A stretch of DNA of 64,000 nucleotides, taken from Candidatus Eisenbacteria bacterium. Lineage in GTDB: Bacteria; Eisenbacteria; RBG-16-71-46; CAIMUX01; JAHJDP01. Below, piece after piece: positions 1 to 64,000 of the stretch. A model generated the notes under the pieces. That model saw only the letters and a program-made list of their open reading frames with translations, searched no databases and was not told the origin of the DNA. The stretch spans positions 62,001-126,000 of the forward strand of contig JAHJDP010000028.1 in the NCBI GenBank assembly GCA_018831195.1, given 5' to 3'. Within the stretch, counting starts at the first letter, position 1. Each line of letters opens with the position of its first letter. Both the position numbers and the translations under genes were made by a program.

Positions 1-689
1 CCATACCGGACGCCCCGGGTCTTCTCACCGGCCCAGACAAACCGCTCGATCCCGGTGCCCGGCTCGATGCCGCCCAATGTAGAAGCGATCAGGGCGTCAT
101 AAGCTGCGGTTTTTGCGAATGTCTTGCAGGCGAGTTCCCTGGAGAGTTCGAGAGGGACGCCGCCCCCCGACTCGAGGCATCCGGCCACCCGGTCATAATC
201 GGATCGATCACAGATGGATACGACCGACACATGATTCTTCGCCGAGGCCCGCAGCATGGTCGGTCCGCCTATATCAATCAATTCGACTCGATCCGCCGTA
301 TCCTTTGACCTGTCTGTCGCCACCGAGTCGTAGGGATAGAGATCAACCGCCACCAAATCAATGGGTAGAATACCGTACTCCTCGGCCTCACCCCGATCCC
401 CTGCATGACCGCGACGCTGAAGGATCCCGCCATGGACCTGCGGTGTCAGTGTCTTTACGCGGCCCCCGAAGAGTTGGGAGAAACCGGTGAGGCTGTCGAG
501 TGACCGGACCTTAATGCCGGCATCCGTCAACTCCCGCGCCGTTCCTCCACTCGCCATGATTTCAATACCCAAGGCTTCGAGCCGCCGGGCAAAGGGCACC
601 AGACCCTGCTTGTTATAGGCCGACAGCAACGCCCGGCGCACCGTCACGAGACCAGGGGTCTTCTGCGTTCCTTGCTTCATGCTTTCCAT
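1..689 (-). CDS. purH: Bifunctional AICAR transformylase/IMP cyclohydrolase, N-terminal part (cut by window edge)
   Basis: Carries out the last two steps of IMP synthesis: formylation of AICAR and ring closure. Only about 229 N-terminal residues are inside the window, covering the IMP cyclohydrolase (MGS-like) domain. Recognisable family segments are RRALLSAYNKQGLVPFAR, EIMASGGTARELTDAG, GGRVKTLTPQVHGGIL and VAVDLYPY. The frame is open to base 1, so the transformylase half lies outside. The ATG at 689 is chosen because GGAAGA sits at good spacing upstream; an in-frame ATG at 680 is the alternative. It starts 38 bases after the purC stop, on the same strand, so comEC-purC-purH look co-transcribed. 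Family assignment is firm. Confidence 0.95.
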   Translation of the reverse strand, partial: MESMKQGTQKTPGLVTVRRALLSAYNKQGLVPFARRLEALGIEIMASGGTARELTDAGIKVRSLDSLTGFSQLFGGRVKTLTPQVHGGILQRRGHAGDRGEAEEYGILPIDLVAVDLYPYDSVATDRSKDTADRVELIDIGGPTMLRASAKNHVSVVSICDRSDYDRVAGCLESGGGVPLELSRELACKTFAKTAAYDALIASTLGGIEPGTGIERFVWAGEKTRGVRY

Positions 690-727
690 ATTTCGTCTTC
701 CAATGTCTCTATTATATTGAGGAGAAG

Positions 728-1663
728 CTATTGATGAGCCCTTATCGGGTCTCCCAAGCCAGGTGTGTTTCCAGCCGCCAGAAGCCGCCTCTCGACATCG
801 CGGTAGCGCCTGAGTGTTTCATCAACGACCTCAGGTGTCAGAGCCGGGGCCGGCGGATTTCCATCCCAGGGCAGGTTCTTCAGATATTGCCTGACATATT
901 CCTTGTCCAGACTTTTGGGGGTTTCACCGGCCTCCACCATCTCCACCGGCCAGTAGCGGGAAGAGTCAGGCGTCAGCGCCTCATCGATCAACGCCATCCG
1001 GCCATCGATCCATCCGAATTCAAACTTTGTGTCGGCCAGAACCAGCCCGCACCGATAAGCGTAGGCCGATGCCCGGCGGAAAATCTCCAAGCTCAAATCC
1101 TGAAGAGCGGCGGTTGTCTCGGCGCCCAGCACCTCCTTGAGCTGTCCGACGGAAATGTTCACATCATGCCCTGCATGGCTCTTCGTCGAGGGCGTAAAGG
1201 TCGGTTCGGGCATCGGACCATAGCAGGTCAGACCCGCGGGCAGCGGCTGACCGCCGATGGTGCGGCTCTTTTCATACTCACGCCAGCCCGATCCGGCAAG
1301 ATATCCCCTGACGATACACTCCACGGGAAGAGGGTCTGCCTTGCGAACCGCCATCCAGCGGCCGTCCAAAACCTCCGCATACTGGTGCAGCGAGGATGGG
1401 AGATCCGCCAGGTCGGTCGAAATGAAGTGAGTCGGAAGAATTTGCTGGAAGCCCCGGAACCAAAAGGCGGAGATCGATGTGAGGATCTTTCCCTTCTCCG
1501 GGACCGGTGTCGGAAGAATCGAATCGAAGGCGGAGATCCGATCGGTTGCTACCATGATCAGATGTGAATCGACATCGATAATCTCACGGACTTTACCGCG
1601 AAAAGAAGATTCCAAGCCGACATCTTTGAGTGTTCTTAATGATTTGATCTTCTGTTTTGGCAT
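728..1663 (-). CDS. purC: SAICAR synthetase (phosphoribosylaminoimidazole-succinocarboxamide synthase)
   Basis: Joins CAIR and aspartate with ATP to make SAICAR in purine synthesis (cytoplasm). About 311 residues, the size of the longer yeast-ADE1-like form rather than the ~240-residue form. Family signatures seen: RGKVREIIDV near residue 23, TDRISAFDSILPTPVP near 40, VECIVRGYLAGSGW, LADTKFEFGW and IDEALTPDSSRYW. The frame stays open upstream to 1768, but the ATG at 1663 has a GGCGGGAG ribosome-binding site and begins exactly where family homology begins; the extension would overlap comEC. It starts 10 bases after comEC stops and is followed by purH. Confidence 0.96.
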   Translation of the reverse strand: MPKQKIKSLRTLKDVGLESSFRGKVREIIDVDSHLIMVATDRISAFDSILPTPVPEKGKILTSISAFWFRGFQQILPTHFISTDLADLPSSLHQYAEVLDGRWMAVRKADPLPVECIVRGYLAGSGWREYEKSRTIGGQPLPAGLTCYGPMPEPTFTPSTKSHAGHDVNISVGQLKEVLGAETTAALQDLSLEIFRRASAYAYRCGLVLADTKFEFGWIDGRMALIDEALTPDSSRYWPVEMVEAGETPKSLDKEYVRQYLKNLPWDGNPPAPALTPEVVDETLRRYRDVERRLLAAGNTPGLGDPIRAHQ

Positions 1664-1673
1664 GACTCCCGCC

Positions 1674-4202
1674 TTATAGCATGCGGGTATGGGATCCGCA
1701 ATTGAAAGCCCTGTATTGAACGCTGCTTTTTTGTTGAAGCGGGCCGAGATCGATATGCCCCCTGCCAAAGAACGGCCTTAAAAACCAGCGGCCGCGTCCT
1801 GCCGAAAGACAAATGGGACCATCAACCTCGGTATCAATGGCGATGATGCCATATTCCCGGATTCGATTCAGTACTTTCGAGCCCCCGAGCCCCTCCAGCG
1901 TTCTTTTTCCCAAGGCGATGGCCGCTTCCGGATGAACCGCTTCTAAAAAACCGGGCGTGGTCGACGTCTCGCGCCCGTGATGAGCGAGTTTCAGGAGCCG
2001 GCTTCGAAGATCCACCCGATGATTCAGGAGAATCTCTTCCCCCGCGGCCTCCAAATCACCGGTTAATAGCAGCGAGATCCCCCATCCCTCGACTCGGATA
2101 ACAAGCGATTGATTGTTGAGATCCAAATTCTCGTCGCAAGAAGGGTGCAGGACCGAAACCTCCACCCCTGGGGCGGGACAGGCCGTCCATCCGGCGCTGA
2201 CTTCAAAAATACCCTCCTCCACCGGCAACCGGCGGTGGGGTTCCGACCCGCCCGGCCCCGTGATGATCCGGCCGATCGGCATCGATCGGGATAAATCCTC
2301 GAGCGCTCCGCAGTGATCCCATTGATTATGTGAGATGAAAACCGCTTCGAGGCGCCGGATTCCCATAGCGCGGAGGGCGGGCAGGATCGGCGGATCGGAC
2401 GACTCGCGGCCGCCGGGACCGGTGTCGATCAACCAGGTTTCACCAGAAGGCCAATGAAGAAGAATCGCCTCTCCCCGTCCCAGAGAGAGAAAGGTCGCCT
2501 TCCAAGGCGATCCCTCGCATGAGGTGATGGTCATTCCGATAATTGGGATCAGCGAACCGATCAAACACCGGCGCCCCCAGCGACCCCATGATGACTTCAT
2601 CAGCGAGAGCGACAATACGGTGGTAAGACCGATCGCGATGAGGGTGGGACACTCTCCCGCTAAGACAAGCGAGGGGAATTGATCAGCGGTGAATTCATGG
2701 ATTCGGAGAAAGGTGCTGAGGATAAGATCGAGCGCGGACCAGGCGGCCTCTCCCGGAAACCCCGGAAGGGATCCCAAGAGGAGAGAACCCAAAGACGAGC
2801 CAAGCGCAAAACCAGCCGCTGGGATCATCACAATGTTGTGAAGAATCGAAAGCGGAAGCCACCGACCGAAGTAAGCGAGAAGAAGCGGTCCCGTCACAAT
2901 CAGGACGACGGCCGAGGCGCGGATCGTCCCCAGAATTTCAAAACCGACTCTCTTGATAAGGAAGAGCGCCGGCTTGATAAGATCTTGATAAACTGGAGTC
3001 CTCGCTCCCCCTGGGCCGGCCGAACCTGCTGACAGAGCGCCCAGCCAACCGCGGCGGGAGGCTAGGACCAGGCCCAAGGCGGCGCCATACGATAATGTAA
3101 AACTGGGACTCAAGACCGCCGACGGCCGGATGAGTGACTCCGCCAGGATTCCCAGACACCATCCCCCCAGGGCCCCCTCTCTGGAACCCCTCAAGGAGCC
3201 GATGTGATGGGAAACAATCATGAGGGAGGCTCTCCAGACGGGCGCGGCGCTACCGGTCAGACCGGCAAACGATCCCAGCAGTAGGGTCCACAGCAGGACA
3301 CGAAGTTTTCTTCGCCGCCCGACACAGCCCAGCAGGGGGCTCATGGCCATGGCGATAAAGCCGACATGGAGCCCACTGATGGCGATGAGATGGGCCGTCC
3401 CCGTCTCCCTGAAATCCCTGATCCGCTGCGGTTCAAGAAACTCGCGACGGCCAAAAAGAAAAGCGGCGAGAAAATGCCAGGACGCCGGCGAAAGACGGCG
3501 TCTCATGAGATTTTCAAAAGTATCTCCGATCTTTACCTGCTGTCTTCGTATCCAGCCGATCGGGTTCCTGAGAAGGGACGATTGCGATTTCAATTGATAA
3601 AGGCATAGAGGCGTTACGGCGCCGCACGGTCCGGTCTGCCGCCCCCGCCTTCGCGGATCGACCCGACCCGGAACCCCGGGCGGCGTCAAGGCCCGCAGAC
3701 GGCAGGCGCCGGCCCAGCGGTCCCCCGGCAAAGGATGCCAATTCGATTCCCACTGCATCAACACCTGCGGCCGGCCGGGAAGATTCAAGCGGGCTACCGC
3801 TTCACGTCCCCATCGCCTAACGAGTGTTCGTCCGAGGATCTCACCCTCAACCCAAACCCAGGGAGAGACTTCCTTTGTATAATGTTGGAACTGATCTTCC
3901 CAAGCCCTCTGCTTGGATTCGGCCCGGAGATAACCGAAGCCGGAGAGGGAAAGCAGCAGGAGTGAAAAAGCGAGGATCGCGCGTGTGCGGTTGCGCATGA
4001 AGAAGCCGAAGAATCCAAGGATGAGGAAGGCGCCGGCAAGAAGCAACCGCCCTTCAGGACCAGTGAAAAGACCGACCGCCGCGTGCCCCCGGAACGCCTC
4101 TGCGACCGGCGGCGACCAGGCGCCTTCCGCCGCCATAACACCGAAGAGGACGGCAGCAGCCATCGCGGGCCAAATCCATACACCCCGTTGGGTCCTTGAC
4201 AT
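1674..4202 (-). CDS. comEC: ComEC/Rec2-type DNA-uptake channel with C-terminal metallo-beta-lactamase domain
   Basis: Inner-membrane channel protein of natural transformation. About 842 residues, normal for the long family form. It has N-terminal membrane helices (about 10-90), a DUF4131/OB-like region (about 100-200), the Competence membrane domain with hallmark HLIAISGLHVG at 271-281 and many helices to about 560, then a metallo-beta-lactamase-like domain (DTGPGG at 593, SHNQWDH at 624, LLLTGDLE, LAHHGRETS). The usual HxDxDH metal motif reads HNQWDH, so the first Asp is Gln. The frame is open to 4364 (TTG), but a terminator hairpin lies at 4315-4354, so the ATG at 4202 or a nearby start is more likely; its ribosome-binding site is weak. 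No other competence gene is visible in the window. Confidence 0.92.
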   Translation of the reverse strand: MSRTQRGVWIWPAMAAAVLFGVMAAEGAWSPPVAEAFRGHAAVGLFTGPEGRLLLAGAFLILGFFGFFMRNRTRAILAFSLLLLSLSGFGYLRAESKQRAWEDQFQHYTKEVSPWVWVEGEILGRTLVRRWGREAVARLNLPGRPQVLMQWESNWHPLPGDRWAGACRLRALTPPGVPGRVDPRRRGRQTGPCGAVTPLCLYQLKSQSSLLRNPIGWIRRQQVKIGDTFENLMRRRLSPASWHFLAAFLFGRREFLEPQRIRDFRETGTAHLIAISGLHVGFIAMAMSPLLGCVGRRRKLRVLLWTLLLGSFAGLTGSAAPVWRASLMIVSHHIGSLRGSREGALGGWCLGILAESLIRPSAVLSPSFTLSYGAALGLVLASRRGWLGALSAGSAGPGGARTPVYQDLIKPALFLIKRVGFEILGTIRASAVVLIVTGPLLLAYFGRWLPLSILHNIVMIPAAGFALGSSLGSLLLGSLPGFPGEAAWSALDLILSTFLRIHEFTADQFPSLVLAGECPTLIAIGLTTVLSLSLMKSSWGRWGRRCLIGSLIPIIGMTITSCEGSPWKATFLSLGRGEAILLHWPSGETWLIDTGPGGRESSDPPILPALRAMGIRRLEAVFISHNQWDHCGALEDLSRSMPIGRIITGPGGSEPHRRLPVEEGIFEVSAGWTACPAPGVEVSVLHPSCDENLDLNNQSLVIRVEGWGISLLLTGDLEAAGEEILLNHRVDLRSRLLKLAHHGRETSTTPGFLEAVHPEAAIALGKRTLEGLGGSKVLNRIREYGIIAIDTEVDGPICLSAGRGRWFLRPFFGRGHIDLGPLQQKSSVQYRAFNCGSHTRML

Positions 4203-4314
4203 TTTCACAATGAAAGGAAACGTGCAAGCCGCGTTCCAGAAGACCCCAAAAAAGAGACGGCCCCCGACATGCGCCCGCTGGGTTGTGAACCAAGGAAGGG
4301 TCCCGGCCGACTCT

Positions 4315-4354
4315 AAAAAGAATCCGCTGAGGACTCTGGGAGCCTTCAGCGGAT
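4315..4354 (-). terminator. Rho-independent terminator after the metalloprotease gene
   Basis: On the minus strand ATCCGCTGA (4354-4346) pairs with TCAGCGGAT (4330-4322), extended by GG/CC after an A bulge, and is followed by TCTTTTT. It begins about 30 bases after the stop of the gene at 4385-6163. Its position argues against the long upstream extension of comEC. Confidence 0.87.
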
Positions 4355-4384
4355 CTTTTATCAAAATGCTGTCTAAAGACGAAT

Positions 4385-6163
4385 CTAACGAAGCATAAGC
4401 ATCTTCTTTGACAATTCCTCACGGTCTGTTTGAACCTGGTAGAAGTAGATTCCCGGCCGAACCGCTTCACCGGAGGCGTTGTTGCCGGTCCATAGAATCT
4501 CATGCCGGCCCGCTTCCTCGTGACGGTTAACCAGTGTCTGGATCAGGCGCCCCGAGGCGTCGACAATGCGAACCCGCACATCGGAGGGCTGGCTCAGCGT
4601 ATAGTGAATCGTTGTCGCCGGGTAGAACGGGTTAGGGGCGTTCTTGGCCGTCATCACGACGCGGGTTTCACTTTCCCCGACAGCGGTCGATTGATTGTCT
4701 GTCTCGACCGATATGGCATAATCCTGGTCGTCATATGAGAGATTCTGGATGGAGACGATCGAGTAGGCATAGACCATCTGATCCCAATTCGGAACCTCGA
4801 CAACACAATCCCCAAACTCATCCACTATCCCGGGGTAGACATGGGATTCGGTGCCGGTGGCCTCCTTTGCGATCACGGCAAACCCGGCCACTGTTTCCGG
4901 GCCGTCCAGCGTCACGCGAAGAAGATTATGGCTTGAACCGGTGTCCCGGATCCAACGCATATAACTCGTCCCCAGCCGATCCGGCATTTGAACCGACTGC
5001 GGATGAATACCAACCTGCGGATATGAAGAATAGGACCGGGTATAGGCGACCTGCGTATAATTGGCCCCTTCGGTGTAGTGGTCTCCGTCATCCCGCACCG
5101 AGGTGAAATAGTTCCACTCACCGAACTTGACAAAAGTATCGTCGAGAGAAGAACCCCTCTCGGCAAACTCGTTCTCCATTTCGCCGAGCTCATCGCTGCT
5201 ATCCCACTTCAAACGCTGCCAGATCTCCTCGACGACATCCATATCGTTATAGTATAAGCTCATGAATTCCGGCCAAACGAAGAGACCGTACTCGTGACAG
5301 CCATTGAAGTCCATGAGTCTAAGATGAGGAGAAGCGAAAAAACACCCGAGGTAGCTATAGTTGTCGTTGATATCGTCGTAGACATTATCTTCCTGCCATG
5401 TGGACGTATTCTCCATCCACCAGGAGCCGCCGGCCGCAGTGTATCCGAACTGAACGGCATGATGATACTCATGGGCGATCGTCACCTTGGCCGGGTCCAG
5501 ACGATCGGTATAGCCGAAGCCGGTATAATCATGGTCGATAACAAAGAAGGCCGTTCGGTCCCAGGGCGCTCCGCCTGAAGGCGATCCCTCGGGCTCACAA
5601 TAGCCATAGATGCCGGTGCCGACATCCATGACATAACAATCGATGAGACCCATGCCGCCGCCGGCCGATGCATCGCTCGGCGGAGTATCCCAATGCTGAA
5701 CGCCGCCATGATAATGGGCGTAGGAGTTTTCGCAGGCTTGAGTGACGCCATCTAAATAAGTTGTATTAGGCCAGAGGTAAATCATATGGGTGCCCGTGAT
5801 GGCATAGTGGATACGGAAATGAGCCGTGTCGACATATTCGGGGCAGACGGTGGGCCGGGATCGGGCATTCATGATCGCATCCCGGAGATCCTGCGGAAAA
5901 TTCGGCATTTGCCGATCAATTTCCATCAGGATCGGCGTGGCGCACCGCATCTCTCCGCCCTCAATATTCCTGAACTCGGCGGGGATCTTCTCGGCTGCAC
6001 CGGTGATGTAAAGAACCTTATACAAGGCCGCCTGTCCGGCGGATAGATCACCCGCTGATTGTGCCGCATCAATGGCGGCCATCACCGGATGACTCTCAGC
6101 GGCCACACTCCCCACGGCCGCTGATAGGATCAAAAGAACGGCAAAAGCGACGAAGCAACGCAT
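4385..6163 (-). CDS. Secreted putative zinc metalloprotease with C-terminal FlgD-like Ig/sorting domain
   Basis: 592 residues with a clear signal peptide (hydrophobic 5-20, VAA cleavage region near 22). A gluzincin-type motif, HEYHH, is at 231-235 with candidate third ligand E251 in SWWMENTSTW; the stretch resembles the MXAN_6640-like family of putative metalloproteases (family call from memory, moderate). The last ~85 residues start with NAPNPFYPATTIHYTLSQP and end GIYFYQVQTDREELSKKMLM, the FlgD-Ig/T9SS-like C-terminal domain common on secreted proteins of FCB and candidate phyla. Substrate unknown. The start is certain: AGGAGG sits 5 bases before ATG 6163. It is a single transcription unit between the promoter at 6244-6272 and the terminator at 4315-4354. 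Confidence 0.8.
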   Translation of the reverse strand: MRCFVAFAVLLILSAAVGSVAAESHPVMAAIDAAQSAGDLSAGQAALYKVLYITGAAEKIPAEFRNIEGGEMRCATPILMEIDRQMPNFPQDLRDAIMNARSRPTVCPEYVDTAHFRIHYAITGTHMIYLWPNTTYLDGVTQACENSYAHYHGGVQHWDTPPSDASAGGGMGLIDCYVMDVGTGIYGYCEPEGSPSGGAPWDRTAFFVIDHDYTGFGYTDRLDPAKVTIAHEYHHAVQFGYTAAGGSWWMENTSTWQEDNVYDDINDNYSYLGCFFASPHLRLMDFNGCHEYGLFVWPEFMSLYYNDMDVVEEIWQRLKWDSSDELGEMENEFAERGSSLDDTFVKFGEWNYFTSVRDDGDHYTEGANYTQVAYTRSYSSYPQVGIHPQSVQMPDRLGTSYMRWIRDTGSSHNLLRVTLDGPETVAGFAVIAKEATGTESHVYPGIVDEFGDCVVEVPNWDQMVYAYSIVSIQNLSYDDQDYAISVETDNQSTAVGESETRVVMTAKNAPNPFYPATTIHYTLSQPSDVRVRIVDASGRLIQTLVNRHEEAGRHEILWTGNNASGEAVRPGIYFYQVQTDREELSKKMLMLR

Positions 6164-6243
6164 ATTTCCTCCTCAGTGACGCACTCCCCCATGCGAAGGC
6201 ACGCAGCGACCTCCGCCGTCAGGATGTCCAATGTTACAGATTA

Positions 6244-6272
6244 AGTATACGGTGAGGAACGGCGAGTGTCAA
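6244..6272 (-). promoter_or_regulatory. Sigma70-type promoter for the metalloprotease gene
   Basis: Minus strand -35 TTGACA (6272-6267), 17-base spacer, -10 TATACT (6249-6244). Five of six bases match in the -10 and all six in the -35. The start of transcription would fall near 6237, leaving a ~75-base leader before ATG 6163. Confidence 0.85.
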
Positions 6273-6332
6273 TCATCGGCAAGACAAGAAATTAGAACGC
6301 CCACGTCCGAAAGATTTAGGAATCCCGTGTGT

Positions 6333-8537
6333 TTATTGGGGTTGCAGATCTGAGAGATCGTTTACCGGCGTCAGAGTGAAAATTTCAGATACGGCGGGGG
6401 TTCCACCCAGGGTCCGGCAGGCGAAGTAATACCTCACCAATTGCCCGACTTGAAACTCACCGGGTTCGAGGGCGGCGACATAGAGGCCACGGCTTGCATC
6501 TATTGGCGCCAAGGCCACCGCAGAGGGTTCCGCCCCTTCCGGAATGAGATAGAGTCTCATATCGCGGACCGATTCACCCTCCGGCGCTTCAATCGTCACA
6601 CTGAGGAGGATGGGGCCCTGCAGAAGGATGCGCCCGGGGGCCTTGTGCCGAAAGCCGGGGAGTCTCTGCAGCCCCAAACGGGGAACAAAATAACGGCTTT
6701 GTCCCGCTGCGACGGAAAAAACCTCAATCGCTTCCTGCCCTTCACGAGAAGCGATTCGGACACTATGCCATCCCGGGTCGACTTCTCCTTCCCAGGGAGT
6801 CTTTGCCAAATAGCGACTGTCATAGAAAATTGAATCCCCCTCTTCAGGGACGAACCCCGTCCCGATTTCCCGATGGAAGGATTCCAGTCGAAGAAAGGCT
6901 TTTTCGCTCGATTGAGGCGCTTCCATATGGACGCTCGCCGTTTCACCCTCGCGGACCAGGACCCGGTGCGACCAGAGAACAACATCCTCATCCTCATAAA
7001 AAATCCGTCTCCAGCCGGCTTCCAGCTGAAGGTCGCACGGAGCCTTCCGACGATCCTCATTCCCCTCGGTCCAGACCTTCGCCTTGACCGCCCCTTCGCG
7101 CGGCACAAATTGAACAATGCCGTATCCCGCTGGGGGACCCGGAGGCGCCTGCGGCTTTGCCGGCTCGATAATCGGAGGCGATACCATGGGAGTCGAACCC
7201 AAGGGAGGCGATGAATTGAGAGCTTGTTTAATGGGAGCAGGTACTTGGGGATCTGACACTGCTTGTGACTTGGCGGGTTTATCTATCTTGTCGACGGCTG
7301 GGTGAAGCGGCTCTGGCACGAGATCCGCCAAGAGATCCTGCTGAGAGCTGTCCTCCGATTTCATTCTCAGATCAGCTTCTGGTTCCGCCGTCGGAAGGGG
7401 CGGATTCGAGATCTCCCCGGCCGGCTGCTGGTTCTTCTCATCGGTTTTTAGGAGGATCTCAATCCTGTCCCGAACCTCCTTCCAGCCTGGTTTGTACAAG
7501 GTGACAATGCCGATTAAAGAAACCAGAAGAAGGATAACGGCCCAGATGGCGATGGGAACCCGCCACGATCGCCCGCGTGTGTAACTTGGCTGCCATGCTT
7601 CACGCTTCGGTTTATTGGTGGCCGGCTCGGGGGGTGGTGTTTTATCAGCCGCCGCCTCTGCGGCGGTCTTGGTTTCGATCGCCTCCCGCTCCTCTTCCGC
7701 CAGAAACTTTTTCGGCGGCCAAAAGGCCTCCTGTTGGCCGATCGCCATGCTCATCGATTCAACTTCCGCCTTGAGTTCACCGAAGACCTCTTCTCCGGCC
7801 TCATGACGCGCCGGTGATACCGCCTCGGTATTCACCGGAACAAGCCGAAAGGCGACAGCGGCGCCCGAAGAACCGTTTAATCCCATGAGATTAACCAATC
7901 CATCGCAGCCGCGTTTTAGATCCCGAGTTTTGTGAAAGGCATTGGTCACAGCCCTCAGATCCGGAGCCGGAGAGCATCCGGCGAGCAGCACCACTTGATC
8001 AAACGGTTCAAGATCCAGGGTCAGCACTTTAAGGCGCATCGATCCATGGCGGCCCAATGCGGGAGGGAGCCCCTTCTCCGCTTCCTCCGAGGAATCTTTC
8101 TCCCCTTCCTCTTGAGCTAATTCTAAAAGATGGGCTTGTGAATTCCTAATGACATAGGCCCAAGCATTGCCGCAATTGAGGATATGAAGCTGCCGCCCAT
8201 CAATCGCGGCGCCCAGGACTTGAATCGATTGGTGTCCTGCTGTCTGAGAGCCGTTTGGCAAGGAACGGTTTGATTTGTATAACCTTCTGTGAGTTGATTC
8301 AAACGCAGAAAGAAGAGCTCTGGCGGAAGCCGGAAGGGTCGGCGCGTCTTCGGGTGTGGCCGGTTCCATGGCCAGGAGATCGGGAAGCAGATAGCGTTCA
8401 AAAGCCTCCATGGGCTCACTGCCGCTTACGACTCCCAAGACGCGATCGGGATCAGCCCATGAAGCCCCTGATCCACCATCGATCTCGCTCGTGGCCATCT
8501 CTATGCGCAGAGGTGCCTCTTTCTTTTCGGCGCTCAT
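6333..8537 (-). CDS. Membrane-anchored PP2C-like pseudophosphatase with extracytoplasmic C-terminal region
   Basis: 734 residues. Residues ~20-235 follow the PP2C/SpoIIE-like plan: LHILNCGNAWAYVI sits where active enzymes have VGDSRAYLI, ALGRHGS matches the ALG segment, LEPFDQVVLLAGCSP replaces LxPGDxLLLCSDGL, and a GSSGAAVAFRL strand follows. The metal-binding Asp residues of all three motifs are missing, so it is probably catalytically dead. A charged linker leads to a single membrane helix at ~327-348, then a Pro-rich stretch and a beta-rich region with PEGA-like wording (EVDPGWHSVRIASREG) that would lie outside the inner membrane. It is the last gene of the BON-TPR-PP2C operon, 21 bases after the TPR gene, with ribosome-binding site AAGGA. 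It may sense or scaffold phosphoproteins; that is inference. Confidence 0.66.
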   Translation of the reverse strand: MSAEKKEAPLRIEMATSEIDGGSGASWADPDRVLGVVSGSEPMEAFERYLLPDLLAMEPATPEDAPTLPASARALLSAFESTHRRLYKSNRSLPNGSQTAGHQSIQVLGAAIDGRQLHILNCGNAWAYVIRNSQAHLLELAQEEGEKDSSEEAEKGLPPALGRHGSMRLKVLTLDLEPFDQVVLLAGCSPAPDLRAVTNAFHKTRDLKRGCDGLVNLMGLNGSSGAAVAFRLVPVNTEAVSPARHEAGEEVFGELKAEVESMSMAIGQQEAFWPPKKFLAEEEREAIETKTAAEAAADKTPPPEPATNKPKREAWQPSYTRGRSWRVPIAIWAVILLLVSLIGIVTLYKPGWKEVRDRIEILLKTDEKNQQPAGEISNPPLPTAEPEADLRMKSEDSSQQDLLADLVPEPLHPAVDKIDKPAKSQAVSDPQVPAPIKQALNSSPPLGSTPMVSPPIIEPAKPQAPPGPPAGYGIVQFVPREGAVKAKVWTEGNEDRRKAPCDLQLEAGWRRIFYEDEDVVLWSHRVLVREGETASVHMEAPQSSEKAFLRLESFHREIGTGFVPEEGDSIFYDSRYLAKTPWEGEVDPGWHSVRIASREGQEAIEVFSVAAGQSRYFVPRLGLQRLPGFRHKAPGRILLQGPILLSVTIEAPEGESVRDMRLYLIPEGAEPSAVALAPIDASRGLYVAALEPGEFQVGQLVRYYFACRTLGGTPAVSEIFTLTPVNDLSDLQPQ

Positions 8538-8558
8538 CTGATCACCGTCCTTTTGGGG

Positions 8559-9956
8559 TTAGGATTCCATTTCAAACGGGTTTTCGAAGACTTCCCCATG
8601 ATCCGTAGAATCATTTTGGGGCTCCCATTCGCCACTGACCTCGAGGAATCTCTGCCAGGCCCATTGAGCTTTTCGTCGAAGCCCGCGTCCGCGGTAAAGC
8701 CGGCCAAGAAGGTAATAGGATCGTGGATAGTTCGGCCATTGGCGACAGGCTCTTTCCAAGAGATCCGAGGCCGCATCGAGTTCCTTGCGCTCGATATGGG
8801 CCTGCGCCGCATAGGCCAGAATATCGGGTGAATCGACCCCCCGCGACATCAAGGCTTCGTAATGTCTCAACGCCTCATCATGGCGATTGAGTTTCATTAA
8901 AGCCATGGCGAGTGTCGCCCGGGCCGGCACATAATCACTGTGAATCTCCAGGGCTTTCTCAAGATGCCGAATGGCCTCCTCACTCCGATCTTGATGCAGA
9001 TAAAGCAGGCCCAGATTGTAGCGGACATCCGGAAAATCGGGTCTTAGTTTGGCGGCGACTTCGAATTGCACAATAGCCTCATCCACAAAACCCTGAGAAG
9101 CATATTCGAATCCGAGAGCGATCCTTCCTTTCACATTTGTTGGTTCGCTTTCGATCGCCTTGCTGAGATGGGATAAGGTTTCATCCTCTCTATTCGCCGC
9201 TTGGGCGAGATCGGCCAGTCGAAGATGGAAATGGGATTCGAGCGGCCACACTAAAAAACTGCGGTAGAATTCCGCTTTCGCTTCTTCAACCAAACCATTT
9301 CTAGCACAAATAAGACCCAGCTCATCATAGAGGTCGGAAAGGGTGGGAAACCACGAAACCTGGTCCACAAGGTTTCGCAACACCTCCCCCTCATTCTCTT
9401 GCCCGCTTCCTTGAAATCCCCAGTAGGAGAGCACCTCCTGAGTCGCAACGCTCGCACGCCTGGCTTTTTCAAATTTCTCTGAAGCTTCCTTAGCGCGGCC
9501 CGCCGAGATCAAGACAAAGGCTCCATAGATCCACCCCATCAGGCGGTAGCGATCCATCGAAAGAAGAGGATCCAGCAAGGAGAGGGCCCGGTCGGTCTCT
9601 TTTGATTTGAGACAAGACCAGACCTCTTCCATTTGATTGTAGACCCATGACTCCGAACCTTCCGGAGCAGAAATGGGTATCTGGATCTCATCGATTTTGC
9701 CGGCAAGTTGCTGCGCGAGCCGGAGATTTGTCTGCGCGCCCATATACAGAGGATTGAGCTGGACAGCCTGTTGGAAAGATTGAATCGCCTTGTCGAGCTG
9801 ATTCTCAACAAGATTTAACAATCCCAACCGGTTGTGGCAATCGGGGAAATCCGCATGATCGCAGACCTCTTGTTCGAGCGCCCTGCGAGCTTCCTGCCTC
9901 ACATCGATAAGGAGCAGGGTGCCCTGAGATTCGCCTACGCTGTCGCTGGTTTCCAT
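8559..9956 (-). CDS. TPR-repeat protein
   Basis: 465 residues, no signal peptide, built largely from tetratricopeptide repeats: at the N-terminus (HNRLGLLNLVENQLDKAIQS and the following repeat), and a run from about residue 215 to 440 with typical PDVRYNLGLLYLHQDRSEEA and ARATLAMALMKLNRHDEA repeats. These serve as protein-protein docking surfaces. The gene overlaps the upstream BON gene by 22 bases and is followed after 21 bases by the PP2C-like gene, so all three are probably translated from one mRNA. ATG 9956 has AGGTGG eight bases upstream. The specific partner is unknown; the pseudophosphatase is the obvious candidate. Confidence 0.82.
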   Translation of the reverse strand: METSDSVGESQGTLLLIDVRQEARRALEQEVCDHADFPDCHNRLGLLNLVENQLDKAIQSFQQAVQLNPLYMGAQTNLRLAQQLAGKIDEIQIPISAPEGSESWVYNQMEEVWSCLKSKETDRALSLLDPLLSMDRYRLMGWIYGAFVLISAGRAKEASEKFEKARRASVATQEVLSYWGFQGSGQENEGEVLRNLVDQVSWFPTLSDLYDELGLICARNGLVEEAKAEFYRSFLVWPLESHFHLRLADLAQAANREDETLSHLSKAIESEPTNVKGRIALGFEYASQGFVDEAIVQFEVAAKLRPDFPDVRYNLGLLYLHQDRSEEAIRHLEKALEIHSDYVPARATLAMALMKLNRHDEALRHYEALMSRGVDSPDILAYAAQAHIERKELDAASDLLERACRQWPNYPRSYYLLGRLYRGRGLRRKAQWAWQRFLEVSGEWEPQNDSTDHGEVFENPFEMES

Positions 9957-10225
9957 TCCGTACCCACCTTTTCATATCCCTGGAATTCCATGGCCACACT
10001 GTGAACACCCTCTATCCTTCGGAGATCCTCTTCCAAACGCTCGAGAAAGGACCCCAAATGCTTCTGCTTGCTGACCGGAGCCGGCGAGCCGGGCAGGCGA
10101 TGGACGACTCCCCTGAGATACACCACGCCGTCAACGGAGCCGAATTCCAAAGGACCCGGGTCAATGGAGCGTCTTGAAAGAACCCGGCGGACTCGTGCCG
10201 TAATCTGGTAATCCCTGTCTTCCAT
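9935..10225 (-). CDS. BON-domain protein
   Basis: 96 residues with no signal peptide, so likely cytoplasmic. The pattern DYQITARVRRVLSRR, then GSVDGVVYLRGVV, then LERLEEDLRRIEGVHSVAME is the alpha-beta-beta-alpha-beta layout of a BON domain, which usually binds membranes or other macromolecules. The insert between strands two and helix two (about 20 residues, SPAPVSKQKHLGS) is longer than in most BON domains. Start ATG 10225 has GGGAGG five to six bases upstream. First gene of the three-gene operon; promoter suggested at 10370-10398. Confidence 0.72.
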   Translation of the reverse strand: MEDRDYQITARVRRVLSRRSIDPGPLEFGSVDGVVYLRGVVHRLPGSPAPVSKQKHLGSFLERLEEDLRRIEGVHSVAMEFQGYEKVGTEWKPATA

Positions 10226-10562
10226 CTGAACCTCCCAGCGCCAAAGAGATTGAACCTTTTATTGGAGCGTCGGCCTCTCCCGGCCACGCCACGGAAAGAT
10301 GTTCCTCCACCTCTTCGTGGTGACTTATCGCAACCCTCGTGCCAAGAGAGACCATGGGATCGCATGGAAGTTATATTTCGTAAAATGTTGCTAAACAATA
10401 TTTTATGCAACCAATGGGCAGCGAGATTCGAAGGGTCGAGTCGATGGGGATTGGAAAGGGTGTTCGGACTATAAAGATTCTGGCCGGCCGGCCGCTGGTC
10501 TGACCAGGATTTTGCCAATCGAGAGGGAAGACGACGCCGAAAGATGCTGCCAGAAGATGCCG
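10226..10562. other. Intergenic region between the PorV-like gene and the BON operon
   Basis: 337 bases without a convincing gene. It holds the promoter described at 10370-10398 in a local A+T-rich patch (10371-10412), and near 10482-10508 a self-complementary G+C-rich stretch (GGCCGGCCGGCC next to CTGGTCTGACCAG). The latter is not followed by a T-run on either strand, so I do not call it a terminator. About 145 bases of leader would precede the BON gene. Confidence 0.6.
10370..10398 (-). promoter_or_regulatory. Putative sigma70 promoter for the BON-TPR-PP2C operon
   Basis: Minus strand -35 TTGTTT (10398-10393), 17-base spacer, -10 TATAAC (10375-10370). The -10 is good, the -35 moderate; it lies in the only A+T-rich patch of the intergenic region. 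Confidence 0.6.
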
Positions 10563-11549
10563 TTAGAAACTGACGGAGCCGGAGATTCTATGGGTATCGT
10601 CCAAGTCCTTGTTGGGGATAAAGGCATAGTCGGCGCCAAAGCCCCTGTACCGGATCCCACCACCAGCCGTGAAGGTGCCGGCATTGAGCCCCGTCCGCAC
10701 GGCGATGGTCTTGCGGTACCAATACTCGACCCCCCCCAGCAGATCGAAGCCCATCGACTGGGCTGAAAACTGGCTCTCCTCCCGCCGATTTTCAAAAGTC
10801 GTTGCGAGATCGAGCGCCCCGGTGATCACGCCGTTCAGCATGCCGATCTCCCTCGAATAGGCCATGCCCAGTGTCACTGAGGGCGAAACAACCTCTTTGC
10901 GGCCTGTATCCCATGAAATCTGCGTTGTGGTGATGTCGGCCAGGCGGGCCCCCAGTCTCAAGGACGGTGTGGCGATGTAGAGGAGCCCAAGATCGCACCC
11001 GATTCCGAAGCTTTTGGTTCCGACAAGATCCTGGCGGATTAGTTTAACATTCCCACCGATGAGAAGCGACGGCCGGAAGGTCGTCGCATAGGTCATGAAG
11101 AGAGCATACTCGGTGTCGCTGTCCCGGTAGAAAAGATCCGGGCGGATCTCCTCGCCCTCATCATAGCGGCCGTTCCCATTGGCATCATCATAGGCGTCGC
11201 GGGTTATCTGAATATCATCAACAGCAAAACGGGCGACCGAGACACCCAAAGCGCTTCGCTTGACCCCTTGCTCCATGGGTTGCGCAAAACCGCCGTAATC
11301 GTAGTTGGCGAGCGCTCCGAGAAACTCGGCATGCATGAGGAGGAGTTCGGAGTTATCGAGGAAAACCAGCCCGGCGGGATTCCAATAGGCGGCCGAAGCG
11401 TCATCAGCCAGAGCTGTGAATCCCCCCCCCATTCCCAGAGCCCTGGCTCCAGCGCCGATCTTGAGGAATTCGGCGGCATATTTGTCCGCCGAGACGGGGC
11501 CAGCCAGGAATGTGAAGAGAACGAGAAGGATCAGGAGGCTCTTCATCAT
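10563..11549 (-). CDS. PorV/PorQ family outer-membrane barrel protein
   Basis: About 328 residues. It has a signal peptide (MMKSLLILLVLFTFLAGPVSA), then the family opening AAEFLKIGAGARALGMGGGF and DASAAYWNPAGLVFL, followed by regular amphipathic beta strands to a final aromatic (SGSVSF), as expected of an outer-membrane barrel. PorV shuttles substrates in type IX secretion in Bacteroidota; in other phyla this family is widespread and its role unproven. An acidic loop DDANGNGRYDEGEE near residue 125 resembles a calcium-binding dockerin/EF-like loop. The ATG at 11549 is preferred (AGGGTGG upstream); ATG 11546 is possible. Own promoter at 11599-11628. The secreted protein at 4385-6163 could be a client. 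Confidence 0.86.
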   Translation of the reverse strand: MMKSLLILLVLFTFLAGPVSADKYAAEFLKIGAGARALGMGGGFTALADDASAAYWNPAGLVFLDNSELLLMHAEFLGALANYDYGGFAQPMEQGVKRSALGVSVARFAVDDIQITRDAYDDANGNGRYDEGEEIRPDLFYRDSDTEYALFMTYATTFRPSLLIGGNVKLIRQDLVGTKSFGIGCDLGLLYIATPSLRLGARLADITTTQISWDTGRKEVVSPSVTLGMAYSREIGMLNGVITGALDLATTFENRREESQFSAQSMGFDLLGGVEYWYRKTIAVRTGLNAGTFTAGGGIRYRGFGADYAFIPNKDLDDTHRISGSVSF

Positions 11550-11598
11550 GATAGGTACCACCCTTTAGTATCCCAAAGGCCGTAAAGGACTTTCTATC

Positions 11599-11628
11599 AG
11601 CCTAGTCGGGGTTCTCATCGGGGGTCAA
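11599..11628 (-). promoter_or_regulatory. Sigma70-type promoter for the PorV/PorQ gene
   Basis: Minus strand -35 TTGACC (11628-11623), 18-base spacer, -10 TAGGCT (11604-11599). The expected transcript start is near 11592, about 43 bases before the ATG. With the terminator at 11744-11771 this accounts for the ~300-base gap between the PilZ and PorV genes. Confidence 0.65.
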
Positions 11629-11743
11629 CACCCCAATTGATCCGGCTATGATCTTTCTAACACCACGAGCCTTTTCCCGTTCCCATCTTCGCCACCCCGG
11701 ACCTTTTCGATCCATGGGGCGGCATGATGGACGCTTGAGGGAT

Positions 11744-11771
11744 AAAAAAACGGGGCCGTTCACGGCCCCGC
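11744..11771 (-). terminator. Rho-independent terminator after the PilZ gene
   Basis: Minus strand GCGGGGCCGT and ACGGCCCCG form a G+C-rich stem with a tiny loop, followed by seven T residues (complement of 11744-11750). It lies ~80 bases after the PilZ stop and closes the transcript coming from the HU/RNase R side. Confidence 0.93.
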
Positions 11772-11850
11772 AGAGGTGTTTGGATGATGGAGTCGATGGA
11801 TCTGCAAAATGGCCCCGGCGGCGGACGTCTAAGTCTCACACCGCTGGTTC

Positions 11851-12264
11851 TCACACCGCCTGGCGGTTTTCGTTGGAATCCTTCCCCATCAGATAGACGG
11901 TCTCATACCACTCAAGATAATCGGAAAGGAGCTGGCGATTCTGCGGTGTGATCCATGTAAAGGCCGCGGCGATCTCATAACCAGCATCCGGCTCCTGGCT
12001 CCAAATATCACAACGGACAATCACAGCGGTGCAGTCAATCTCGTGGGCCTCTTCCCGTCCGGCAAAGGCCGGGAAAATCAATCCCAAACGCAGGAGTGTC
12101 AATGCTTCGATGGGTCGATCCATGCGGCAAGAGAATCCCCCAGCGCTCATATTGAGTGTCTCCAGGCGGGTTCGATGTTTCTCCTCCCCCACCTCCATTT
12201 CCAGAACCATCCGCACAGGTACTCGCTTGTAACGCCGCCGATCCTTACCCTGTGAATAAGCCAT
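11851..12264 (-). CDS. PilZ-domain protein (predicted c-di-GMP binder)
   Basis: 137 residues, cytoplasmic. Both halves of the PilZ c-di-GMP signature are visible: the RxxxR switch in DRRRYKRVPVR (about residues 7-17) and N-x-S-x-x-G in LNMSAGGFSCRM (about 36-47). The rest fits a small PilZ barrel with a C-terminal helix. ATG 12264 is chosen over an upstream in-frame start at 12294 because GGGAGG precedes it and homology begins there. It lies 72 bases downstream of the RNase R gene and probably shares its transcript. Target process unknown; motility or surface functions are the usual roles. Confidence 0.85.
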   Translation of the reverse strand: MAYSQGKDRRRYKRVPVRMVLEMEVGEEKHRTRLETLNMSAGGFSCRMDRPIEALTLLRLGLIFPAFAGREEAHEIDCTAVIVRCDIWSQEPDAGYEIAAAFTWITPQNRQLLSDYLEWYETVYLMGKDSNENRQAV

Positions 12265-12336
12265 GGGTCCTCCCAGCCGTTGGATTCCTACCAATGCATG
12301 CTCTCATAGGGATTATCGGCCCAGAGAAGAGGGATC

Positions 12337-14358
12337 TTAGCGCCTCCTGCGGCGGTCTTTTCGAGCATTTTTCCTGGGAGTCGGCCGGCGGGAGCCGCCC
12401 TTGGATCGCCGGGTCCGTCGGGATTTGGAAGGTGAGGGCTGGGATCCCGTTTTCAGGGCCAGATCGAGCCAGCGCCGGCGTAGATCGACGCGGACCAGCT
12501 GGACCTCCACCCGGTCCCCGGGCTGGATATCACTGCCTTTACGACCCTTCAGCCGCTGAAAACGACCCTCCTGGAATTTGGCGGGAAAGGGGATTCCGTC
12601 GGCCGGGACAAAACCTTCAACCGGAACCTCTTCCAGCTCAACGTGGAACCCCTTCGGCGTACACTCGATAACATAACCGGCCCAAACCTCCCCCAAATGC
12701 CTTTCGGCCCATCGAAGGATTTTGATCCGGATGATCTCGCGTTCCGCCGCTTCCGAGTTCTTCTCCTTCTCTGTTGAACCGGCCGCAACCTCTGCGGCCA
12801 GCTCCTTGGAAGCCTCCGGCAGAGGGCCCTCGCGGCGCAGAGCCCGCTTCGCGAGACGATGGTTCCAGAGATCGGGATAACGGCGGATCGGCGAGGTAAA
12901 ATGGCCGTAGCCATGCAGACCCAAACCGAAATGGCCCAAATCGATCGGAGCATACTCGGCTTTCTTCAGACTCCGGAGAAAATGATAATGTATAATACGC
13001 GTAAGCGGATCGTCCGGCGATAGTGACGCGAGCCATCTCCGAAGACGCGGCCTATTGTTCAAATCCCTCTGGCGCACCGACGGCTTCAGTACAATGACCG
13101 CGTCGATAAATTGCTCCATAGACGCCGGGTCGGGTTGATCGTGAACACGGAAGAGGTAGGGCAACCCTTTTGACACGACAAAGGCGCAGGCCTCTCTATT
13201 GGCCAGGATCATGAATTCTTCGATGATCTGATGGCTTATATCAGATACCGAGCGAGTCAGCTCAACCGGTATGCCATCGCCATCCAATGTCAACTCCGCC
13301 TCGGGAATGCACAGATCATACCCGCCGCCGCTGAAGCGGTTCTTGCGGACCAGCCTGCTGAGTACGAACATCTTGTACAAAAGAGCATCCAGAGGCTCCC
13401 CGAGGGTCTCCGCTTTGTTCAATACCCTGAGCACCTGCCCGTAATCGAGCCGGGCGTCGCTGTTGATCAGGCTCTCCGTCAGACGGGAGGAGGTAACCTC
13501 CCCCACAGCGTTGATCGTCATATGAACCGTAACGGCCCGGCGATCCATGCCGGGTTGAAGGCTCAAATGGCCCGCAGAGAGGATTTCCGGGAGCATGGGG
13601 AAAACTTCCCCGGGAAAATAGGTGCTGGTGCCCCGCCGGCGGGCCTCCAGATCCAGACAAGACCCTTCTTTTACCGCCTCCGCCACATCGGCGATATGCA
13701 CCGACAGTTCCCAAGGGCCGCCATCCGTCGATTTTAGAGAGATGGCATCGTCAAAGTCCTTCGCGTCAGTGGGGTCAATCGTCACGGTCAATAGCGAGCG
13801 AAGATCTTCACGATCTCCATCCCCCCCCTGCGCGGCCTCGCGGGCCGCATCTTCCACATCAGAGGGGAAAGAGGTGCTTATCTGAAACTGAGTGGCGACG
13901 ACAAGATGATCGAGGTTGGGTTCCGACTCATCACCGATGATCTCATCGACAACGGCCAGGGGGGTGGTATCCGGCCCTTGTGACGTTTCCAGATGAAAAA
14001 TAATCTTACTTCCGGAGGCAACATCGATTCCAGCTCGTATTGGAATCCGATCCGCCAGAAGAGACTCATCGGGGACGACATAGAACTGCCGGTCATACCG
14101 GACGATATTCCCCGTATAGGGCCGTACCGATCGCTCAATAATGCGAAGAACGGCGGCTTCCATTCGGAAGTCTCTGGGGTGCCGGTGGAAAAGAACCGCC
14201 TCAACGCGATCCCCATGGAGGGCGCCATTGGCATTCTCCCCGGCGATATAGATGTCGCCACCGCCTCCCTCCGGGCGAAAGAAGGCAAACTCATGCCGGG
14301 TTCCTCGGAAAACTCCGACACGGGTGGGACCTCTCGGGTCGTTCCTTGCTGGATCCAT
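12337..14358 (-). CDS. rnr: RNase R/RNase II family 3'-5' exoribonuclease
   Basis: 673 residues; digests RNA from the 3' end. It has a cold-shock-like N-terminal barrel (GVFRGTRHEFAFFRPE), the RNB catalytic domain with VTIDPTDAKDFDDAIS (Mg-binding D195, D201, D203, D204) and GLGLHGYGHFTSPIRRYPD, and a C-terminal S1 domain. It ends in a very basic tail (KSRRTRRSKGGSRRP... to the end), a known RNase R trait. It is shorter than E. coli RNase R because the N-terminal helix-turn-helix is absent. ATG 14358 has no clear Shine-Dalgarno and lies just after a terminator-like hairpin at 14376-14408, so the exact start and its expression are uncertain. Confidence 0.93.
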   Translation of the reverse strand: MDPARNDPRGPTRVGVFRGTRHEFAFFRPEGGGGDIYIAGENANGALHGDRVEAVLFHRHPRDFRMEAAVLRIIERSVRPYTGNIVRYDRQFYVVPDESLLADRIPIRAGIDVASGSKIIFHLETSQGPDTTPLAVVDEIIGDESEPNLDHLVVATQFQISTSFPSDVEDAAREAAQGGDGDREDLRSLLTVTIDPTDAKDFDDAISLKSTDGGPWELSVHIADVAEAVKEGSCLDLEARRRGTSTYFPGEVFPMLPEILSAGHLSLQPGMDRRAVTVHMTINAVGEVTSSRLTESLINSDARLDYGQVLRVLNKAETLGEPLDALLYKMFVLSRLVRKNRFSGGGYDLCIPEAELTLDGDGIPVELTRSVSDISHQIIEEFMILANREACAFVVSKGLPYLFRVHDQPDPASMEQFIDAVIVLKPSVRQRDLNNRPRLRRWLASLSPDDPLTRIIHYHFLRSLKKAEYAPIDLGHFGLGLHGYGHFTSPIRRYPDLWNHRLAKRALRREGPLPEASKELAAEVAAGSTEKEKNSEAAEREIIRIKILRWAERHLGEVWAGYVIECTPKGFHVELEEVPVEGFVPADGIPFPAKFQEGRFQRLKGRKGSDIQPGDRVEVQLVRVDLRRRWLDLALKTGSQPSPSKSRRTRRSKGGSRRPTPRKNARKDRRRRR

Positions 14359-14375
14359 AAATTTATAGGCACGAC

Positions 14376-14408
14376 AAAAGGGGGGCGGGTGGAATTCCCA
14401 GCCCCCCG
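14376..14408 (-). terminator. Terminator or attenuator hairpin between the 31-aa peptide gene and RNase R
   Basis: Minus strand GGGGGGC (14407-14401) pairs with GCCCCCC, with an inner GGG/CCC, followed by TTTTGTC. It is a strong stem with a short T-run. It sits ~25 bases after the small gene stop and ~18 bases before the RNase R start codon, so it could set the level of rnr read-through. Confidence 0.65.
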
Positions 14409-14431
14409 GATCAAACTTTAGGAATCAAGCA

Positions 14432-14527
14432 TCAGACCTTCTTCTTTTTATGACGATTCTTGCGAAGTCTTTTCTTCCGCTTGTGTGTCGCTATCTTCTT
14501 TCTCTTACGTTTCTTTCCCGAACCCAT
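14432..14527 (-). CDS. AURKAIP1/COX24-domain (bS22-like) ribosomal peptide, 31 aa
   Basis: Tiny, extremely basic protein: 31 codons of which about 20 encode Lys, Arg or His. It begins MGSGKKRKRKKIATHKRK and ends RKNRHKKKKV. This matches the short AURKAIP1/COX24-domain proteins annotated in Bacteroidota and related to mitochondrial mS38 and actinobacterial bS22, which sit on the small ribosomal subunit (family knowledge). The ATG at 14527 lies inside the 3' end of the HU gene in another frame (23-base overlap), with AGGGAGG ~11 bases upstream. The high A-content of the lysine codons stands out from the G+C-rich surroundings. Translational coupling to HU is likely. The frame and similarity are direct; ribosomal location is inference. 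Confidence 0.85.
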   Translation of the reverse strand: MGSGKKRKRKKIATHKRKKRLRKNRHKKKKV

Positions 14528-14840
14528 TCAGGTCTGACCTCCCTCTGTAGGCCTCTCTCGAAACGTCCTCACCCACCCGTTCCCTTAGGCGCTGGGATGG
14601 GCGAAAGACGGGAAGGATCTTGGCGGGGATCGTAAACTCCTTACCGGTCCTGGGATTCTTGCATTGCGCCCGCTTCCGTTCACGGATGCGGAACGACCCG
14701 AACCGGCGGAGCTCGATTTCTTCACCCTCCGAAAGAGCCCTCTCCATCGTTCCCAGCATTTCCCGGAGAATTCGACTCGTCCGGGTTTTGGGAACGCCAC
14801 GATAAACACTTATCTCAGCAATGATATCCGACATGTTCAT
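14505..14840 (-). CDS. HU/IHF-family nucleoid protein
   Basis: 111 residues, DNA-bending protein of the bacterial chromosome. Signatures: RRFGSFRIRERK, then KNPRTGKEFTIPAK and PVFRPSQRLRERV, i.e. the beta arm and C-terminal helix. A ~20-residue C-terminal tail goes beyond the usual end. ATG 14840 has GGAGGG at good spacing; a second ATG at 14834 is in frame. It has its own strong promoter at 14889-14917 and its stop overlaps the start of the 31-aa peptide gene. IHF and HU subtypes cannot be told apart from this sequence alone. Confidence 0.94.
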   Translation of the reverse strand: MNMSDIIAEISVYRGVPKTRTSRILREMLGTMERALSEGEEIELRRFGSFRIRERKRAQCKNPRTGKEFTIPAKILPVFRPSQRLRERVGEDVSREAYRGRSDLNGFGKET

Positions 14841-14888
14841 GAGAACCCTCCGTTCTGTTCACCGGCGGGTAACATGACTCACTATGGG

Positions 14889-14917
14889 AAGTTAGTCGGA
14901 CCGGCGCCCTCTGTCAA
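14889..14917 (-). promoter_or_regulatory. Sigma70-type promoter for the HU gene
   Basis: Minus strand -35 TTGACA (14917-14912), 17-base spacer, -10 TAACTT (14894-14889). Start near 14882, about 40 bases before the HU ATG. Confidence 0.82.
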
Positions 14918-14958
14918 GCCAACTTTGCGACCTTTTTACCAGTGGAAACCCTTAAAAT

Positions 14959-15231
14959 CTAGGATCTTGGAAGATTCAGACGATGAACATGCCCCACAAT
15001 GGCGGCATCGACGGGGCTGAACGGCTCCTCCAACGACTGAGCCGCTTCGCGGGATTGGACATAAAAGACCTGTGTCCCTGGGCCCGCGCGGGTCGTATCG
15101 GCCGCAACAAGTGGGTCACCCTTCGCCAGGCCGTCATCCCCCACCGGCTGGATCCAGAGCATCCGCACACCGGTCAGGCTTTCGATCTTTTGAGTGCAGA
15201 CGACGGTGCCGAGCACGGTGGCGAGTTGCAT
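14959..15231 (-). CDS. BMC-P pentameric vertex protein (EutN/CcmL family), second copy
   Basis: 90 residues. The family opening MQLATVLGTVVCTQK, then LTGVRMLWIQPVG, DTTRAGPGTQVFYVQ and VDAAIVGHV give the complete EutN/CcmL beta-barrel. Five copies cap each corner of the polyhedral microcompartment shell. Last gene of the BMC operon, 33 bases after the BMC-T gene. Together with the BMC-P at 17317-17625 it makes two divergent vertex proteins in one small locus. Confidence 0.94.
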   Translation of the reverse strand: MQLATVLGTVVCTQKIESLTGVRMLWIQPVGDDGLAKGDPLVAADTTRAGPGTQVFYVQSREAAQSLEEPFSPVDAAIVGHVHRLNLPRS

Positions 15232-15264
15232 GGTTCCGACCCTAACCTGTTAGAAGAGTATCTC

Positions 15265-15846
15265 CTAGAGTATTTCCTGTCCGGCAAGCCAACCCCAGGG
15301 CCGTTCCCGGAGGCGTTTCATAAAATCAATATGAGGCCTTGGGATCACAACCCCGTTGACCCACTTCTCACCCGCCCTCCGGCGTGCCAAAGTGCAGGCC
15401 GCTTCGACCATATCCTGACTTCCCTCAGCGAGGATGAAACCCTTCCCCTGGATCCCCCGGGAAAGATAGACGTGCAGCAGGCGGATGGTGGACCCCTTCA
15501 CCGCCGTGTCGGCCGCGGCCAGGCAGGAGGAGAGGGATTGTGTCTCAAAGAGACCGAGGGCATCGAGATCCTCCGGTATGTCCGGCAGTGCGAGGGCCTC
15601 GATGAGGGCAGGATGGACGACCGGAAGAAAGATCTCATCGTTAACGCCGCGGGCTTCACGCAGAGCCCGTTTATAGGCCGATTCGACCTCTCCCACCGGA
15701 CCGGCCACGACGATGAGGAACCGCCCGGGTGTAACGGGACTGCACGTCAGGAGATCACACCTGGCATCTTTGACCATCGTATCAGCGACGCGGAAACCCT
15801 CCGCGATCGATTCGATATCGATGGCCGCCAACGCTTCCCGTACCAT
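15265..15846 (-). CDS. BMC-T tandem-domain trimeric shell protein
   Basis: 193 residues made of two fused BMC domains: the first ESIAEGFRVADTMVKDARC to about residue 95, the second LSSCLAAADTAVKGSTIRL to about 180. Three copies make a pseudohexameric shell tile. The first-domain pore loop reads SPVTPGRFLIVVAG; in PduT the equivalent CPG cysteine binds a [4Fe-4S] cluster, and here it is Thr, so a cluster there is unlikely. The second pore loop reads SRGIQGKGFI. ATG 15846 is preceded by AAGGAA. 12 bases downstream of the aldehyde dehydrogenase gene. Confidence 0.93.
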   Translation of the reverse strand: MVREALAAIDIESIAEGFRVADTMVKDARCDLLTCSPVTPGRFLIVVAGPVGEVESAYKRALREARGVNDEIFLPVVHPALIEALALPDIPEDLDALGLFETQSLSSCLAAADTAVKGSTIRLLHVYLSRGIQGKGFILAEGSQDMVEAACTLARRRAGEKWVNGVVIPRPHIDFMKRLRERPWGWLAGQEIL

Positions 15847-15858
15847 ACCTGGCGTTCC

Positions 15859-17310
15859 TTATACAATCCGAAAAGAATCAACCATAGTGCAACGACGGTA
15901 GCGGCAGAAATGGCGCGCCGTCGTCAAGCCTTCGCCGGTCGGTCCTGCAATGGTAAAGCTGGTGTACCCCTCCCCGCCAAAACCCAGGCCGGCGCAGGCC
16001 GGTCCATTTTTAACAAAAATCGAAGTGTTGATCCGCCGGGCCAAGGTTGAGAGGGATTCAATATTGCGGGAATGGATGGTCGCCGTATGATGGTGCCCCC
16101 TCTCCGCCTCCACGGCGAGATCCATCGCGGCATGGATGTCGCGAACCCGGACCAGCGGAAAAACCGGCATCAGCAATTCGGTCCAAACCCAGGGATGGTT
16201 ATAATCGACCTCGGCCGTGATCAATCGGACGGGGCGTGAAGAGGTGACACCGAGTGCTTCGAGATAGCATTCAGCATTCTTCCCCACCCATTCTTTTTTC
16301 ACGGTCGAGGGATCGGGACCCTGAACGGCCGATTCGAGAACGATCTCTTCCAGCCGGCGGATCTGGTGCCCGTGAAGTTCATAGGCCCCTTCGTTCTCAA
16401 GAAGTTGCTTGAACCGGTCCATGACCGATCCGACAATGATGGCTTCCTTTTCATCGACGCAAATAATGTTATTGTCCAGGGAAGCTCCAAGAAGGATATT
16501 GCGGGCGGCCTTCTCCAAATCAGCCGTTTCATCGACAACCGCCGGAGGGTTTCCCGGTCCGGCGGCGATGACACGCTTGCCCGTGCTCATCGCTTCGCGG
16601 ACGACCGCCGGCCCCCCGGTGACCACCAGAAGGGGGACCCGGGGATGCCGCATCAATGCCTGCGCCTTTTCAATCGTCGGCTCTTCAAAGGAGTTGAACA
16701 AATGCTGGGGACCGCCGAGTTCGTATGAAGCCCTGTTAAGAATATCGATCGCCGTGAAACTGGTCCTTTTTGCGGCCGGATGAGGGGCAAAGACAACGGC
16801 ATTGCCTCCGGCGACCATTCCGATCCCGTTGCAGATAATCGTTTCAGAGGGATTGGTGCAGGGTGTAACCGATCCGATAACCCCCCATGGAGCCATTTCC
16901 TCCAATGTTAAACCTCGGTCCCCTGTCGTCGCCTTGGGAAGAAGCGCTTCGAGCCCGGGGGTTTTATCCGCCACCAGCAGATTCTTTTTTATTTTATCGT
17001 CGACTCGGCCGAGGCCCGTCTCTTCAACCGCGAGCCGGGCAAGTTCATTTACATTCTGGCGCACACAGCGCCGCATCCCTTCGAGAATCCGCGCTCTCTC
17101 CTCAAGCGAGAGTTCCATGAGATGGCGGTGCGCCTCCCACGCATTTTCGACCGCTGTTCCGACATCCGGCCAAAGACCAAGAAACCGCCCTGCCGGCATT
17201 CCTGCCGGCAACGGCTGCGGGGAACCCGGCAGGTGGACACCGTGACCCTGAAGCCTTTGTAAAACCTCTGCGACGAGCGATTGGACTTCTTGGGGATTGT
17301 TTGGAGACAT
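15859..17310 (-). CDS. CoA-acylating aldehyde dehydrogenase of a microcompartment (EutE/PduP family)
   Basis: 483 residues. Oxidises an aldehyde to acyl-CoA with NAD+, the core enzyme of BMC metabolosomes. Seen: APWGVIGSVTPCTNPSETI (nucleotide/substrate region near 140-160), VTGGPAVVREAM, GPGNPPAVVD, and NNIICVDEKE with catalytic Cys284. The first ~22 residues (NPQEVQSLVAEVLQRLQG) form a short amphipathic helix joined by a Pro/Gly-rich linker to the catalytic domain, the usual encapsulation-peptide layout. ATG 17310 follows GAGGA. It sits between BMC-P and BMC-T genes. The substrate aldehyde cannot be deduced because no diol dehydratase, ammonia lyase, glycyl-radical enzyme or aldolase is adjacent. 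Confidence 0.94.
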   Translation of the reverse strand: MSPNNPQEVQSLVAEVLQRLQGHGVHLPGSPQPLPAGMPAGRFLGLWPDVGTAVENAWEAHRHLMELSLEERARILEGMRRCVRQNVNELARLAVEETGLGRVDDKIKKNLLVADKTPGLEALLPKATTGDRGLTLEEMAPWGVIGSVTPCTNPSETIICNGIGMVAGGNAVVFAPHPAAKRTSFTAIDILNRASYELGGPQHLFNSFEEPTIEKAQALMRHPRVPLLVVTGGPAVVREAMSTGKRVIAAGPGNPPAVVDETADLEKAARNILLGASLDNNIICVDEKEAIIVGSVMDRFKQLLENEGAYELHGHQIRRLEEIVLESAVQGPDPSTVKKEWVGKNAECYLEALGVTSSRPVRLITAEVDYNHPWVWTELLMPVFPLVRVRDIHAAMDLAVEAERGHHHTATIHSRNIESLSTLARRINTSIFVKNGPACAGLGFGGEGYTSFTIAGPTGEGLTTARHFCRYRRCTMVDSFRIV

Positions 17311-17316
17311 GGCGGA

Positions 17317-17625
17317 TTAATCCTCCTGAGAAGCCGAGTGCTTTACATAAACCGACTCCTCAAGGGTATCGATTCGATCCACGATAGCCATAATCACGCA
17401 ATCGACGGCGCGTTCGTGTGTGAGCTTGGTCAGGCGGGCGGAACTTCCCGAGGCATAAAGCACCAGCTCCCCGGGACCGGCGCCGACGGCATCGACGGCG
17501 ACAACCTGGCGGCCGGTTGGTTTCAGCGACCGGTCCAATTCCTCGACGGCGAGGAATTTCATGCCGGTCAGGGCTTCATCCTTTCGTGTGGAGACGACCG
17601 TCCCCACAACGGCTCCCAGTAGCAC
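17317..17625 (-). CDS. BMC-P pentameric vertex protein (EutN/CcmL family), first copy
   Basis: 102 residues, opening LLGAVVGTVVSTRKDEALTG with GTG start at 17625 and GGGGAGG upstream. The core GRQVVAVDAVGAGPGELVLY and C-terminal MAIVDRIDTL are family-typical. A ~15-residue tail follows. It lies 6 bases before the aldehyde dehydrogenase start and 46 bases after BMC-H. Clearly diverged from the second copy at 14959-15231, so the shell may use mixed or alternative pentamers. Confidence 0.94.
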   Translation of the reverse strand: MLLGAVVGTVVSTRKDEALTGMKFLAVEELDRSLKPTGRQVVAVDAVGAGPGELVLYASGSSARLTKLTHERAVDCVIMAIVDRIDTLEESVYVKHSASQED

Positions 17626-17671
17626 GATGGCGCCTCCCCATGGGCCCTATGAATCAATGGGCCCGGTAAAA

Positions 17672-17965
17672 TTAGGCGCCCGCCGGATGCGGCGGCACAA
17701 CCGGGAGATTCTCGTCGACGCCGGGATGGGGTCTGGGGATAACATGGATGCTGATAACCTCACCCACCTTGCTGGCGGCGTTTCCGCCGGCTTCCGTGGC
17801 GGCGCGCACGGCAGCGACATCCCCGCGAACGATGGCGGTACAATAACCGCCTCCGATCTTCTCGTATCCCACCAAGGTCACCCGAGCGGCCTTCAACATG
17901 GCGTCCGCGGCCTCAACCATGCCGACAAACCCCCGCGTTTCAATCATTCCCAAGGCTTCTTCCAT
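17672..17965 (-). CDS. BMC-H hexameric shell protein
   Basis: 97 residues, single BMC domain: [21 protein letters not shown], pore segment [18 protein letters not shown], then [16 protein letters not shown]. Six copies make the main shell hexagon; the GGG pore loop is small and uncharged. First gene of the BMC operon, with GGGAGA before ATG 17965 and a promoter at 18011-18039. It is the only BMC-H in the window, so if the locus is complete the facets would be of one hexamer type plus the BMC-T. Confidence 0.96.
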
Positions 17966-18010
17966 GGATCCATCTCCCTGTGGTCACTCCGTAACGAATT
18001 GTCACTCGTG

Positions 18011-18039
18011 AACCTACCAGAGGGCACTCAGCGGGTCAA
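18011..18039 (-). promoter_or_regulatory. Sigma70-type promoter for the BMC operon
   Basis: Minus strand -35 TTGACC (18039-18034), 17-base spacer, -10 TAGGTT (18016-18011). It lies between the terminator of the Ig-repeat gene and ATG 17965. No obvious operator palindrome overlaps it and no regulator gene is adjacent, so how the BMC is induced is not apparent. Confidence 0.72.
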
Positions 18040-18117
18040 TGAGGGGTGAATAAAGGAGATGCCCGATTTTTGCCCGGGATTGAAATTCGACTTTGTTTCC
18101 GGCTCGGATCTGATCAC

Positions 18118-18157
18118 AAAAAATAGAAAGACCCGCCGGCCTTTGGGCCGGCGGGTC
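18118..18157 (-). terminator. Rho-independent terminator after the Ig-repeat lipoprotein gene
   Basis: Perfect 12-bp stem GACCCGCCGGCC/GGCCGGCGGGTC (arms 18130-18141 and 18146-18157) with a four-base loop. On the minus strand it is followed by TTTCTATTTTTT. Confidence 0.95.
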
Positions 18158-18181
18158 CGCGACGCCCACAGTCTGGGCGGT

Positions 18182-21100
18182 CTACTGAACCGTGATGCCC
18201 TCGGTGAAGACGATCCCGCCGTAGTTGGGATCATTGTCCTGCACCTGCAGGGTGACACTGGTGGAGTCATTCGGCGCGGTGAAGAGACCGCTCGCCTCAC
18301 CCCACATATCCGTCACGGCCGTTCCCGGAGTGACGGTGCCGTCGGTGGCGGTGAAGGCCAAGGAATGTCCACCCAGGGGATTGCCGAAACGATCCCGGAT
18401 CTTCACGCTGAAAGAGTTCATTGATCCGGCCGCGACATCGGTGTCGATATCGAGGTTGCTGGCGTCCTTATTCGCGGAGGATGTCAGCAAATTGATATTG
18501 AGATAGGCGGCGGCCCATCCTCCAAGTCCGGCCTTGGCCGTCACCGTCGCGATCGCGCCGATCCCATTGTCGGGAATCGAATAGGAATAATCCCCATCCA
18601 AAACCTCGCTCTTATACGTATCGGTGGCGATCGACCCGCCGCATCCATCAGCCGTTGTTCCCGTTCCCCCGACGGTTCCAATATCGGTGCGGAACTCAAC
18701 CGATGTTCCGCCGAGAACAAAGTTATCGTTAATGTCCAGCACCTCGACCATAAGATCGATCTCGCTCTCGCCGTCGGCGATTAGATTGACCGGCGGCCAA
18801 GGACTGACAAAGGTCACCGATGTGGGAGGGCCGCTGGTGATAAAGGAGACCTGGCCTTCCACCGTGCCGCCGATCGTCGTTGCGGTAACGGTAACGATCC
18901 CATCATTCCGCGGTTCGCCGCTGAGGAAATTCGCCCCACAGACGCCGTTTAATGTTTCACCGCTGCCCATTTCACCGCTCACGGCGCCCCTCACAATACC
19001 CTCATCGCTTGTAAAATAGACGCGTGTGTGATCGGGAACCGGATTATGGTATATGTCGGAGACAACGACGGTGATGTCGGCCTCTTCCGCGACGCGATCC
19101 CAGCCGCGGATATTGCAGGGGCTGACGCCGATCGAGAGGTAATGCGGCGGACCGGCGGCGATCGCCACCATGGTCATCTCGCTGGCGCCATTTTCCGCGC
19201 TCACACCGATGAGAACGGAACCGGAGATGGTGCCGCTGCCCAGCACGACCTGCGCCTCGCCGTTGCCGTTGGTCTCTACCACAACAGAATCGGCATCAAG
19301 ACCATTGAGAGACTCTCCCCCACCCGGACCGAGAAGGATGCGGAAGGTGAGGTCCTCGCCCGCCCCGACGCGACGATACATCGCGTCGTAGCCGATGGCG
19401 GTAATAAAAGTTTGCTCATTCCCGCCGGTCGACTGAACCCTGATCTCACCGGGATCGGAATTCAGTTCGATTCGGGCAATCAGTGCGGAATCAGATGGAC
19501 AAGCGAAGCAATCGGGGAGCCTAACATCGAATTGACAGCTGACCTCGCCCCCGTGAGTTTCACATCGTATAAAATGAGAGACGCCGTCATCGCATGTCGG
19601 TGCGAAATAGGTAGCATAGGCCCAGCCATCAAAAGTTGTGCTGGATCCCAATCCCTGATCCCCGACAACCATCCCGGCATTGGCCTCAAAGTGAATCACG
19701 GTACCGTTGCGAACCGGATTGTGATGAAGATCATAGAGAGAAACCGCAACCGCAACTCCATTGGCACCCCCCTCGGCATAACACTGGGACTCGATATATA
19801 GTGGACAACCCATCTCGAGCGGCGGCCCCGCGGCGATACCCACAATAATATCTTTTGTAACGCCGTCTTCGGTGGAAGCCCCGATCTTCACCGTACCGGA
19901 CTTCGTTCCGCTATAGAGTTGTACAAGCGCCTGTCCCTGCGGATCGGTGAGGGCCATCACCTCATCCGCAACCTCGTCCTCGAGAGCTTCCCCGCCATTG
20001 GGACCCGAGATGATTTCAAAGGTAATGGGGTGCCCCTGCCCGACGGGGTTTCCGTCCAGACCATAGGCGGTCGCCATAATCGTCGTCTGCTCGTACTCAC
20101 CGGCGCCTTGAACGCCGATCTCCGGACGGCCGGAGGCCATTTCTAGCGATTGAATGACCAGATCGGCTTCCGGAATGGCGACATAGGTCGTCTCAACGAC
20201 CGCGCCGTCGCGGGCGGAGACGATAACCTCGGCCCACCCATCACCGCCGGCCTGCGGCGACAAGCTGTAATAGAGGGCATAGGCCGATCCCATGAGTGTC
20301 CGATGGGTCGGTGAGCCGTCGGCTCCAACAACGGATCCTTCATCGACAGAGAAATGTACAAGCGTTCCATCCAGCACCGGATTGTTATAGGCGTCCAGCA
20401 CCACCGCCTCAATGGTGGTGGATTCCCAAGATCCCAGAACCGTCTCACGGGGCGCCGCATGAATCTTTGCGGGCGGGCCGACAAAGACGCCGATTTCGAC
20501 CTGTTGATTCGCGGCGCCGGAAGAAACCTCGAGTGTAATGGTGCCCTGCACCGTACCGGCGCGCACAAGGACGTCCGCCTGTCCGTAGGAGTTGGTCTTC
20601 AGGGTGAGTTCCGAGACATCGCCGGCGGCGCCGCCATCCAGAGTTCCCGGTCCTGAAAGGATCCGGAAGGAGACCAGCGCGCCGGCGGGCATGGGCCCGC
20701 CTTCAACGCTATAAAGACTAACCCAAACAGCGGTCTGATCCATTCCGCCGGAATCCCTGAGAGAAATTTCATCTTGAAGGACTTGAATGAAGAGCTGGCC
20801 GACGGCTGGAATGGGCAGGATCTCGACCGGGAAATCCTGGCTCCAAAGACCCGCACTGGCTTTGATCCAGATGGTCCCCGCAACTTCCGGTGTTTGGATG
20901 GTTAGCTCGGACCGGCCGGCCATATTAGTGATGACTTGCGGAGAGATGGCGCCTAGTTCATCCCAATTCCCGTTTGAGATAACCTCATCGGTGATCTCAT
21001 CGATCCCTGGAGTGAACCTGCCATCGTCGTCGTTATCCGTGAATTTCTCCCCCATAACGAGCTTTATCTTTTGGCCGGGCAGCGGCTGCCCGCTGGCGTC

Positions 21101-22369
21101 CCAGACGTTGATACCAAGCGTGTCCCGGTCCACACCGTTCGCAAAGTACTTCTTCCACGAAAGATCTTCGAGTTCGGCGCGGGCGACCGGCGGGAGATCC
21201 AGCAGATAGAGGCTGGTTTCCGCCCGGGAATCACGTGTTGAAGCGACGAGTGTATAACTCCCCGGCTCATAGCCGGCAACAAAGGTGACAGCGGCTTTGC
21301 CGTCGTTTAAGGTATTGGCCGAGGTCTGAACCTGGCCCGCCGAATCCCATTGCCCGTTCTCGTTGAGATCCTGGTAGGTATCGATGCCAGGTGTGAAATA
21401 CCCATCCCCATCAATATCAACGAAGGGTTCACCGACTTCAAAACGAACCAATTTGCCGCTCACCGCGGCGCCCTGGGGGTCGGTCACCGTGGCCACGACA
21501 TAAGCATCGGCATTCCCATCAGCCGGTAATTCATTAGGGGTCATGGCGAGATCCATCACCGTTCCAGTAGCATGCAGGCGGATCTCAAGGTCTCTCGAGA
21601 CGCCTTCGCTGCTTGCTTTGATATAGACCGGTCCTATGATCTCCCCGGCCGTATAGGTCGCGATAGCGATCCCTTGGCCGCCGGTCACGACCGAATCGGT
21701 GACGGTGCCGATAGCATCCCAAACATTATTGCGATTCTGATCCTGCAATAAAATATCGCCGTCGCTCCAAACACCGTCTAAATCGACATCGGTGAACAAC
21801 TCCCCGGCCGTCAGGTGGACGGACTGCCCCACGACAGCCGCACCGGCCTGCTTGACGGTGATGGTCAAATTCAGTGTCGACAGACCATCGGCCGGGATGG
21901 AGGTCTCGGAAGCGGCCAAAGCGACGGTCATGGCGCTGGGGTCGGTGGAGGCGCCGGCCTTGACCTGCAACGTGACATAGGCGACCTCATCGTTGGCTTG
22001 CACTCTCAAGCCGACCTGGCCGCTGTCAATCCGGATGGGAATATAGTCGGATGCCGCCCAACCGGTGGTATCGGTTTCAGTGCTGGTCTTTTGGAAATTG
22101 CCCCAATCCTTGCCGGCGATCTCGCCGAATTTCACCAGAACTCCAGAAACCGGCGCACCGGTTGTCCGGTCAACAACCCGGGCTCTAATCAATGTTGTAT
22201 CACCCGGCGCGACAAGCGCGGGAATCGCCTCAGCTCCGCTGATACGGACGGATGATTCCGCGGGAGATTCCGGATTTGAATCATCCTCGCAACCGATGAA
22301 GAATCCGATGGCCAATATCGCCATCATAACGATGAAACCATAAGAGGATTTCCAGGCAGGAATGGACAC
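18182..22369 (-). CDS. Giant surface lipoprotein with about twelve invasin-like Ig domains
   Basis: 1,395 residues. GTG start at 22369 is set by GAGGAGG five bases upstream; the frame is open a little further. A short basic N-terminus and hydrophobic stretch end in lipobox FFIGC (Cys27), so it is a predicted lipoprotein. The rest is about twelve Big_1/invasin-like beta domains of 90-120 residues with repeated wording such as YNNPVLDGTLVHFSVDEGSVVG, HHNPVRNGTVIHFEANAG and IYHNPVPDHTRVYFTSDEG. Domains 2-4 each carry acidic DxDxDG-type loops (DVDLDGVWSDGD, DIDGDGYFTPGID, DNDDDGRFTPGID) likely to bind calcium. Domains 5-10 form three copies of a two-domain unit. Expected role: cell-surface adhesion or an extended stalk; the partner is unknown. 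No barrel domain is present. Confidence 0.84.
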   Translation of the reverse strand: MSIPAWKSSYGFIVMMAILAIGFFIGCEDDSNPESPAESSVRISGAEAIPALVAPGDTTLIRARVVDRTTGAPVSGVLVKFGEIAGKDWGNFQKTSTETDTTGWAASDYIPIRIDSGQVGLRVQANDEVAYVTLQVKAGASTDPSAMTVALAASETSIPADGLSTLNLTITVKQAGAAVVGQSVHLTAGELFTDVDLDGVWSDGDILLQDQNRNNVWDAIGTVTDSVVTGGQGIAIATYTAGEIIGPVYIKASSEGVSRDLEIRLHATGTVMDLAMTPNELPADGNADAYVVATVTDPQGAAVSGKLVRFEVGEPFVDIDGDGYFTPGIDTYQDLNENGQWDSAGQVQTSANTLNDGKAAVTFVAGYEPGSYTLVASTRDSRAETSLYLLDLPPVARAELEDLSWKKYFANGVDRDTLGINVWDASGQPLPGQKIKLVMGEKFTDNDDDGRFTPGIDEITDEVISNGNWDELGAISPQVITNMAGRSELTIQTPEVAGTIWIKASAGLWSQDFPVEILPIPAVGQLFIQVLQDEISLRDSGGMDQTAVWVSLYSVEGGPMPAGALVSFRILSGPGTLDGGAAGDVSELTLKTNSYGQADVLVRAGTVQGTITLEVSSGAANQQVEIGVFVGPPAKIHAAPRETVLGSWESTTIEAVVLDAYNNPVLDGTLVHFSVDEGSVVGADGSPTHRTLMGSAYALYYSLSPQAGGDGWAEVIVSARDGAVVETTYVAIPEADLVIQSLEMASGRPEIGVQGAGEYEQTTIMATAYGLDGNPVGQGHPITFEIISGPNGGEALEDEVADEVMALTDPQGQALVQLYSGTKSGTVKIGASTEDGVTKDIIVGIAAGPPLEMGCPLYIESQCYAEGGANGVAVAVSLYDLHHNPVRNGTVIHFEANAGMVVGDQGLGSSTTFDGWAYATYFAPTCDDGVSHFIRCETHGGEVSCQFDVRLPDCFACPSDSALIARIELNSDPGEIRVQSTGGNEQTFITAIGYDAMYRRVGAGEDLTFRILLGPGGGESLNGLDADSVVVETNGNGEAQVVLGSGTISGSVLIGVSAENGASEMTMVAIAAGPPHYLSIGVSPCNIRGWDRVAEEADITVVVSDIYHNPVPDHTRVYFTSDEGIVRGAVSGEMGSGETLNGVCGANFLSGEPRNDGIVTVTATTIGGTVEGQVSFITSGPPTSVTFVSPWPPVNLIADGESEIDLMVEVLDINDNFVLGGTSVEFRTDIGTVGGTGTTADGCGGSIATDTYKSEVLDGDYSYSIPDNGIGAIATVTAKAGLGGWAAAYLNINLLTSSANKDASNLDIDTDVAAGSMNSFSVKIRDRFGNPLGGHSLAFTATDGTVTPGTAVTDMWGEASGLFTAPNDSTSVTLQVQDNDPNYGGIVFTEGITVQ

Positions 22370-22830
22370 AGGGACCTCCTCGGGCTCGGTCGCTCTATTG
22401 GCTGGCGTCAAAAGAGAGAGCCGTCCCCCGGTGATCTTCTAATTCAGGAATGATTGAGAGGCTCCCCGGCCTCTCCCCCAAGGGCACCCTTCCACGCCGG
22501 ATATCGGAAGCATCCGGGCGCAGGGGCTCATCTATCTTTTCGGCAGTCGGGTGGAAAGACTTGATGGGGATGAACCTGGATGAGGGGAGCTCGGGAATGA
22601 ATCCTCAGGAGATCTTATCAACGCGGAAAGAAGAAGAATCAAAAAGAAGCACTGTAAACATAAGAGTAGACCATAAGCGTAACCGGGAGGGTCTGTGAGA
22701 TTCATCTTGGAAATCCCACTCACAGATCGCTCTAAAGAGGTGGACTCGTCCTAACGAGTTTCTATAGAAGGAGTTACAATCTGCACCGGGAAATTAGATG
22801 ACACTCCCCGGCCACAGTGAAAAGGATATG
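22370..22830. other. Intergenic region between cspA and the Ig-repeat gene
   Basis: 461 bases without a supported gene. On the minus strand a frame is open from about 22604 to a TAG at 22395 (about 70 codons) but it has no credible start codon. An 8-bp inverted repeat TCTGTGAG/CTCACAGA lies at 22692-22699 and 22719-22726, and a 6-bp stem ACTCGT-CCTA-ACGAGT near 22744-22759. A TTGATT...TAAGAT pair near 22615-22645 has a 19-base spacer and is only a weak promoter candidate. Confidence 0.5.
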
Positions 22831-23040
22831 TTACTCCTTCACCTTGGTCACGCTGGTTGCATGAAGCCCTTTGGGACCCTCTTTAACCTCAAATTGAACC
22901 TTCATGCCCTCTTCTAGGGTGCGAAAACCATCTCCACCAATCTCTGAATAGTGGACAAAAACATCCGGGCCGCTTTCCCTTTCAATGAAACCGTACCCTT
23001 TTGCGTCGTTGAACCACTTAACTCGGCCATTCTCTACCAT
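22831..23040 (-). CDS. Cold-shock protein (CspA family)
   Basis: 69 residues, the full single cold-shock domain. Both RNP motifs are present: KGYGFIE (RNP1) and DVFVHYS (RNP2), after the opening [10 protein letters not shown]. Binds single-stranded RNA/DNA and melts RNA structure. ATG 23040 has GGAGGTGGAG upstream; an in-frame extension to 23136 is leader, not protein. It is monocistronic with its own promoter and a ~170-base leader. Confidence 0.97.
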
Positions 23041-23212
23041 CAAACTCCACCTCCGAACAACCACTCCTTGAGGAAGTCCCTGATACCGACCTTCGATCTC
23101 TGAGGATCTCCCCACCTGCAGAAATGGAGCAGTCATGCGGTCTGCGCCGAGACCGTGACGGCTCCATCATCAACGTTAAAAAAATCTTCCTTCAAAGCGT
23201 CGAACCTCACTT
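23041..23212 (-). promoter_or_regulatory. Long 5' leader of the cold-shock gene
   Basis: About 172 bases separate the predicted transcript start from ATG 23040, close to the length of the thermosensing cspA leader of E. coli. Local complementarity is present, for example CTTCCTCAAGGAG. No homology to a known cspA leader can be claimed by eye. Confidence 0.45.
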
Positions 23213-23219
23213 GACGAAG

Positions 23220-23248
23220 ATCTTACAAGAGATTGGGGATATTTTCAA
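23220..23248 (-). promoter_or_regulatory. Sigma70-type promoter for the cold-shock gene
   Basis: Minus strand -35 TTGAAA (23248-23243), 17-base spacer, -10 TAAGAT (23225-23220), in the short gap after the stop of the preceding operon. Confidence 0.82.
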
Positions 23249-23289
23249 TACTTACTGACTGCTTCGGCCTCAGCCTCCTACTCAAAGGG

Positions 23290-23913
23290 TCAAAGACCGA
23301 GAGCTTTTGGCCATTGGAAAAAGAGGAAGTTTAGACGGCCGATCAGCAAGGATATACGCGCCATGACGGTGAATCCGTACGACGCGCCGAAGGATATCAT
23401 AAGGAACCAGATACCCAGCCGCGCCACCCCACCCGCCACACCGCGGTGCTCCACGGAGAAAAAGAAATAGAAGAGAGAGGCCAAAAGTCCCACGAGGAGG
23501 ATGGCGTTCGATATATCGATCCATGTATGTCCGGTGTTCAGACTCATCATGCTCGCCCCGATCTGCTCCACCAGATCGCCCTGCGCAAATCCAATCACCT
23601 GGAGACCGGAGAAGGCCCCGACAAGAACACCCATTGACCAACGGCTCAACCATCCGACACGAGGCGCCAGGCGAAGAAAGAGAAGGATGCAGAGGGCCAA
23701 AGGGATAAGGTTCAATAATTTTCCATCATGAAACAAAGGATTGAAGAGGTTGGGACGGAAGACCTGCTGGTACTGCAAAGCCAGATAATAGCCGGCCGCC
23801 ACACCGACAAAAAGGTGTTCAGCGGCCTTATAGACAGGATTGTCTTTATAGAGAAAGGAGAAAATGGCCAATGTCAATACAGCGGCCAGAGTGGCTCCGA
23901 TAGCATCAGTCAT
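23290..23913 (-). CDS. Multi-pass membrane protein of the MutL/DUF6754 cluster (last gene)
   Basis: 207 residues with about six predicted helices: AIGATLAAVLTLAIFSFLY at the N-terminus, a region around LFVGVAAGYYLALQYQQVF, then LIPLALCILLFLRLAP and further segments to the C-terminus. No catalytic motif is recognised. ATG 23913 is preceded by GGAGAGG and overlaps the stop of the preceding gene by 8 bases; the frame is open to 24222 but that extension lies over the neighbour gene. It closes the 12-gene operon, just before the cspA promoter. Function unknown; tight coupling suggests a subunit of a membrane complex with the three preceding membrane proteins. Confidence 0.78.
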   Translation of the reverse strand: MTDAIGATLAAVLTLAIFSFLYKDNPVYKAAEHLFVGVAAGYYLALQYQQVFRPNLFNPLFHDGKLLNLIPLALCILLFLRLAPRVGWLSRWSMGVLVGAFSGLQVIGFAQGDLVEQIGASMMSLNTGHTWIDISNAILLVGLLASLFYFFFSVEHRGVAGGVARLGIWFLMISFGASYGFTVMARISLLIGRLNFLFFQWPKALGL

Positions 23914-24769
23914 GATCAGGCCCTCTCCTTCTCCGCCCGATGATAAAGATGAGGTTTCCGAGAATGATAAACCCAACGATAACAAGATGGCCCAGACTCT
24001 GGGCGTCCATCCCCTTAACGCCGGATCCCGGTTGCCGCAGAAGAACCTCGTACTCGGCGGCGCCGGCAAGGCCTCCGAGCAATCCGGCCAATTGCCCCGA
24101 TTGAATGTAGGGATAGAATTCCGGGGCACTGACGGCTGTGACACCGGCCACGATCCGGATATCGAACCGGCTCTGAACCTGCTGCACCCACTCTTTCGTC
24201 CCAGGATACCCGGCTGAAACATTAAAAATCAGATCAATATCATGAATCGTCTCAATCCCTTCCATCATGGGAATCGAGCCGACCGGCGTTCCCCGATAAT
24301 CGGCCGGGAAGGTCTCGGGGATCGATTTCCCCAGGGAAACCATGACAACCTCGCGTCCTTCCTTAAATCCCAAATTTACAAAATCGACGCCGTAAGTTTT
24401 GTTGTACTCCCCGATGCCGATATCCCGGAAGGCCTCATCAACGAGAGGCGGCGCGGCAGGCCATAAACATCCGGCCACGACTTTCAGATTTTTGCGGAAC
24501 ATGTGGCGCATCCCGGCTTCCATCATTGGATACAACTCGGGCATTGAGCCGGGATCCAGATCGGCCGCCAGATAAACAACCGAACCCACGGGCAGAGCCT
24601 CGACCGCTTCATAGAGGGTCACTACTTCTTTGCTGGGTTGAATGGGAAAACCCATGGGGAAAAAGAGGGGAATCGCGACGGAGATGAATATACAGAGGAA
24701 GATGATGCGGCGGTCCATCTCCACAATGGTGACGAAGCGATCCAGCGCTTTTCCCAGAAAGCCGCTCAT
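23906..24769 (-). CDS. Bitopic membrane protein of the MutL/DUF6754 cluster
   Basis: 287 residues. One membrane helix near 20-40 (IIFLCIFISVAIPLFFPMGF), a ~200-residue soluble domain, and a second helix near 260-278 (GHLVIVGFIILGNLIFIIG) followed by a basic tail (RRRRGPDHD), which puts both ends in the cytoplasm. The soluble part has an alpha/beta feel, with repeated hydrophobic strand-Gly patterns: GSVVYLAADLDPGSMPE, KVVAGCLWPAA, FVNLGFKEGREVVM, DIRIVAGVTAVSAPEFYPY. No named family recognised. Overlaps the neighbours by 4 and 8 bases. Length and layout suit a structural or ligand-binding subunit. Confidence 0.77.
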   Translation of the reverse strand: MSGFLGKALDRFVTIVEMDRRIIFLCIFISVAIPLFFPMGFPIQPSKEVVTLYEAVEALPVGSVVYLAADLDPGSMPELYPMMEAGMRHMFRKNLKVVAGCLWPAAPPLVDEAFRDIGIGEYNKTYGVDFVNLGFKEGREVVMVSLGKSIPETFPADYRGTPVGSIPMMEGIETIHDIDLIFNVSAGYPGTKEWVQQVQSRFDIRIVAGVTAVSAPEFYPYIQSGQLAGLLGGLAGAAEYEVLLRQPGSGVKGMDAQSLGHLVIVGFIILGNLIFIIGRRRRGPDHD

Positions 24770-25389
24770 GATCCGCCGCCCAGGACATTGCGTTCAATAC
24801 CCAGGACAACCTTCATCCCGGTGGAGATCGCTCCCAGCGCCGCCCCGATCAGGATGGCCCTTTTGGCGGCGAGATTCGGATAGTCCATGATGTAGCTGGT
24901 GATCCCGGGAAGTCTGTCCCAGATTGCGGCCCCGATGGGCACCCGGCCGATCATGACGATCACGGCCACAATGGCCAGCAATCCGGCCTCAAATTTGCGG
25001 ATGCGAAAAGCCCGGAAGGCGGCGGAGGCGATATAGAAGGCCAGGAGGCTGAACATAGTGCCCTGCATCGGAACATAGGCATTGATGTAAAGATAGTTAA
25101 AGAAAGATTGCTCGCCGATCCCCCGCACGATACCCAATAGAGCCATGACGACGAGACCGACAATAAGAAAGATTGAATAGGGCCAATCCTTCTTTTTTGT
25201 CCGGATTTTATTAGCGTGAATCCTCGCCACATTGAGCACACCCAGGACAATGGCGGCCGCCGCGACAATGATGGTCCATTGCTGGAATTCAGAACCGATA
25301 TTGGTAATAAAGGGGTGCCGCACGAAAAACTCAAGAATCATGAAGATCCCGAAGATCATGGTCAGGGCCAATGGCACTTCACGGCGCAT
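24766..25389 (-). CDS. Multi-pass membrane protein of the MutL/DUF6754 cluster
   Basis: 207 residues with about five helices: LALTMIFGIFMILEFFV, WTIIVAAAAIVLGVLNVA, YSIFLIVGLVVMALLGIV, MFSLLAFYIASAAFRAF, AGLLAIVAVIVMIG, and a C-terminal segment (AILIGAALGAISTGMKVVLG). A basic cytoplasmic loop HANKIRTKKKDW lies between helices two and three. No enzyme motif seen. It follows the DUF6754 gene by 4 bases and overlaps the next gene by 4 (ATGA). Role unknown. Confidence 0.77.
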   Translation of the reverse strand: MRREVPLALTMIFGIFMILEFFVRHPFITNIGSEFQQWTIIVAAAAIVLGVLNVARIHANKIRTKKKDWPYSIFLIVGLVVMALLGIVRGIGEQSFFNYLYINAYVPMQGTMFSLLAFYIASAAFRAFRIRKFEAGLLAIVAVIVMIGRVPIGAAIWDRLPGITSYIMDYPNLAAKRAILIGAALGAISTGMKVVLGIERNVLGGGS

Positions 25390-25393
25390 CCGA

Positions 25394-26227
25394 TCACCTC
25401 ACCTGGAACCAGTCACCCAAGGACGCCAGATCAAAGGTGCTTAGAATGACACCAATGATAAGAAGCAGCATGATACATAGTTTCATGAAGTCAGTGGCCT
25501 TCAATGTTCCGAGGAGATCAGGCTCCCGTGACAAGTAGGCCGAGGTCGCAAAGAACTCCTCGCCGATTAATGTATAATCACAGGCGACAACAAAAAACGG
25601 CAATTGATGAATGTTCGCCGTCCCCGCGATCTGAATCGCTCCCGTGGAGAAACCTGTCTCGGCCAGAATGAGGCTCTCGGCATAAAATGACCCGAGAAAA
25701 AGATTCGCGGCGGGTTGCTCGCGAAGCATGATGCCGTTGACCGCCGCCGTGAAAGCGAACTGCTCGTCGGAGAGGTACCGGATATTGTCGCGATTAAAGG
25801 CTTCCGGCCGGCCCGCGGTCATATACCCCGCTTTGACGGTCTCTTCGGCCAACGGGACGACAAAGGCCCGGCAGATCGGAACCACGAGAGGCGTTTCATA
25901 TTTCGCCACCATTTGAGCCACATTATTGAGAATGACCATGCTGTAGATGGTTTGAATATTGTTCGCCTCGTCGATGCCCGGGACATAAAGAACGGGCTTC
26001 CCCATCTCTGTAGCCCGTCCCACCGCCTCCTCAATGGCATCGAGACCTGCAATCCGTCGGATCGTCGTGAAATGCCCCCTCTTCGTCAACTCGACAAAGA
26101 GAAGAATCGCCAGTACGAAGATAACAATCGGTAATAGAACATTGAGCCGCCCCGGATCAAACCAGAGATTTTCGGGCGCGGCTTCGGCCGTGGATTGGAT
26201 GAGGAGCGTGATAAATCCGAGATCCAT
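25394..26227 (-). CDS. DUF6754-type membrane protein
   Basis: 277 residues. N-terminal helix LLPIVIFVLAILLFVELT (about 30-47), a large soluble middle domain and a C-terminal helix (KLCIMLLLIIGVILSTF). The middle has conserved-looking segments GKPVLYVPGIDEANNIQTIY, YETPLVVPICRAFVVPLAEE and SFYAESLILAETGFSTGAIQ. I recall this as the DUF6754 family, whose genes occur beside GlmL/MutL-like genes in several deep-branching phyla (memory, not checked). The start overlaps the preceding stop by one base (TAATG). Both termini appear membrane-bound with the domain on one face. Confidence 0.75.
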   Translation of the reverse strand: MDLGFITLLIQSTAEAAPENLWFDPGRLNVLLPIVIFVLAILLFVELTKRGHFTTIRRIAGLDAIEEAVGRATEMGKPVLYVPGIDEANNIQTIYSMVILNNVAQMVAKYETPLVVPICRAFVVPLAEETVKAGYMTAGRPEAFNRDNIRYLSDEQFAFTAAVNGIMLREQPAANLFLGSFYAESLILAETGFSTGAIQIAGTANIHQLPFFVVACDYTLIGEEFFATSAYLSREPDLLGTLKATDFMKLCIMLLLIIGVILSTFDLASLGDWFQVR

Positions 26228-27354
26228 TACTCCTCGATCATCTCGATATTGGCCCTCGGTACCGTGGCTTCCACTCCATCATGGAAGCGCACCTTGAGAA
26301 CCCTCACCATCGTCTCCGATGGGCGTTTCTGCAAATCTGATGGAAGCTCCGTCACCTGGCCGATCTTGCCGAAGTAGGGCGCTCGGATGGCTCGAATCAG
26401 ACTGCCTTCCCTCACACCCAGCACGGCATCCGCCTTGACGGCATCATCCGTACTGAGGATTTCGCCGAGAGAAATTACGATCTCCGGCCTCATTACGCCG
26501 GCCCGGATTTGGGTCGCACCGTTAACAGAGACTTTCTCACCTTCATGATCCTTGAGCAGCCGGAAGGTCCGATCGGCCATATTCATTGTGCCGAAACCTT
26601 CGGTCACCACAAGAGTGGCGCCGATCTTCTCGGTTCCGGTGATGGCGACACCAAGATCGTATCCCAGGAGGTTTCTTATATCGGAGGCGTCATACCCTCC
26701 GATAACGACCGCGCGGACCCCCATATCACAAGCCTTCCTAAAAATATCGACCGTCACTCTCGAACCGCCGACGATAACCGTTCCCAAAAGATCACCCTTC
26801 AGATGTTTCTCTTCCAACTCCTCTGCCGGGTTGTCGACCAAGATACGGAGAATGCCGGATGTCTCACCGCCGACGCCGAAAATCCCCTGGATAAAGGCCC
26901 CCGTTGATTCCACGATAACCCCTTCTTCAGGGATCACTTCAGTCACGATGCCGTCGATATAGGCATCAACCTCAACGGGAATCGGTGGTTCGCGGATGAT
27001 CACCTGGCCGGTGATGGTGGAAATGCTCTCCATGGTTCCGTTACAAGGGGATTTACATTGGCTCTTGAAGATTCCAAAGAAGCTCTTGCTCAGAGCGATC
27101 GGTTCATCCTTGACGACGGTATCACCTTCCTTTTTAAGCATAAACTCTTTCAGATCGGCTTGATGAACACCGAGAATACTGGCCGCTTTCACCGGTTGCA
27201 CATTGCCTGGCAGTTCCGTGCGAGCCACGATATCTTCCGCGGCGACCTTCTGGCCCTTCTCCACCAAAACCTCTCCCTTTAACGGGAGCCGCCGAACCTT
27301 GTGGATCAGAGTTTTTCCCGCCACCCTCAATCCGGGAGTATATGCATGTGCCAA
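26227..27354 (-). CDS. Barrel-sandwich/KOW-like protein of the MutL/DUF6754 cluster
   Basis: About 375 residues, soluble. The N-terminus (TPGLRVAGKTLIHKVRRL, then LVEKGQKVAAEDIVART and EGDTVVKDEPIAL) has the double-hairpin look of a biotinyl/lipoyl-type barrel-sandwich like that of RnfC or NqrA, but without an attachment lysine motif. A middle alpha/beta part (TVIVGGSRVTVDIFRKACDM, VRAVVIGGYDASDIRNLLGY) follows, and the C-terminus (YFGKIGQVTELP ... RVLKVRFHDG) resembles a KOW-like beta unit. The likely start is TTG 27354, because AAGGAGGAG lies eight bases upstream; the frame opens at 27405. It overlaps the DUF6754 gene by one base. It could couple a carrier or redox step to the membrane proteins; speculative. 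Confidence 0.7.
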   Translation of the reverse strand: MAHAYTPGLRVAGKTLIHKVRRLPLKGEVLVEKGQKVAAEDIVARTELPGNVQPVKAASILGVHQADLKEFMLKKEGDTVVKDEPIALSKSFFGIFKSQCKSPCNGTMESISTITGQVIIREPPIPVEVDAYIDGIVTEVIPEEGVIVESTGAFIQGIFGVGGETSGILRILVDNPAEELEEKHLKGDLLGTVIVGGSRVTVDIFRKACDMGVRAVVIGGYDASDIRNLLGYDLGVAITGTEKIGATLVVTEGFGTMNMADRTFRLLKDHEGEKVSVNGATQIRAGVMRPEIVISLGEILSTDDAVKADAVLGVREGSLIRAIRAPYFGKIGQVTELPSDLQKRPSETMVRVLKVRFHDGVEATVPRANIEMIEE

Positions 27355-27473
27355 GACCGACTCCTCCTTCTCAAAACCGGTGAGGCCGTACTCAGCGGCC
27401 CTCAACGAACAACTGAAAAACCATGCCTCTTACAGAACGAAACCAAGAACCCCGCCCAGGTCCAAACTCAGAA

Positions 27474-29294
27474 CTATGCTTCCGGGTAAAGATCCATCGC
27501 CTTCGACCACTCTTTCAGCTTGCGGACGCGCATCTCGTTTTCCTTTGGCGGCTCGAAAGGTTGACGACCGCGGCAATCAAAGATGAGACCCGAAACTCCG
27601 CCACGCAGCGTTGATTTGCGGCTCTTGCCCTTACCCATTCCGACATCGAATCCCCCGGCGGGATGCATGGTGACTTCCGCTTCATCGCCAGGATCCAAAG
27701 GAATGCGCAGGATATTGCCGAAGGGGATATCGATTGTTTCTTCACGGCCGTCGGGGAATTTCACCACCACGTTCAGGCATTTCTGCATATCCTTGCCCGT
27801 TCCGATCGGCGCGATGCAGGTTCCCAATCGGATAAGGCAATCTTTATCAAAGACCTGCGTCGCCGCAGCGGGGTGAACCGAAGCCAGGACGCCGAGCTGC
27901 GGCATCATGAAGATGGAGTCGACCGCCAGCTCGGTCACCTTCTCGGGGAGGAAGGCATCGATCAGCATGGCAGCGGCTTGAACGCGGCGCGGCGCATGTG
28001 AAAGACAGCCGCCACTGCCGACCAGCAGATCGAGATCCGACATATTGATCAGCGTCGCCCCGGAACCGGTCTGCTCAAAAGTGTCGCTGATCGTCCGCTC
28101 CTTTTGTACACCCTTCAATCCAACAGCGAGGGACTTATGCTGCTCAAAGGCCAAACGAAGCGCTTCACGCGCAATCGCCTGCTCGACCATCAACTCTTCG
28201 AGTGTATCGGGAACCGACGTCGGGCGGATCATCTTGTTCTTGATCCGGTTCTGCAGATCCTTTTCATCCATGGCAAAGGGAATCCAGCGCAAAACATTGG
28301 GAACACCCGCCTCGACCAATACATTCGATACCGAATAAGACATACCGAGGTTGGCGCTCACCGTCCGGTTAAAAACATTCTGAAAAACACTAAAGACATC
28401 CGTCGTCGCCCCGCCGATATCGACACCGAGAACTTCGATCCCCTGCTGCTCTGATATGGTCTGGATGATTGACCCAACCGCGGCCGGTGTCGGCATGATC
28501 GGTTGCGGGGTCCAGGACATGAGTTTGTGATACCCGGGAGCATGTGACATCACATGTTCCATGAACAATTCATGGATCTTATGACGCGCCGGGCTGAGAT
28601 TCTCCCTCTCCATCAGAGGGCGGATATTTTCAGTGATCTCCAAAGCCGTCTTATCGGCGAGTCGGTCCTCGACCGGACCGATCGCATCTTTATTGCCCGC
28701 ATAGATGACGGGAAGCTGGTAAGCCCGTCCCAACCGTGGTTTGGGATCGGCCGCTGCGAGGATCTCGGCGAGTTCGACGACGTGTGTCGTCGTCCCCCCG
28801 TCAACCCCTCCCGAAAGGAGGATCATATCCGGACGCAGGTCACGAATCCGGCGGATCTTCTCATGAGGCAGCCGGCCGTCATTCGAAGCGATCACATCCA
28901 TCACGATCGCTCCGGCGCCCAAAGCCGCTCTCTGGGCCGACTCTCCGGTCATCGATTTAACGACACCGGTGACCATCATCTGCAAACCGCCTCCGGCGCT
29001 CGATGTGGAGAGATAGATGTCCACACCCCTATTGCCGTCTCTCGGTGTGATGATTTTCTCGCCATCGAGGATCTGGCGACCTGAAAGTTCCTCAACCTCC
29101 CGAATAGAGTTGAGAACCCCTCGTGTCACATCTTCAAAGGGCGCCTCAACGGTTGTCGGCGCTTCGCCTCTCACGATGAGACGGTACCCATCCTCGAGCT
29201 TATCGATGAGAATGGCCTTTGTCGTTGTTGATCCACAGTCCGTGGCCAAGATCGTTCGGATCTCTTCCGGCATCATCTCCCCCACCATCTCCAT
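27474..29294 (-). CDS. MutL/GlmL-family ASKHA ATPase
   Basis: 606 residues. Two actin/Hsp70-like phosphate-binding motifs, ATDCGSTTTKAILIDK (about 17-32) and LGVDIGGATTDVFSVF (about 289-304), identify the glutamate-mutase-L (MutL/GlmL) family, which includes presumed reactivating chaperones of B12 glutamate mutase (family knowledge). Further family stretches: STSSAGGGLQMMVTGVV, LLSGGVDGGTTTHV, LVGSGGCLSHAPRRVQA. A basic glycine-rich segment MGKGKSRKSTLRGGVSG lies near the C-terminus. No GlmS/GlmE mutase or cobalamin gene is nearby; instead it is embedded in a membrane-protein operon, so the mutase role is doubtful here. It overlaps the upstream gene by 22 bases; starts at 29294, 29276 and 29273 are all possible. 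Confidence 0.88.
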   Translation of the reverse strand: MEMVGEMMPEEIRTILATDCGSTTTKAILIDKLEDGYRLIVRGEAPTTVEAPFEDVTRGVLNSIREVEELSGRQILDGEKIITPRDGNRGVDIYLSTSSAGGGLQMMVTGVVKSMTGESAQRAALGAGAIVMDVIASNDGRLPHEKIRRIRDLRPDMILLSGGVDGGTTTHVVELAEILAAADPKPRLGRAYQLPVIYAGNKDAIGPVEDRLADKTALEITENIRPLMERENLSPARHKIHELFMEHVMSHAPGYHKLMSWTPQPIMPTPAAVGSIIQTISEQQGIEVLGVDIGGATTDVFSVFQNVFNRTVSANLGMSYSVSNVLVEAGVPNVLRWIPFAMDEKDLQNRIKNKMIRPTSVPDTLEELMVEQAIAREALRLAFEQHKSLAVGLKGVQKERTISDTFEQTGSGATLINMSDLDLLVGSGGCLSHAPRRVQAAAMLIDAFLPEKVTELAVDSIFMMPQLGVLASVHPAAATQVFDKDCLIRLGTCIAPIGTGKDMQKCLNVVVKFPDGREETIDIPFGNILRIPLDPGDEAEVTMHPAGGFDVGMGKGKSRKSTLRGGVSGLIFDCRGRQPFEPPKENEMRVRKLKEWSKAMDLYPEA

Positions 29295-29653
29295 TTCTGC
29301 ATGGCGGCGCCCTTCTTCAGCACCCGGGTCGCCTGCTTTTCTTCCTTCATCTTCCGACGGATTTCCTTTTCCCGCCTGTCCTGCTCACGATCCATCTTCT
29401 CGATGATCTGAATCATGCGCTCCACATTGGACCGGTCCTCCATCATTCTGGCGAACTGGTCATACTGCGGCAGCGTAAGAAACGCTTTAACAAAAGGTTC
29501 CATGAAGACCAGCGCCTGACTTCCGATGAAGGAGAGAGGCTTTGCTGATTCCAGGAAAAAAACGGCCGGAACGCCCATCCGCATCCGTACGATCCGTCCG
29601 GCAACCGATTCCAAGAGTTTCTCATCAGCAGGGGCGAGACCGGTTTCTTTCAC
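29273..29653 (-). CDS. Small helical protein of the MutL/DUF6754 cluster
   Basis: 126 residues, soluble. The first ~75 residues include an apolar stretch (VPAVFFLESAKPLSFIGSQA). From ~80 a long, strongly charged helix predicted as coiled coil runs to the end (MIQIIEKMDREQDRREKE, RRKMKEEKQATRVLKKG), finishing aromatic-basic KWRWWGR. No family recognised. GTG start at 29653 overlaps the preceding stop by 4 bases and its end overlaps the MutL-like gene by 22, so it is translationally coupled on both sides. Possibly an adaptor between the ATPase and a membrane partner; inference only. Confidence 0.72.
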   Translation of the reverse strand: MKETGLAPADEKLLESVAGRIVRMRMGVPAVFFLESAKPLSFIGSQALVFMEPFVKAFLTLPQYDQFARMMEDRSNVERMIQIIEKMDREQDRREKEIRRKMKEEKQATRVLKKGAAMQKWRWWGR

Positions 29654-30087
29654 GATGTCTCCACAATCCGAACTTCCGGACCAATCCGGGACCGGATGAA
29701 ATCCATAACGAGATCCCGATTGCCCGCGAAAAGAATCCGGCTGGCCCGGTAGGGTTCCATAAAGGCCCTGCCTTCATAGGGACTCAGTGTAGCACCCCGC
29801 CGGTCGACATAAACGGTCCGAAAAGTATCCCAGCCTCTAAGGCTCTTTGAGAAACGTTTTCTCACTTCCACTCCGTCCTCCCCCAAACGATACGTTGTCG
29901 CAAAGAAGAAAGATTCCAGGGAGAGAAACAGGACCAAGAATCCGAATATACCCCAATAACGAGATCTCATCCAGATCCCTACAGCGATCGAGAAAATTAG
30001 AATGAGAGCCACAACAAGAACTCCCCGAACCGGCCTGTTGGAAACCGGACGAGCCTTCCAGATCATCTCAGGCGGTCTCTCCGGCAT
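29650..30087 (-). CDS. PH-like (bPH-type) membrane protein of the MutL/DUF6754 cluster
   Basis: 145 residues. Two helices separated by a tight turn (VLVVALILIFSIAVGIWM and YWGIFGFLVLFLSLESFFF), then a soluble beta-rich domain: TTYRLGEDGVEVRKRF, WDTFRTVYVDRRGATLSP, MDFIRSRI. This matches the layout of small bacterial proteins with a PH-like (YdbS/YdbT-type) domain after a helical hairpin. It overlaps the gcvPB end by 20 bases, which directly ties this uncharacterised cluster to the glycine-cleavage genes. Confidence 0.7.
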   Translation of the reverse strand: MPERPPEMIWKARPVSNRPVRGVLVVALILIFSIAVGIWMRSRYWGIFGFLVLFLSLESFFFATTYRLGEDGVEVRKRFSKSLRGWDTFRTVYVDRRGATLSPYEGRAFMEPYRASRILFAGNRDLVMDFIRSRIGPEVRIVETS

Positions 30088-31534
30088 CCTCAGGCTCCCA
30101 GCGCAGCTTCAACCTTCTGGCGGCTGCCGCTTCATCCAGACGGCCCACAGGAGTCTCCGTAGGCGCATCTTTAAGTGTTTGAGGAGTTTCCACCGCCTCC
30201 TTGGCAATTTGCTTCAAAACCGCCGCATACCGCTCCAGGGTATCCTGCCGCTCGGATTCGGTGGGCTCCACCATCAACGCCTCATGCACGATAAGGGGGA
30301 AGGATACGGTCGGCGCATAAAAGCCGAAATCAAGGAGGCGTTTGGCGACATCCGTATTCCGAAGCCCCTTTTCCTTTGGAATCCTTGGAGTAATGACGAA
30401 CTCGTGCATGCAGGGACCTGGACGGGCCGGCGAATAATCTTCCTTCACCAGATGCAGCAGGTAATTGGCATTGACGATCGCCGCCCGGCTGATCGCCGCC
30501 AAACCCTCGGCCCCGAGCGTGCGCATGTAGGCCCATGCCCTGAGAATCACACCCACATTTCCCATGAAGGGATGGATCTTCCCCACACTCTTGGGTCTGT
30601 TCCAATCGAGGGCATACCCTGCCCCCTCCCTGATCACTCCAGGAATGGGTAGGAAAGGGATCAGACCGGCCTTGACCCCGATCGGTCCAGCCCCCGGCCC
30701 CCCGCCGCCGTGCGGTGTGGAAAATGTCTTGTGCAGGTTAATGTGAACAATATCCGCCCCAAGATCGCCGGGACGGGTCCATCCAACCAAGGCGTTCAGA
30801 TTGGCGCCGTCCATATAGACCAAGCCGTCGACTTCATGAATCCACCGGGCGATCGTCGGCATATCCCGTTCAAAAATACCCAAAGTATTGGGATTGGTAA
30901 TGATGATCGCCGCCGTTTCGTCGTTGATCTTTTCACGCGTCGCTTCCAGATTTATCCGGCCGTCGGGCCCCGAGGGGATTTCCACCGGTGTAAATCCCGC
31001 GACGGCAACCGACGCCGGATTGGTTCCATGCGCCGAGTCGGGGATCAAAACGGTTTTTTTGTTCAACCCTCGATCTTTATGATAGGCCGCCACCAGCTTC
31101 ATGCCCAACATTTCCCCCTGCGCCCCGGCGCTGGGCTGAAGGGAGAGAGCGTCCATACCCATGATGTGGGACATCTCTTCGGAGAACCGGTATAACATTT
31201 CAAGCGTCCCTTGGCATAGTTCAACTGGGGCGCATGGATGAAGCCCGGCAAACCGGTTAATGTTGGCCAGATCTTCGTGCACCTTCGGGTTGTACTTCAT
31301 GGTACAAGAACCCAGAGGGTACATTCCTTTGTCCACATGAAAATTGAGCGCCGAGAGTTTTATATAATGCCGGACAACCTCGGATTCGGTCACCTCAGGC
31401 AACCGCGGCGGCTTCGAACGGCGGTGCCTCTCGGGAATCAGATCGTCAAGGGCGGGTTTATCGCCTCCATCCTTTGGAAATGAATGGCCCCGATGATCTT
31501 TCCGGGATTTTTCAAAAATCAATTCGACATTCAT
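30068..31534 (-). CDS. gcvPB: Glycine dehydrogenase (decarboxylating) subunit 2
   Basis: 488 residues; PLP-bearing half of the split P-protein that decarboxylates glycine and hands aminomethyl to GcvH. PLP lysine K269 lies in HINLHKTFSTPHGGGGPG. Other family stretches: DKGMYPLGSCTMKYNPK, LQPSAGAQGEMLG, PDSAHGTNPASVAVAGF and ITNPNTLGIFE. Start ATG 31534 overlaps the gcvPA stop by four bases (ATGA), so the two subunits are coupled. Its end overlaps the PH-like membrane gene by 20 bases. Confidence 0.97.
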   Translation of the reverse strand: MNVELIFEKSRKDHRGHSFPKDGGDKPALDDLIPERHRRSKPPRLPEVTESEVVRHYIKLSALNFHVDKGMYPLGSCTMKYNPKVHEDLANINRFAGLHPCAPVELCQGTLEMLYRFSEEMSHIMGMDALSLQPSAGAQGEMLGMKLVAAYHKDRGLNKKTVLIPDSAHGTNPASVAVAGFTPVEIPSGPDGRINLEATREKINDETAAIIITNPNTLGIFERDMPTIARWIHEVDGLVYMDGANLNALVGWTRPGDLGADIVHINLHKTFSTPHGGGGPGAGPIGVKAGLIPFLPIPGVIREGAGYALDWNRPKSVGKIHPFMGNVGVILRAWAYMRTLGAEGLAAISRAAIVNANYLLHLVKEDYSPARPGPCMHEFVITPRIPKEKGLRNTDVAKRLLDFGFYAPTVSFPLIVHEALMVEPTESERQDTLERYAAVLKQIAKEAVETPQTLKDAPTETPVGRLDEAAAARRLKLRWEPEDAGETA

Positions 31535-32883
31535 GATGCAAGAACCCCTTCCAATGCGGCGGCGTATTGTTCAACTTCATCGTCGGTCCTTTTCTCCGTG
31601 ACAGCGACGAGGAGCCGGTTGGGGTGGTCTTTCCAAAGCCGGGCGCCGGGGACACCGGCAAGGATCCCTTCCCTTCTATAAATCTCCAGTACAACTTCCT
31701 CGGCGTCCCGGGGGAGCTCGAGCAGGAATTCCCTGAAGAACGGGCCTGCGAAGGGTGCTGTGACACCGGGGATTTTCAGCAGCCGCTCCCGGGCCCGCCA
31801 AGCCTTGCGAAGGGAGAGCTCGGCCATCTCACGCAATCCGACGGGACCCATAAGGGAAAGGGAGATCAGCATCGCCAGGGCCACAAGATTGCTGTTTGTA
31901 CAAATATTCGATGTGGCCTTCGCCCGCCGGATATGTTGTTCGCGGGTTTGAAGCGTCAGCACAAAACCCCGCTGGCCGCGCGTATCGGTAGCCTCGGCGA
32001 CGATCCGGCCGGGCATTCGGCGCATCATAGAGGAACGCGTGGCCATGAATCCAATAGCCGGTCCCCCGTACGAGGGAGAAATCGCCAAGGATTGCCCCTC
32101 TCCAATCGCCGTGGTGGCGCCCCAGGAACCCGGCGGCTCGAGCAGCGCAAGGGATACGGGATCGACCGAAGCGACGAGATGCGCGCCGGTTCCTTGAACG
32201 ACCTCACCCAAGGCGCCGGTTTCTTCAAGAAGGCCATAGACATTCGGATGTTGAACAAGAACCGCGGCGACGTCTGAGGTGATGGCGCTTTTCAACTCCG
32301 CCGGATCCACTCGTCCCTTCAACGACGGCAGGGTCTCCAAAACGACACCCGGCGTGCCGAGGTAGGTCTCCACGACCCGGCGCCAGCAGGGATTGAGTCC
32401 CTCGGAAACAAGTATCTTGTTCCGGCGCGTTTCACCCAAGGCCATCCAGAGCGCTTCGCCGCAGGCCGATCCGCCGTCATACAGTGAGGCATTGGCGACA
32501 TCGAGACCTGTCAGTTCACAAATGGCCGTCTGAAATTCAAATATAGACGCAAGGGTTCCCTGGGAGACCTCGGCTTGGTAGGGCGTATAGGCCGTTGCGA
32601 ATTCCGATCGCTGAATCATGTGCCCCACGGCGGCGGGGTGGTCGTGATCGTAATATCCCGCACCGAGAAACGAGGGCACGACAGCCGCATCGTAGTTTTT
32701 TCTCGAGAGTTTATTGAATAACCCCTTCAATTCCGATTCCGAAAGCGGGAACGGGAGATCGAGGGTTTTTTTAAGACGCTGATCCTTGGGGATTTGTTCC
32801 AAAAGATCTTCGAACGAGGCGACGCCGATCCGGCTCAGCATCACCTCTTCTTCTTTTTGAGTGTGTCCCACGCAATGGTTCAT
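31531..32883 (-). CDS. gcvPA: Glycine dehydrogenase (decarboxylating) subunit 1
   Basis: 450 residues; the non-PLP partner half of the split P-protein. The N-terminus (HTQKEEEVMLSRIGVASFEDL) aligns with the family opening, supporting ATG 32883 with AGAGGA upstream rather than the internal ATG. Other landmarks: FLGAGYYDHDHPAAVGHM, YTPYQAEVSQGTLASIFEF, LASVDPVSLALLEPPGSWG, ISPSYGGPAIGFMATR. Split P-proteins are usual outside proteobacteria and plants. 91 bases after gcvH. Confidence 0.97.
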   Translation of the reverse strand: MNHCVGHTQKEEEVMLSRIGVASFEDLLEQIPKDQRLKKTLDLPFPLSESELKGLFNKLSRKNYDAAVVPSFLGAGYYDHDHPAAVGHMIQRSEFATAYTPYQAEVSQGTLASIFEFQTAICELTGLDVANASLYDGGSACGEALWMALGETRRNKILVSEGLNPCWRRVVETYLGTPGVVLETLPSLKGRVDPAELKSAITSDVAAVLVQHPNVYGLLEETGALGEVVQGTGAHLVASVDPVSLALLEPPGSWGATTAIGEGQSLAISPSYGGPAIGFMATRSSMMRRMPGRIVAEATDTRGQRGFVLTLQTREQHIRRAKATSNICTNSNLVALAMLISLSLMGPVGLREMAELSLRKAWRARERLLKIPGVTAPFAGPFFREFLLELPRDAEEVVLEIYRREGILAGVPGARLWKDHPNRLLVAVTEKRTDDEVEQYAAALEGVLAS

Positions 32884-32974
32884 CGGATCCTCTAATCATG
32901 ATGGGTTCGGGTGCCGGGACTTGTGTTAGCTCCTGCTCAGGATGCTTCAGATGATTGAGGGAAAGGCCTGTGGA

Positions 32975-33364
32975 TCAACCTTCAAGGCCCTTGACCAACT
33001 CCTGATATGCCAGGACATCCAACAGCTCATCCCAATGGGTCGCTTCATCAACCTTCGCCCTGATGATCCACCCGTCACCATAGGGAGAGGCATTGACCAG
33101 CCCGGGGTTATCCTCGAGATCCAGATTGACGGCCGTTACGGATCCCACTATGGGTGAAAAAAGATCAGCTACGGCCTTCACGGCCTCGACCGATCCGAAG
33201 GGATCCCCCTGCCTCAGGTCACCGCCGTCGGCCGGAAGTTCCACAAAGACGATGTCGCCGAGAGCCTGTTGGGCATAATCGGTAATGCCGATGACGACCT
33301 CATCCCCTTCCTTACGTACCCATTCATGATCTTTTGTATAATAGAAGCCTTCAGGAAATTCCAT
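32975..33364 (-). CDS. gcvH: Glycine cleavage system H protein
   Basis: 129 residues; the lipoyl carrier that shuttles the aminomethyl group between P, T and L proteins. Lipoyl lysine K63 is in SVEAVKAVADLFSP. The start MEFPEGFYYTKDHEWV at 33364 is chosen because GGGGGA precedes it; an in-frame ATG at 33376 is possible. Lies 29 bases after gcvT. Confidence 0.97.
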   Translation of the reverse strand: MEFPEGFYYTKDHEWVRKEGDEVVIGITDYAQQALGDIVFVELPADGGDLRQGDPFGSVEAVKAVADLFSPIVGSVTAVNLDLEDNPGLVNASPYGDGWIIRAKVDEATHWDELLDVLAYQELVKGLEG

Positions 33365-33393
33365 GTTTTCCCCCATCCGCGAAGTGCGGATTC

Positions 33394-34551
33394 CTACACT
33401 GTTTCGGATCCTTTCGCTGGATTCTTTGACCGAAGCGGCGCCTTGGGAACCCTGGCGGTTCCGTTTTTGTAAAAGGGCCGTTCGACAATCCGCGCTTCCA
33501 GCCTCCCTCTACGACCTTCTACCTCTATCTTTTCCCCGACCGCGGCCGAGGATGGCTCCACCAAACCCAGCGCGATTGGAATTCCCAAGGATGGGGAAAT
33601 TCCGCCGCTCGTCACTTTCCCGATCAGCCGGTCGCCGGCATAAAGGGCGTCGCCGGAACGGGGCAGGTTCCGGCTGCTCAGCGTCAATCCAATGAGTTTT
33701 CGTGGTATGCCCTCTTCTTTCTGCCGCTGGAGAGCTTCCCGCCCAATGAAATCACCCTTAGACATTTTGACCGTCCAAGCCAATCCGGCTTCCAGTGGGG
33801 AAATATCAAGATCGAGTTCATGGCCATAAAGGCAGTAAGCCATCTCCATCCTCAGCGTATCCCGCGCGCCCAAACCGATCGGCCTCAATCCCGCGGGCTG
33901 GCCGGATTCCAGAAGGGCGTCCCAAAGACCCCGTGTTTCAGCCGAAGGAAGATAGATTTCGAATCCATCTTCGCCTGTATAACCGTTGCGGCTGACGAGG
34001 ACATCAACACCCCTCCATTTCCATGCCGTGTGACGATAGTATCCAAGTCCCTCGGCAATCTTTTCCCCCGCTAGTTTTTCAAGAATCGAAGCCGCCGCCG
34101 GTCCCTGAAGGGCGATCTGTCCGACCTCTTCCGTTTCTTCCCTGAGGATGACATCGGGTGGAGCCTGCTCTTTCAGCCACTCGCGGATCCTCTCGAGATT
34201 GACGGCATTGACCACCATGAGGAATCCTTCCGCCTGGCGGTAAACAGTCACATCGTCAAGCACGCCGCCCGCCGGATTGCATACGCAGGAGTAAAGCAAT
34301 TGATCGGGATCAAGTTTCGCGGCGTTATTGGCAATGATCCGGTTGGTGAAATCGACCGCGCCCGCTCCCTCGATTCTGAGGCGGCCCATATGGGAAACAT
34401 CAAAGAGGCCGGCCTGCAAGCGAACGAATTTGTGTTCCGCCAGGATGCCGTTCTGATAAGAAAGAGGCATCTCCCAGCCCGCAAAGGGAACTAGTTTTGC
34501 CTGCCGGCGTGTGTGAAATTCATGCAACGGGGTCTTCTTCGCAAGGTTCAC
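33394..34551 (-). CDS. gcvT: Aminomethyltransferase, glycine cleavage T protein
   Basis: 385 residues; transfers the methylene to tetrahydrofolate and releases ammonia. Signatures: TPLHEFHTRRQAKLVPFAGWEMP, here quoted only in part, LFDVSHMGRLRI, and NGYTGEDGFEIYLP. GTG start at 34551 with AGGAGG nine bases upstream. The C-terminus carries ~20 basic residues beyond the usual end. First gene of the operon, ~50 bases from the predicted transcript start. The lpd (L protein) gene is not in the window. Confidence 0.97.
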   Translation of the reverse strand: MNLAKKTPLHEFHTRRQAKLVPFAGWEMPLSYQNGILAEHKFVRLQAGLFDVSHMGRLRIEGAGAVDFTNRIIANNAAKLDPDQLLYSCVCNPAGGVLDDVTVYRQAEGFLMVVNAVNLERIREWLKEQAPPDVILREETEEVGQIALQGPAAASILEKLAGEKIAEGLGYYRHTAWKWRGVDVLVSRNGYTGEDGFEIYLPSAETRGLWDALLESGQPAGLRPIGLGARDTLRMEMAYCLYGHELDLDISPLEAGLAWTVKMSKGDFIGREALQRQKEEGIPRKLIGLTLSSRNLPRSGDALYAGDRLIGKVTSGGISPSLGIPIALGLVEPSSAAVGEKIEVEGRRGRLEARIVERPFYKNGTARVPKAPLRSKNPAKGSETV

Positions 34552-34607
34552 CTCACAGTTCCTCCTCCCTCAGCGCCTAGCGCAAGTTAATCGAGCGCAA
34601 CCCCTTT

Positions 34608-34636
34608 AAACTAATGAGCAAAGCCGGAACTGTCAA
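34608..34636 (-). promoter_or_regulatory. Strong sigma70-type promoter for the gcv-MutL operon
   Basis: Minus strand -35 TTGACA (34636-34631), 17-base spacer, -10 TAGTTT (34613-34608), in the gap after uvrA. The leader to GTG 34551 is only ~50 bases, which leaves no room for a tandem glycine riboswitch, the usual control of gcv genes in many bacteria. Confidence 0.83.
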
Positions 34637-34705
34637 TCCTGGTGCCGTCTTTCCGGCTCATAACAATGACCATTAACGGCGCTTATCCATCGATGAAGTG
34701 ATCCA

Positions 34706-37537
34706 TCAACGGCTTGGAGATCCACCCGATCCGAGGTATTCCTTGAGCGCCGTTCCCGTGAACGAACTCTTGATCTTCATAACCTCTTCCGGTGATCCCT
34801 CGGCCACAATCCTCCCTCCACCGTCGCCCCCCTCCGGTCCCAAATCGATAATATAATCCGCTGTCTTGATGACATCGAGCTGATGTTCGATGACGACAAC
34901 GGTATTGCCGGACGCCACCAGACGGCGCAGGACCTGCAGGAGCATTCTTATATCTTCAAAGTGCAATCCCGTCGTTGGTTCATCGAGAATATAAAAAGTT
35001 TTCCCTGTGGCGACACGGGAGAGTTCCGTGGCCAATTTAACACGCTGCGCTTCCCCCCCGGAGAGGGTGGTGGCCGGCTGCCCCAACTGGATATATCCGA
35101 GCCCGACATCGCTCAATGTCTCGAGCTTTCGTTTTAAAGGCGGAATATTCCCCAGGACATCGGCCGCCTCTTCGACGGTCATTTTGAGTATGTCGGCGAT
35201 CGAATGGCCCTTGAATGTCACCTCGAGTGTCTCTCGATTGTAACGGCGGCCCTGGCATACCTCGCACGGAACAAAGACATCCGGGAGAAAGTGCATCTCG
35301 ATCTTGACAACGCCATCCCCATGACAGGCCTCACAGCGGCCTCCCTTTACATTAAAACTGAATCGCCCCGGCTTGTAGCCGCGGACTTTGGCTTCAGGGA
35401 GCCGGGTCATTAGATCGCGGATATGGGTAAAGGCGCCGGTATAGGTCGCGGGATTCGATCTCGGAGTGCGGCCGATCGGGCTTTGATCAATTTCCACAAC
35501 TTTATCAATTTTATCAATGCCGCGAATCGAGCGGTGGGCCCCGGGTGATAGAGAGGCTCGGTGCAATCGGCGCGCCAAGGCGCGATAGAGAATTTCGTCA
35601 ACTAAGGTGCTTTTCCCCGAACCCGACACACCGGTTACGGCGATGAACGTTCCCAGGGGAAATCGGACGTTAATCGACTTTAGGTTATGCTCGGTGGCCC
35701 CGAGGATTTCCAGCGATTGGCCGTTCCCTTTCAGGCGCTGCTTGGGAATGGGGATCGCCCGCTGACCGGAAAGGTAGAGACCTGTGAGCGACTCTTTAGA
35801 ACGTTTGATCTGTGCCGCCGTCCCCTCCGCCACGATCCGTCCGCCATACCGGCCGGCGCCGGGTCCCAGATCAATAATATGATCGGCCTCTAGGATCGTC
35901 TCCCGGTCATGCTCGACGACCAAGACACTATTCCCCAGATCTCTGAGCTGTTTCAGCGTCTGGAGAAGACGATCATTATCCCGGTGGTGCAAACCGATGC
36001 TCGGTTCATCCAGGACATAGAGAACGCCGACAAGCCGCGATCCGATCTGTGTCGCAAGACGGATGCGCTGGGATTCGCCGCCGGAGAGTGTCGAGGAAGG
36101 CCTGTCGAGGGTGATATACGACAGTCCCACATCATTGAGAAACCGGAGCCGATCTCGAATTTCTTTCAACGCCTGTCCGGCAATCGATCGATCGCGTGCC
36201 GTCGGCGCCAGATCGTCGACATGCGCTGCGGCCTCCCCCACGCCCATCCGAATCCAATCAGGGAGAGTGTGGGACCCGATCCGAACCGCCCGGCTCTCAG
36301 GCCGAAGCCGGGAGCCGCCGCAGGCGGGACAGGGCTGGGGCGACATGAAACGACCGATCCCCTCGCGAATCTCATCCGAATGGGTCTCCCGATAGCGGCG
36401 TTCAAGGTTCGGCGCCAATCCTTCATACCGGGTCATCCACTCACCGGTATTCCCACTCCTTTCCCATTTAACGGTAAAACGTTCTTCCCCCGTTCCAAAA
36501 AGGAGTCTGTTCAAATGGTTTTTGGGCAGTTTTGCAATGGGGCGATCGAGATCGATATGGTACTTCGCGGCCATCGCGCGGAGGATGAGGGCGGTCCAGC
36601 CATCATCGACGGATCGGATAAAGGCGATTCCGCCGTCACGGACGCTGAGAGCGGGATCCTGAATCAGCAGTTCGGGGTTCACTTCCAAAAGCGTACCCAA
36701 TCCCTGGCATTCGGGACAGGCGCCATAGGGATTGTTAAAGGAAAAAACCCGCGGATGCAGGGGATCAAAAGAGCGGCCGCAGTTCGCGCAGGCTTCCTTC
36801 TCGCTGAAGGTTTCAGGCTCCCCCGCATCGCCGAGAACCATGACGACGCCGCCGCCGGCGCGCAGAGCCGCTTCGAGCGAGTCGGCCAACCGGCTTCTCC
36901 GCCGCGATTCGGCTACGATCCGATCGATGACAACTTCCAAATGATGAACCTTTGTCTTCGCACATTGGATCTCCTCATCCAAGCTGAGGATTTCATTGTC
37001 GAGCCGGACCCGGAGAAATCCATCCCGGCGGAGTTGATCCAATTCCTTTCGGAATTCTCCCTTCCGCCCTTGCACAATAGGCGCCAAAATCTGCGTCTTC
37101 TGGCCTTCGAAATGTTCAAGAACGGAGGCGGTGATCTCATCAATCGATTGGCCTTGGATGGGAATATCGCAATCGGGACAATAACGTCGCCCCACCCGGG
37201 CAAAAACGACCCTCAGGTAATCGTATATCTCCGTGAGCGTCGCCACGGTTGAGCGGGGATTGTGGCCGGCCCCCTTTTGCTCAATCGAAATGGCGGGACT
37301 TAAACCCTCAATACTATCCACATCGGGTTTTTCCATTTGCCCAAGGAACTGCCGGGCATAGGCCGACAGAGATTCGACATAACGCCGCTGGCCTTCCGCA
37401 TAGATTGTATCGAAGGCCAGGCTTGATTTCCCGGAACCGCTCACACCCGTAATGACGATGAGCTTGTCTCTGGGGATTTTCAGACTGATATTGTCGAGAT
37501 TGTGAACCCGGGCTCCCCGGATTGTGATGGCACGCAT
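34706..37537 (-). CDS. uvrA: Excinuclease ABC subunit A
   Basis: 943 residues, full length; damage-recognition ATPase of nucleotide excision repair. Two ABC modules with Walker A GVSGSGKSSLAFDT (near 32) and [13 protein letters not shown] (near 640), two LSGGE signatures (TLSGGESQRIRLATQIG, TLSGGEAQRVKLA), and the zinc knuckles CANCGRSFDPL...CPEC and CEACHGDGVVKIEM...CEVC. It begins 29 bases after the second ABC permease, so it may ride on the export operon. Confidence 0.98.
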   Translation of the reverse strand: MRAITIRGARVHNLDNISLKIPRDKLIVITGVSGSGKSSLAFDTIYAEGQRRYVESLSAYARQFLGQMEKPDVDSIEGLSPAISIEQKGAGHNPRSTVATLTEIYDYLRVVFARVGRRYCPDCDIPIQGQSIDEITASVLEHFEGQKTQILAPIVQGRKGEFRKELDQLRRDGFLRVRLDNEILSLDEEIQCAKTKVHHLEVVIDRIVAESRRRSRLADSLEAALRAGGGVVMVLGDAGEPETFSEKEACANCGRSFDPLHPRVFSFNNPYGACPECQGLGTLLEVNPELLIQDPALSVRDGGIAFIRSVDDGWTALILRAMAAKYHIDLDRPIAKLPKNHLNRLLFGTGEERFTVKWERSGNTGEWMTRYEGLAPNLERRYRETHSDEIREGIGRFMSPQPCPACGGSRLRPESRAVRIGSHTLPDWIRMGVGEAAAHVDDLAPTARDRSIAGQALKEIRDRLRFLNDVGLSYITLDRPSSTLSGGESQRIRLATQIGSRLVGVLYVLDEPSIGLHHRDNDRLLQTLKQLRDLGNSVLVVEHDRETILEADHIIDLGPGAGRYGGRIVAEGTAAQIKRSKESLTGLYLSGQRAIPIPKQRLKGNGQSLEILGATEHNLKSINVRFPLGTFIAVTGVSGSGKSTLVDEILYRALARRLHRASLSPGAHRSIRGIDKIDKVVEIDQSPIGRTPRSNPATYTGAFTHIRDLMTRLPEAKVRGYKPGRFSFNVKGGRCEACHGDGVVKIEMHFLPDVFVPCEVCQGRRYNRETLEVTFKGHSIADILKMTVEEAADVLGNIPPLKRKLETLSDVGLGYIQLGQPATTLSGGEAQRVKLATELSRVATGKTFYILDEPTTGLHFEDIRMLLQVLRRLVASGNTVVVIEHQLDVIKTADYIIDLGPEGGDGGGRIVAEGSPEEVMKIKSSFTGTALKEYLGSGGSPSR

Positions 37538-37566
37538 GGGTCTCTTCTTATGGCTGCGGTTTTTGT

Positions 37567-38820
37567 CTACTCATAGTGAAGTGCATCGATAGGATTCAGC
37601 CGGCTGGCCCGATAGGCCGGATAAAGACCGAACACAAACCCGACACCTGTTGAGACACTTAGTGAAACTACCACGACCCAGAGGGGGCATGCGAAGGGAA
37701 GATGCGTCCCCAGATGAACACCGGCGGCCAGCAGCAGCCCGAGAATAATCCCCGCCAGGCCTCCCAGAAGGGTCAGAGCCGCTGCTTCTATTAGAAATTG
37801 ACTCATGATGTCCCGCGCCCGGGCGCCGATCGCTCGTCTCAGACCGATCTCCCGGGTTCGCTCACCGACCGCCACCAACATCATATTCATCACGCCGATC
37901 CCACCCACCAGCAGACCGATGGCCGAGATGAGGATCATGGCCATATAGAAACCGGAGGTAATCTGCCGATAGAGCTCGAGCAGCCGCGCTTGGCTGGTAA
38001 TCCCAAAATTATCAGGATCATTGGGTCGCAGCCCGCGCAATCTCCGGAGAACACCGCTGACCTGATCCCGCGCCTCATCGGCATCCTCGGGCCGGGTCGG
38101 CCGGACTACGAAATAGTCGACCGACTCCCCGTACCGCGTTTTCTCGACAAAAAAAGGCAACGGAACGACGGCCAGGTCATCGAGGGAGGATCCCAAAAAG
38201 GATCCCTTTCCTTCCAGAAATCCGATCACCTGGTAGCTCTGTCCCCCAATCCGGACCCAGGATCCCAACCCCCCTCCCCAAGGAAAGAGGATCTTTTTCA
38301 CTCCGGCGCCCAGGACAACGACACGCTCGCGGCCGGCGACATCGGCCGGACTGATAAAGCGCCCTTCAGCCACTTCATACCCGTTGCACGGAAGAAAGGC
38401 TTCCGTCGCGGCTGTAATCCCGAGCGTTCTCGTGCTGACGCCCCGATACTCTACGGTCTCCTGCCGTTCAATCTGCGCGGATATCCAAGCCACGGCCGGT
38501 GCTTGCTGCCGGATGGCGCGGGCTTCGTCCACGGTGAGATCGGGCCGGCGTTCACGCCGAGACGGACCGATCTGGACTTGCGCCTCATACTTGCTGACAT
38601 AGAGCACACCCGTGCCGAGAGAAGCGATCTGCCGGCTCATCGATTGATTGAGCCCGGAGATGATCGAGACCATCCCCACAACACTGCCCACACCAATCAT
38701 GATTCCCAGCAGGGTGAGAATCGATCGGAGTTTCTGTCCCCAGAGAACTAGGATCGCCTCCTGCAGGCTATCGTTCAGCAGAAGGGCCCGGCCCTTCGTT
38801 TTGTCCCCCCTTGATATCAT
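37567..38820 (-). CDS. MacB-type ABC transporter permease, second
   Basis: 417 residues; four-helix MacB/FtsX plan: helix 1 (RSILTLLGIMIGVGSVVGMVS), a ~220-residue periplasmic MacB_PCD domain, and three C-terminal helices around MAMILISAIGLLVGGIGVMN, VGERTREIGLRRAIGA (coupling loop) and the end RASRLNPIDALHYE. Its ATG follows the stop of the first permease with no gap (TAGATG). It has no fused ATPase and would work as a heterodimer with the product of 38821-40041 and the ATPase of 40050-40772. Confidence 0.9.
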   Translation of the reverse strand: MISRGDKTKGRALLLNDSLQEAILVLWGQKLRSILTLLGIMIGVGSVVGMVSIISGLNQSMSRQIASLGTGVLYVSKYEAQVQIGPSRRERRPDLTVDEARAIRQQAPAVAWISAQIERQETVEYRGVSTRTLGITAATEAFLPCNGYEVAEGRFISPADVAGRERVVVLGAGVKKILFPWGGGLGSWVRIGGQSYQVIGFLEGKGSFLGSSLDDLAVVPLPFFVEKTRYGESVDYFVVRPTRPEDADEARDQVSGVLRRLRGLRPNDPDNFGITSQARLLELYRQITSGFYMAMILISAIGLLVGGIGVMNMMLVAVGERTREIGLRRAIGARARDIMSQFLIEAAALTLLGGLAGIILGLLLAAGVHLGTHLPFACPLWVVVVSLSVSTGVGFVFGLYPAYRASRLNPIDALHYE

Positions 38821-40041
38821 CTATGTCTCTTGACGGAGGGCCTGAATCGGGTGCAACCGGCTGGCCCGCCGCGCTGGATAGAGGCCGAAGACGACGCCGA
38901 CCACGATCGCCAGCAGAAGTCCTCCAAGGATGGAGAAGGGATCAACATGTGTCGGGAGGGGTGTCCCGGCCCGCAGTCCCCATGCCAAACCGGCGCCCAA
39001 AATGACGCCTGCCACCCCCCCCAACCCGGAAATGGTGGCGGACTCGACGAGGAATTGTAAAACAATATCCTGGGCCCTGGCTCCCAAGGCGCGGCGAAGC
39101 CCGATCTCCTTTGTTCTCTCCGCCACGGCCACCAGCATGATATTCATAATGACAATACCACCCACAAGCAGGCTTAACCCTACAACACCAAGCATTCCGA
39201 TAAAGAGCCCGGCCGTGGCCTGTTCGTAGAAGCTGAATAACATGTCGGAAGTGACAATGGCGAAGTCAGGATCGTCATAGGGCTTCAAACCACGGTGGAT
39301 CTTCGCCCAAAGCATCGCCTCATCCTGCGCCTCCAGCATGAGCTCCGGCCGGAGAGCCTTGACCTGGATCTCGACTGATTGTCTCCGCCCAAAGATCTTT
39401 TGATAGCTCGTGATCGGTACAATAACAATGTCGTCTTGTGAAATCCCGAGCACCGAGCCACGCGGCTCCAACACGCCGACCACATGAAATGTATGCCCGC
39501 CGATACGGAGCTTCTGCCCGATCGGATCGCCGACATGCATCAGCTCCTCACGAATCCTTGAGCCGACCACGGCGACATTCTGCCTTAAGGAGACATCCGC
39601 TTCCGTCAGATGGCGCCCCTCACCCAGTGGATATTGGCCGACCTCCGGATAGCCGTCTTGTATGCCGACGATCGCAACCATATCCGCCCGCTCTTTCAAT
39701 CCGCGGACGTCCTGCCGCCGGCTCATCTGCGCGACAACAACATCGGCCAGTTTCAGCTTGCGGCGAAGCCACTCTGCATCCTCCAGCGTGAAATCCTTCC
39801 GCCGCTGGGCCTTGAGATAATCCTCCATGTCGGTGATGATACCGTACTTTGTTATGTTAAAGACGTGGCTGCCCGTCCCGAGAATTTCGTTGGCGACATA
39901 ACGGTTGAGTCCTTGAATCACGGAAACAACGGCCACCACTGAGAACACGCCGATAATCGTCCCGAGCAATGTGAGAAAGGTCCGTAGCTTGGCGGACCAC
40001 ATCGACTGCAGCGCAATAAGAATGGAACGTATGAAAAGCAT
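38821..40041 (-). CDS. MacB-type ABC transporter permease, first
   Basis: 406 residues, same plan as its downstream neighbour: RTFLTLLGTIIGVFSVVAVVS, a periplasmic MacB_PCD domain, then IGMLGVVGLSLLVGGIVIMN, the coupling loop VAERTKEIGLRRALGA and the C-terminus RASRLHPIQALRQET. The two share the end motif but are clearly diverged, consistent with an old duplication and heterodimer use. Gap of 8 bases to the ATPase gene. Confidence 0.9.
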   Translation of the reverse strand: MLFIRSILIALQSMWSAKLRTFLTLLGTIIGVFSVVAVVSVIQGLNRYVANEILGTGSHVFNITKYGIITDMEDYLKAQRRKDFTLEDAEWLRRKLKLADVVVAQMSRRQDVRGLKERADMVAIVGIQDGYPEVGQYPLGEGRHLTEADVSLRQNVAVVGSRIREELMHVGDPIGQKLRIGGHTFHVVGVLEPRGSVLGISQDDIVIVPITSYQKIFGRRQSVEIQVKALRPELMLEAQDEAMLWAKIHRGLKPYDDPDFAIVTSDMLFSFYEQATAGLFIGMLGVVGLSLLVGGIVIMNIMLVAVAERTKEIGLRRALGARAQDIVLQFLVESATISGLGGVAGVILGAGLAWGLRAGTPLPTHVDPFSILGGLLLAIVVGVVFGLYPARRASRLHPIQALRQET

Positions 40042-40049
40042 GTCGGATC

Positions 40050-40772
40050 CTAGGGCGTCACGATGACGCCGGTCGATGACACCATCTCATCCTTTTCGAT
40101 CCGTCCGTCAAGTATCCGAAGGATGCGGCGCGTCCGGAGCGCGACCGATTCCTCGTGTGTCACAAGAATCACTGTTTTCCCCTGCTGATGGATCTTATCA
40201 AAGAGTTGGAGAATTTCCTCCCCTGTCCGGCTGTCAAGATTTCCGGTCGGCTCATCGGCCAAAATGATGCCTGGTTCCGTCACCAAAGCCCGGGCAATCG
40301 CCACCCGTTGCTTCTGTCCACCGCTGAGTTCATTTGGTTTGTGCTCCGCGCGCCCCATCAGACCAACCGCCTCCAGCGCCTGCCGGGCCAATCGGTTCCG
40401 TTCGGCCCCTGGAATTCGGCTATAGATCAACGGCAATTCGATATTCCGCAGGGCGGAAGCGCGTGGCAGAAGATTGAATGTTTGGAAAACAAATCCGATT
40501 TCCTGATTGCGGATATGCGCAAGGGCGTCATCGTCCAATTCATGCACCGGCTGTCCGCGCAATTCATACGTGCCGGTCGTCGGTGTGTCGAGACACCCCA
40601 AGATGTTCATGAGAGTGGATTTCCCGGATCCGCTCGGTCCCATGATCGCAATATACTCGCCCTCACGGATCTCAAGATTGATATCAATAAGAGCGCGGAC
40701 ATCCTCCCCGGCCATCGGATAGATCTTGCCGAAATCTTTCAGCCGGATGAGCTCAGCACGGGACCCGCTCAC
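40050..40772 (-). CDS. MacB/LolD-type ABC transporter ATPase
   Basis: 240 residues. Walker [10 protein letters not shown] at 45-53, signature [16 protein letters not shown] near 148, Walker [17 protein letters not shown], and a switch histidine in VILVTHEES. The spelling [13 protein letters not shown] and [19 protein letters not shown] is typical of the MacB/LolD/FtsE group that drives mechanotransmission rather than transport through the membrane. Start overlaps the stop of the membrane-fusion gene (ATGA). Confidence 0.95.
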
Positions 40773-42124
40773 TCCTTAACATCCTCCTCTTTCTCATTCT
40801 CTTTCTCTTTCTCTTTCACATGAACCCGGGTTCCCGACTCAAGAGTTCGCAGCACGCGATAGGGGCCGGTGATAATAGAATCATCGATTCCCAACCCCTC
40901 AATTATTTGTATATGTGTTTCACCTCGAATCCCTGTTTGTACAGGACGGAACCGGGCCTTTCCCTCCTCTACAATAAAGACACCTTCGATCAATTCATCT
41001 TCATCATTGGATCCGGTCGTGAGCCACTCATCAAGACTCCTTTCCACCGGCTTGTCAGACACCGCAGCGTCTGTCTTCTTCCCTTCCTTGTTTCCGCCTT
41101 TAGATGATGCCGCCAGCGAATCGTGCTCTTCCCGCTTCCATTCCTCGATTTTTGAAATCGGTCTAACGGTGAGCGATTGCAGGGGGACGGCGAGGGCGCT
41201 GTCGGCGGAGGCGACAAGGATTTCCACATCGGCCGTCATGCCGGGACGCAGGGACTCCGGCGATTCCTGAATCCGCACTCGAACGAGAAAGTCGGCCCCC
41301 TCCTGCGAGGTGCGGCCGGCCTGGCCGACCAGGCTGACCCGGCCTCTAAGAATCGTATTGGGGAGGGCGTCGACTTCGACACGGGCGGATTGACCGGCCG
41401 AGACACTGATAACATCCGTCTCATCCACTTGAGCCTCCACCTCCATCTCACTCAGATCGGCTATCTCGAGAATCACGGTGCCGGGATTATTCATCGTGCC
41501 CGTCACCACATTCTCGCCCTCTTCGACGAGAATCTGAGTCACCAGACCGGAGATGGGAGCGGTGAGGTGCGTTTCCTGAAGATCCCGGCGGGCCGCCTCG
41601 AGAGCGGCTTGCAATCGTTGAAGTTCCTGTTGCTGCGCTTCACAGAGAGCCTGGTTCACATCGAAGGTCGCTTCAATCTCCTCGAAAACCTCCGTGGAAA
41701 CGAGACCCTGATCGCGAAGTTGGCGCTTTCTATCAAGGTTCTTCCCGGAAAGCTCACATTCGGTTTCACAGCGCCGGAGTTGTGACCGGGCGGCTTGGAG
41801 CTGCGCCTGATATTGTTCATTCTCGGACCGGTAGCGGGTATCATCCAGATCGATCAGGGGCTGGTCCTTTTCAACCCACTCCCCCTCTTGTACATGAAGC
41901 CTCTCAACCCGGCCCGGCACATTCGAACTCAGCTGAACCTGAGTCACCGCCTGAATAGCGCCTGGCGCCCTCACCCATGTCGCCAAGGCGCGACGGGAAA
42001 CCTTCTCAACCTTAACCTCAAGCCCCGAAGATGATTTCCGGCTGAGATTGCCGACAACGACAAGAATGACGACAATAAGTATCACGCCGCCGATAATGAA
42101 CCAGCGCCTCTTTAAACGCGCCAT
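40769..42124 (-). CDS. MacA-like periplasmic membrane-fusion protein
   Basis: 451 residues. One N-terminal helix ([17 protein letters not shown]), lipoyl half-motifs [24 protein letters not shown] and [20 protein letters not shown], a long coiled-coil hairpin between them (about 90-185), and beta-barrel/membrane-proximal domains. It bridges the inner-membrane permeases to TolC. The last ~15 residues are a run of Lys/Glu ([15 protein letters not shown]) coded by a short tandem repeat, and a charged Ser/Lys-rich insert lies near 340-375. 105 bases after the tolC stop. Confidence 0.92.
40788..40817. repeat. Short tandem repeat in the 3' end of the MacA-like gene
   Basis: About five imperfect hexamer units of TTTCTC (plus strand) encode the Lys/Glu tail of the membrane-fusion protein. 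Because the unit is six bases, slippage would change tail length without a frameshift. Confidence 0.75.
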
Positions 42125-42229
42125 CTCCTTCCCCCATCCCCTGGAATCTTAGCACTCGGCGGGCCCTCCTTCATCTCCCCGGCCCACCGTCTCCACCCCC
42201 GATTCCGGGTTTTCAATCAGACTTTCAAA

Positions 42230-43600
42230 CTAGAGCTTTTGCCCGACGCTTCTCTCCAAACTCGCCTTCGCCGTGAGGATACTGACCTGGGCATCGACCA
42301 CTTCGACACGCGCCCTGGTCAGCTCAACCTGCGCATTGTTCCATTCGAGCAGGGTGCCGCCGCCCCCTTCATAGAGCGCTTTTTGAAGCTTCAGATTCTC
42401 CTGGGCATAGGTCAAGTTCTCCTGGGCCGAAGCCAATCGCTCTTTCCCTTCCTCCCAGGCGAGGATCGCCTGACGGATTTCGAGTAAGACCTCCAATTCC
42501 TTCTTCTGAAGACCGCGCTTCTGTTGCCGCTCCCGCCAGACCGCCTCTTCTACAGATCCCTTTGTCGATCCCACGAGGAAATGGTCGATCGGGTTCAGGT
42601 TCATATCGAGACTCACCGACAATCCCCACCTCAGGTTTGCATCCAGATTCTTGAGGCTTTCGTCAAATGTCTCTTCCTGCTTGCTGTAATAAAGTGACAT
42701 CCCCATCGTCGGCCAGTGCGACCATTTGCGGGAACTGACCTGGTCCTGCATGGCCCGCAGATCGATCCGCGCCTGTAGAAGATCGGCCCGATCCCGCATC
42801 GCCATCTCCGCCAATTCAGTTTCGTCCCAAATCCGATCCAGATCCGGGATACTCACCGTCGTATCGATGATGATTTCGAGATTGCTGGGAAGACCGAGCG
42901 CCAGGGCTAATTCCGCCTGTTGATTCCGAACGGTGTTGCGAGCGGAGATCAGGTCAAGCTCACTCGACGCCATGCTCACGCGAGATTGTAAAACATCAGC
43001 ACGGGGCACTGAACCAAGTTCATAGAGGGATTCCGTCCGTCGGAATTGATCTGTGGCCAGTTGAACCGCCTCATTAGCCACCTGCGACAGCTTGACCGCA
43101 TACATAAGCGCATAGTGTTGCTGCGTCACAGCAAGGGCGACATCCAACTCGGCCGCCTTCAACGCATACCGGGCTGACGCCATCTGCTTTTTGCTGCTGC
43201 GAATTGTATAAGCTGTGGGCAGATCGATCAATGACTGTCGGAGCGAAGCCCCGAGGCTCCAACTGTTCGATGCGCCTTTGTCCGCCGCGACCGGTCCCCA
43301 TTCAGCGATATAAGACGCGAAATCGCGCCCGGAGCGGTTGAAGTTGTAACTCGCGCCAAGGCTCGGGAGATAACCGCCCAGTGAGCGATGATAAGATCCT
43401 TCCGCGATATATGTCGCCGCCTCGGCCTGCGCCAGGTCCAGGTTCCCCTGCCCCGCCAATGCGAGGCTCGTCGACAGGTCCCAGGGAAAGGGCGGCAATC
43501 CTTCCGGCGCCCCGTAGGCCTCCGGGATCGCCGAAAGCCATAGCATTCCCCCTACCATAAGAACCCGACCCAACATTCCGATCCGTCTATTCACAGACAC
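42230..43600 (-). CDS. TolC-family outer-membrane efflux protein
   Basis: 456 residues. Signal peptide (MLGRVLMVGGMLWLSAIPEAYG). Two OEP repeats follow, each long helix-rich with strand insertions: first LAGQGNLDLAQAEAATYIAE to about 240, second DRADLLQARIDLRAMQDQVS to the end. GTG start 43600 with AAGGAGGA five to six bases upstream. First gene of the export operon TolC-MacA-ATPase-permease-permease, which makes a complete tripartite envelope pump or exporter. Substrate unknown (peptide, siderophore, lipid or drug). Confidence 0.92.
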   Translation of the reverse strand: MSVNRRIGMLGRVLMVGGMLWLSAIPEAYGAPEGLPPFPWDLSTSLALAGQGNLDLAQAEAATYIAEGSYHRSLGGYLPSLGASYNFNRSGRDFASYIAEWGPVAADKGASNSWSLGASLRQSLIDLPTAYTIRSSKKQMASARYALKAAELDVALAVTQQHYALMYAVKLSQVANEAVQLATDQFRRTESLYELGSVPRADVLQSRVSMASSELDLISARNTVRNQQAELALALGLPSNLEIIIDTTVSIPDLDRIWDETELAEMAMRDRADLLQARIDLRAMQDQVSSRKWSHWPTMGMSLYYSKQEETFDESLKNLDANLRWGLSVSLDMNLNPIDHFLVGSTKGSVEEAVWRERQQKRGLQKKELEVLLEIRQAILAWEEGKERLASAQENLTYAQENLKLQKALYEGGGGTLLEWNNAQVELTRARVEVVDAQVSILTAKASLERSVGQKL

Positions 43601-43690
43601 ATCTTCCTCCTTCCCTCAACGCAACCTACGCGACACAGGGCGTTCAAATTCAATAACCTCTAAACCCAATACGCATTGCGCGGTCCGGGA

Positions 43691-43728
43691 GTTGCCTCAT
43701 TAGGCAGCGTTCAACGCCATTATGCAAC
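43691..43728. repeat. Nested inverted repeats between tonB and tolC
   Basis: GTTGC (43691) pairs with GCAAC (43724). Inside are GCCT-cat-t-AGGC (43694-43705) and GCGTTCAACGC (43707-43717). It is a compact 38-base structured element of unknown role. Confidence 0.45.
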
Positions 43729-43730
43729 AA

Positions 43731-43759
43731 GGCCGAGCCTGTTTCCAACAAGCTCGGCC
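43731..43759 (-). terminator. Strong hairpin downstream of the TonB gene (terminator-like)
   Basis: Minus strand GGCCGAGC + TTGTT, loop GGA, AACAG + GCTCGGCC: a ~13-bp stem with one G-T pair. It is followed by TTGTTG, a poor T-run, so it may be a weak terminator or an mRNA-end stabiliser between the ExbBD/TonB and TolC operons. Confidence 0.55.
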
Positions 43760-43801
43760 CTGAAACTCAATTTGAATGCCGGAGTGGATGGCCGGTTGCC
43801 G

Positions 43802-44440
43802 TTAGGATCCTTCGAGCGAGAAATCGAAGGGAATCACGATTTGACACCGGACGGGAATATCGCGCTGCTTTGCCGGCCGGAAAAGCCATTTGAAGGCGGC
43901 TGAGATCGCAGCCTGCTCCAGCGTCTCGATAGATGTGGACTGCTCCACCGTGGCGGCCACAACACGTCCGTTCTCGTCAATCGTCACCCGAATCATCACC
44001 TTGCCTTCCGCCTCAGCCTGCCGGGCCAGATCGGGATATTCAGGCACCTCCTTATGAACCACCATGGGAGGAGTGTCGAAGGCAACGAAATCCTCCTGAC
44101 TCACCGGCGCTGTCGGCACCATGGGAGGGGCGAAGGGATTGAATTCGGTCGGCGCGATCGTCTCTTCTTCAGATGCGTCTTCCGAAATTTCAGCTTCCTG
44201 AGGAAGTTGCGGTCTGGCGATTTCCTTCGGCGGCGGCGGAATGATAATTTCATCCGGCAGATCAACAATCGACATCCGCTTCTCACGCAGCTGGTACGGG
44301 TGAGGCACATAGGGTGGTGAGAATTTGAAAGCCAGGGCGTGAAAAACCAGAGCGATCAAGAGTGTCACCCTGAGGTACTTCTTGCTCTTCTGAACAAGAC
44401 CGTTATGCGCCGAATTGACCCAGGTTGGTTTATTGAACAT
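43802..44440 (-). CDS. TonB-family energy transducer
   Basis: 212 residues. One N-terminal helix (LRVTLLIALVFHALAF), a short Pro/Glu-rich periplasmic linker (PDEIIIPPPPKEIARPQLP onward), and the C-terminal TonB domain from ~125: VVHKEVPEYPDLARQAEAEG, VMIRVTIDENGRV, SAAFKWLFRPAKQR. The linker is short for spanning the periplasm. It follows the ExbD pair by 12 bases, so the transducer belongs to this ExbB complex. No TonB-dependent receptor is in the window. Confidence 0.92.
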   Translation of the reverse strand: MFNKPTWVNSAHNGLVQKSKKYLRVTLLIALVFHALAFKFSPPYVPHPYQLREKRMSIVDLPDEIIIPPPPKEIARPQLPQEAEISEDASEEETIAPTEFNPFAPPMVPTAPVSQEDFVAFDTPPMVVHKEVPEYPDLARQAEAEGKVMIRVTIDENGRVVAATVEQSTSIETLEQAAISAAFKWLFRPAKQRDIPVRCQIVIPFDFSLEGS

Positions 44441-44452
44441 GGCAACCTCCCC

Positions 44453-44866
44453 TTACGACTCGGCTTTTTCAGGTTCGTGGGTAAAGGCCACATTGGTGGC
44501 CTGGGCGCGTTTGAGCTGCTGGATCACCTCATCCATAATCTTGTACGGAAGGCTTGCATCCATCTTGAGGCCGACGATGAGAGAGCGGTTCTCTCTCAAA
44601 CGTTTGGCAATGATCGGTTCGATATAACTGACCTGAATAAGCTGATCATTGATGGAAATCTCACCCTGCGCATCCACCCAGATAAAAGTGACTTTCTCTC
44701 TCGGGATCCGCTCTCCCATATCTGCCCGCGGGAGGTGAACCGTCAAACCTTCCTCCATCTTGAAAATCGTCGTCGCCATGAAGAAAACCAGAAGGAGAAA
44801 GGCGATATCCGCCATGGAGGCGGTCGGAACGTTGCTTGGAACGCCCGCTGTTCGATTAAACTTCAT
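44453..44866 (-). CDS. ExbD/TolR-family protein, second copy
   Basis: 137 residues; single helix with the proton-path Asp ([17 protein letters not shown], about residues 18-34), then a periplasmic domain. Part of the proton-driven stator with the ExbB-like protein. Its wording differs strongly from the copy at 44882-45286, so the two may form a heteromer or serve different partners. Confidence 0.92.
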
Positions 44867-44881
44867 CGTCTCCTCCGCTTC

Positions 44882-45286
44882 TTAACCGGCGAACATCTTG
44901 ATGGAGAAAGCCTTTGCCTTGGCCCTCTTCACCTCATCAAGGATGTCGATCATCGTTTGATAGTGCGACTCGGAATGGCTTTCAATAGAAATGATAAGCT
45001 TATCATTTTCTTCTATGCGCTGCTTGATGATCTCCGCGATTTCAGAAACCGCAACTGGATTGCCATCCAGATAGATTCTATCCTCGGCGTCGGAATTGAT
45101 GACAAGGACATTCTTGCGGTTCACCTTTGTCGCTGTCCCGCCGGCTGGGGGCAGGAGAATCGTCATACCCTTTTCAATGTCAAAAATCGTTGTTGCAATA
45201 AAAAAGATTAGGAGCAAAAAAGCGATGTCAGGAAGCGATGACGGAGTGATCTCTGCATCGACCTTAACCCCTGACTTGATTTTCAT
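44882..45286 (-). CDS. ExbD/TolR-family protein, first copy
   Basis: 134 residues; LPDIAFLLLIFFIATTI carries the membrane Asp near residue 20, followed by a periplasmic domain that includes VLVINSDAEDRIYLDGNPV. 15 bases before the second ExbD gene and 65 bases after the ExbB-like gene. Confidence 0.92.
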   Translation of the reverse strand: MKIKSGVKVDAEITPSSLPDIAFLLLIFFIATTIFDIEKGMTILLPPAGGTATKVNRKNVLVINSDAEDRIYLDGNPVAVSEIAEIIKQRIEENDKLIISIESHSESHYQTMIDILDEVKRAKAKAFSIKMFAG

Positions 45287-45351
45287 AACGGCTCATCTCC
45301 CCTCTCCCCGCCGGGACCCCGGACTCCCATGGGCGGGTTTTGGCGTTAGCC

Positions 45352-46227
45352 TTATTGTTGACCAACCCCCTCGGAGATAGCTTCAACCAATTCGACGGAA
45401 CTTTCTTCCATCTCGAGCACGAACCGGTCGATGCGAGCGACAAAATAGTTATGCGCCGTCTGAACCGGAATAGCGATCAGCAGACCCGTTGCCGTCGTGA
45501 TAAGGGCCTCGGAAATACCCTTGGCAACGACCTTCGCGCTGACCTGTTCGGCGGCGGCGATAGCCTCAAAAGCATTGATCATACCGGAAACCGTTCCCAA
45601 GAATCCGATCAAGGGCGCGACGTTGGCGACCGTCGCCAGCCAGATGAGCCCGCGCTGAAGAAACGCCATCTCGATCGTCCCGGCGTCTTCAATCGCCTTC
45701 TCAACGGCCGCCGGTCCCTTTGGCGCTTTAAGCAACCCGGCATGCAGAACGGCGGCGATGGGACCTCGGGTTCTTGTACAAGCTTCAATCGCCGCGGCGA
45801 TACCCGAACCTTTCAGGTTCTGGAGGATTTTCTCCATGAGGTTCCGCGTATTTGTATGAGCTCTCTGCAGTGTGAATATCCGCTCGAGAATCACCGCGAG
45901 ACCGATAATCGATGTCACCAGCAAAGGCCACATGAACATTCCGCCGGCGTCGAACAGCTCGAGAACGCCGCTGGTCGATTTTCGCTCCGCCGCATCGGCG
46001 GGAGCCGCCTCTTCGCCCGTGCCTTCTTCGGCATCGATCGCTTCATCCATCGACTCAGGAACCGCGCCCGCAGCTTCGTCGATCGCGGTTTCCCCTGTGA
46101 CCTCACCCTCCGCCGGCGGCGGTGTCTGTGTATCCTGCGCCAATCCAGGAAGGGCCATACTGATACCCAGCACAAAAATGGCGAGAACTATCCCACGCAG
46201 CCACACCCCGTTCAAATACGGTTTCAT
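45352..46227 (-). CDS. MotA/TolQ/ExbB-family proton channel
   Basis: About 291 residues. N-terminal signal-like helix (GIVLAIFVLGISMALPGLAQ), then a ~50-residue acidic, Ala/Glu-rich periplasmic stretch (ESMDEAIDAEEGTGEEAA), and the ExbB core: helix MFMWPLLVTSIIGLAVILER, cytoplasmic loop, and paired helices in VANVAPLIGFLGTVSGMINAF and ITTATGLLIAIPVQTAHNYF. ATG 46227 is preferred over 46311 because GGGAGAGG precedes it and the secretion helix follows. First gene of the operon ExbB-ExbD-ExbD-TonB. Confidence 0.92.
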   Translation of the reverse strand: MKPYLNGVWLRGIVLAIFVLGISMALPGLAQDTQTPPPAEGEVTGETAIDEAAGAVPESMDEAIDAEEGTGEEAAPADAAERKSTSGVLELFDAGGMFMWPLLVTSIIGLAVILERIFTLQRAHTNTRNLMEKILQNLKGSGIAAAIEACTRTRGPIAAVLHAGLLKAPKGPAAVEKAIEDAGTIEMAFLQRGLIWLATVANVAPLIGFLGTVSGMINAFEAIAAAEQVSAKVVAKGISEALITTATGLLIAIPVQTAHNYFVARIDRFVLEMEESSVELVEAISEGVGQQ

Positions 46228-46601
46228 GAAATCCTCTCCCTTTATCCCATCCCGTGGCCCCCGGTCCACGGCCATCGTGGCTTGCTGAACGGACTCTTTT
46301 TGGTCCGGCACGCCTCCCCTTCACAACAACGCCCCGCTTCGAAACCGGGGACGTCTCATGATAGAAAGGTCCACGCGCGTTAGCCCATAACCCTCACTGG
46401 CATCGTAGGGTGAAACTTCTTCAGGTGTCAACGCGAAATCTCCCCGGAGAAGCATGAACCTCCTCAAATCGGTTCCGGTCCTTTGGGGCCCAAGCGCTTC
46501 CTTTTACCGAACGGCTCTCAAGTGTCAAAAGACCGGACCCGATAATAAATAGAAGCGATCTCCAGCCTTTCATCAACGGCCTATGAATCAAGGAGTCCTG
46601 T
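46228..46601. other. Divergent intergenic region between the ExbB operon and the plus-strand pair
   Basis: 374 bases, no gene. It contains the minus-strand promoter at 46402-46431 and, in that leader, a stem CCCCG/CGGGG near 46331-46348. For the plus strand a possible -10 GATAAT at 46541-46546 has no clear -35. Nothing else is recognised. Confidence 0.6.
46402..46431 (-). promoter_or_regulatory. Sigma70-type promoter for the ExbB-ExbD-ExbD-TonB operon
   Basis: Minus strand -35 TTGACA (46431-46426), 18-base spacer, -10 TACGAT (46407-46402). The leader to ATG 46227 is ~170 bases and contains the CCCCG/CGGGG stem. Confidence 0.75.
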
Positions 46602-48434
46602 GTGTCGATTCCATTGACCTTTGTCTTGATCTTGTTCCTCTTGACCGGAAACCCGGCAGTGGTTCGAGCCGACGCGAAGAGCGCCTCCGCCCCTATCCTC
46701 GAGTCGGGGGGCCCAACCGCAGCGGCCCTGGAGTGGGCGGGGGATCAGGCGGCCGAAGAAGGCCGGACAGATGAGGCGATCGCCTTCTGGCAGGCCTCCT
46801 ATCAGAAGGATCCCTCTCGCTGGTCTCCGGCGCAGCATTTGGCGGCCGCCCAGATCATTCGGAGCCCGCTCGTCGGTCTGGCATGGGCGATTAGAGCGCT
46901 GGAAGCCGGTTGGGGTTCTTTCCGGCACCAGTATACGCTTGTGGTCAACATTCTCCTTCTTCTCGTGGAATCCCTTCTGCTGGCGACACTTATCATGGGG
47001 CTACTATGGATCGTCAGGATTGTCCCGTTGATCCATCATGGGCTCTTGGAGATGATGAAGCGTTTCCTTCCTGTCGCTTTCGCCAGTGTGGCCGCCGGTC
47101 TTGTGCTGGCCCTGCCCCTCATGGCGAATCTTGGATTTTGGGTCACGATTGCCATCCCGATCATTCTGGGGGCTTGGCTTTTCAGGCGCCCCTCTCCTCG
47201 GGGTTCTATCCTCTTGGGTGTTGGATCCTTCCTCTCGCCGGTCGTTCTCCTCCTGCTGGCGCGATTGACCGCACCGGCCGACCCGGTTCATCCGTTGACG
47301 TTGGTGGATCAGATCCAACGGGATGCCGGCTATCCCCGCTGGTCTCTCGTTCTCAACGAGAGTCTGAAAACACGTCCGGGAGATCCTCTTCTACGATTCG
47401 CCCGGTCGATCTCAGCTTGGGAAAGCGGGGATCTGAAGACGGCCGAAGCTGATCTCACCTTCCTCGAGGCTAGGGGAGGGATCGATCGGGCCAAGATCCT
47501 GGCGAACAGGGCGGGTGTCACCTTGTCAGGAGGCGATTCAGAGGGGGCGATTTCCCAGCTTTGGGCCGCCCGCCGTATCAAACAGGATCAGGCTGAGGTC
47601 GCCTACAACTTGGCGCTGGCCTATGTCAACACCTTCCAAATGGACAAGGCGGATAGGGAATTCCGTTTCGCCCAGGATTTGGATCCAGGGCGGATACAAG
47701 AGGCTGACCGGCAACGCCTCCTGCAGGGAGAGACCCAGCCGATGAGGGAACAACTTGGGAATGCCGAGCTTTGGGCGGCAGCCTTTAAGGTTTCCTGGCC
47801 CTTCCAGCGTTTCCCGATCCCGATGCCGTTGGCCTTGCTCTATCCCGCCGGTAATCCCTGGCTCCTTTGGCCGGCCCTCCTCTTCGCGGGCCTTGCCGTA
47901 CTCCTGTTGGGGCGGCGTCTGAGAGGCTTGCGGCTTCGCTCCTGCTCGCGCTGCGGCCGGTCGATCTGCCGCCGCTGCGTCGTGCGTGTCGGATACCGAG
48001 GTCTCTGCGGTTCCTGCGCCGCCATGGTCCGTGCCCGCGGGCGCGGATGGGACCGGAAGCTGGCCTTGCGCCGGTACTATCCCGGGGGACCGATGGAGAG
48101 AGGGCGCTGGGCGCCGCTCACACCGATACTGGCGGGCTTCATCATTCCCGGGGGGCCCCAGGTCGTTCAGGAGCGGGAGTTGAGAGGATTCTTCTATATT
48201 GCGGCGGCCTCGCTTTCCGCCTTTCTCCTCATTCACGGCGGTCTCCCCTTTCCCGGTTTGGGAGGGGGTGATCTCGTTGTGTTCAAGAATAACGCCGTCG
48301 GTCTCTCTCCGTTTTGGCCGATACTCGGATACCTCATTCTGGGATTGAGTTCCGCTCGTGAGGCGGTTTTGAACCAGAAGCGTCAACGTGACGTGGCGGT
48401 TTGGATAGGAACTGAAGGAAAAAAAGTAGCCTAG
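46602..48434 (+). CDS. Multi-pass membrane protein with TPR segments and a zinc-ribbon
   Basis: 610 residues, GTG start with AGGAG seven bases upstream. Order: signal-like helix (LTFVLILFLLTG); a TPR-like stretch (AEEGRTDEAIAFWQASYQKDP); three or four membrane helices (~112-245, e.g. LVVNILLLLVESLLLATLIM); a second TPR block (~260-375, GDLKTAEADLTFLEARGG, AEVAYNLALAYVNTFQ); another helix (LLWPALLFAGLAVLLLG); a treble-clef/ribbon with six Cys in CSRCGRSICRRC and LCGSC; then two more helices. No enzyme motif. Co-directional with the DUF4388 gene 12 bases on. Resembles regulatory membrane proteins of myxobacteria-like genomes in plan only; function unknown. Confidence 0.74.
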   Translation: MSIPLTFVLILFLLTGNPAVVRADAKSASAPILESGGPTAAALEWAGDQAAEEGRTDEAIAFWQASYQKDPSRWSPAQHLAAAQIIRSPLVGLAWAIRALEAGWGSFRHQYTLVVNILLLLVESLLLATLIMGLLWIVRIVPLIHHGLLEMMKRFLPVAFASVAAGLVLALPLMANLGFWVTIAIPIILGAWLFRRPSPRGSILLGVGSFLSPVVLLLLARLTAPADPVHPLTLVDQIQRDAGYPRWSLVLNESLKTRPGDPLLRFARSISAWESGDLKTAEADLTFLEARGGIDRAKILANRAGVTLSGGDSEGAISQLWAARRIKQDQAEVAYNLALAYVNTFQMDKADREFRFAQDLDPGRIQEADRQRLLQGETQPMREQLGNAELWAAAFKVSWPFQRFPIPMPLALLYPAGNPWLLWPALLFAGLAVLLLGRRLRGLRLRSCSRCGRSICRRCVVRVGYRGLCGSCAAMVRARGRGWDRKLALRRYYPGGPMERGRWAPLTPILAGFIIPGGPQVVQERELRGFFYIAAASLSAFLLIHGGLPFPGLGGGDLVVFKNNAVGLSPFWPILGYLILGLSSAREAVLNQKRQRDVAVWIGTEGKKVA

Positions 48435-48446
48435 GGAGAGTTTTAC

Positions 48447-49487
48447 ATGGGTTTAAGAGGGACATTATCGGATGTCGGACCGCTCGAGGCGATTCAGATG
48501 ATCGCTCTTCAGAGCCGGACGGGATGTCTGACCATCCGGGCCGGTGGTGAGAAAACCTCGATTGATTTCGTCGGCGGCGCGATCCTCTCAATGCATTCGC
48601 CGAAATTGAGGGGGAAGTCACCTCTTGTGCAGCTCTTTAGGGAGCTCGAGGTTCTCGATAACGATCAGATCCATAAATGGCTGGACCTGAATGATCCATA
48701 TCATACCGATCCTCTGGACATTCTGGATAATCTATCCTTCCTGCCTTCTGAAAAGCTCCGAGAGGTTTACCGCATCTATCTCGATGCCCAGCTGGGACGC
48801 CTTCTCCGCCAGCGCCGGGGACGCTTTCATTTCAGTGGGGCTCCCCGCGGCCGAAAGATCGAGGTCTTGAAGCCGATCAGCGCCGATGCCCTCCTGCTCG
48901 AGGGCCTGCGCCGGGGGGATGAGGTGGAAGACCTTCTCAACGGCCCGCTGCCGCCGGAAGCCGTTCCGGTTATTTTGGAATTGCACTCGGTGCCGATGTC
49001 CAAGGGAGAGGAAACGCTTGAACAGCGGATGACACGGATTGTAAGAACCCAATGTGATGGAAGATGGCCGTTGAGCGAACTCATGGAACGAAGCGCGCTT
49101 CCTGATTATGAAATTGTCACCGTTCTCGCGCGGGATGTTGAATCGGGCCGTTTGCGGCTCGTCGGTGATCCGGCGCGACCCTTCGCCGGTCCAGAGGCCG
49201 GGGAGGGTTGGATCCGCAGGTCTCTGGCCCCGGTGCTGACCGCCGCCGCGGTTCTGCTGGTCGTCATGGGTATCCGCCTCGCCCTCGACCGATTGCCGGC
49301 CCCCGCAATGGCCGGAGATATGCCGCTCTCCTCGCGTGGGGAGATTGAGACGATCTGGCGCCGGAACGAGACTTTGCGTCAGGGAAAACTTTTATTGTCG
49401 GGGCAATGGTCCACATTCCATCCGAACAGCCCGGCGGGCGCCCTCACTGATTCCCTGAAGGCGCCGTCGACGCCGACGCCCTCCTGA
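48447..49487 (+). CDS. DUF4388 (PATAN-like) domain protein with a membrane helix
   Basis: 346 residues. The opening GLRGTLSDVGPLEAIQMIA and SRTGCLTIRAGG...IDFVGGAILSM is the DUF4388 fold found in gliding, cell-polarity and response-regulator partners of delta-proteobacteria and cyanobacteria. A winged-helix-like middle (RTQCDGRWPLSELMERSALP) follows, and one helix (LAPVLTAAAVLLVVMGI) sits at about 253-270. AGGGAGAG precedes ATG 48447. Its last 44 bases overlap the tail of the opposing gene at 49444-51048. Confidence 0.8.
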   Translation: MGLRGTLSDVGPLEAIQMIALQSRTGCLTIRAGGEKTSIDFVGGAILSMHSPKLRGKSPLVQLFRELEVLDNDQIHKWLDLNDPYHTDPLDILDNLSFLPSEKLREVYRIYLDAQLGRLLRQRRGRFHFSGAPRGRKIEVLKPISADALLLEGLRRGDEVEDLLNGPLPPEAVPVILELHSVPMSKGEETLEQRMTRIVRTQCDGRWPLSELMERSALPDYEIVTVLARDVESGRLRLVGDPARPFAGPEAGEGWIRRSLAPVLTAAAVLLVVMGIRLALDRLPAPAMAGDMPLSSRGEIETIWRRNETLRQGKLLLSGQWSTFHPNSPAGALTDSLKAPSTPTPS

Positions 49488-51048
49488 GAATCCAGCGGGC
49501 CGCCGCGGTCAAATTGTCGGCCGTGTGAACCAACGCCGCCTCGGGGCGCTTGGATTCCTCCACCCCATACCCCGTCCGCACCAACAGTCCCTGAACACCA
49601 GCCCGCTTCGCTGCGATCACGTCATCCAATCGGTCGCCGATCAGAAAAGAAGAGGGCAGATCCAAATCAAGCTCCGCCGCCGCTTGCTTTAACAATCCGG
49701 GTTCCGGTTTCCGGCAACCGCAGGTCCCTGTAAAGCGGGGATGATGATGGCAGACATAAATGCCCTCCAACGCCACCCCCTCTTCGCGCAATTTTTCTTT
49801 GAGCAACCGGTGCAGGGATTGCAACTCGGGCCGGGTGAGAAGCCCCCTGGCCAGAGCCGATTGATTTGTGACGACGACGAATGTAAAACCAGCTTCTTTA
49901 AGAGTTCTCAAGGCGGATCCCACATCATCATAGAGGCGCAATTGATGCGGGCTGGAGAGATAAGGGACAAGGTGGATCAGAACGCCGTCCCGGTCGAAAA
50001 AGACGGCCCGGCGCTTGGTTCGGGCTTCTGATTCGTGCAGCAAGGACTGCAGTTCCGTCCACACATCTTCGACGCTGATGCCGTCCCAGCATTCCAAGGC
50101 ATGGGGGCATTTGGGAAGAAAGCACGGAGCGCAGGAAACCGGGTTCCTGACAATGCGGGATCGTCCGCGGGGACCGGTCCAGTTCGGGTCCGATGAGCCG
50201 AAAAGGGCGACCGTGGGGCAACCTACCGATTGAGCCAGGTGCATGGCTCCGGAATCATTGGCGACGGCGGCCCGGCATCTGCCGAGAACAGCCGCCGATT
50301 CGCGCAGGGCCAGCGCGCCGATCAGATCCATCACCCTCTCATCCCGCGCGTGAGAGTCCATCCACGGCCCCAGGAGTCCCTTTTCATCCGGGCCCCCCAT
50401 CCAGAGAAGACCGAATCCCTCCCGCAGAAGACGATCCGCCAGCTCCTGGTAGCGCTCCAAAAACCATTTCTTTGTGGGTCCGTAACGGGCGCCGGGCGCC
50501 AAGGCGATGATCGGGCGATCTCCGAAGCGCTCCAGGCGGTTCTTCGCTCCCGCCTCTTCCTCCCCGCTCAGCCGGAGCCGCGGGAGATCCGGATGACCGG
50601 GCGCCCCCAGCGCGCGAACCAAATCCCAAAACTCATCCACCAGATGAATCCGTCCGCGCCGTTTGCGGCCGAAGAGGCGGTTGAGGAGCAGCGCCCGCCC
50701 CTCCCCGGTCCAGCCGACCCGGACACCGGCCCCGGACGCCTTGAGAAGCAGGGCCGAGGAGAGTGACGGGGACAATGTTAAAGCGACGTCGAATCGCTCG
50801 CGCCGGAGGTCCCACGCCGTGCTTCGATACCAGCCAAGGCTCTTGAGACCGCCCGGCCGGGGTGGCAGCTCGATCCGCCGGTGAAAGCCGGGGATCTCCG
50901 CCGTCAGGGCGAGGGGTTCCGGCCGGCCCAGAAGGGTTGTCTGCCATTCCCCGACGCCGGCCACCGATTCGAGGGATGGAAGCGCCATGATCGTATCACC
51001 GATCCAATTAGGAAGATGTACCAGCAGACGGATCACCGCTTCACCCAC
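49444..51048 (-). CDS. Fusion of glycosyltransferase family 9 (heptosyltransferase) and GmhB-type HAD phosphatase
   Basis: 534 residues. Residues 1 to ~340 are a GT9 heptosyltransferase: HLPNWIGDTIMALPSLESV, ALAPGARYGPTKKWF, AVANDSGAMHLAQSVG. From ~345 a HAD phosphatase of the histidinol/heptose-1,7-bisphosphate group: VFFDRDGVLIHLVPY (nucleophile DxD), VVTNQSALARGLLT, zinc loop CHHHPRFTGTCGCRKPEPG, and FLIGDRLDDVIAAKRAGV. In E. coli these steps (WaaC/WaaF and GmhB) are separate proteins of LPS-core heptose supply. GTG 51048 or the in-frame GTG 51036 could be the start. It overlaps the upstream gene by 8 bases and the convergent DUF4388 gene by 44. Confidence 0.9.
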   Translation of the reverse strand: MGEAVIRLLVHLPNWIGDTIMALPSLESVAGVGEWQTTLLGRPEPLALTAEIPGFHRRIELPPRPGGLKSLGWYRSTAWDLRRERFDVALTLSPSLSSALLLKASGAGVRVGWTGEGRALLLNRLFGRKRRGRIHLVDEFWDLVRALGAPGHPDLPRLRLSGEEEAGAKNRLERFGDRPIIALAPGARYGPTKKWFLERYQELADRLLREGFGLLWMGGPDEKGLLGPWMDSHARDERVMDLIGALALRESAAVLGRCRAAVANDSGAMHLAQSVGCPTVALFGSSDPNWTGPRGRSRIVRNPVSCAPCFLPKCPHALECWDGISVEDVWTELQSLLHESEARTKRRAVFFDRDGVLIHLVPYLSSPHQLRLYDDVGSALRTLKEAGFTFVVVTNQSALARGLLTRPELQSLHRLLKEKLREEGVALEGIYVCHHHPRFTGTCGCRKPEPGLLKQAAAELDLDLPSSFLIGDRLDDVIAAKRAGVQGLLVRTGYGVEESKRPEAALVHTADNLTAAARWILRRASASTAPSGNQ

Positions 51049-53131
51049 CCAACCCGCCAGGGAAGAGGGTTCGGATCAAGCGCTCAACCTCTTCAGGCCG
51101 CTCATCCGGTGAGGTTCTCTTGAGATAATCGGACAGAACTATTCGGGCCCTCTCCTTCTGTCCATCCATGAGGAGGGCGGCGGCCAGATCCAAGCGGGCC
51201 TGGTGATCCCAAGGCGCAACCCGGATGAGTTCCGCAAAAGTGCGGATCGCGCGTCTCCAAAGCCCCCCCTGAGCGAAATTCGCCCCTTGGAGTCTTAAGA
51301 GAGGAGGATCATCGGGCCAGCGGGATAATCCCCCTTCTATAATTTTGGCGGCCTCCGCGTGGTCTTGCTGCTTGAGATAGAGACGGCCCAAATTGAGATA
51401 GAGGGACCGGGTGGCGGCGCCGAGTTCCTGCGCCCGTTTCAAGACGGCCAGGGCTTCCTCGTTCGATCCGATCTCCGCCAAATGCCCCCCAAGACTCGTC
51501 AGAAAATCAGGTTGCAACCCCTGGTTTGACCCAGCTTGGAGTCGGGTCCTCCAACCGGCCCCGAGGGTATCTCCGGGCATGGGGATGATCGAGATCTTAC
51601 CGTCCCGCCACCCCGGGCCTCCCCACTCCTCGATGGGCGTCATCTCCATCAGAGCCTGTGTGTAGAAGCCGAAGATGTCGGGAAACCGGTCCCGAGCGTC
51701 CCAAAGGGGTCCTACCGTTCGGGCGGACAGAACGAGATAATCGAAGGGCTGATACCAGCCCATCCAATGAGCGCCGCGATAGTAATCGGGACGCAAGTCG
51801 TGGTGGGGAATTCTCAGGACATGGGCCGGTCGATCGGCGGTTTTATCCTGCTTCCAACCCATCAAGGGGGCGGGGGCCATGGGATCGAGAACAATCCGGG
51901 CCCCCTGACCGACCTGATCCTCGAGCCAATCAAGCGCCGCCTGTTCGGCTGAGGGTAAACGCCACGAGGAAACCTCTTTCACAAGCCGGGGCGCCGGTGG
52001 GATGAGAAGCAGGGCCAAAGCCCCGATCAAAACCGGACGATGGGCGCTCCTCTGAAACCAACCCTGCAAACGAATCCAAACGATCATCCCTCCCTCGGCG
52101 GCAAGGATGGCGAGGTAGGGAATGAGGGGGACCACTGCAGCGCGGGTCATCCGCCCCCATGTCGCTCCCAATGGGATCAACAGGACGATGATGAGGGCGA
52201 GGAGCGCTCCCGGGTTCCGCGGCGACTTTAATCGGGCTGCCGATCCGATCAAGATCAGAAGGAGGGCGGCGGGACCAAAGCTGGTGCGGAGGAGCTTCCA
52301 AAGGGGGTCAAGCCTGACGAAGGATTCCGTCAGCGGCCCCATCCAGCCGAGAACCCGCAGGTTCCATAATGTTAAACTCCACCAGTCATTCCAGCCGAGA
52401 AGGATCTGCGGGTTCCAGAGACAGGCCAAGGGCAGCGAGACGACAAGCAGGGTGCCCCACTGCCGCCGCGCGTCACCGGTGGAGGCCGTCAATGAGGTTA
52501 AAAGAACCCCGGCGGCCACGGGAAGACCCCAGGGACTTGTTCCCAACATCATCCCAAGACCCATGGCCCGGCACCAAAGGGGAAGGGCCGACGTGGCGCA
52601 GCAAAGCAAGCCGAAGGCCAGAGCGATCGAACCAGAGGGCTCATAAAGATCGGCCAGCCATAGGGTGGAAAGGGCCAGCAGGATCCCGGCCAGCCAGCCG
52701 CTGCGTTCCCTTCTTGTGATCAGCCAGCCGGCGCCGAGGGCGGCCGCCAGGGTCAGGATCGCGAGGACGATCGACCAGAGCTCCTCCCTTTCCCGCACCA
52801 TCTCGAGAATCGCCGGCCGCGGCGTTCCCTTGATCCAGTCGATTCCGACCCAGAAGCTCTGAACGGCGAGCAGAGGCATGGCGAGGGGATCTTCCACGGG
52901 ATACGACTCACCGCTCGATTCCAGAATCTGTGTCCAGGCCTGAAGTGAATTGACCATCGCTTTGCTGCGGATGAGAGAAGGCCGGCCGTTAGGAAAGGAC
53001 CATGCCGCAATCACAATAAGGACAGGGAAAAGCATCAAGAGGCGCCGGAGAAGGCGGCGCGACCCCGCCTCTCTAAAAACCGGACGGTCCCTGTCCGGTT
53101 TAGAAATCGGTTCCGAAGATAAGCTCTCCAC
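51041..53131 (-). CDS. Multi-pass GT-C-like membrane protein with C-terminal TPRs
   Basis: 696 residues. The N-terminal half has about ten hydrophobic helices (e.g. IVLAILTLAAALGAGWLIT, LAGILLALSTLWLADLYEP, GLPVAAGVLLTSLTA, ALLALIIVLLIPLGATWG) in the layout of GT-C/PMT-type glycosyltransferases. A soluble region with EEWGGPGWRDGKI follows, then TPRs from about 560 (EEALAVLKRAQELG, HAEAAKIIEGGLSRWPDD, RAIRTFAELIRVAPWD). The acidic first-loop catalytic motif of GT-C enzymes is not obvious, so the activity is uncertain. GTG start 53131 lies inside the end of the barrel gene (32-base overlap). Its neighbours suggest envelope glycan or glycoprotein assembly. Confidence 0.73.
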   Translation of the reverse strand: MESLSSEPISKPDRDRPVFREAGSRRLLRRLLMLFPVLIVIAAWSFPNGRPSLIRSKAMVNSLQAWTQILESSGESYPVEDPLAMPLLAVQSFWVGIDWIKGTPRPAILEMVREREELWSIVLAILTLAAALGAGWLITRRERSGWLAGILLALSTLWLADLYEPSGSIALAFGLLCCATSALPLWCRAMGLGMMLGTSPWGLPVAAGVLLTSLTASTGDARRQWGTLLVVSLPLACLWNPQILLGWNDWWSLTLWNLRVLGWMGPLTESFVRLDPLWKLLRTSFGPAALLLILIGSAARLKSPRNPGALLALIIVLLIPLGATWGRMTRAAVVPLIPYLAILAAEGGMIVWIRLQGWFQRSAHRPVLIGALALLLIPPAPRLVKEVSSWRLPSAEQAALDWLEDQVGQGARIVLDPMAPAPLMGWKQDKTADRPAHVLRIPHHDLRPDYYRGAHWMGWYQPFDYLVLSARTVGPLWDARDRFPDIFGFYTQALMEMTPIEEWGGPGWRDGKISIIPMPGDTLGAGWRTRLQAGSNQGLQPDFLTSLGGHLAEIGSNEEALAVLKRAQELGAATRSLYLNLGRLYLKQQDHAEAAKIIEGGLSRWPDDPPLLRLQGANFAQGGLWRRAIRTFAELIRVAPWDHQARLDLAAALLMDGQKERARIVLSDYLKRTSPDERPEEVERLIRTLFPGGLGG

Positions 53132-56100
53132 GAGCCTTTCGCGTGCCGCGGACCAGATCCGTGGCTTGGGCCAGATCCCAGCGCAGGATCAGAAAGCCCA
53201 AATTCATCGAAGCGCCCAAACCATAGGAAGCCCGCAGATCTTCCAAATGCCGGCGTCCCTGATCGTCCGTGCCGAATGCCCTGAAATGTTCCGCCTCCGT
53301 CCAGGCGGCCCCGAGATCAAAGTAGAACGCTCCGCGGATTCCTCTGAACTCCAATTTCAGTGGCCATCCCAGCCGCAATTGATCAACGAGGGGAAAACGG
53401 AACTCAATATTTGTAAAAGCGATTCGGGTTCCCTCCAATTCGCCATAATCATATCCCCGCATGGTAAAGGGACCGCCGATCCGGAAAATTTGAGGATCCC
53501 CCCCATAGCTCGATGCCGCAACGAGCCGGAGGGCCAATGCGTACCTCTGGCGTACATTCAGGTATTCCCGGTGATCCATCAGCAGCGTTATATAACTGAG
53601 ATCACCGACGGCCCCGTCCACCGAATACCGGTAACGCGACCCGCTGATCGGCCCGGTCGGACCGAAAAGCGTCGTATCTTTCACCAGAGCGAGGCCTGGT
53701 GAGAAATAGGTATACTTATCCTGCCTGTCCAATGAGTAATAATTCGACGCCTCGAAACTTTCCTGATAGACCATCTCATCGACATTCAAAGCCTGAAGAC
53801 GCAATTCAAGACGCCGAAAACGGCTGAAGGGTCTCGACAGACTCAGTTCCACGCCCCGATAGATCTGGCTGATAAACTCATCGGACGATTGCGCGGCGAA
53901 AATGTAAAAGTCATTCCGGAACTGAAAGGCGCCCGCGCCCCAATGAATCCGATTCTTCATATTGTAATATTGGAGCAACAGGTTGGCGTCTTCGAGCGAT
54001 CCGTAAATATCGGCTCCCACGACAATGTTGTGATCACCCAAAATATCGCTGAAGTAGAGCAGAGACTGGGCGCCCAATCCTACATTGGTGGCGAAAAAGC
54101 CATTGGCGCTGACATAGTCGACGCTGAAACGGGGTTTGTAGCCGCGGATCAAATGGGATGACGAATCAGGCAACTCCTTTGTTTCGGCGAAGACCTGCAA
54201 AATATCGATAGGCTCCTCAGGCACAGGGTCTTTGAAACGAAAAGCGCCTTCACCGCCGCGAAAACGATCATGCGGATGCTCTTGAAGTACAACTTCGAAG
54301 GTATCCACGCCGGCGATCAAGGGATCATCCACCGGCCACGGCGGCCCCATCCAATCCTTGGGATTGATCGGGGAAGCCGGCAGCATTGCCGCCGAATCGG
54401 GTTCATCCGCCAGCGGGGGGAGGTCGGTGAGATCCAGGATCTCCCCTCCGGGGGGCGAAGAATGAACAACAACGAAAGCGGGGCCCTTTTCCGGCACATC
54501 CCTCGCCGGGGCGCCCTCTTTGCGCCAGCGGTCGATCGGATCCTTTATGGCGTAAATATCCCAACCCCCGATGCTGAAAGAAGTGAAGAGCAATCGCCGG
54601 CCGTCCCGCGCAAGGGAGATGGGGGTTCCCCAGGGAACAATCCCCGTGACACCGGTCAGGATATCGGTGATGGGGCCGTCCTGGCCCGTCTCGATATCCC
54701 GGATGTTGATATTTGATATACCCGACCGGTCGGTGACATAGGCGATTCTCTTGCCATCCGGAAACCAGTAAGGGGAAATATTCTTTCCCTCCTGGCCGGA
54801 CAGCACCTCGATCTCCTCGGTCTCGAGATAGAAAATCGCGATTTCCGGTTTTGAGAAAATGAGATTTCCCCAATCGGTATCGGGCCCCCGGTCGGTCACG
54901 AATGCGATCTTCTTCCCGTCCGGTGAGAATTGGGGCTCTCGAACCATGAAGCGGTCGTTTGTTAAAGCTCTTACATTCTTGCCGTCGGCGTCGACGATAA
55001 AGAGGTCGCTGCGCCCGCCCCGCAGACCGACGAAGGTGATCTGTTGGCCATCGGGAGACCAGGATGGGGCCTGCAATCCCTCGATATTGAAAAGATGGCG
55101 ATGCAGAATCTTTTTCTTGCGCACATCCATGATATAGAGCGCGTCCCGGTCTCCCACTTTGGCGGAGAAGGCGAGACGGGTGTTATCAGGCGCCCAAGCG
55201 AAGGTGGCGTCCAAAAAACGGAGGGATTCAAATGCTTCCCGCCGTTCACCCTTGATCAATCGATGGATCACCTTGCCATCGATCGCTGAAGCAAGATAAA
55301 GATCGTTGTACAAAGAACGATCCGAGAGATAGACCATGAGGGACCCATCCGGAGACACGGCCGGCGACAGATTGATGGAACTGCCGTCCCAATCATGACG
55401 GGTCAGCTGTTTGGCAAAGGAAACCGCCTTTTCGTGCTCCGCTATTTGCGGGAGATAGGTGCGCCGGACGGATTCGGTCCAATTATCCGAGAGTTTCTCG
55501 AGATTCATCCCGAGCACCTCTTCGACGGCAAAAGAAAGGTTGCGCGTCCGGGTCATCGTCTTGAAAAGAAGACCGATCGTCTCATCGCCATAGGTCTGCC
55601 CGATGTAGGCCATGATCGCCTGGCCGTAACGATAGACCCGGATATCATAGACATAATTCAGATCCGGTATCGACGTCAGATACCCTTGAAGCGCTCCATC
55701 CCGCAGCCACATCCGGGTGTGGTCGTCGACATACCCGGTGGAAAGATACTCCGCCATCCCCTCCATCACCCACAAGGGGGGCGAGTAGGAGAAGGCGTTC
55801 CTTAAACGTCCTTCCTTGCTGCCCCATAAGATATCTATTTGAAAGGCATGCACCAGCTCATGGGTGAGAACCTGATCGAATTGGGCCAGCGATCCGGTGA
55901 AGGGCAGGGTGACGCGGCGCTTGAGAAACTCGGTCAACCCTCCGGTTCCCTCACCGATGAGGCCGCTTGAGACATTTGATTCCTGAAAATCGGTCTGGGA
56001 CGCGTAAAGGATCAGTGGGATCTTATCTTCAACGTCATGATTCAGTATCCGGCTCAAGCGGGCATAGGCCCGTTCAGCCATCATGGCCGCATCGGCGGCC

Positions 56101-56321
56101 GACCCCTTCTCGCTTTCATAGTAATAAATATCAAAGTGATCGGTCTCGGTGACGGCCCATTTCAGGTTTCGATAATGGACTTTGTTCCGTCCGAAATACT
56201 GGGCTGAGGCTGTCTGAGGTAAGAGGGTGAGGGCAGAGCAGGCCAGGAGGGCCGTTCCCAGTAGAATCCTAAATCCTCGGATCTTCGGCAGCTTCTCCAG
56301 AAGAGGTCTCCTTATCAACAT
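53100..56321 (-). CDS. Tripartite outer-membrane protein: gluzincin-like peptidase, TolB-type propeller and BamA-type barrel
   Basis: 1,073 residues. Signal peptide (LLGTALLACSALTLLPQTASA). Residues ~45-300 are a peptidase-MA-like domain with HELVH at 154-158 and a Glu-rich WVMEGMAEYLS (E187/E191). Then several PD40/TolB blades (APSWSPDGQQITFVG, EPQFSPDGKKIAFVTDRG, SPYWFPDGKRIAYVTDRSG) to about 590. After a Pro-rich linker comes a C-terminal ~350-residue barrel with the Omp85/D15 landmark FRIGGPFTMRGYDYGELEG and last-strand aromatic end ELIFGTDF. ATG 56321 is chosen for GAGGAG and the signal peptide. No POTRA domains. Domain combination seen directly; a protease/insertase or autotransport role is inference. 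First gene of the envelope operon, promoter at 56356-56385. Confidence 0.9.
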   Translation of the reverse strand: MLIRRPLLEKLPKIRGFRILLGTALLACSALTLLPQTASAQYFGRNKVHYRNLKWAVTETDHFDIYYYESEKGSAADAAMMAERAYARLSRILNHDVEDKIPLILYASQTDFQESNVSSGLIGEGTGGLTEFLKRRVTLPFTGSLAQFDQVLTHELVHAFQIDILWGSKEGRLRNAFSYSPPLWVMEGMAEYLSTGYVDDHTRMWLRDGALQGYLTSIPDLNYVYDIRVYRYGQAIMAYIGQTYGDETIGLLFKTMTRTRNLSFAVEEVLGMNLEKLSDNWTESVRRTYLPQIAEHEKAVSFAKQLTRHDWDGSSINLSPAVSPDGSLMVYLSDRSLYNDLYLASAIDGKVIHRLIKGERREAFESLRFLDATFAWAPDNTRLAFSAKVGDRDALYIMDVRKKKILHRHLFNIEGLQAPSWSPDGQQITFVGLRGGRSDLFIVDADGKNVRALTNDRFMVREPQFSPDGKKIAFVTDRGPDTDWGNLIFSKPEIAIFYLETEEIEVLSGQEGKNISPYWFPDGKRIAYVTDRSGISNINIRDIETGQDGPITDILTGVTGIVPWGTPISLARDGRRLLFTSFSIGGWDIYAIKDPIDRWRKEGAPARDVPEKGPAFVVVHSSPPGGEILDLTDLPPLADEPDSAAMLPASPINPKDWMGPPWPVDDPLIAGVDTFEVVLQEHPHDRFRGGEGAFRFKDPVPEEPIDILQVFAETKELPDSSSHLIRGYKPRFSVDYVSANGFFATNVGLGAQSLLYFSDILGDHNIVVGADIYGSLEDANLLLQYYNMKNRIHWGAGAFQFRNDFYIFAAQSSDEFISQIYRGVELSLSRPFSRFRRLELRLQALNVDEMVYQESFEASNYYSLDRQDKYTYFSPGLALVKDTTLFGPTGPISGSRYRYSVDGAVGDLSYITLLMDHREYLNVRQRYALALRLVAASSYGGDPQIFRIGGPFTMRGYDYGELEGTRIAFTNIEFRFPLVDQLRLGWPLKLEFRGIRGAFYFDLGAAWTEAEHFRAFGTDDQGRRHLEDLRASYGLGASMNLGFLILRWDLAQATDLVRGTRKARGELIFGTDF

Positions 56322-56355
56322 CGGTGGCTCCTCAGTTTTCCAATCCCTCATCCCC

Positions 56356-56385
56356 ATTGTAGGCCCGACCCTCATGGCAGGGCAA
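56356..56385 (-). promoter_or_regulatory. Putative sigma70 promoter for the BamA-fusion operon
   Basis: Minus strand -35 TTGCCC (56385-56380), 18-base spacer, -10 TACAAT (56361-56356). Start near 56349, only ~27 bases before ATG 56321. Confidence 0.6.
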
Positions 56386-56453
56386 CCGATGGTACGAGAC
56401 GATTTACCCTCTCATCTCATCTTTGGTTTCAGCCGGCCGTTTCAAGGTGGATT

Positions 56454-57113
56454 TTAGGTGAGGAAATAGAAAAGAACCGCGATACCCCCCGGAAGGATGA
56501 GATTATCCAAACCCCGGGTGCAGGGCGCTTCCAGAATCGCCGCCGCCACGGCCACGGGCAACAGGAGCAGCGCGGGAAGCCCTTCGCCCTCCTGCACGCG
56601 CCCGGCGACCATGAGCGCGGGCAGGGTCGCGATGATGAGAGCTAAACTCCCCTCCCAGCTTTTCTGCCCACCCCAAATAGGATAGCGATGGCGGCCCCAC
56701 CGGCGGCCGACGATCGACGCCGCGGCATCGCCCCAGGCCATCGTCAAGAGACCGGCCACAGCCGCCCCCCTGTGAGCTGGGTTCCAAAAGATCCAGAGCA
56801 ACAGGGTGAAGGTCAGGGGAAACCAGATCGTGCCGAGATTGGAGCGGTCTTCATCTTGAAGCGAGGGAAAGCGGCCACTGATATGAATGGCGATATTGGC
56901 GAGGACGAAGAGACCGGGGAGAAGAATGGCCGCGCCGACATGGTCGAAGAGATAGAGCGTGGGGACGCACCATGAGCCGATCCCGATATGAACGCTCTTC
57001 CGGGTCAGATCCCTCGAGGCTCCCATCCGGCGAAGGATCTCTGATAAGGCGACGATCGCGCTGATCGCGGCAAGGGAGATCACCACACCCCAAAGGTCCC
57101 GGCCGGTCAACAC
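56454..57113 (-). CDS. SEC59/phytol-kinase-like membrane protein
   Basis: 219 residues, about six or seven helices. The signatures RKSVHIGIGSW near residue 38 and TMAWGDAAASIVGRRWGRHRYP...KSWEGSLAL near 125-158 belong to the dolichol/phytol/diacylglycerol-kinase (SEC59, VTE5, DGK1) group, which uses CTP to phosphorylate a membrane alcohol and is related to CDP-diglyceride synthases. The substrate here could be an isoprenoid or diacylglycerol. It overlaps the previous small membrane gene by 7 bases and lies upstream of the envelope operon. Confidence 0.85.
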   Translation of the reverse strand: MLTGRDLWGVVISLAAISAIVALSEILRRMGASRDLTRKSVHIGIGSWCVPTLYLFDHVGAAILLPGLFVLANIAIHISGRFPSLQDEDRSNLGTIWFPLTFTLLLWIFWNPAHRGAAVAGLLTMAWGDAAASIVGRRWGRHRYPIWGGQKSWEGSLALIIATLPALMVAGRVQEGEGLPALLLLPVAVAAAILEAPCTRGLDNLILPGGIAVLFYFLT

Positions 57114-57388
57114 CTGCCTCCCCCCTGTTCACCGTCGCCTCTCTTCAACCAGAGGATGCCTCTCACCAGGATGAAGACGGCCAGCGCCAGCGCGCCGATG
57201 GGGACATAGATGACTTTAACAAGAGGCACGCCCAAATTTTCCATCAGCCCGTAAAACCGGATGACGAAGACAATGAGCGCCACCGTCAGCGCCAAATGTA
57301 AGAGTCCGATGAGAAAACGGGGGACCTTCGAGAACGCCGTTCCGGGTTCCCAATGCGGCGATGGATGGGGTTTGTCATCCGGCTTCAT
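57107..57388 (-). CDS. Small two-helix membrane protein
   Basis: 93 residues. Cytoplasmic N-terminus, helix FLIGLLHLALTVALIVFVIRF, short loop, helix VIYVPIGALALAVFILVRGI, basic C-terminus (WLKRGDGEQGGG). No family recognised. The ATG at 57388 has no Shine-Dalgarno and lies 3 bases after the T-run of the tRNA terminator, so the start or its expression is uncertain; the overlap with the SEC59-like gene supports it being real. Confidence 0.6.
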   Translation of the reverse strand: MKPDDKPHPSPHWEPGTAFSKVPRFLIGLLHLALTVALIVFVIRFYGLMENLGVPLVKVIYVPIGALALAVFILVRGILWLKRGDGEQGGGRC

Positions 57389-57391
57389 GAT

Positions 57392-57416
57392 AAAAACCGG
57401 GCCGATCCCTCAGCCC
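57392..57416 (-). terminator. Rho-independent terminator after tRNA-Arg
   Basis: Minus strand GGGCTGA, loop GGGA, TCGGCCC (seven pairs, one G-U), then GG and TTTTT. It is placed 15 bases after the tRNA 3' end. Confidence 0.8.
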
Positions 57417-57430
57417 ACTCCCTAAAAATG

Positions 57431-57504
57431 TACGCCCGACAGGATTTGAACCTGTGACCTTCTGCTCCGGAGGCAGACGCTCTATCCAGCTGAGCTACGG
57501 GCGC
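57431..57504 (-). tRNA. tRNA-Arg (anticodon CCG)
   Basis: A 74-base cloverleaf on the minus strand: acceptor GCGCCCG/CGGGCGT (one G-U pair), D-arm GCTC...GAGC, anticodon stem TCTGC/GCAGA with loop CTCCGGA (CCG), and T-arm ACAGG TTCAAAT CCTGT. The discriminator is A and CCA is not encoded (CAT follows). Its first 23 bases overlap the trpB 3' end. Confidence 0.95.
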
Positions 57505-58690
57505 GCTGAACGCTGGAGACAATCTGAACATCTTTGTCTCCGCGTCCCGATAAATTGAGGATTACCAGATCCTCCGGCTGCAAGCAAGGACCCAGTTGCC
57601 GCAAATAAGCCACCGCATGCGCCGATTCCAGGGCCGGAAGGATCCCTTCCGTGCGGGCCAGGAGGTCGAATCCCTCAAGGGCCTCCTCATCGGTCACCGA
57701 GACATAGGTGGCCCGGCCCATCGCCTCCAGGGCGACATGCTCCGGTCCCACGGCCGGATAATCGAGACCGGCGGAAACCGAATGGGTGGGACGGATCTGG
57801 CCGTCCTCATTCTGAAGGACATAGGTGAGTGTCCCGTGCAGAACCCCCTCGCGTCGCTCCGCGAAGCGGGCGGCGTGACGTCCCGTGTCGATGCCATCAC
57901 CCCCGGCCTCGACGCCGATCATCTTCACACCCGGATCATGGATAAAGGGATGAAAGAGCCCGATCGCATTGGATCCGCCGCCGACACAGGCCACGAGATG
58001 GCTCGGCAGGCGGCCGGTCTGTTCGAGAACCTGATCCCGCGACTCCCGCCCGATGACCGTCTGAAAATCCCTCACGATCATTGGATAGGGATGCGGACCC
58101 AGAACGCTTCCGAGCACGTAGTGCGTTGTCGCGACATTCGTCACCCAATCGCGAAGGGCTTCGTTAATGGCGTCTTTTAATGTACAACTCCCGGTCTTGA
58201 CCGGGTGGACCGCGGAGCCGAGCTGTCTCATACGGAAAACATTGAGCTCCTGCCGTTCCATATCTTCCACACCCATATAGATTTCGCACTGCAGCCCAAG
58301 CAGGGCCGCGGCGGTCGCCGTGGCCACCCCATGCTGCCCCGCCCCCGTTTCGGCGATGATGCGCGCCTTGCCCATCCGCTGCGCCAGCAGCGTCTGGCCG
58401 AGGGAGTTGTTGATCTTGTGCGCGCCGGTGTGATTGAGATCCTCCCGTTTCAGAAAGATGCGGGCCGAGGTGATCTCCCCGGCGAGGCGGCGGGCCTCAA
58501 AGAGGGGGGTCGGCCGCCCGATGTAGTGCCGGCTCAGTTCCTGAAGCTTCTCCTGGAAGGCAGGATCGGCCATCGCCTCGTTAAATGAATGTTCAAGTTC
58601 ATCCAAAGCCGCTATGAGCGTTTCGGGAACAAACCGTCCGCCGTAGGAGCCGAAATAACCGGCCGGACGGCCGCCGTCATTCTTTGCCAC
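57482..58690 (-). CDS. trpB: Tryptophan synthase beta chain
   Basis: 402 residues; condenses indole and serine with PLP. PLP lysine K92 is in [13 protein letters not shown]; other marks are [45 protein letters not shown] and [14 protein letters not shown] start at 58690, AAGGAGA nine bases upstream. The natural family end is at about residue 395; the last ~7 codons and the TAG stop are read from the 5' part of tRNA-Arg(CCG) on the same strand. TrpA normally follows TrpB but is absent here. Confidence 0.97.
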
Positions 58691-58744
58691 CCTGAAGTCT
58701 CCTTTTGGGCTCCGCCTTAAACTTCGTTGCTTGACGCCGCCGGG

Positions 58745-59428
58745 TCACTTCCCCGAGGGCCGGCCCCCCAGCTCATTGAAAGCGTGGCGGGCCTTCTCAA
58801 TATAGGCGCGGACGGCGTCGAGATCCTTGCGCCCCTGTCCTCTTTCCAAACGGCTCGACGCATCGACACCCTGAGGTTGAACGGCATGGATCGCGGGACC
58901 CACATTATCGGGCCCGAGCCCGCCGCTCAAAATGATCCGGCGCTGACGGCTCCAGCCCTCAATCCATTCCCAAGGAAAGGGACGGCCGGTCCCCCCCGCC
59001 CGGTCCGGATCATAGGTATCCAGCAACAGCGCCCAGGCTCCGCTCTCTTCATCGGGTGGGGCGGGGCGCTTCCCGCCGATGCGCAGACAGGGCATCACCG
59101 GAAGCCCATATTGATAAACCTCCGGCGGCAGCGGCGCGCCGTGGCATTGTATCAAGTCGAGCTTCAGCTCTTCCAGGACGCTGGGAATCATATTCCGGTC
59201 TTCCGGGAGAAAGACTCCAACCCAGGCGGCCCGGGGAAATTCCGACCGCAGGGAGGCGACCCACTCCTTGATCTCTCTCGCAACCACGCGGCGGGGGCTA
59301 TCGGAGAAGATCAGCCCGGCAAGATCGGCGCCCGCCGCGAGGGCGGCGCGCGCATCGGCCGGATGGGTCAGGCCGCAGACCTTAATGAGGCCGTCCCGAT
59401 CCAGACCCTTTTCCGATCGCACCGGCAT
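58745..59428 (-). CDS. trpF: Phosphoribosylanthranilate isomerase
   Basis: 227 residues; third step of the tryptophan branch. IKVCGLTHPADARAALAAGA carries the catalytic Cys, LIFSDSPRRV and ILSGGLGPDNV follow, with VDASSRLERG*GRKD-type phosphate-binding end (asterisk marks Q). TGATG overlap with trpC (one base). Confidence 0.95.
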   Translation of the reverse strand: MPVRSEKGLDRDGLIKVCGLTHPADARAALAAGADLAGLIFSDSPRRVVAREIKEWVASLRSEFPRAAWVGVFLPEDRNMIPSVLEELKLDLIQCHGAPLPPEVYQYGLPVMPCLRIGGKRPAPPDEESGAWALLLDTYDPDRAGGTGRPFPWEWIEGWSRQRRIILSGGLGPDNVGPAIHAVQPQGVDASSRLERGQGRKDLDAVRAYIEKARHAFNELGGRPSGK

Positions 59429-60240
59429 CAGACCCGCTCTTCTTCCCCGGTGGGATCCAAACCTCTGAGAAGCCGCAGGGCGGCGGAGGGATTCTCGGAT
59501 CGCATCAGGAACTCGCCGATGAGGATGCCGTCGGCGCCCAATCCTTCGAGCCGCAGAACCGTCTCGCGATCCCGTATCCCGCTCTCGCTGATACGCACGA
59601 CCGATTCCGGAAGTTTTGGAATGATCGAGAGGGATGTGTCGACCGAGACAGCCATATCGCGAAGATTGCGATTGTTCACCCCGATCATTTCGGGATCTGC
59701 TCGCACGGCCGCATCCAGCTCCGTGAGATCATGTATCTCAACTAATCGCTCTAATTGCAGATCGTTTGCTGTTTGTGAAAGATCCCTCAATTGAAAAGGA
59801 TCAAGCGCCGCCACGATCAGCAGGATCGCATCGGCGCCGATCGATCGGGCTTCCACAATCTGATACTCGTCAATGATAAAGTCTTTCCGCAACAGGGGGA
59901 TTTCGGTGAGGCCGCGAACCTGTATGAGATCCTCGTCGGACCCTCCAAAAAACGCCGGTTCGGTCAATATGCTGAATCCCGACGCCCCGGCCTGCGCGAG
60001 CTTTTCGACCTCTTGCTTGATATCCAGATCGGGACGGATCGGACCGGCCGAGGGGGACGCTTTTTTTAATTCACAAATCCAGCGGATGGGTTCCGCGGCG
60101 CCGCGGGAGAGCGCCTTCGCCAGGGACCGGCGATCTGCATCAAAGAGCGGATGCTCTTCCAGCGCCCGCATGGGCACGCTTTTCTTTTTATGGCGAACAT
60201 CCATGGCGCGGCGCCGGCAGATCGCCTCGAGATGTGTCAC
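59428..60240 (-). CDS. trpC: Indole-3-glycerol phosphate synthase
   Basis: 270 residues; TIM barrel that closes the indole ring. CELKKASPSAGPIRPD holds the catalytic Lys, LLRKDFIIDEYQI and GVNNRNLRDM follow, then ISESGIRDRE. GTG 60240 with AGAGGA seven bases upstream. Confidence 0.96.
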   Translation of the reverse strand: MTHLEAICRRRAMDVRHKKKSVPMRALEEHPLFDADRRSLAKALSRGAAEPIRWICELKKASPSAGPIRPDLDIKQEVEKLAQAGASGFSILTEPAFFGGSDEDLIQVRGLTEIPLLRKDFIIDEYQIVEARSIGADAILLIVAALDPFQLRDLSQTANDLQLERLVEIHDLTELDAAVRADPEMIGVNNRNLRDMAVSVDTSLSIIPKLPESVVRISESGIRDRETVLRLEGLGADGILIGEFLMRSENPSAALRLLRGLDPTGEEERV

Positions 60241-60252
60241 ACGATGATCCTC

Positions 60253-61284
60253 TTACCCCTGAAATCCGCGTGAGAATTCCTTCAGATGATTCAGTTTCTT
60301 CAGTGCTTCGCTGGAATCGAGACTCTCCCGGGCCTGCTCGATCCCTTCGGTCATGCGCGCGGCATGTCCGATAGTGACCAGGGCGGCGGCCGCATTGAGA
60401 ACCACCGTTTCCCGGGCGCCGCCGGTGACCTTGCCTTCGAGGAGCGCTTGCAGCCAGGCGGCATTTTCGGTGGGCGTTCCGCCGGACAGCTCCGCCATGG
60501 AGACGCGCGGCATCCCGATCTGGGAGGCGTCCAGCGAGCGGAGTCGCGGTTCTTTCCAGCCGCGGCGGACTTCATAGAGCAGATTGGGCCCGGAGAGGGA
60601 AAGTTCATCCAATCCGCCGTGCCCGTGAAAGACGATGGCCCGTTCCGTACCGAGATGCTGAAGGACACGGGCCAGCGGCAGGGCAAGCTCCGGGGAATAA
60701 ACACCGAGGACTTGGTACCCGGCCCCCGCGGGATTTGTTAATGGCCCGAGAATGTTAAATATGGTGCGTACGCCGAGTTCCCGGCGCGGGCCGATCGCGT
60801 GGCGCATGGCGGTATGCAACTTCGGCGCGAAGAGAAAACTGATCCCCACCTCGTCAAGACAATGCCCCAGCGCCTCGCTGCTCAGATTGAGATTCACACC
60901 CAGAGCCTCGAGAACATCGGCGCTGCCCGACCGGCTGGATACAGAGCGATTCCCGTGTTTCGCCACGGCGACGCCGGCGCCGGCGGCGACCAAAGCCGCG
61001 GCGGTTGAAATGTTCACTGTGCCGCGGCCGTCGCCGCCCGTGCCGCACGTATCCAGCAATGGTTTGCGATCCGTTGTTACCTTCTGGACACAGTCCCGCA
61101 TGGCGAGCGCGGCTCCGGCGATCTCTTGCGGCGTTTCACCCTTCATCCGCAGAGCCACAAGCAAAGCCCCGATCTGCCCCGGTGTGGCGGCGCCGCCCAT
61201 CACGGCCGACATCGCGCTCCGCGCCTCATCTCGCGATAGATCTTCTCCCTCGATAAGGCGGGCGATCAGTTCCTTGAGACTCAT
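60253..61284 (-). CDS. trpD: Anthranilate phosphoribosyltransferase
   Basis: 343 residues; attaches PRPP-derived ribose phosphate to anthranilate. DTCGTGGDGRGTVNIST is the PRPP loop, KHGNRSVSSRSGSADVLEAL and FAPKLHTAMRHAIGPRRELG are family hallmarks. ATG 61284 is used because homology begins there; the frame is open to 61404. 12 bases before trpC. Confidence 0.96.
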   Translation of the reverse strand: MSLKELIARLIEGEDLSRDEARSAMSAVMGGAATPGQIGALLVALRMKGETPQEIAGAALAMRDCVQKVTTDRKPLLDTCGTGGDGRGTVNISTAAALVAAGAGVAVAKHGNRSVSSRSGSADVLEALGVNLNLSSEALGHCLDEVGISFLFAPKLHTAMRHAIGPRRELGVRTIFNILGPLTNPAGAGYQVLGVYSPELALPLARVLQHLGTERAIVFHGHGGLDELSLSGPNLLYEVRRGWKEPRLRSLDASQIGMPRVSMAELSGGTPTENAAWLQALLEGKVTGGARETVVLNAAAALVTIGHAARMTEGIEQARESLDSSEALKKLNHLKEFSRGFQG

Positions 61285-61298
61285 CGGTAGGCTTTCCC

Positions 61299-61880
61299 CT
61301 AAACGCCGGGGCCGCCGCAGAGCGTGAGGAAATTTTGAAGCAGTGGACGCCCCAGGGGCGACAGGATCGATTCGGGATGGAATTGAACACCCCACAGTTC
61401 CCATTCCCGGTGCCGGATCCCCATAATTTCCCCTTCTGCGGTCCAGGCGCAGATTTCAAAGATCTCGGGAAGCGTCTCTCTTTCGAGGATCAGGGAATGA
61501 TAACGTGTCGCTTGAAGCGGATTTTCGAGCCCCGAAAAAAGACCGCGGGCATTGTGGATGATCATGGAGGTTTTTCCGTGCATGAGGCGCGCGGCGCGCA
61601 CGACTTTGGCGCCGTAAACATATCCCAAACATTGATGTCCCAGACAAACCCCTAAAATCGGTATCTCAGGCCCCAGGACCCGGATGATTTCATTTGAGCT
61701 TTCCGTTTTCTCCGGGCTCTTGGGGCCGGGCGAAATCACAATCCCCACCGGATTCAGCCGGCGCAGCTCCGCCGCCGTGATGGCGTCATTCCGCCAAACA
61801 ACCGGTTCAGCGCCCAGATCACCGAGAAGCTGTACAATGTTATATGTAAAAGAATCGTAATTATCGATCACGGCGATCAC
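61299..61880 (-). CDS. trpG: Anthranilate synthase glutamine amidotransferase subunit
   Basis: 193 residues; supplies ammonia to TrpE. Nucleophile Cys79 in [11 protein letters not shown], opening [19 protein letters not shown], catalytic His in [14 protein letters not shown] 61880 overlaps the trpE stop by four bases. Confidence 0.96.
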
Positions 61881-63418
61881 GACGATGATCCTCCCGGGCT
61901 ATCTTTAGAGGTTTGAATTCGCGGCAGGCCGAGCGGCGCCGGTTCAAAGTCCCGAAGACCTTTATGACTCAATTCGAGGGCGCGGACCAGGGCGCTCCCC
62001 TTTCGCAAGGTTTCATGATATTCGAACTCGGGATCGGAATCGGCGACGATGCCCGCCCCGACACCGACATAGGCGGTTCCACGCGCCGCCGCCATGGTCC
62101 GTATGGCGATCGCCATATCCATATTGCCGCGGTAATCAAGATAGCCGACAGCCCCGGCATAGATCCCCCGGCGCATCGGCTCCATCTCTTCGATGATCTC
62201 CATCGCCCTGATTTTCGGGGCGCCGGTCACCGTGCCGGCGGGGAAGGTCGCCCGCAGAACATCCATGGGACGGGTATTCGGCCGCAATTTTCCCCGGACA
62301 TTTGAGACAAGGTGCATCACATGGGAATAGCGTTCGACCGACATGAGTTCATCGGTCTCCACCGTCCCATAACGGCAGATGCGGCCCAAATCATTCCGGG
62401 CGAGATCGACCAGCATGACATGCTCGGCCTTCTCTTTCTCATTGGCCAGTAGTTCCTCTTCCAATATCCGGTCGGAGACTTCATCCAGGCCCCGGGCGCG
62501 CGTTCCGGCAATCGGACGGGATTGAACAATATCATCCTCACGGCGAACGAGGACTTCCGGGGAGGATCCCACGATCTCCAACTCCCCCACCCGCAGGTAA
62601 TACATATAAGGACTCGGGTTCACCACCCGCAGGGCCCTGTAGACGTCAAAGGCGGGAACCTCGAGACGGGTTTCCAGCCGGTGGGAAAGAACAACCTGTA
62701 TCACATCACCGCCGCGGATCCAGGAGCGGATCTTCTCAACGCCCTGTTGATAAACCCCGGGCGACATCCCGCTGATGACGCCGGGAACCGGCTTGCCGGA
62801 GACCGGCGACTCGGGCGGCGGGGGTTGTGACAACTGCCTGAGAATCTCCTCGGTTTCCTCAAGAGCTTTGTCATAGGCGGCCCCCGGGTTCGCCTCGGGA
62901 CGGGCGTTATGTACAATCTGAACCGTTTGTGTCAGGCGGTCAAAAACGAGAACCGATTCAAAAAAGACAAAACCGAGATCGGGAAATTTCAAATCGTCCA
63001 CCGCCAGCACCGGGAGTTTCTCCATCTGACGGATCATGTCATAGCCGATGAATCCAACGGCGCCTCCGGCCATCCGCGGCAGACCGGGCAGCGGGGCGGC
63101 GCCATGGCGCTCAACTAGTTGTTGGAGGAGCTCCAGCGGATCGCCCTCGGACGGGACCGGTCCATGCGTCGAGCCCTCAGCCTGAAGCTTGCGGCCCCAG
63201 GCTCTGAGCGTGAGGCTCGGCCGCAGTCCCAGCACAGAATAACGTCCCCACTTCTCCCCCCCCTCCAGGCTTTCGAGGAGGGCGGCGGTTCCATCAGGCG
63301 CCAGTTTTCTGAAGGCGGACACGGGTGTCTCCTGATCGGCCACAACTTCGCGAACGACGGGAACCACAGGATGCCGGCGGGCCAGATTATGAAACTCGGA
63401 TCGCGAAGGCCTGATCAT
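61877..63418 (-). CDS. trpE: Anthranilate synthase component I
   Basis: 513 residues; converts chorismate to anthranilate. N-terminal tryptophan-binding part (VAFRKLAPD-type [19 protein letters not shown]) and chorismate-binding end: [70 protein letters not shown] 63418 with GGGAGGAGG overlaps the recN stop by four bases. No leader peptide or attenuator is possible at this junction. Confidence 0.96.
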
Positions 63419-64000
63419 GAACCCTCCTCCCTTGCACATTCCAACAACTCCCGGGCATGCTCCCGGGCCTTACGGCTGCCACCGGCTCCTGCCAGCATTC
63501 TGGCGATCTCCTCGACCCGCTGCTCGCCGTTGAGATCGTTCACGCCGGCCACCGTTCTTCCCCCCTGCGTCACTTTTCCCACATGAAAATGGCGGTCCGC
63601 CCGGCTGGCCAATGATGCTAGATGGGTCACCAGGAGAACCTGCCGGTGCGCCGAGAGATCCCGAAGCTTGCCCGCCACCTTCCGCGCCGTCTCCCCGCCG
63701 ATTCCCATATCAACCTCATCAAAAATTGAGATATTCGGCGGTATTTGATCCATCTGAAGCGATAGAAGCGCCAGATGCAGCCGGGATAACTCTCCATGGC
63801 TGACGACCTGCTGAAAGGGGCGCCACCCCTCCCCAGGATTCGTTTCCACCTCACCGATCACCCGGTCCAACCCTATCGGCGATCCCATAACCGATTCCAT
63901 CGCCGATTCGATACCGTCCGGGATCCCGGTCGCCGCCGGTCCTTTCCATTGGATCTCAAGGCGAAAACCGGAGGGATTCCAACCTACATCACCCAAGTGG
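63415..64000 (-). CDS. recN: DNA repair protein RecN, C-terminal part (cut by window edge)
   Basis: The last ~195 residues of an SMC-like ATPase of double-strand-break repair; the 5' part is outside. ABC signature region VVSHGELSRLHLALLSLQ (the usual SGGELSR reads SHGELSR), Walker B ISIFDEVDMGIGGETARKVA, and switch region QVLLVTHLASLASRADRHFHV are clear. The stop overlaps ATG of trpE. Confidence 0.93.
   Translation of the reverse strand, partial: HLGDVGWNPSGFRLEIQWKGPAATGIPDGIESAMESVMGSPIGLDRVIGEVETNPGEGWRPFQQVVSHGELSRLHLALLSLQMDQIPPNISIFDEVDMGIGGETARKVAGKLRDLSAHRQVLLVTHLASLASRADRHFHVGKVTQGGRTVAGVNDLNGEQRVEEIARMLAGAGGSRKAREHARELLECAREEGS

Follow-up and report, generated by a model that had tools for sequence, protein, structure and literature searches.

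A putative outer-membrane-anchored zinc metallopeptidase fused to a TolB-like propeller and an Omp85 barrel in Eisenbacteria and related phyla

The window analysed here, a stretch of 64,000 nucleotides from a Candidatus Eisenbacteria genome, carries an open reading frame (P0001) of 1091 stop-free codons on the minus strand. Its true start is likely an internal ATG (Met19) at 56321, judging from the sequence; a plausible signal peptide begins there, and the initial annotation had used the same position as its end coordinate. That annotation described a HELVH gluzincin domain, a TolB-type propeller and an Omp85 barrel in one polypeptide, a layout that is borne out by Pfam matches, AF2 models and homologues. 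The features of the locus are as follows.

53100..56375 (-): fusion ORF P0001, 1091 amino acids
56202..56321 (-): signal peptide, residues 19-58, ending in TASAQ, from the sequence with the cleavage site placed by eye
56178..56195 (-): FGRNKV, residues 61-66, mature N-terminal signature, from the alignment
55401..56198 (-): gluzincin-type (MA clan) peptidase domain, residues 60-325, from Pfam, the AF2 model and PDB matches
55848..55862 (-): HELVH zinc-binding and catalytic motif, residues 172-176
55761..55763 (-): Glu205, predicted third zinc ligand, in PPLWVMEGMAEYLS
54540..55400 (-): TolB-like PD40 beta-propeller, residues 326-612, from Pfam, NCBIfam and PDB matches
54144..54539 (-): disordered, variable linker without POTRA, residues 613-744, from pLDDT, homologue lengths and entropy
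53103..54143 (-): Omp85 barrel, residues 745-1091, with an aromatic last residue (Phe), from Pfam, the model and the alignment
53451..53459 (-): RGY, residues 973-975, the Omp85 loop-6 (V)RGF/Y motif, from the alignment
51041..53131 (-): TPR membrane protein, downstream of the fusion with a 32-nucleotide overlap, gene order conserved
49444..51048 (-): LPS heptosyltransferase II fused in one ORF to a GmhB-like (heptose bisphosphate) phosphatase, the next gene

The same layout recurs in 123 other full-length homologues, which rules out an assembly or frame artefact or a chance arrangement. PDB matches of a full-length AF2 model built from 14 sequences (pLDDT 68.7, pTM 0.52) include TolB propellers and BamA barrels; the placement of the domains relative to one another in this model is tentative.

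The value of the initial annotation depended on a zinc site that is complete in most homologues. In an alignment of 124 unique full-length proteins, no row departs from H172, E173, H176 or E205, a result that excludes a degenerate site, and that R154, W202, G206 and Y248 are likewise invariant in this alignment. Glu205 resides downstream of HELVH within the sequence WxxEGxAEY, and every one of the 124 proteins thus has the HExxH plus downstream Glu of the gluzincins (MA clan). A catalytic glutamate of this type (Glu173 here) is required for hydrolysis, not for zinc binding. The homologues with intact zinc residues span 26-54% identity. Because the pattern used for the homologue scan contained HEL[VT]H, and so could bias the count, we also considered the 55 rows (window protein included) that were selected independently of this pattern, and the site is intact in all 55.

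The fold of the domain agrees with this assignment. Modelled alone by AF2 from 90 sequences, the peptidase domain reaches a pLDDT of 91.1 and a pTM of 0.88, and its best PDB matches (probability 1.00) are the peptidase domains of clostridial collagenases (M9) and M1 aminopeptidases, consistent with a thermolysin-like fold. Both M9 collagenases and M1 aminopeptidases are gluzincins. Microbial collagenases also rank first in a sequence profile search with the domain. In Pfam scans of full-length P0001, the Peptidase_MA_2, BSP and M9 matches over the HELVH region all fall below the curated cut-off; when the peptidase domain is scanned alone, BSP rises above it (26.7 versus 23.8), and 75 of 90 homologous peptidase domains match Peptidase_MA_2. 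No Peptidase_M48 match was found by Pfam in the full protein (E up to 1) or in the peptidase domains (E up to 0.01). The domain shares the gluzincin fold and the HExxH...E arrangement with M9 collagenases and Peptidase_MA_2 proteins, but with only 14-18% identity, without a collagen-binding context, and as part of a chain that also includes a propeller and a barrel.

The segment of homologous proteins that corresponds to the signal peptide ends in AxAQ and is followed by FGxNK. The F, G, N and K of this FGxNKV signature are invariant among the 124 aligned homologues, and its conservation at the mature N-terminus is just below that of the zinc site. We can only guess at its role, which might be that of a docking peptide, a pro-segment or an active-site cap.

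Downstream of the peptidase, PD40 is matched in five stretches (106 bits, over the curated cut-off), and the best PDB matches of the propeller are TolB. P0001 scores 130 bits with the NCBIfam TolB model TIGR02800, for which the cut-off is 343, and its match to the BamA profile is also below the equivalog cut-off. Although the propeller resembles those of TolB and BamB, and is closest to that of TolB, it forms only a part of P0001, and Pfam scans of the protein find no TolB_N domain. A role for P0001 as a substitute for TolB is thus unsupported, although the genome of the window also yields no TolB_N match.

The absence of POTRA domains noted in the initial annotation also holds, in that the Pfam scan finds no POTRA model match. 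Residues 621-772 of the full-length model have pLDDT values below 50 and are predicted to be disordered, and the linker ranges from 29 to 243 amino acids among homologues and is the least conserved part of the protein, with the highest entropy. Disorder, length range and entropy together rule out a hidden POTRA domain in this region.

Missing barrel strands would have refuted the original proposal, but both the model and every homologue contain the barrel. The Omp85 family (PF01103) is matched at residues 807-1076 with 57.3 bits against a cut-off of 24, and DSSP assigns approximately 15 barrel strands to the full-length model. An additional N-terminal strand around the conserved Tyr746, which lies in a region of low pLDDT, is plausible. 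Furthermore, the R and G of the loop-6 motif are kept in 120 of 124 homologues, and the RG(Y/F), ExRxP and FxDxGxxW motifs align with those of BamA and TamA from the same genome. The last residue is F, Y or W in 120/124, and a C-terminal aromatic residue is common for outer-membrane proteins.

An ordinary BamA, for which the initial annotation had advised a search, is indeed encoded elsewhere in the genome, with four POTRA matches and beside skp-lpxD-lpxC. This finding rules out P0001, which lacks the POTRA domains of a BamA, as a BamA substitute. The classic bamA-skp-lpxD-lpxC cluster is located at L129:3849-10085 (G000:C28), where LpxC and FabZ are fused in one ORF. Two separate TamA-TamB pairs are also present in this genome, at G000:C46:60215-65700 and G000:C32:102380-107328. 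Both are away from P0001, and inspection of the neighbours of the C46 pair revealed no adjoining fusion gene.

The phylogenetic spread of the architecture is wide. The 123 other full-length homologues are found across Eisenbacteria, Gemmatimonadota, Latescibacterota, Zixibacteria, Calditrichota, Neomarinimicrobia, Ignavibacteriota and Bacteroidota, and 57 of 59 related genomes have a match, some of them to the propeller only. Among the best 80 loci, which give lower bounds for each taxon, we counted 34 from Gemmatimonadota, 13 from Eisenbacteria, seven from Zixibacteria, five from Latescibacterota, three each from Calditrichota and Neomarinimicrobia/Fidelibacterota, two from Bacteroidota and one from Ignavibacteriota, with KSB1 also represented. 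Among 29 relatives, no propeller-barrel protein without the peptidase was found, except for short ORFs that we took to be contig-end fragments.

The tree has two main groups, A (97 proteins) and B (26 shorter proteins). Two or three fusion copies occur in some genomes, and the genome of the window holds one copy per group, P0001 in A and C119:90975-93746 in B. In the stretch L110:6970-13177 (G000:C119, about 90970-97180), the gene directly after the group-B copy encodes a BamB-type PQQ propeller together with a PEGA domain, and the one after that a predicted lipoprotein that contains NHL-type repeats. A related protein is seen again beside the group-B copies of family f7 (L115-L118). In several genomes of f7, approximately 7 kb separates a group A copy from a group B copy, and the two share their orientation.

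The gene neighbourhood differs between lineages. In the order to which the window belongs, the fusion gene overlaps the gene for the TPR membrane protein, with which it is probably co-transcribed, and the heptosyltransferase II-GmhB fusion follows. One Eisenbacteria subclade (families f9 and f10, of the same class) has, in 11 genomes, the order TamA-like, TamB, fusion on one strand. In each of them the gene immediately upstream of the fusion is TamB, and the TamA-like POTRA-Omp85 gene precedes TamB wherever the contig extends so far, with some contigs ending before it. At the nine loci measured, the distance from the end of TamB to the start of FGxNK is 156-233 nucleotides, which leaves space for little beyond a signal peptide. 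Four of these genomes were checked, and each has exactly one TamB match together with a separate full-length BamA, indicating that the operon is their only TAM-type locus. A comparison of one f9 fusion with one from f10 gave 48% identity, and these TAM-linked copies, which belong to a different subclade, are approximately 35% identical to P0001. In Zixibacteria and their kin, the fusion gene follows MurA, with LpxH nearby, and in Gemmatimonadota it is often followed by a gene for a SPOR-domain protein. The partners thus change between phyla, and many of them belong to envelope biogenesis.

Fusions of a propeller to a barrel are already known. WD40-Omp85 is one of ten subfamilies catalogued in 2014, where the survey's main text likens it to a BamA-BamB fusion and puts forward an assembly-type role (Heinz & Lithgow, PMC4104836). 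Like the proteins described there, P0001 has an Omp85-type barrel, an N-terminal TolB-like WD40/PD40 propeller and no POTRA domain, whereas the main text makes no mention of an N-terminal zinc peptidase for the subfamily (PMC4104836). Measured against that text, the new elements are the identity of the peptidase and its invariant catalytic site, the FGxNKV signature, and the TamA-like-TamB-fusion operon in two families. Beyond the 2014 survey, our literature searches turned up no work on this fusion, and they found no experiment on any of its members. The Pfam family PF00149 is the calcineurin-like phosphoesterase family. Because PF00149 defines the separate 'Metallo' subfamily, whose members the survey's text calls metalloproteases (PMC4104836), the WD40 subfamily, instead of 'Metallo', may be the true protease-Omp85 fusion.

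Two other systems offer instructive comparisons. PlpD, the best-studied enzyme-Omp85 fusion and the only one that we found to have been tested for the location of its enzyme, resembles P0001 in that a single chain carries an enzyme domain ahead of its Omp85 barrel, but this domain, which is exclusively periplasmic, is a patatin lipase followed by POTRA (PMC11116518), and neither patatin nor POTRA, the features of PlpD and type Vd proteins, is found in P0001 by Pfam. BepA is a periplasmic zinc metalloprotease with the same HExxH plus Glu arrangement, and acts on clients at the BAM complex, the site of outer-membrane assembly (PMC8423444). In contrast to P0001, it is a stand-alone M48 protein with a TPR domain, and is not fused to a barrel (PMC8423444).

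We consider P0001 to be a putative outer-membrane-anchored, periplasm-facing zinc metallopeptidase with a role in the assembly or quality control of outer-membrane proteins, and assign this reading a probability of about one half. Both termini of Omp85 barrels are in the periplasm, as is established for the superfamily. This topology, the PlpD and BepA precedents and the operon evidence favour a protease that faces the periplasm. In effect, P0001 is best read as what may be BepA-, BamB- and BamA-like parts in one chain. Further support comes from the invariant zinc residues, the confidently modelled gluzincin fold and the barrel motifs shared with BamA and TamA, as well as from the MurA and LpxH neighbours in Zixibacteria, the SPOR proteins in Gemmatimonadota and the heptosyltransferase in the order of the window. 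Several observations count against it, namely that the TAM-linked copies lie in another subclade, that some genomes have multiple copies, that the TamA-TamB pair on C46 lacks a fusion, and that neighbourhoods shift.

If this reading is correct, the fusion would be exported by the Sec system, its signal peptide would be cleaved, and the barrel would be inserted into the outer membrane by the ordinary BamA of the genome. The peptidase and propeller would hang below the membrane on the linker, which the model predicts to be flexible, on the periplasmic side expected from Omp85 topology. There, the TolB/BamB-like propeller may dock partners or substrates, and the conserved gluzincin site is predicted to cut stalled or misfolded outer-membrane clients or to process a specific client. 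In one subclade the fusion might work with the TAM-type TamA-like/TamB pair with which it shares an operon, and in the lineage of the window it is linked to an LPS heptosyltransferase instead. It could also be that the barrel is a mere anchor and that the clients are related to lipid or peptidoglycan instead of being outer-membrane proteins.

The initial annotation had offered both surface display and assembly with quality control; the latter gains from the operon and the envelope neighbours, and the former has no positive evidence. For surface display, the peptidase and propeller would cross their own barrel in a manner similar to type V secretion and act outside, for example in nutrition or predation. 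A flexible linker that precedes a C-terminal barrel, as in autotransporters, and a collagenase-like fold suited to an extracellular role would fit this proposal, but P0001 has no POTRA or autotransporter-type elements, it sits among housekeeping genes and genes of envelope biogenesis, and the stable conservation of the family is not what secreted enzymes typically show. PlpD, the nearest studied analogue, was long assumed to work in this way and keeps its enzyme domain in the periplasm (PMC11116518), which makes surface display possible but rather unlikely.

A comparably doubtful alternative is that P0001 is a true assembly factor, whose barrel inserts or translocates substrates while the propeller and peptidase replace POTRA domains as gatekeepers. 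The barrel motifs shared with BamA and TamA and the position as third gene of the TamA-like-TamB operon argue for this role, but full BamA and TamA-like proteins are also present, and some Omp85 proteins, PlpD among them, carry these motifs without being known insertases. The assembly-type role in the 2014 survey's main text (PMC4104836) would also fit. Least probable is a non-proteolytic domain, either a zinc- or peptide-binding sensor or scaffold or part of a protein for lipid or peptidoglycan transport, because the catalytic Glu173 is invariant in 124/124, even though the TamB-linked operon could mean lipid transport (one article, by its title, proposes TAM as a phospholipid conduit; PMC11014939) and the SPOR and MurA neighbours point to peptidoglycan.

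A more ambitious version of the assembly and quality control reading, which we regard as tentative and rather improbable as a whole, is that the fusion is a third TAM/BAM-type component. Such a protease-propeller-Omp85 machine would survey outer-membrane protein assembly and destroy or process clients at the membrane, would be core to Eisenbacteria and many FCB-group phyla, and would take the place of the BepA/BamB-type partners that are separate in proteobacteria. Most of what is known about the quality control of outer-membrane proteins comes from proteobacteria, in which the protease, the propeller and the barrel are each a protein of their own. A widely conserved version that combines them in a single chain, with an invariant catalytic site, would be a physically linked assembly-plus-degradation unit, and could be expressed and solved as one protein. 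The WD40-Omp85 subfamily, so far described as a BamA-BamB-like fusion whose role is unknown, would then be extended to an enzyme, and the fusion is a candidate third partner of TAM.
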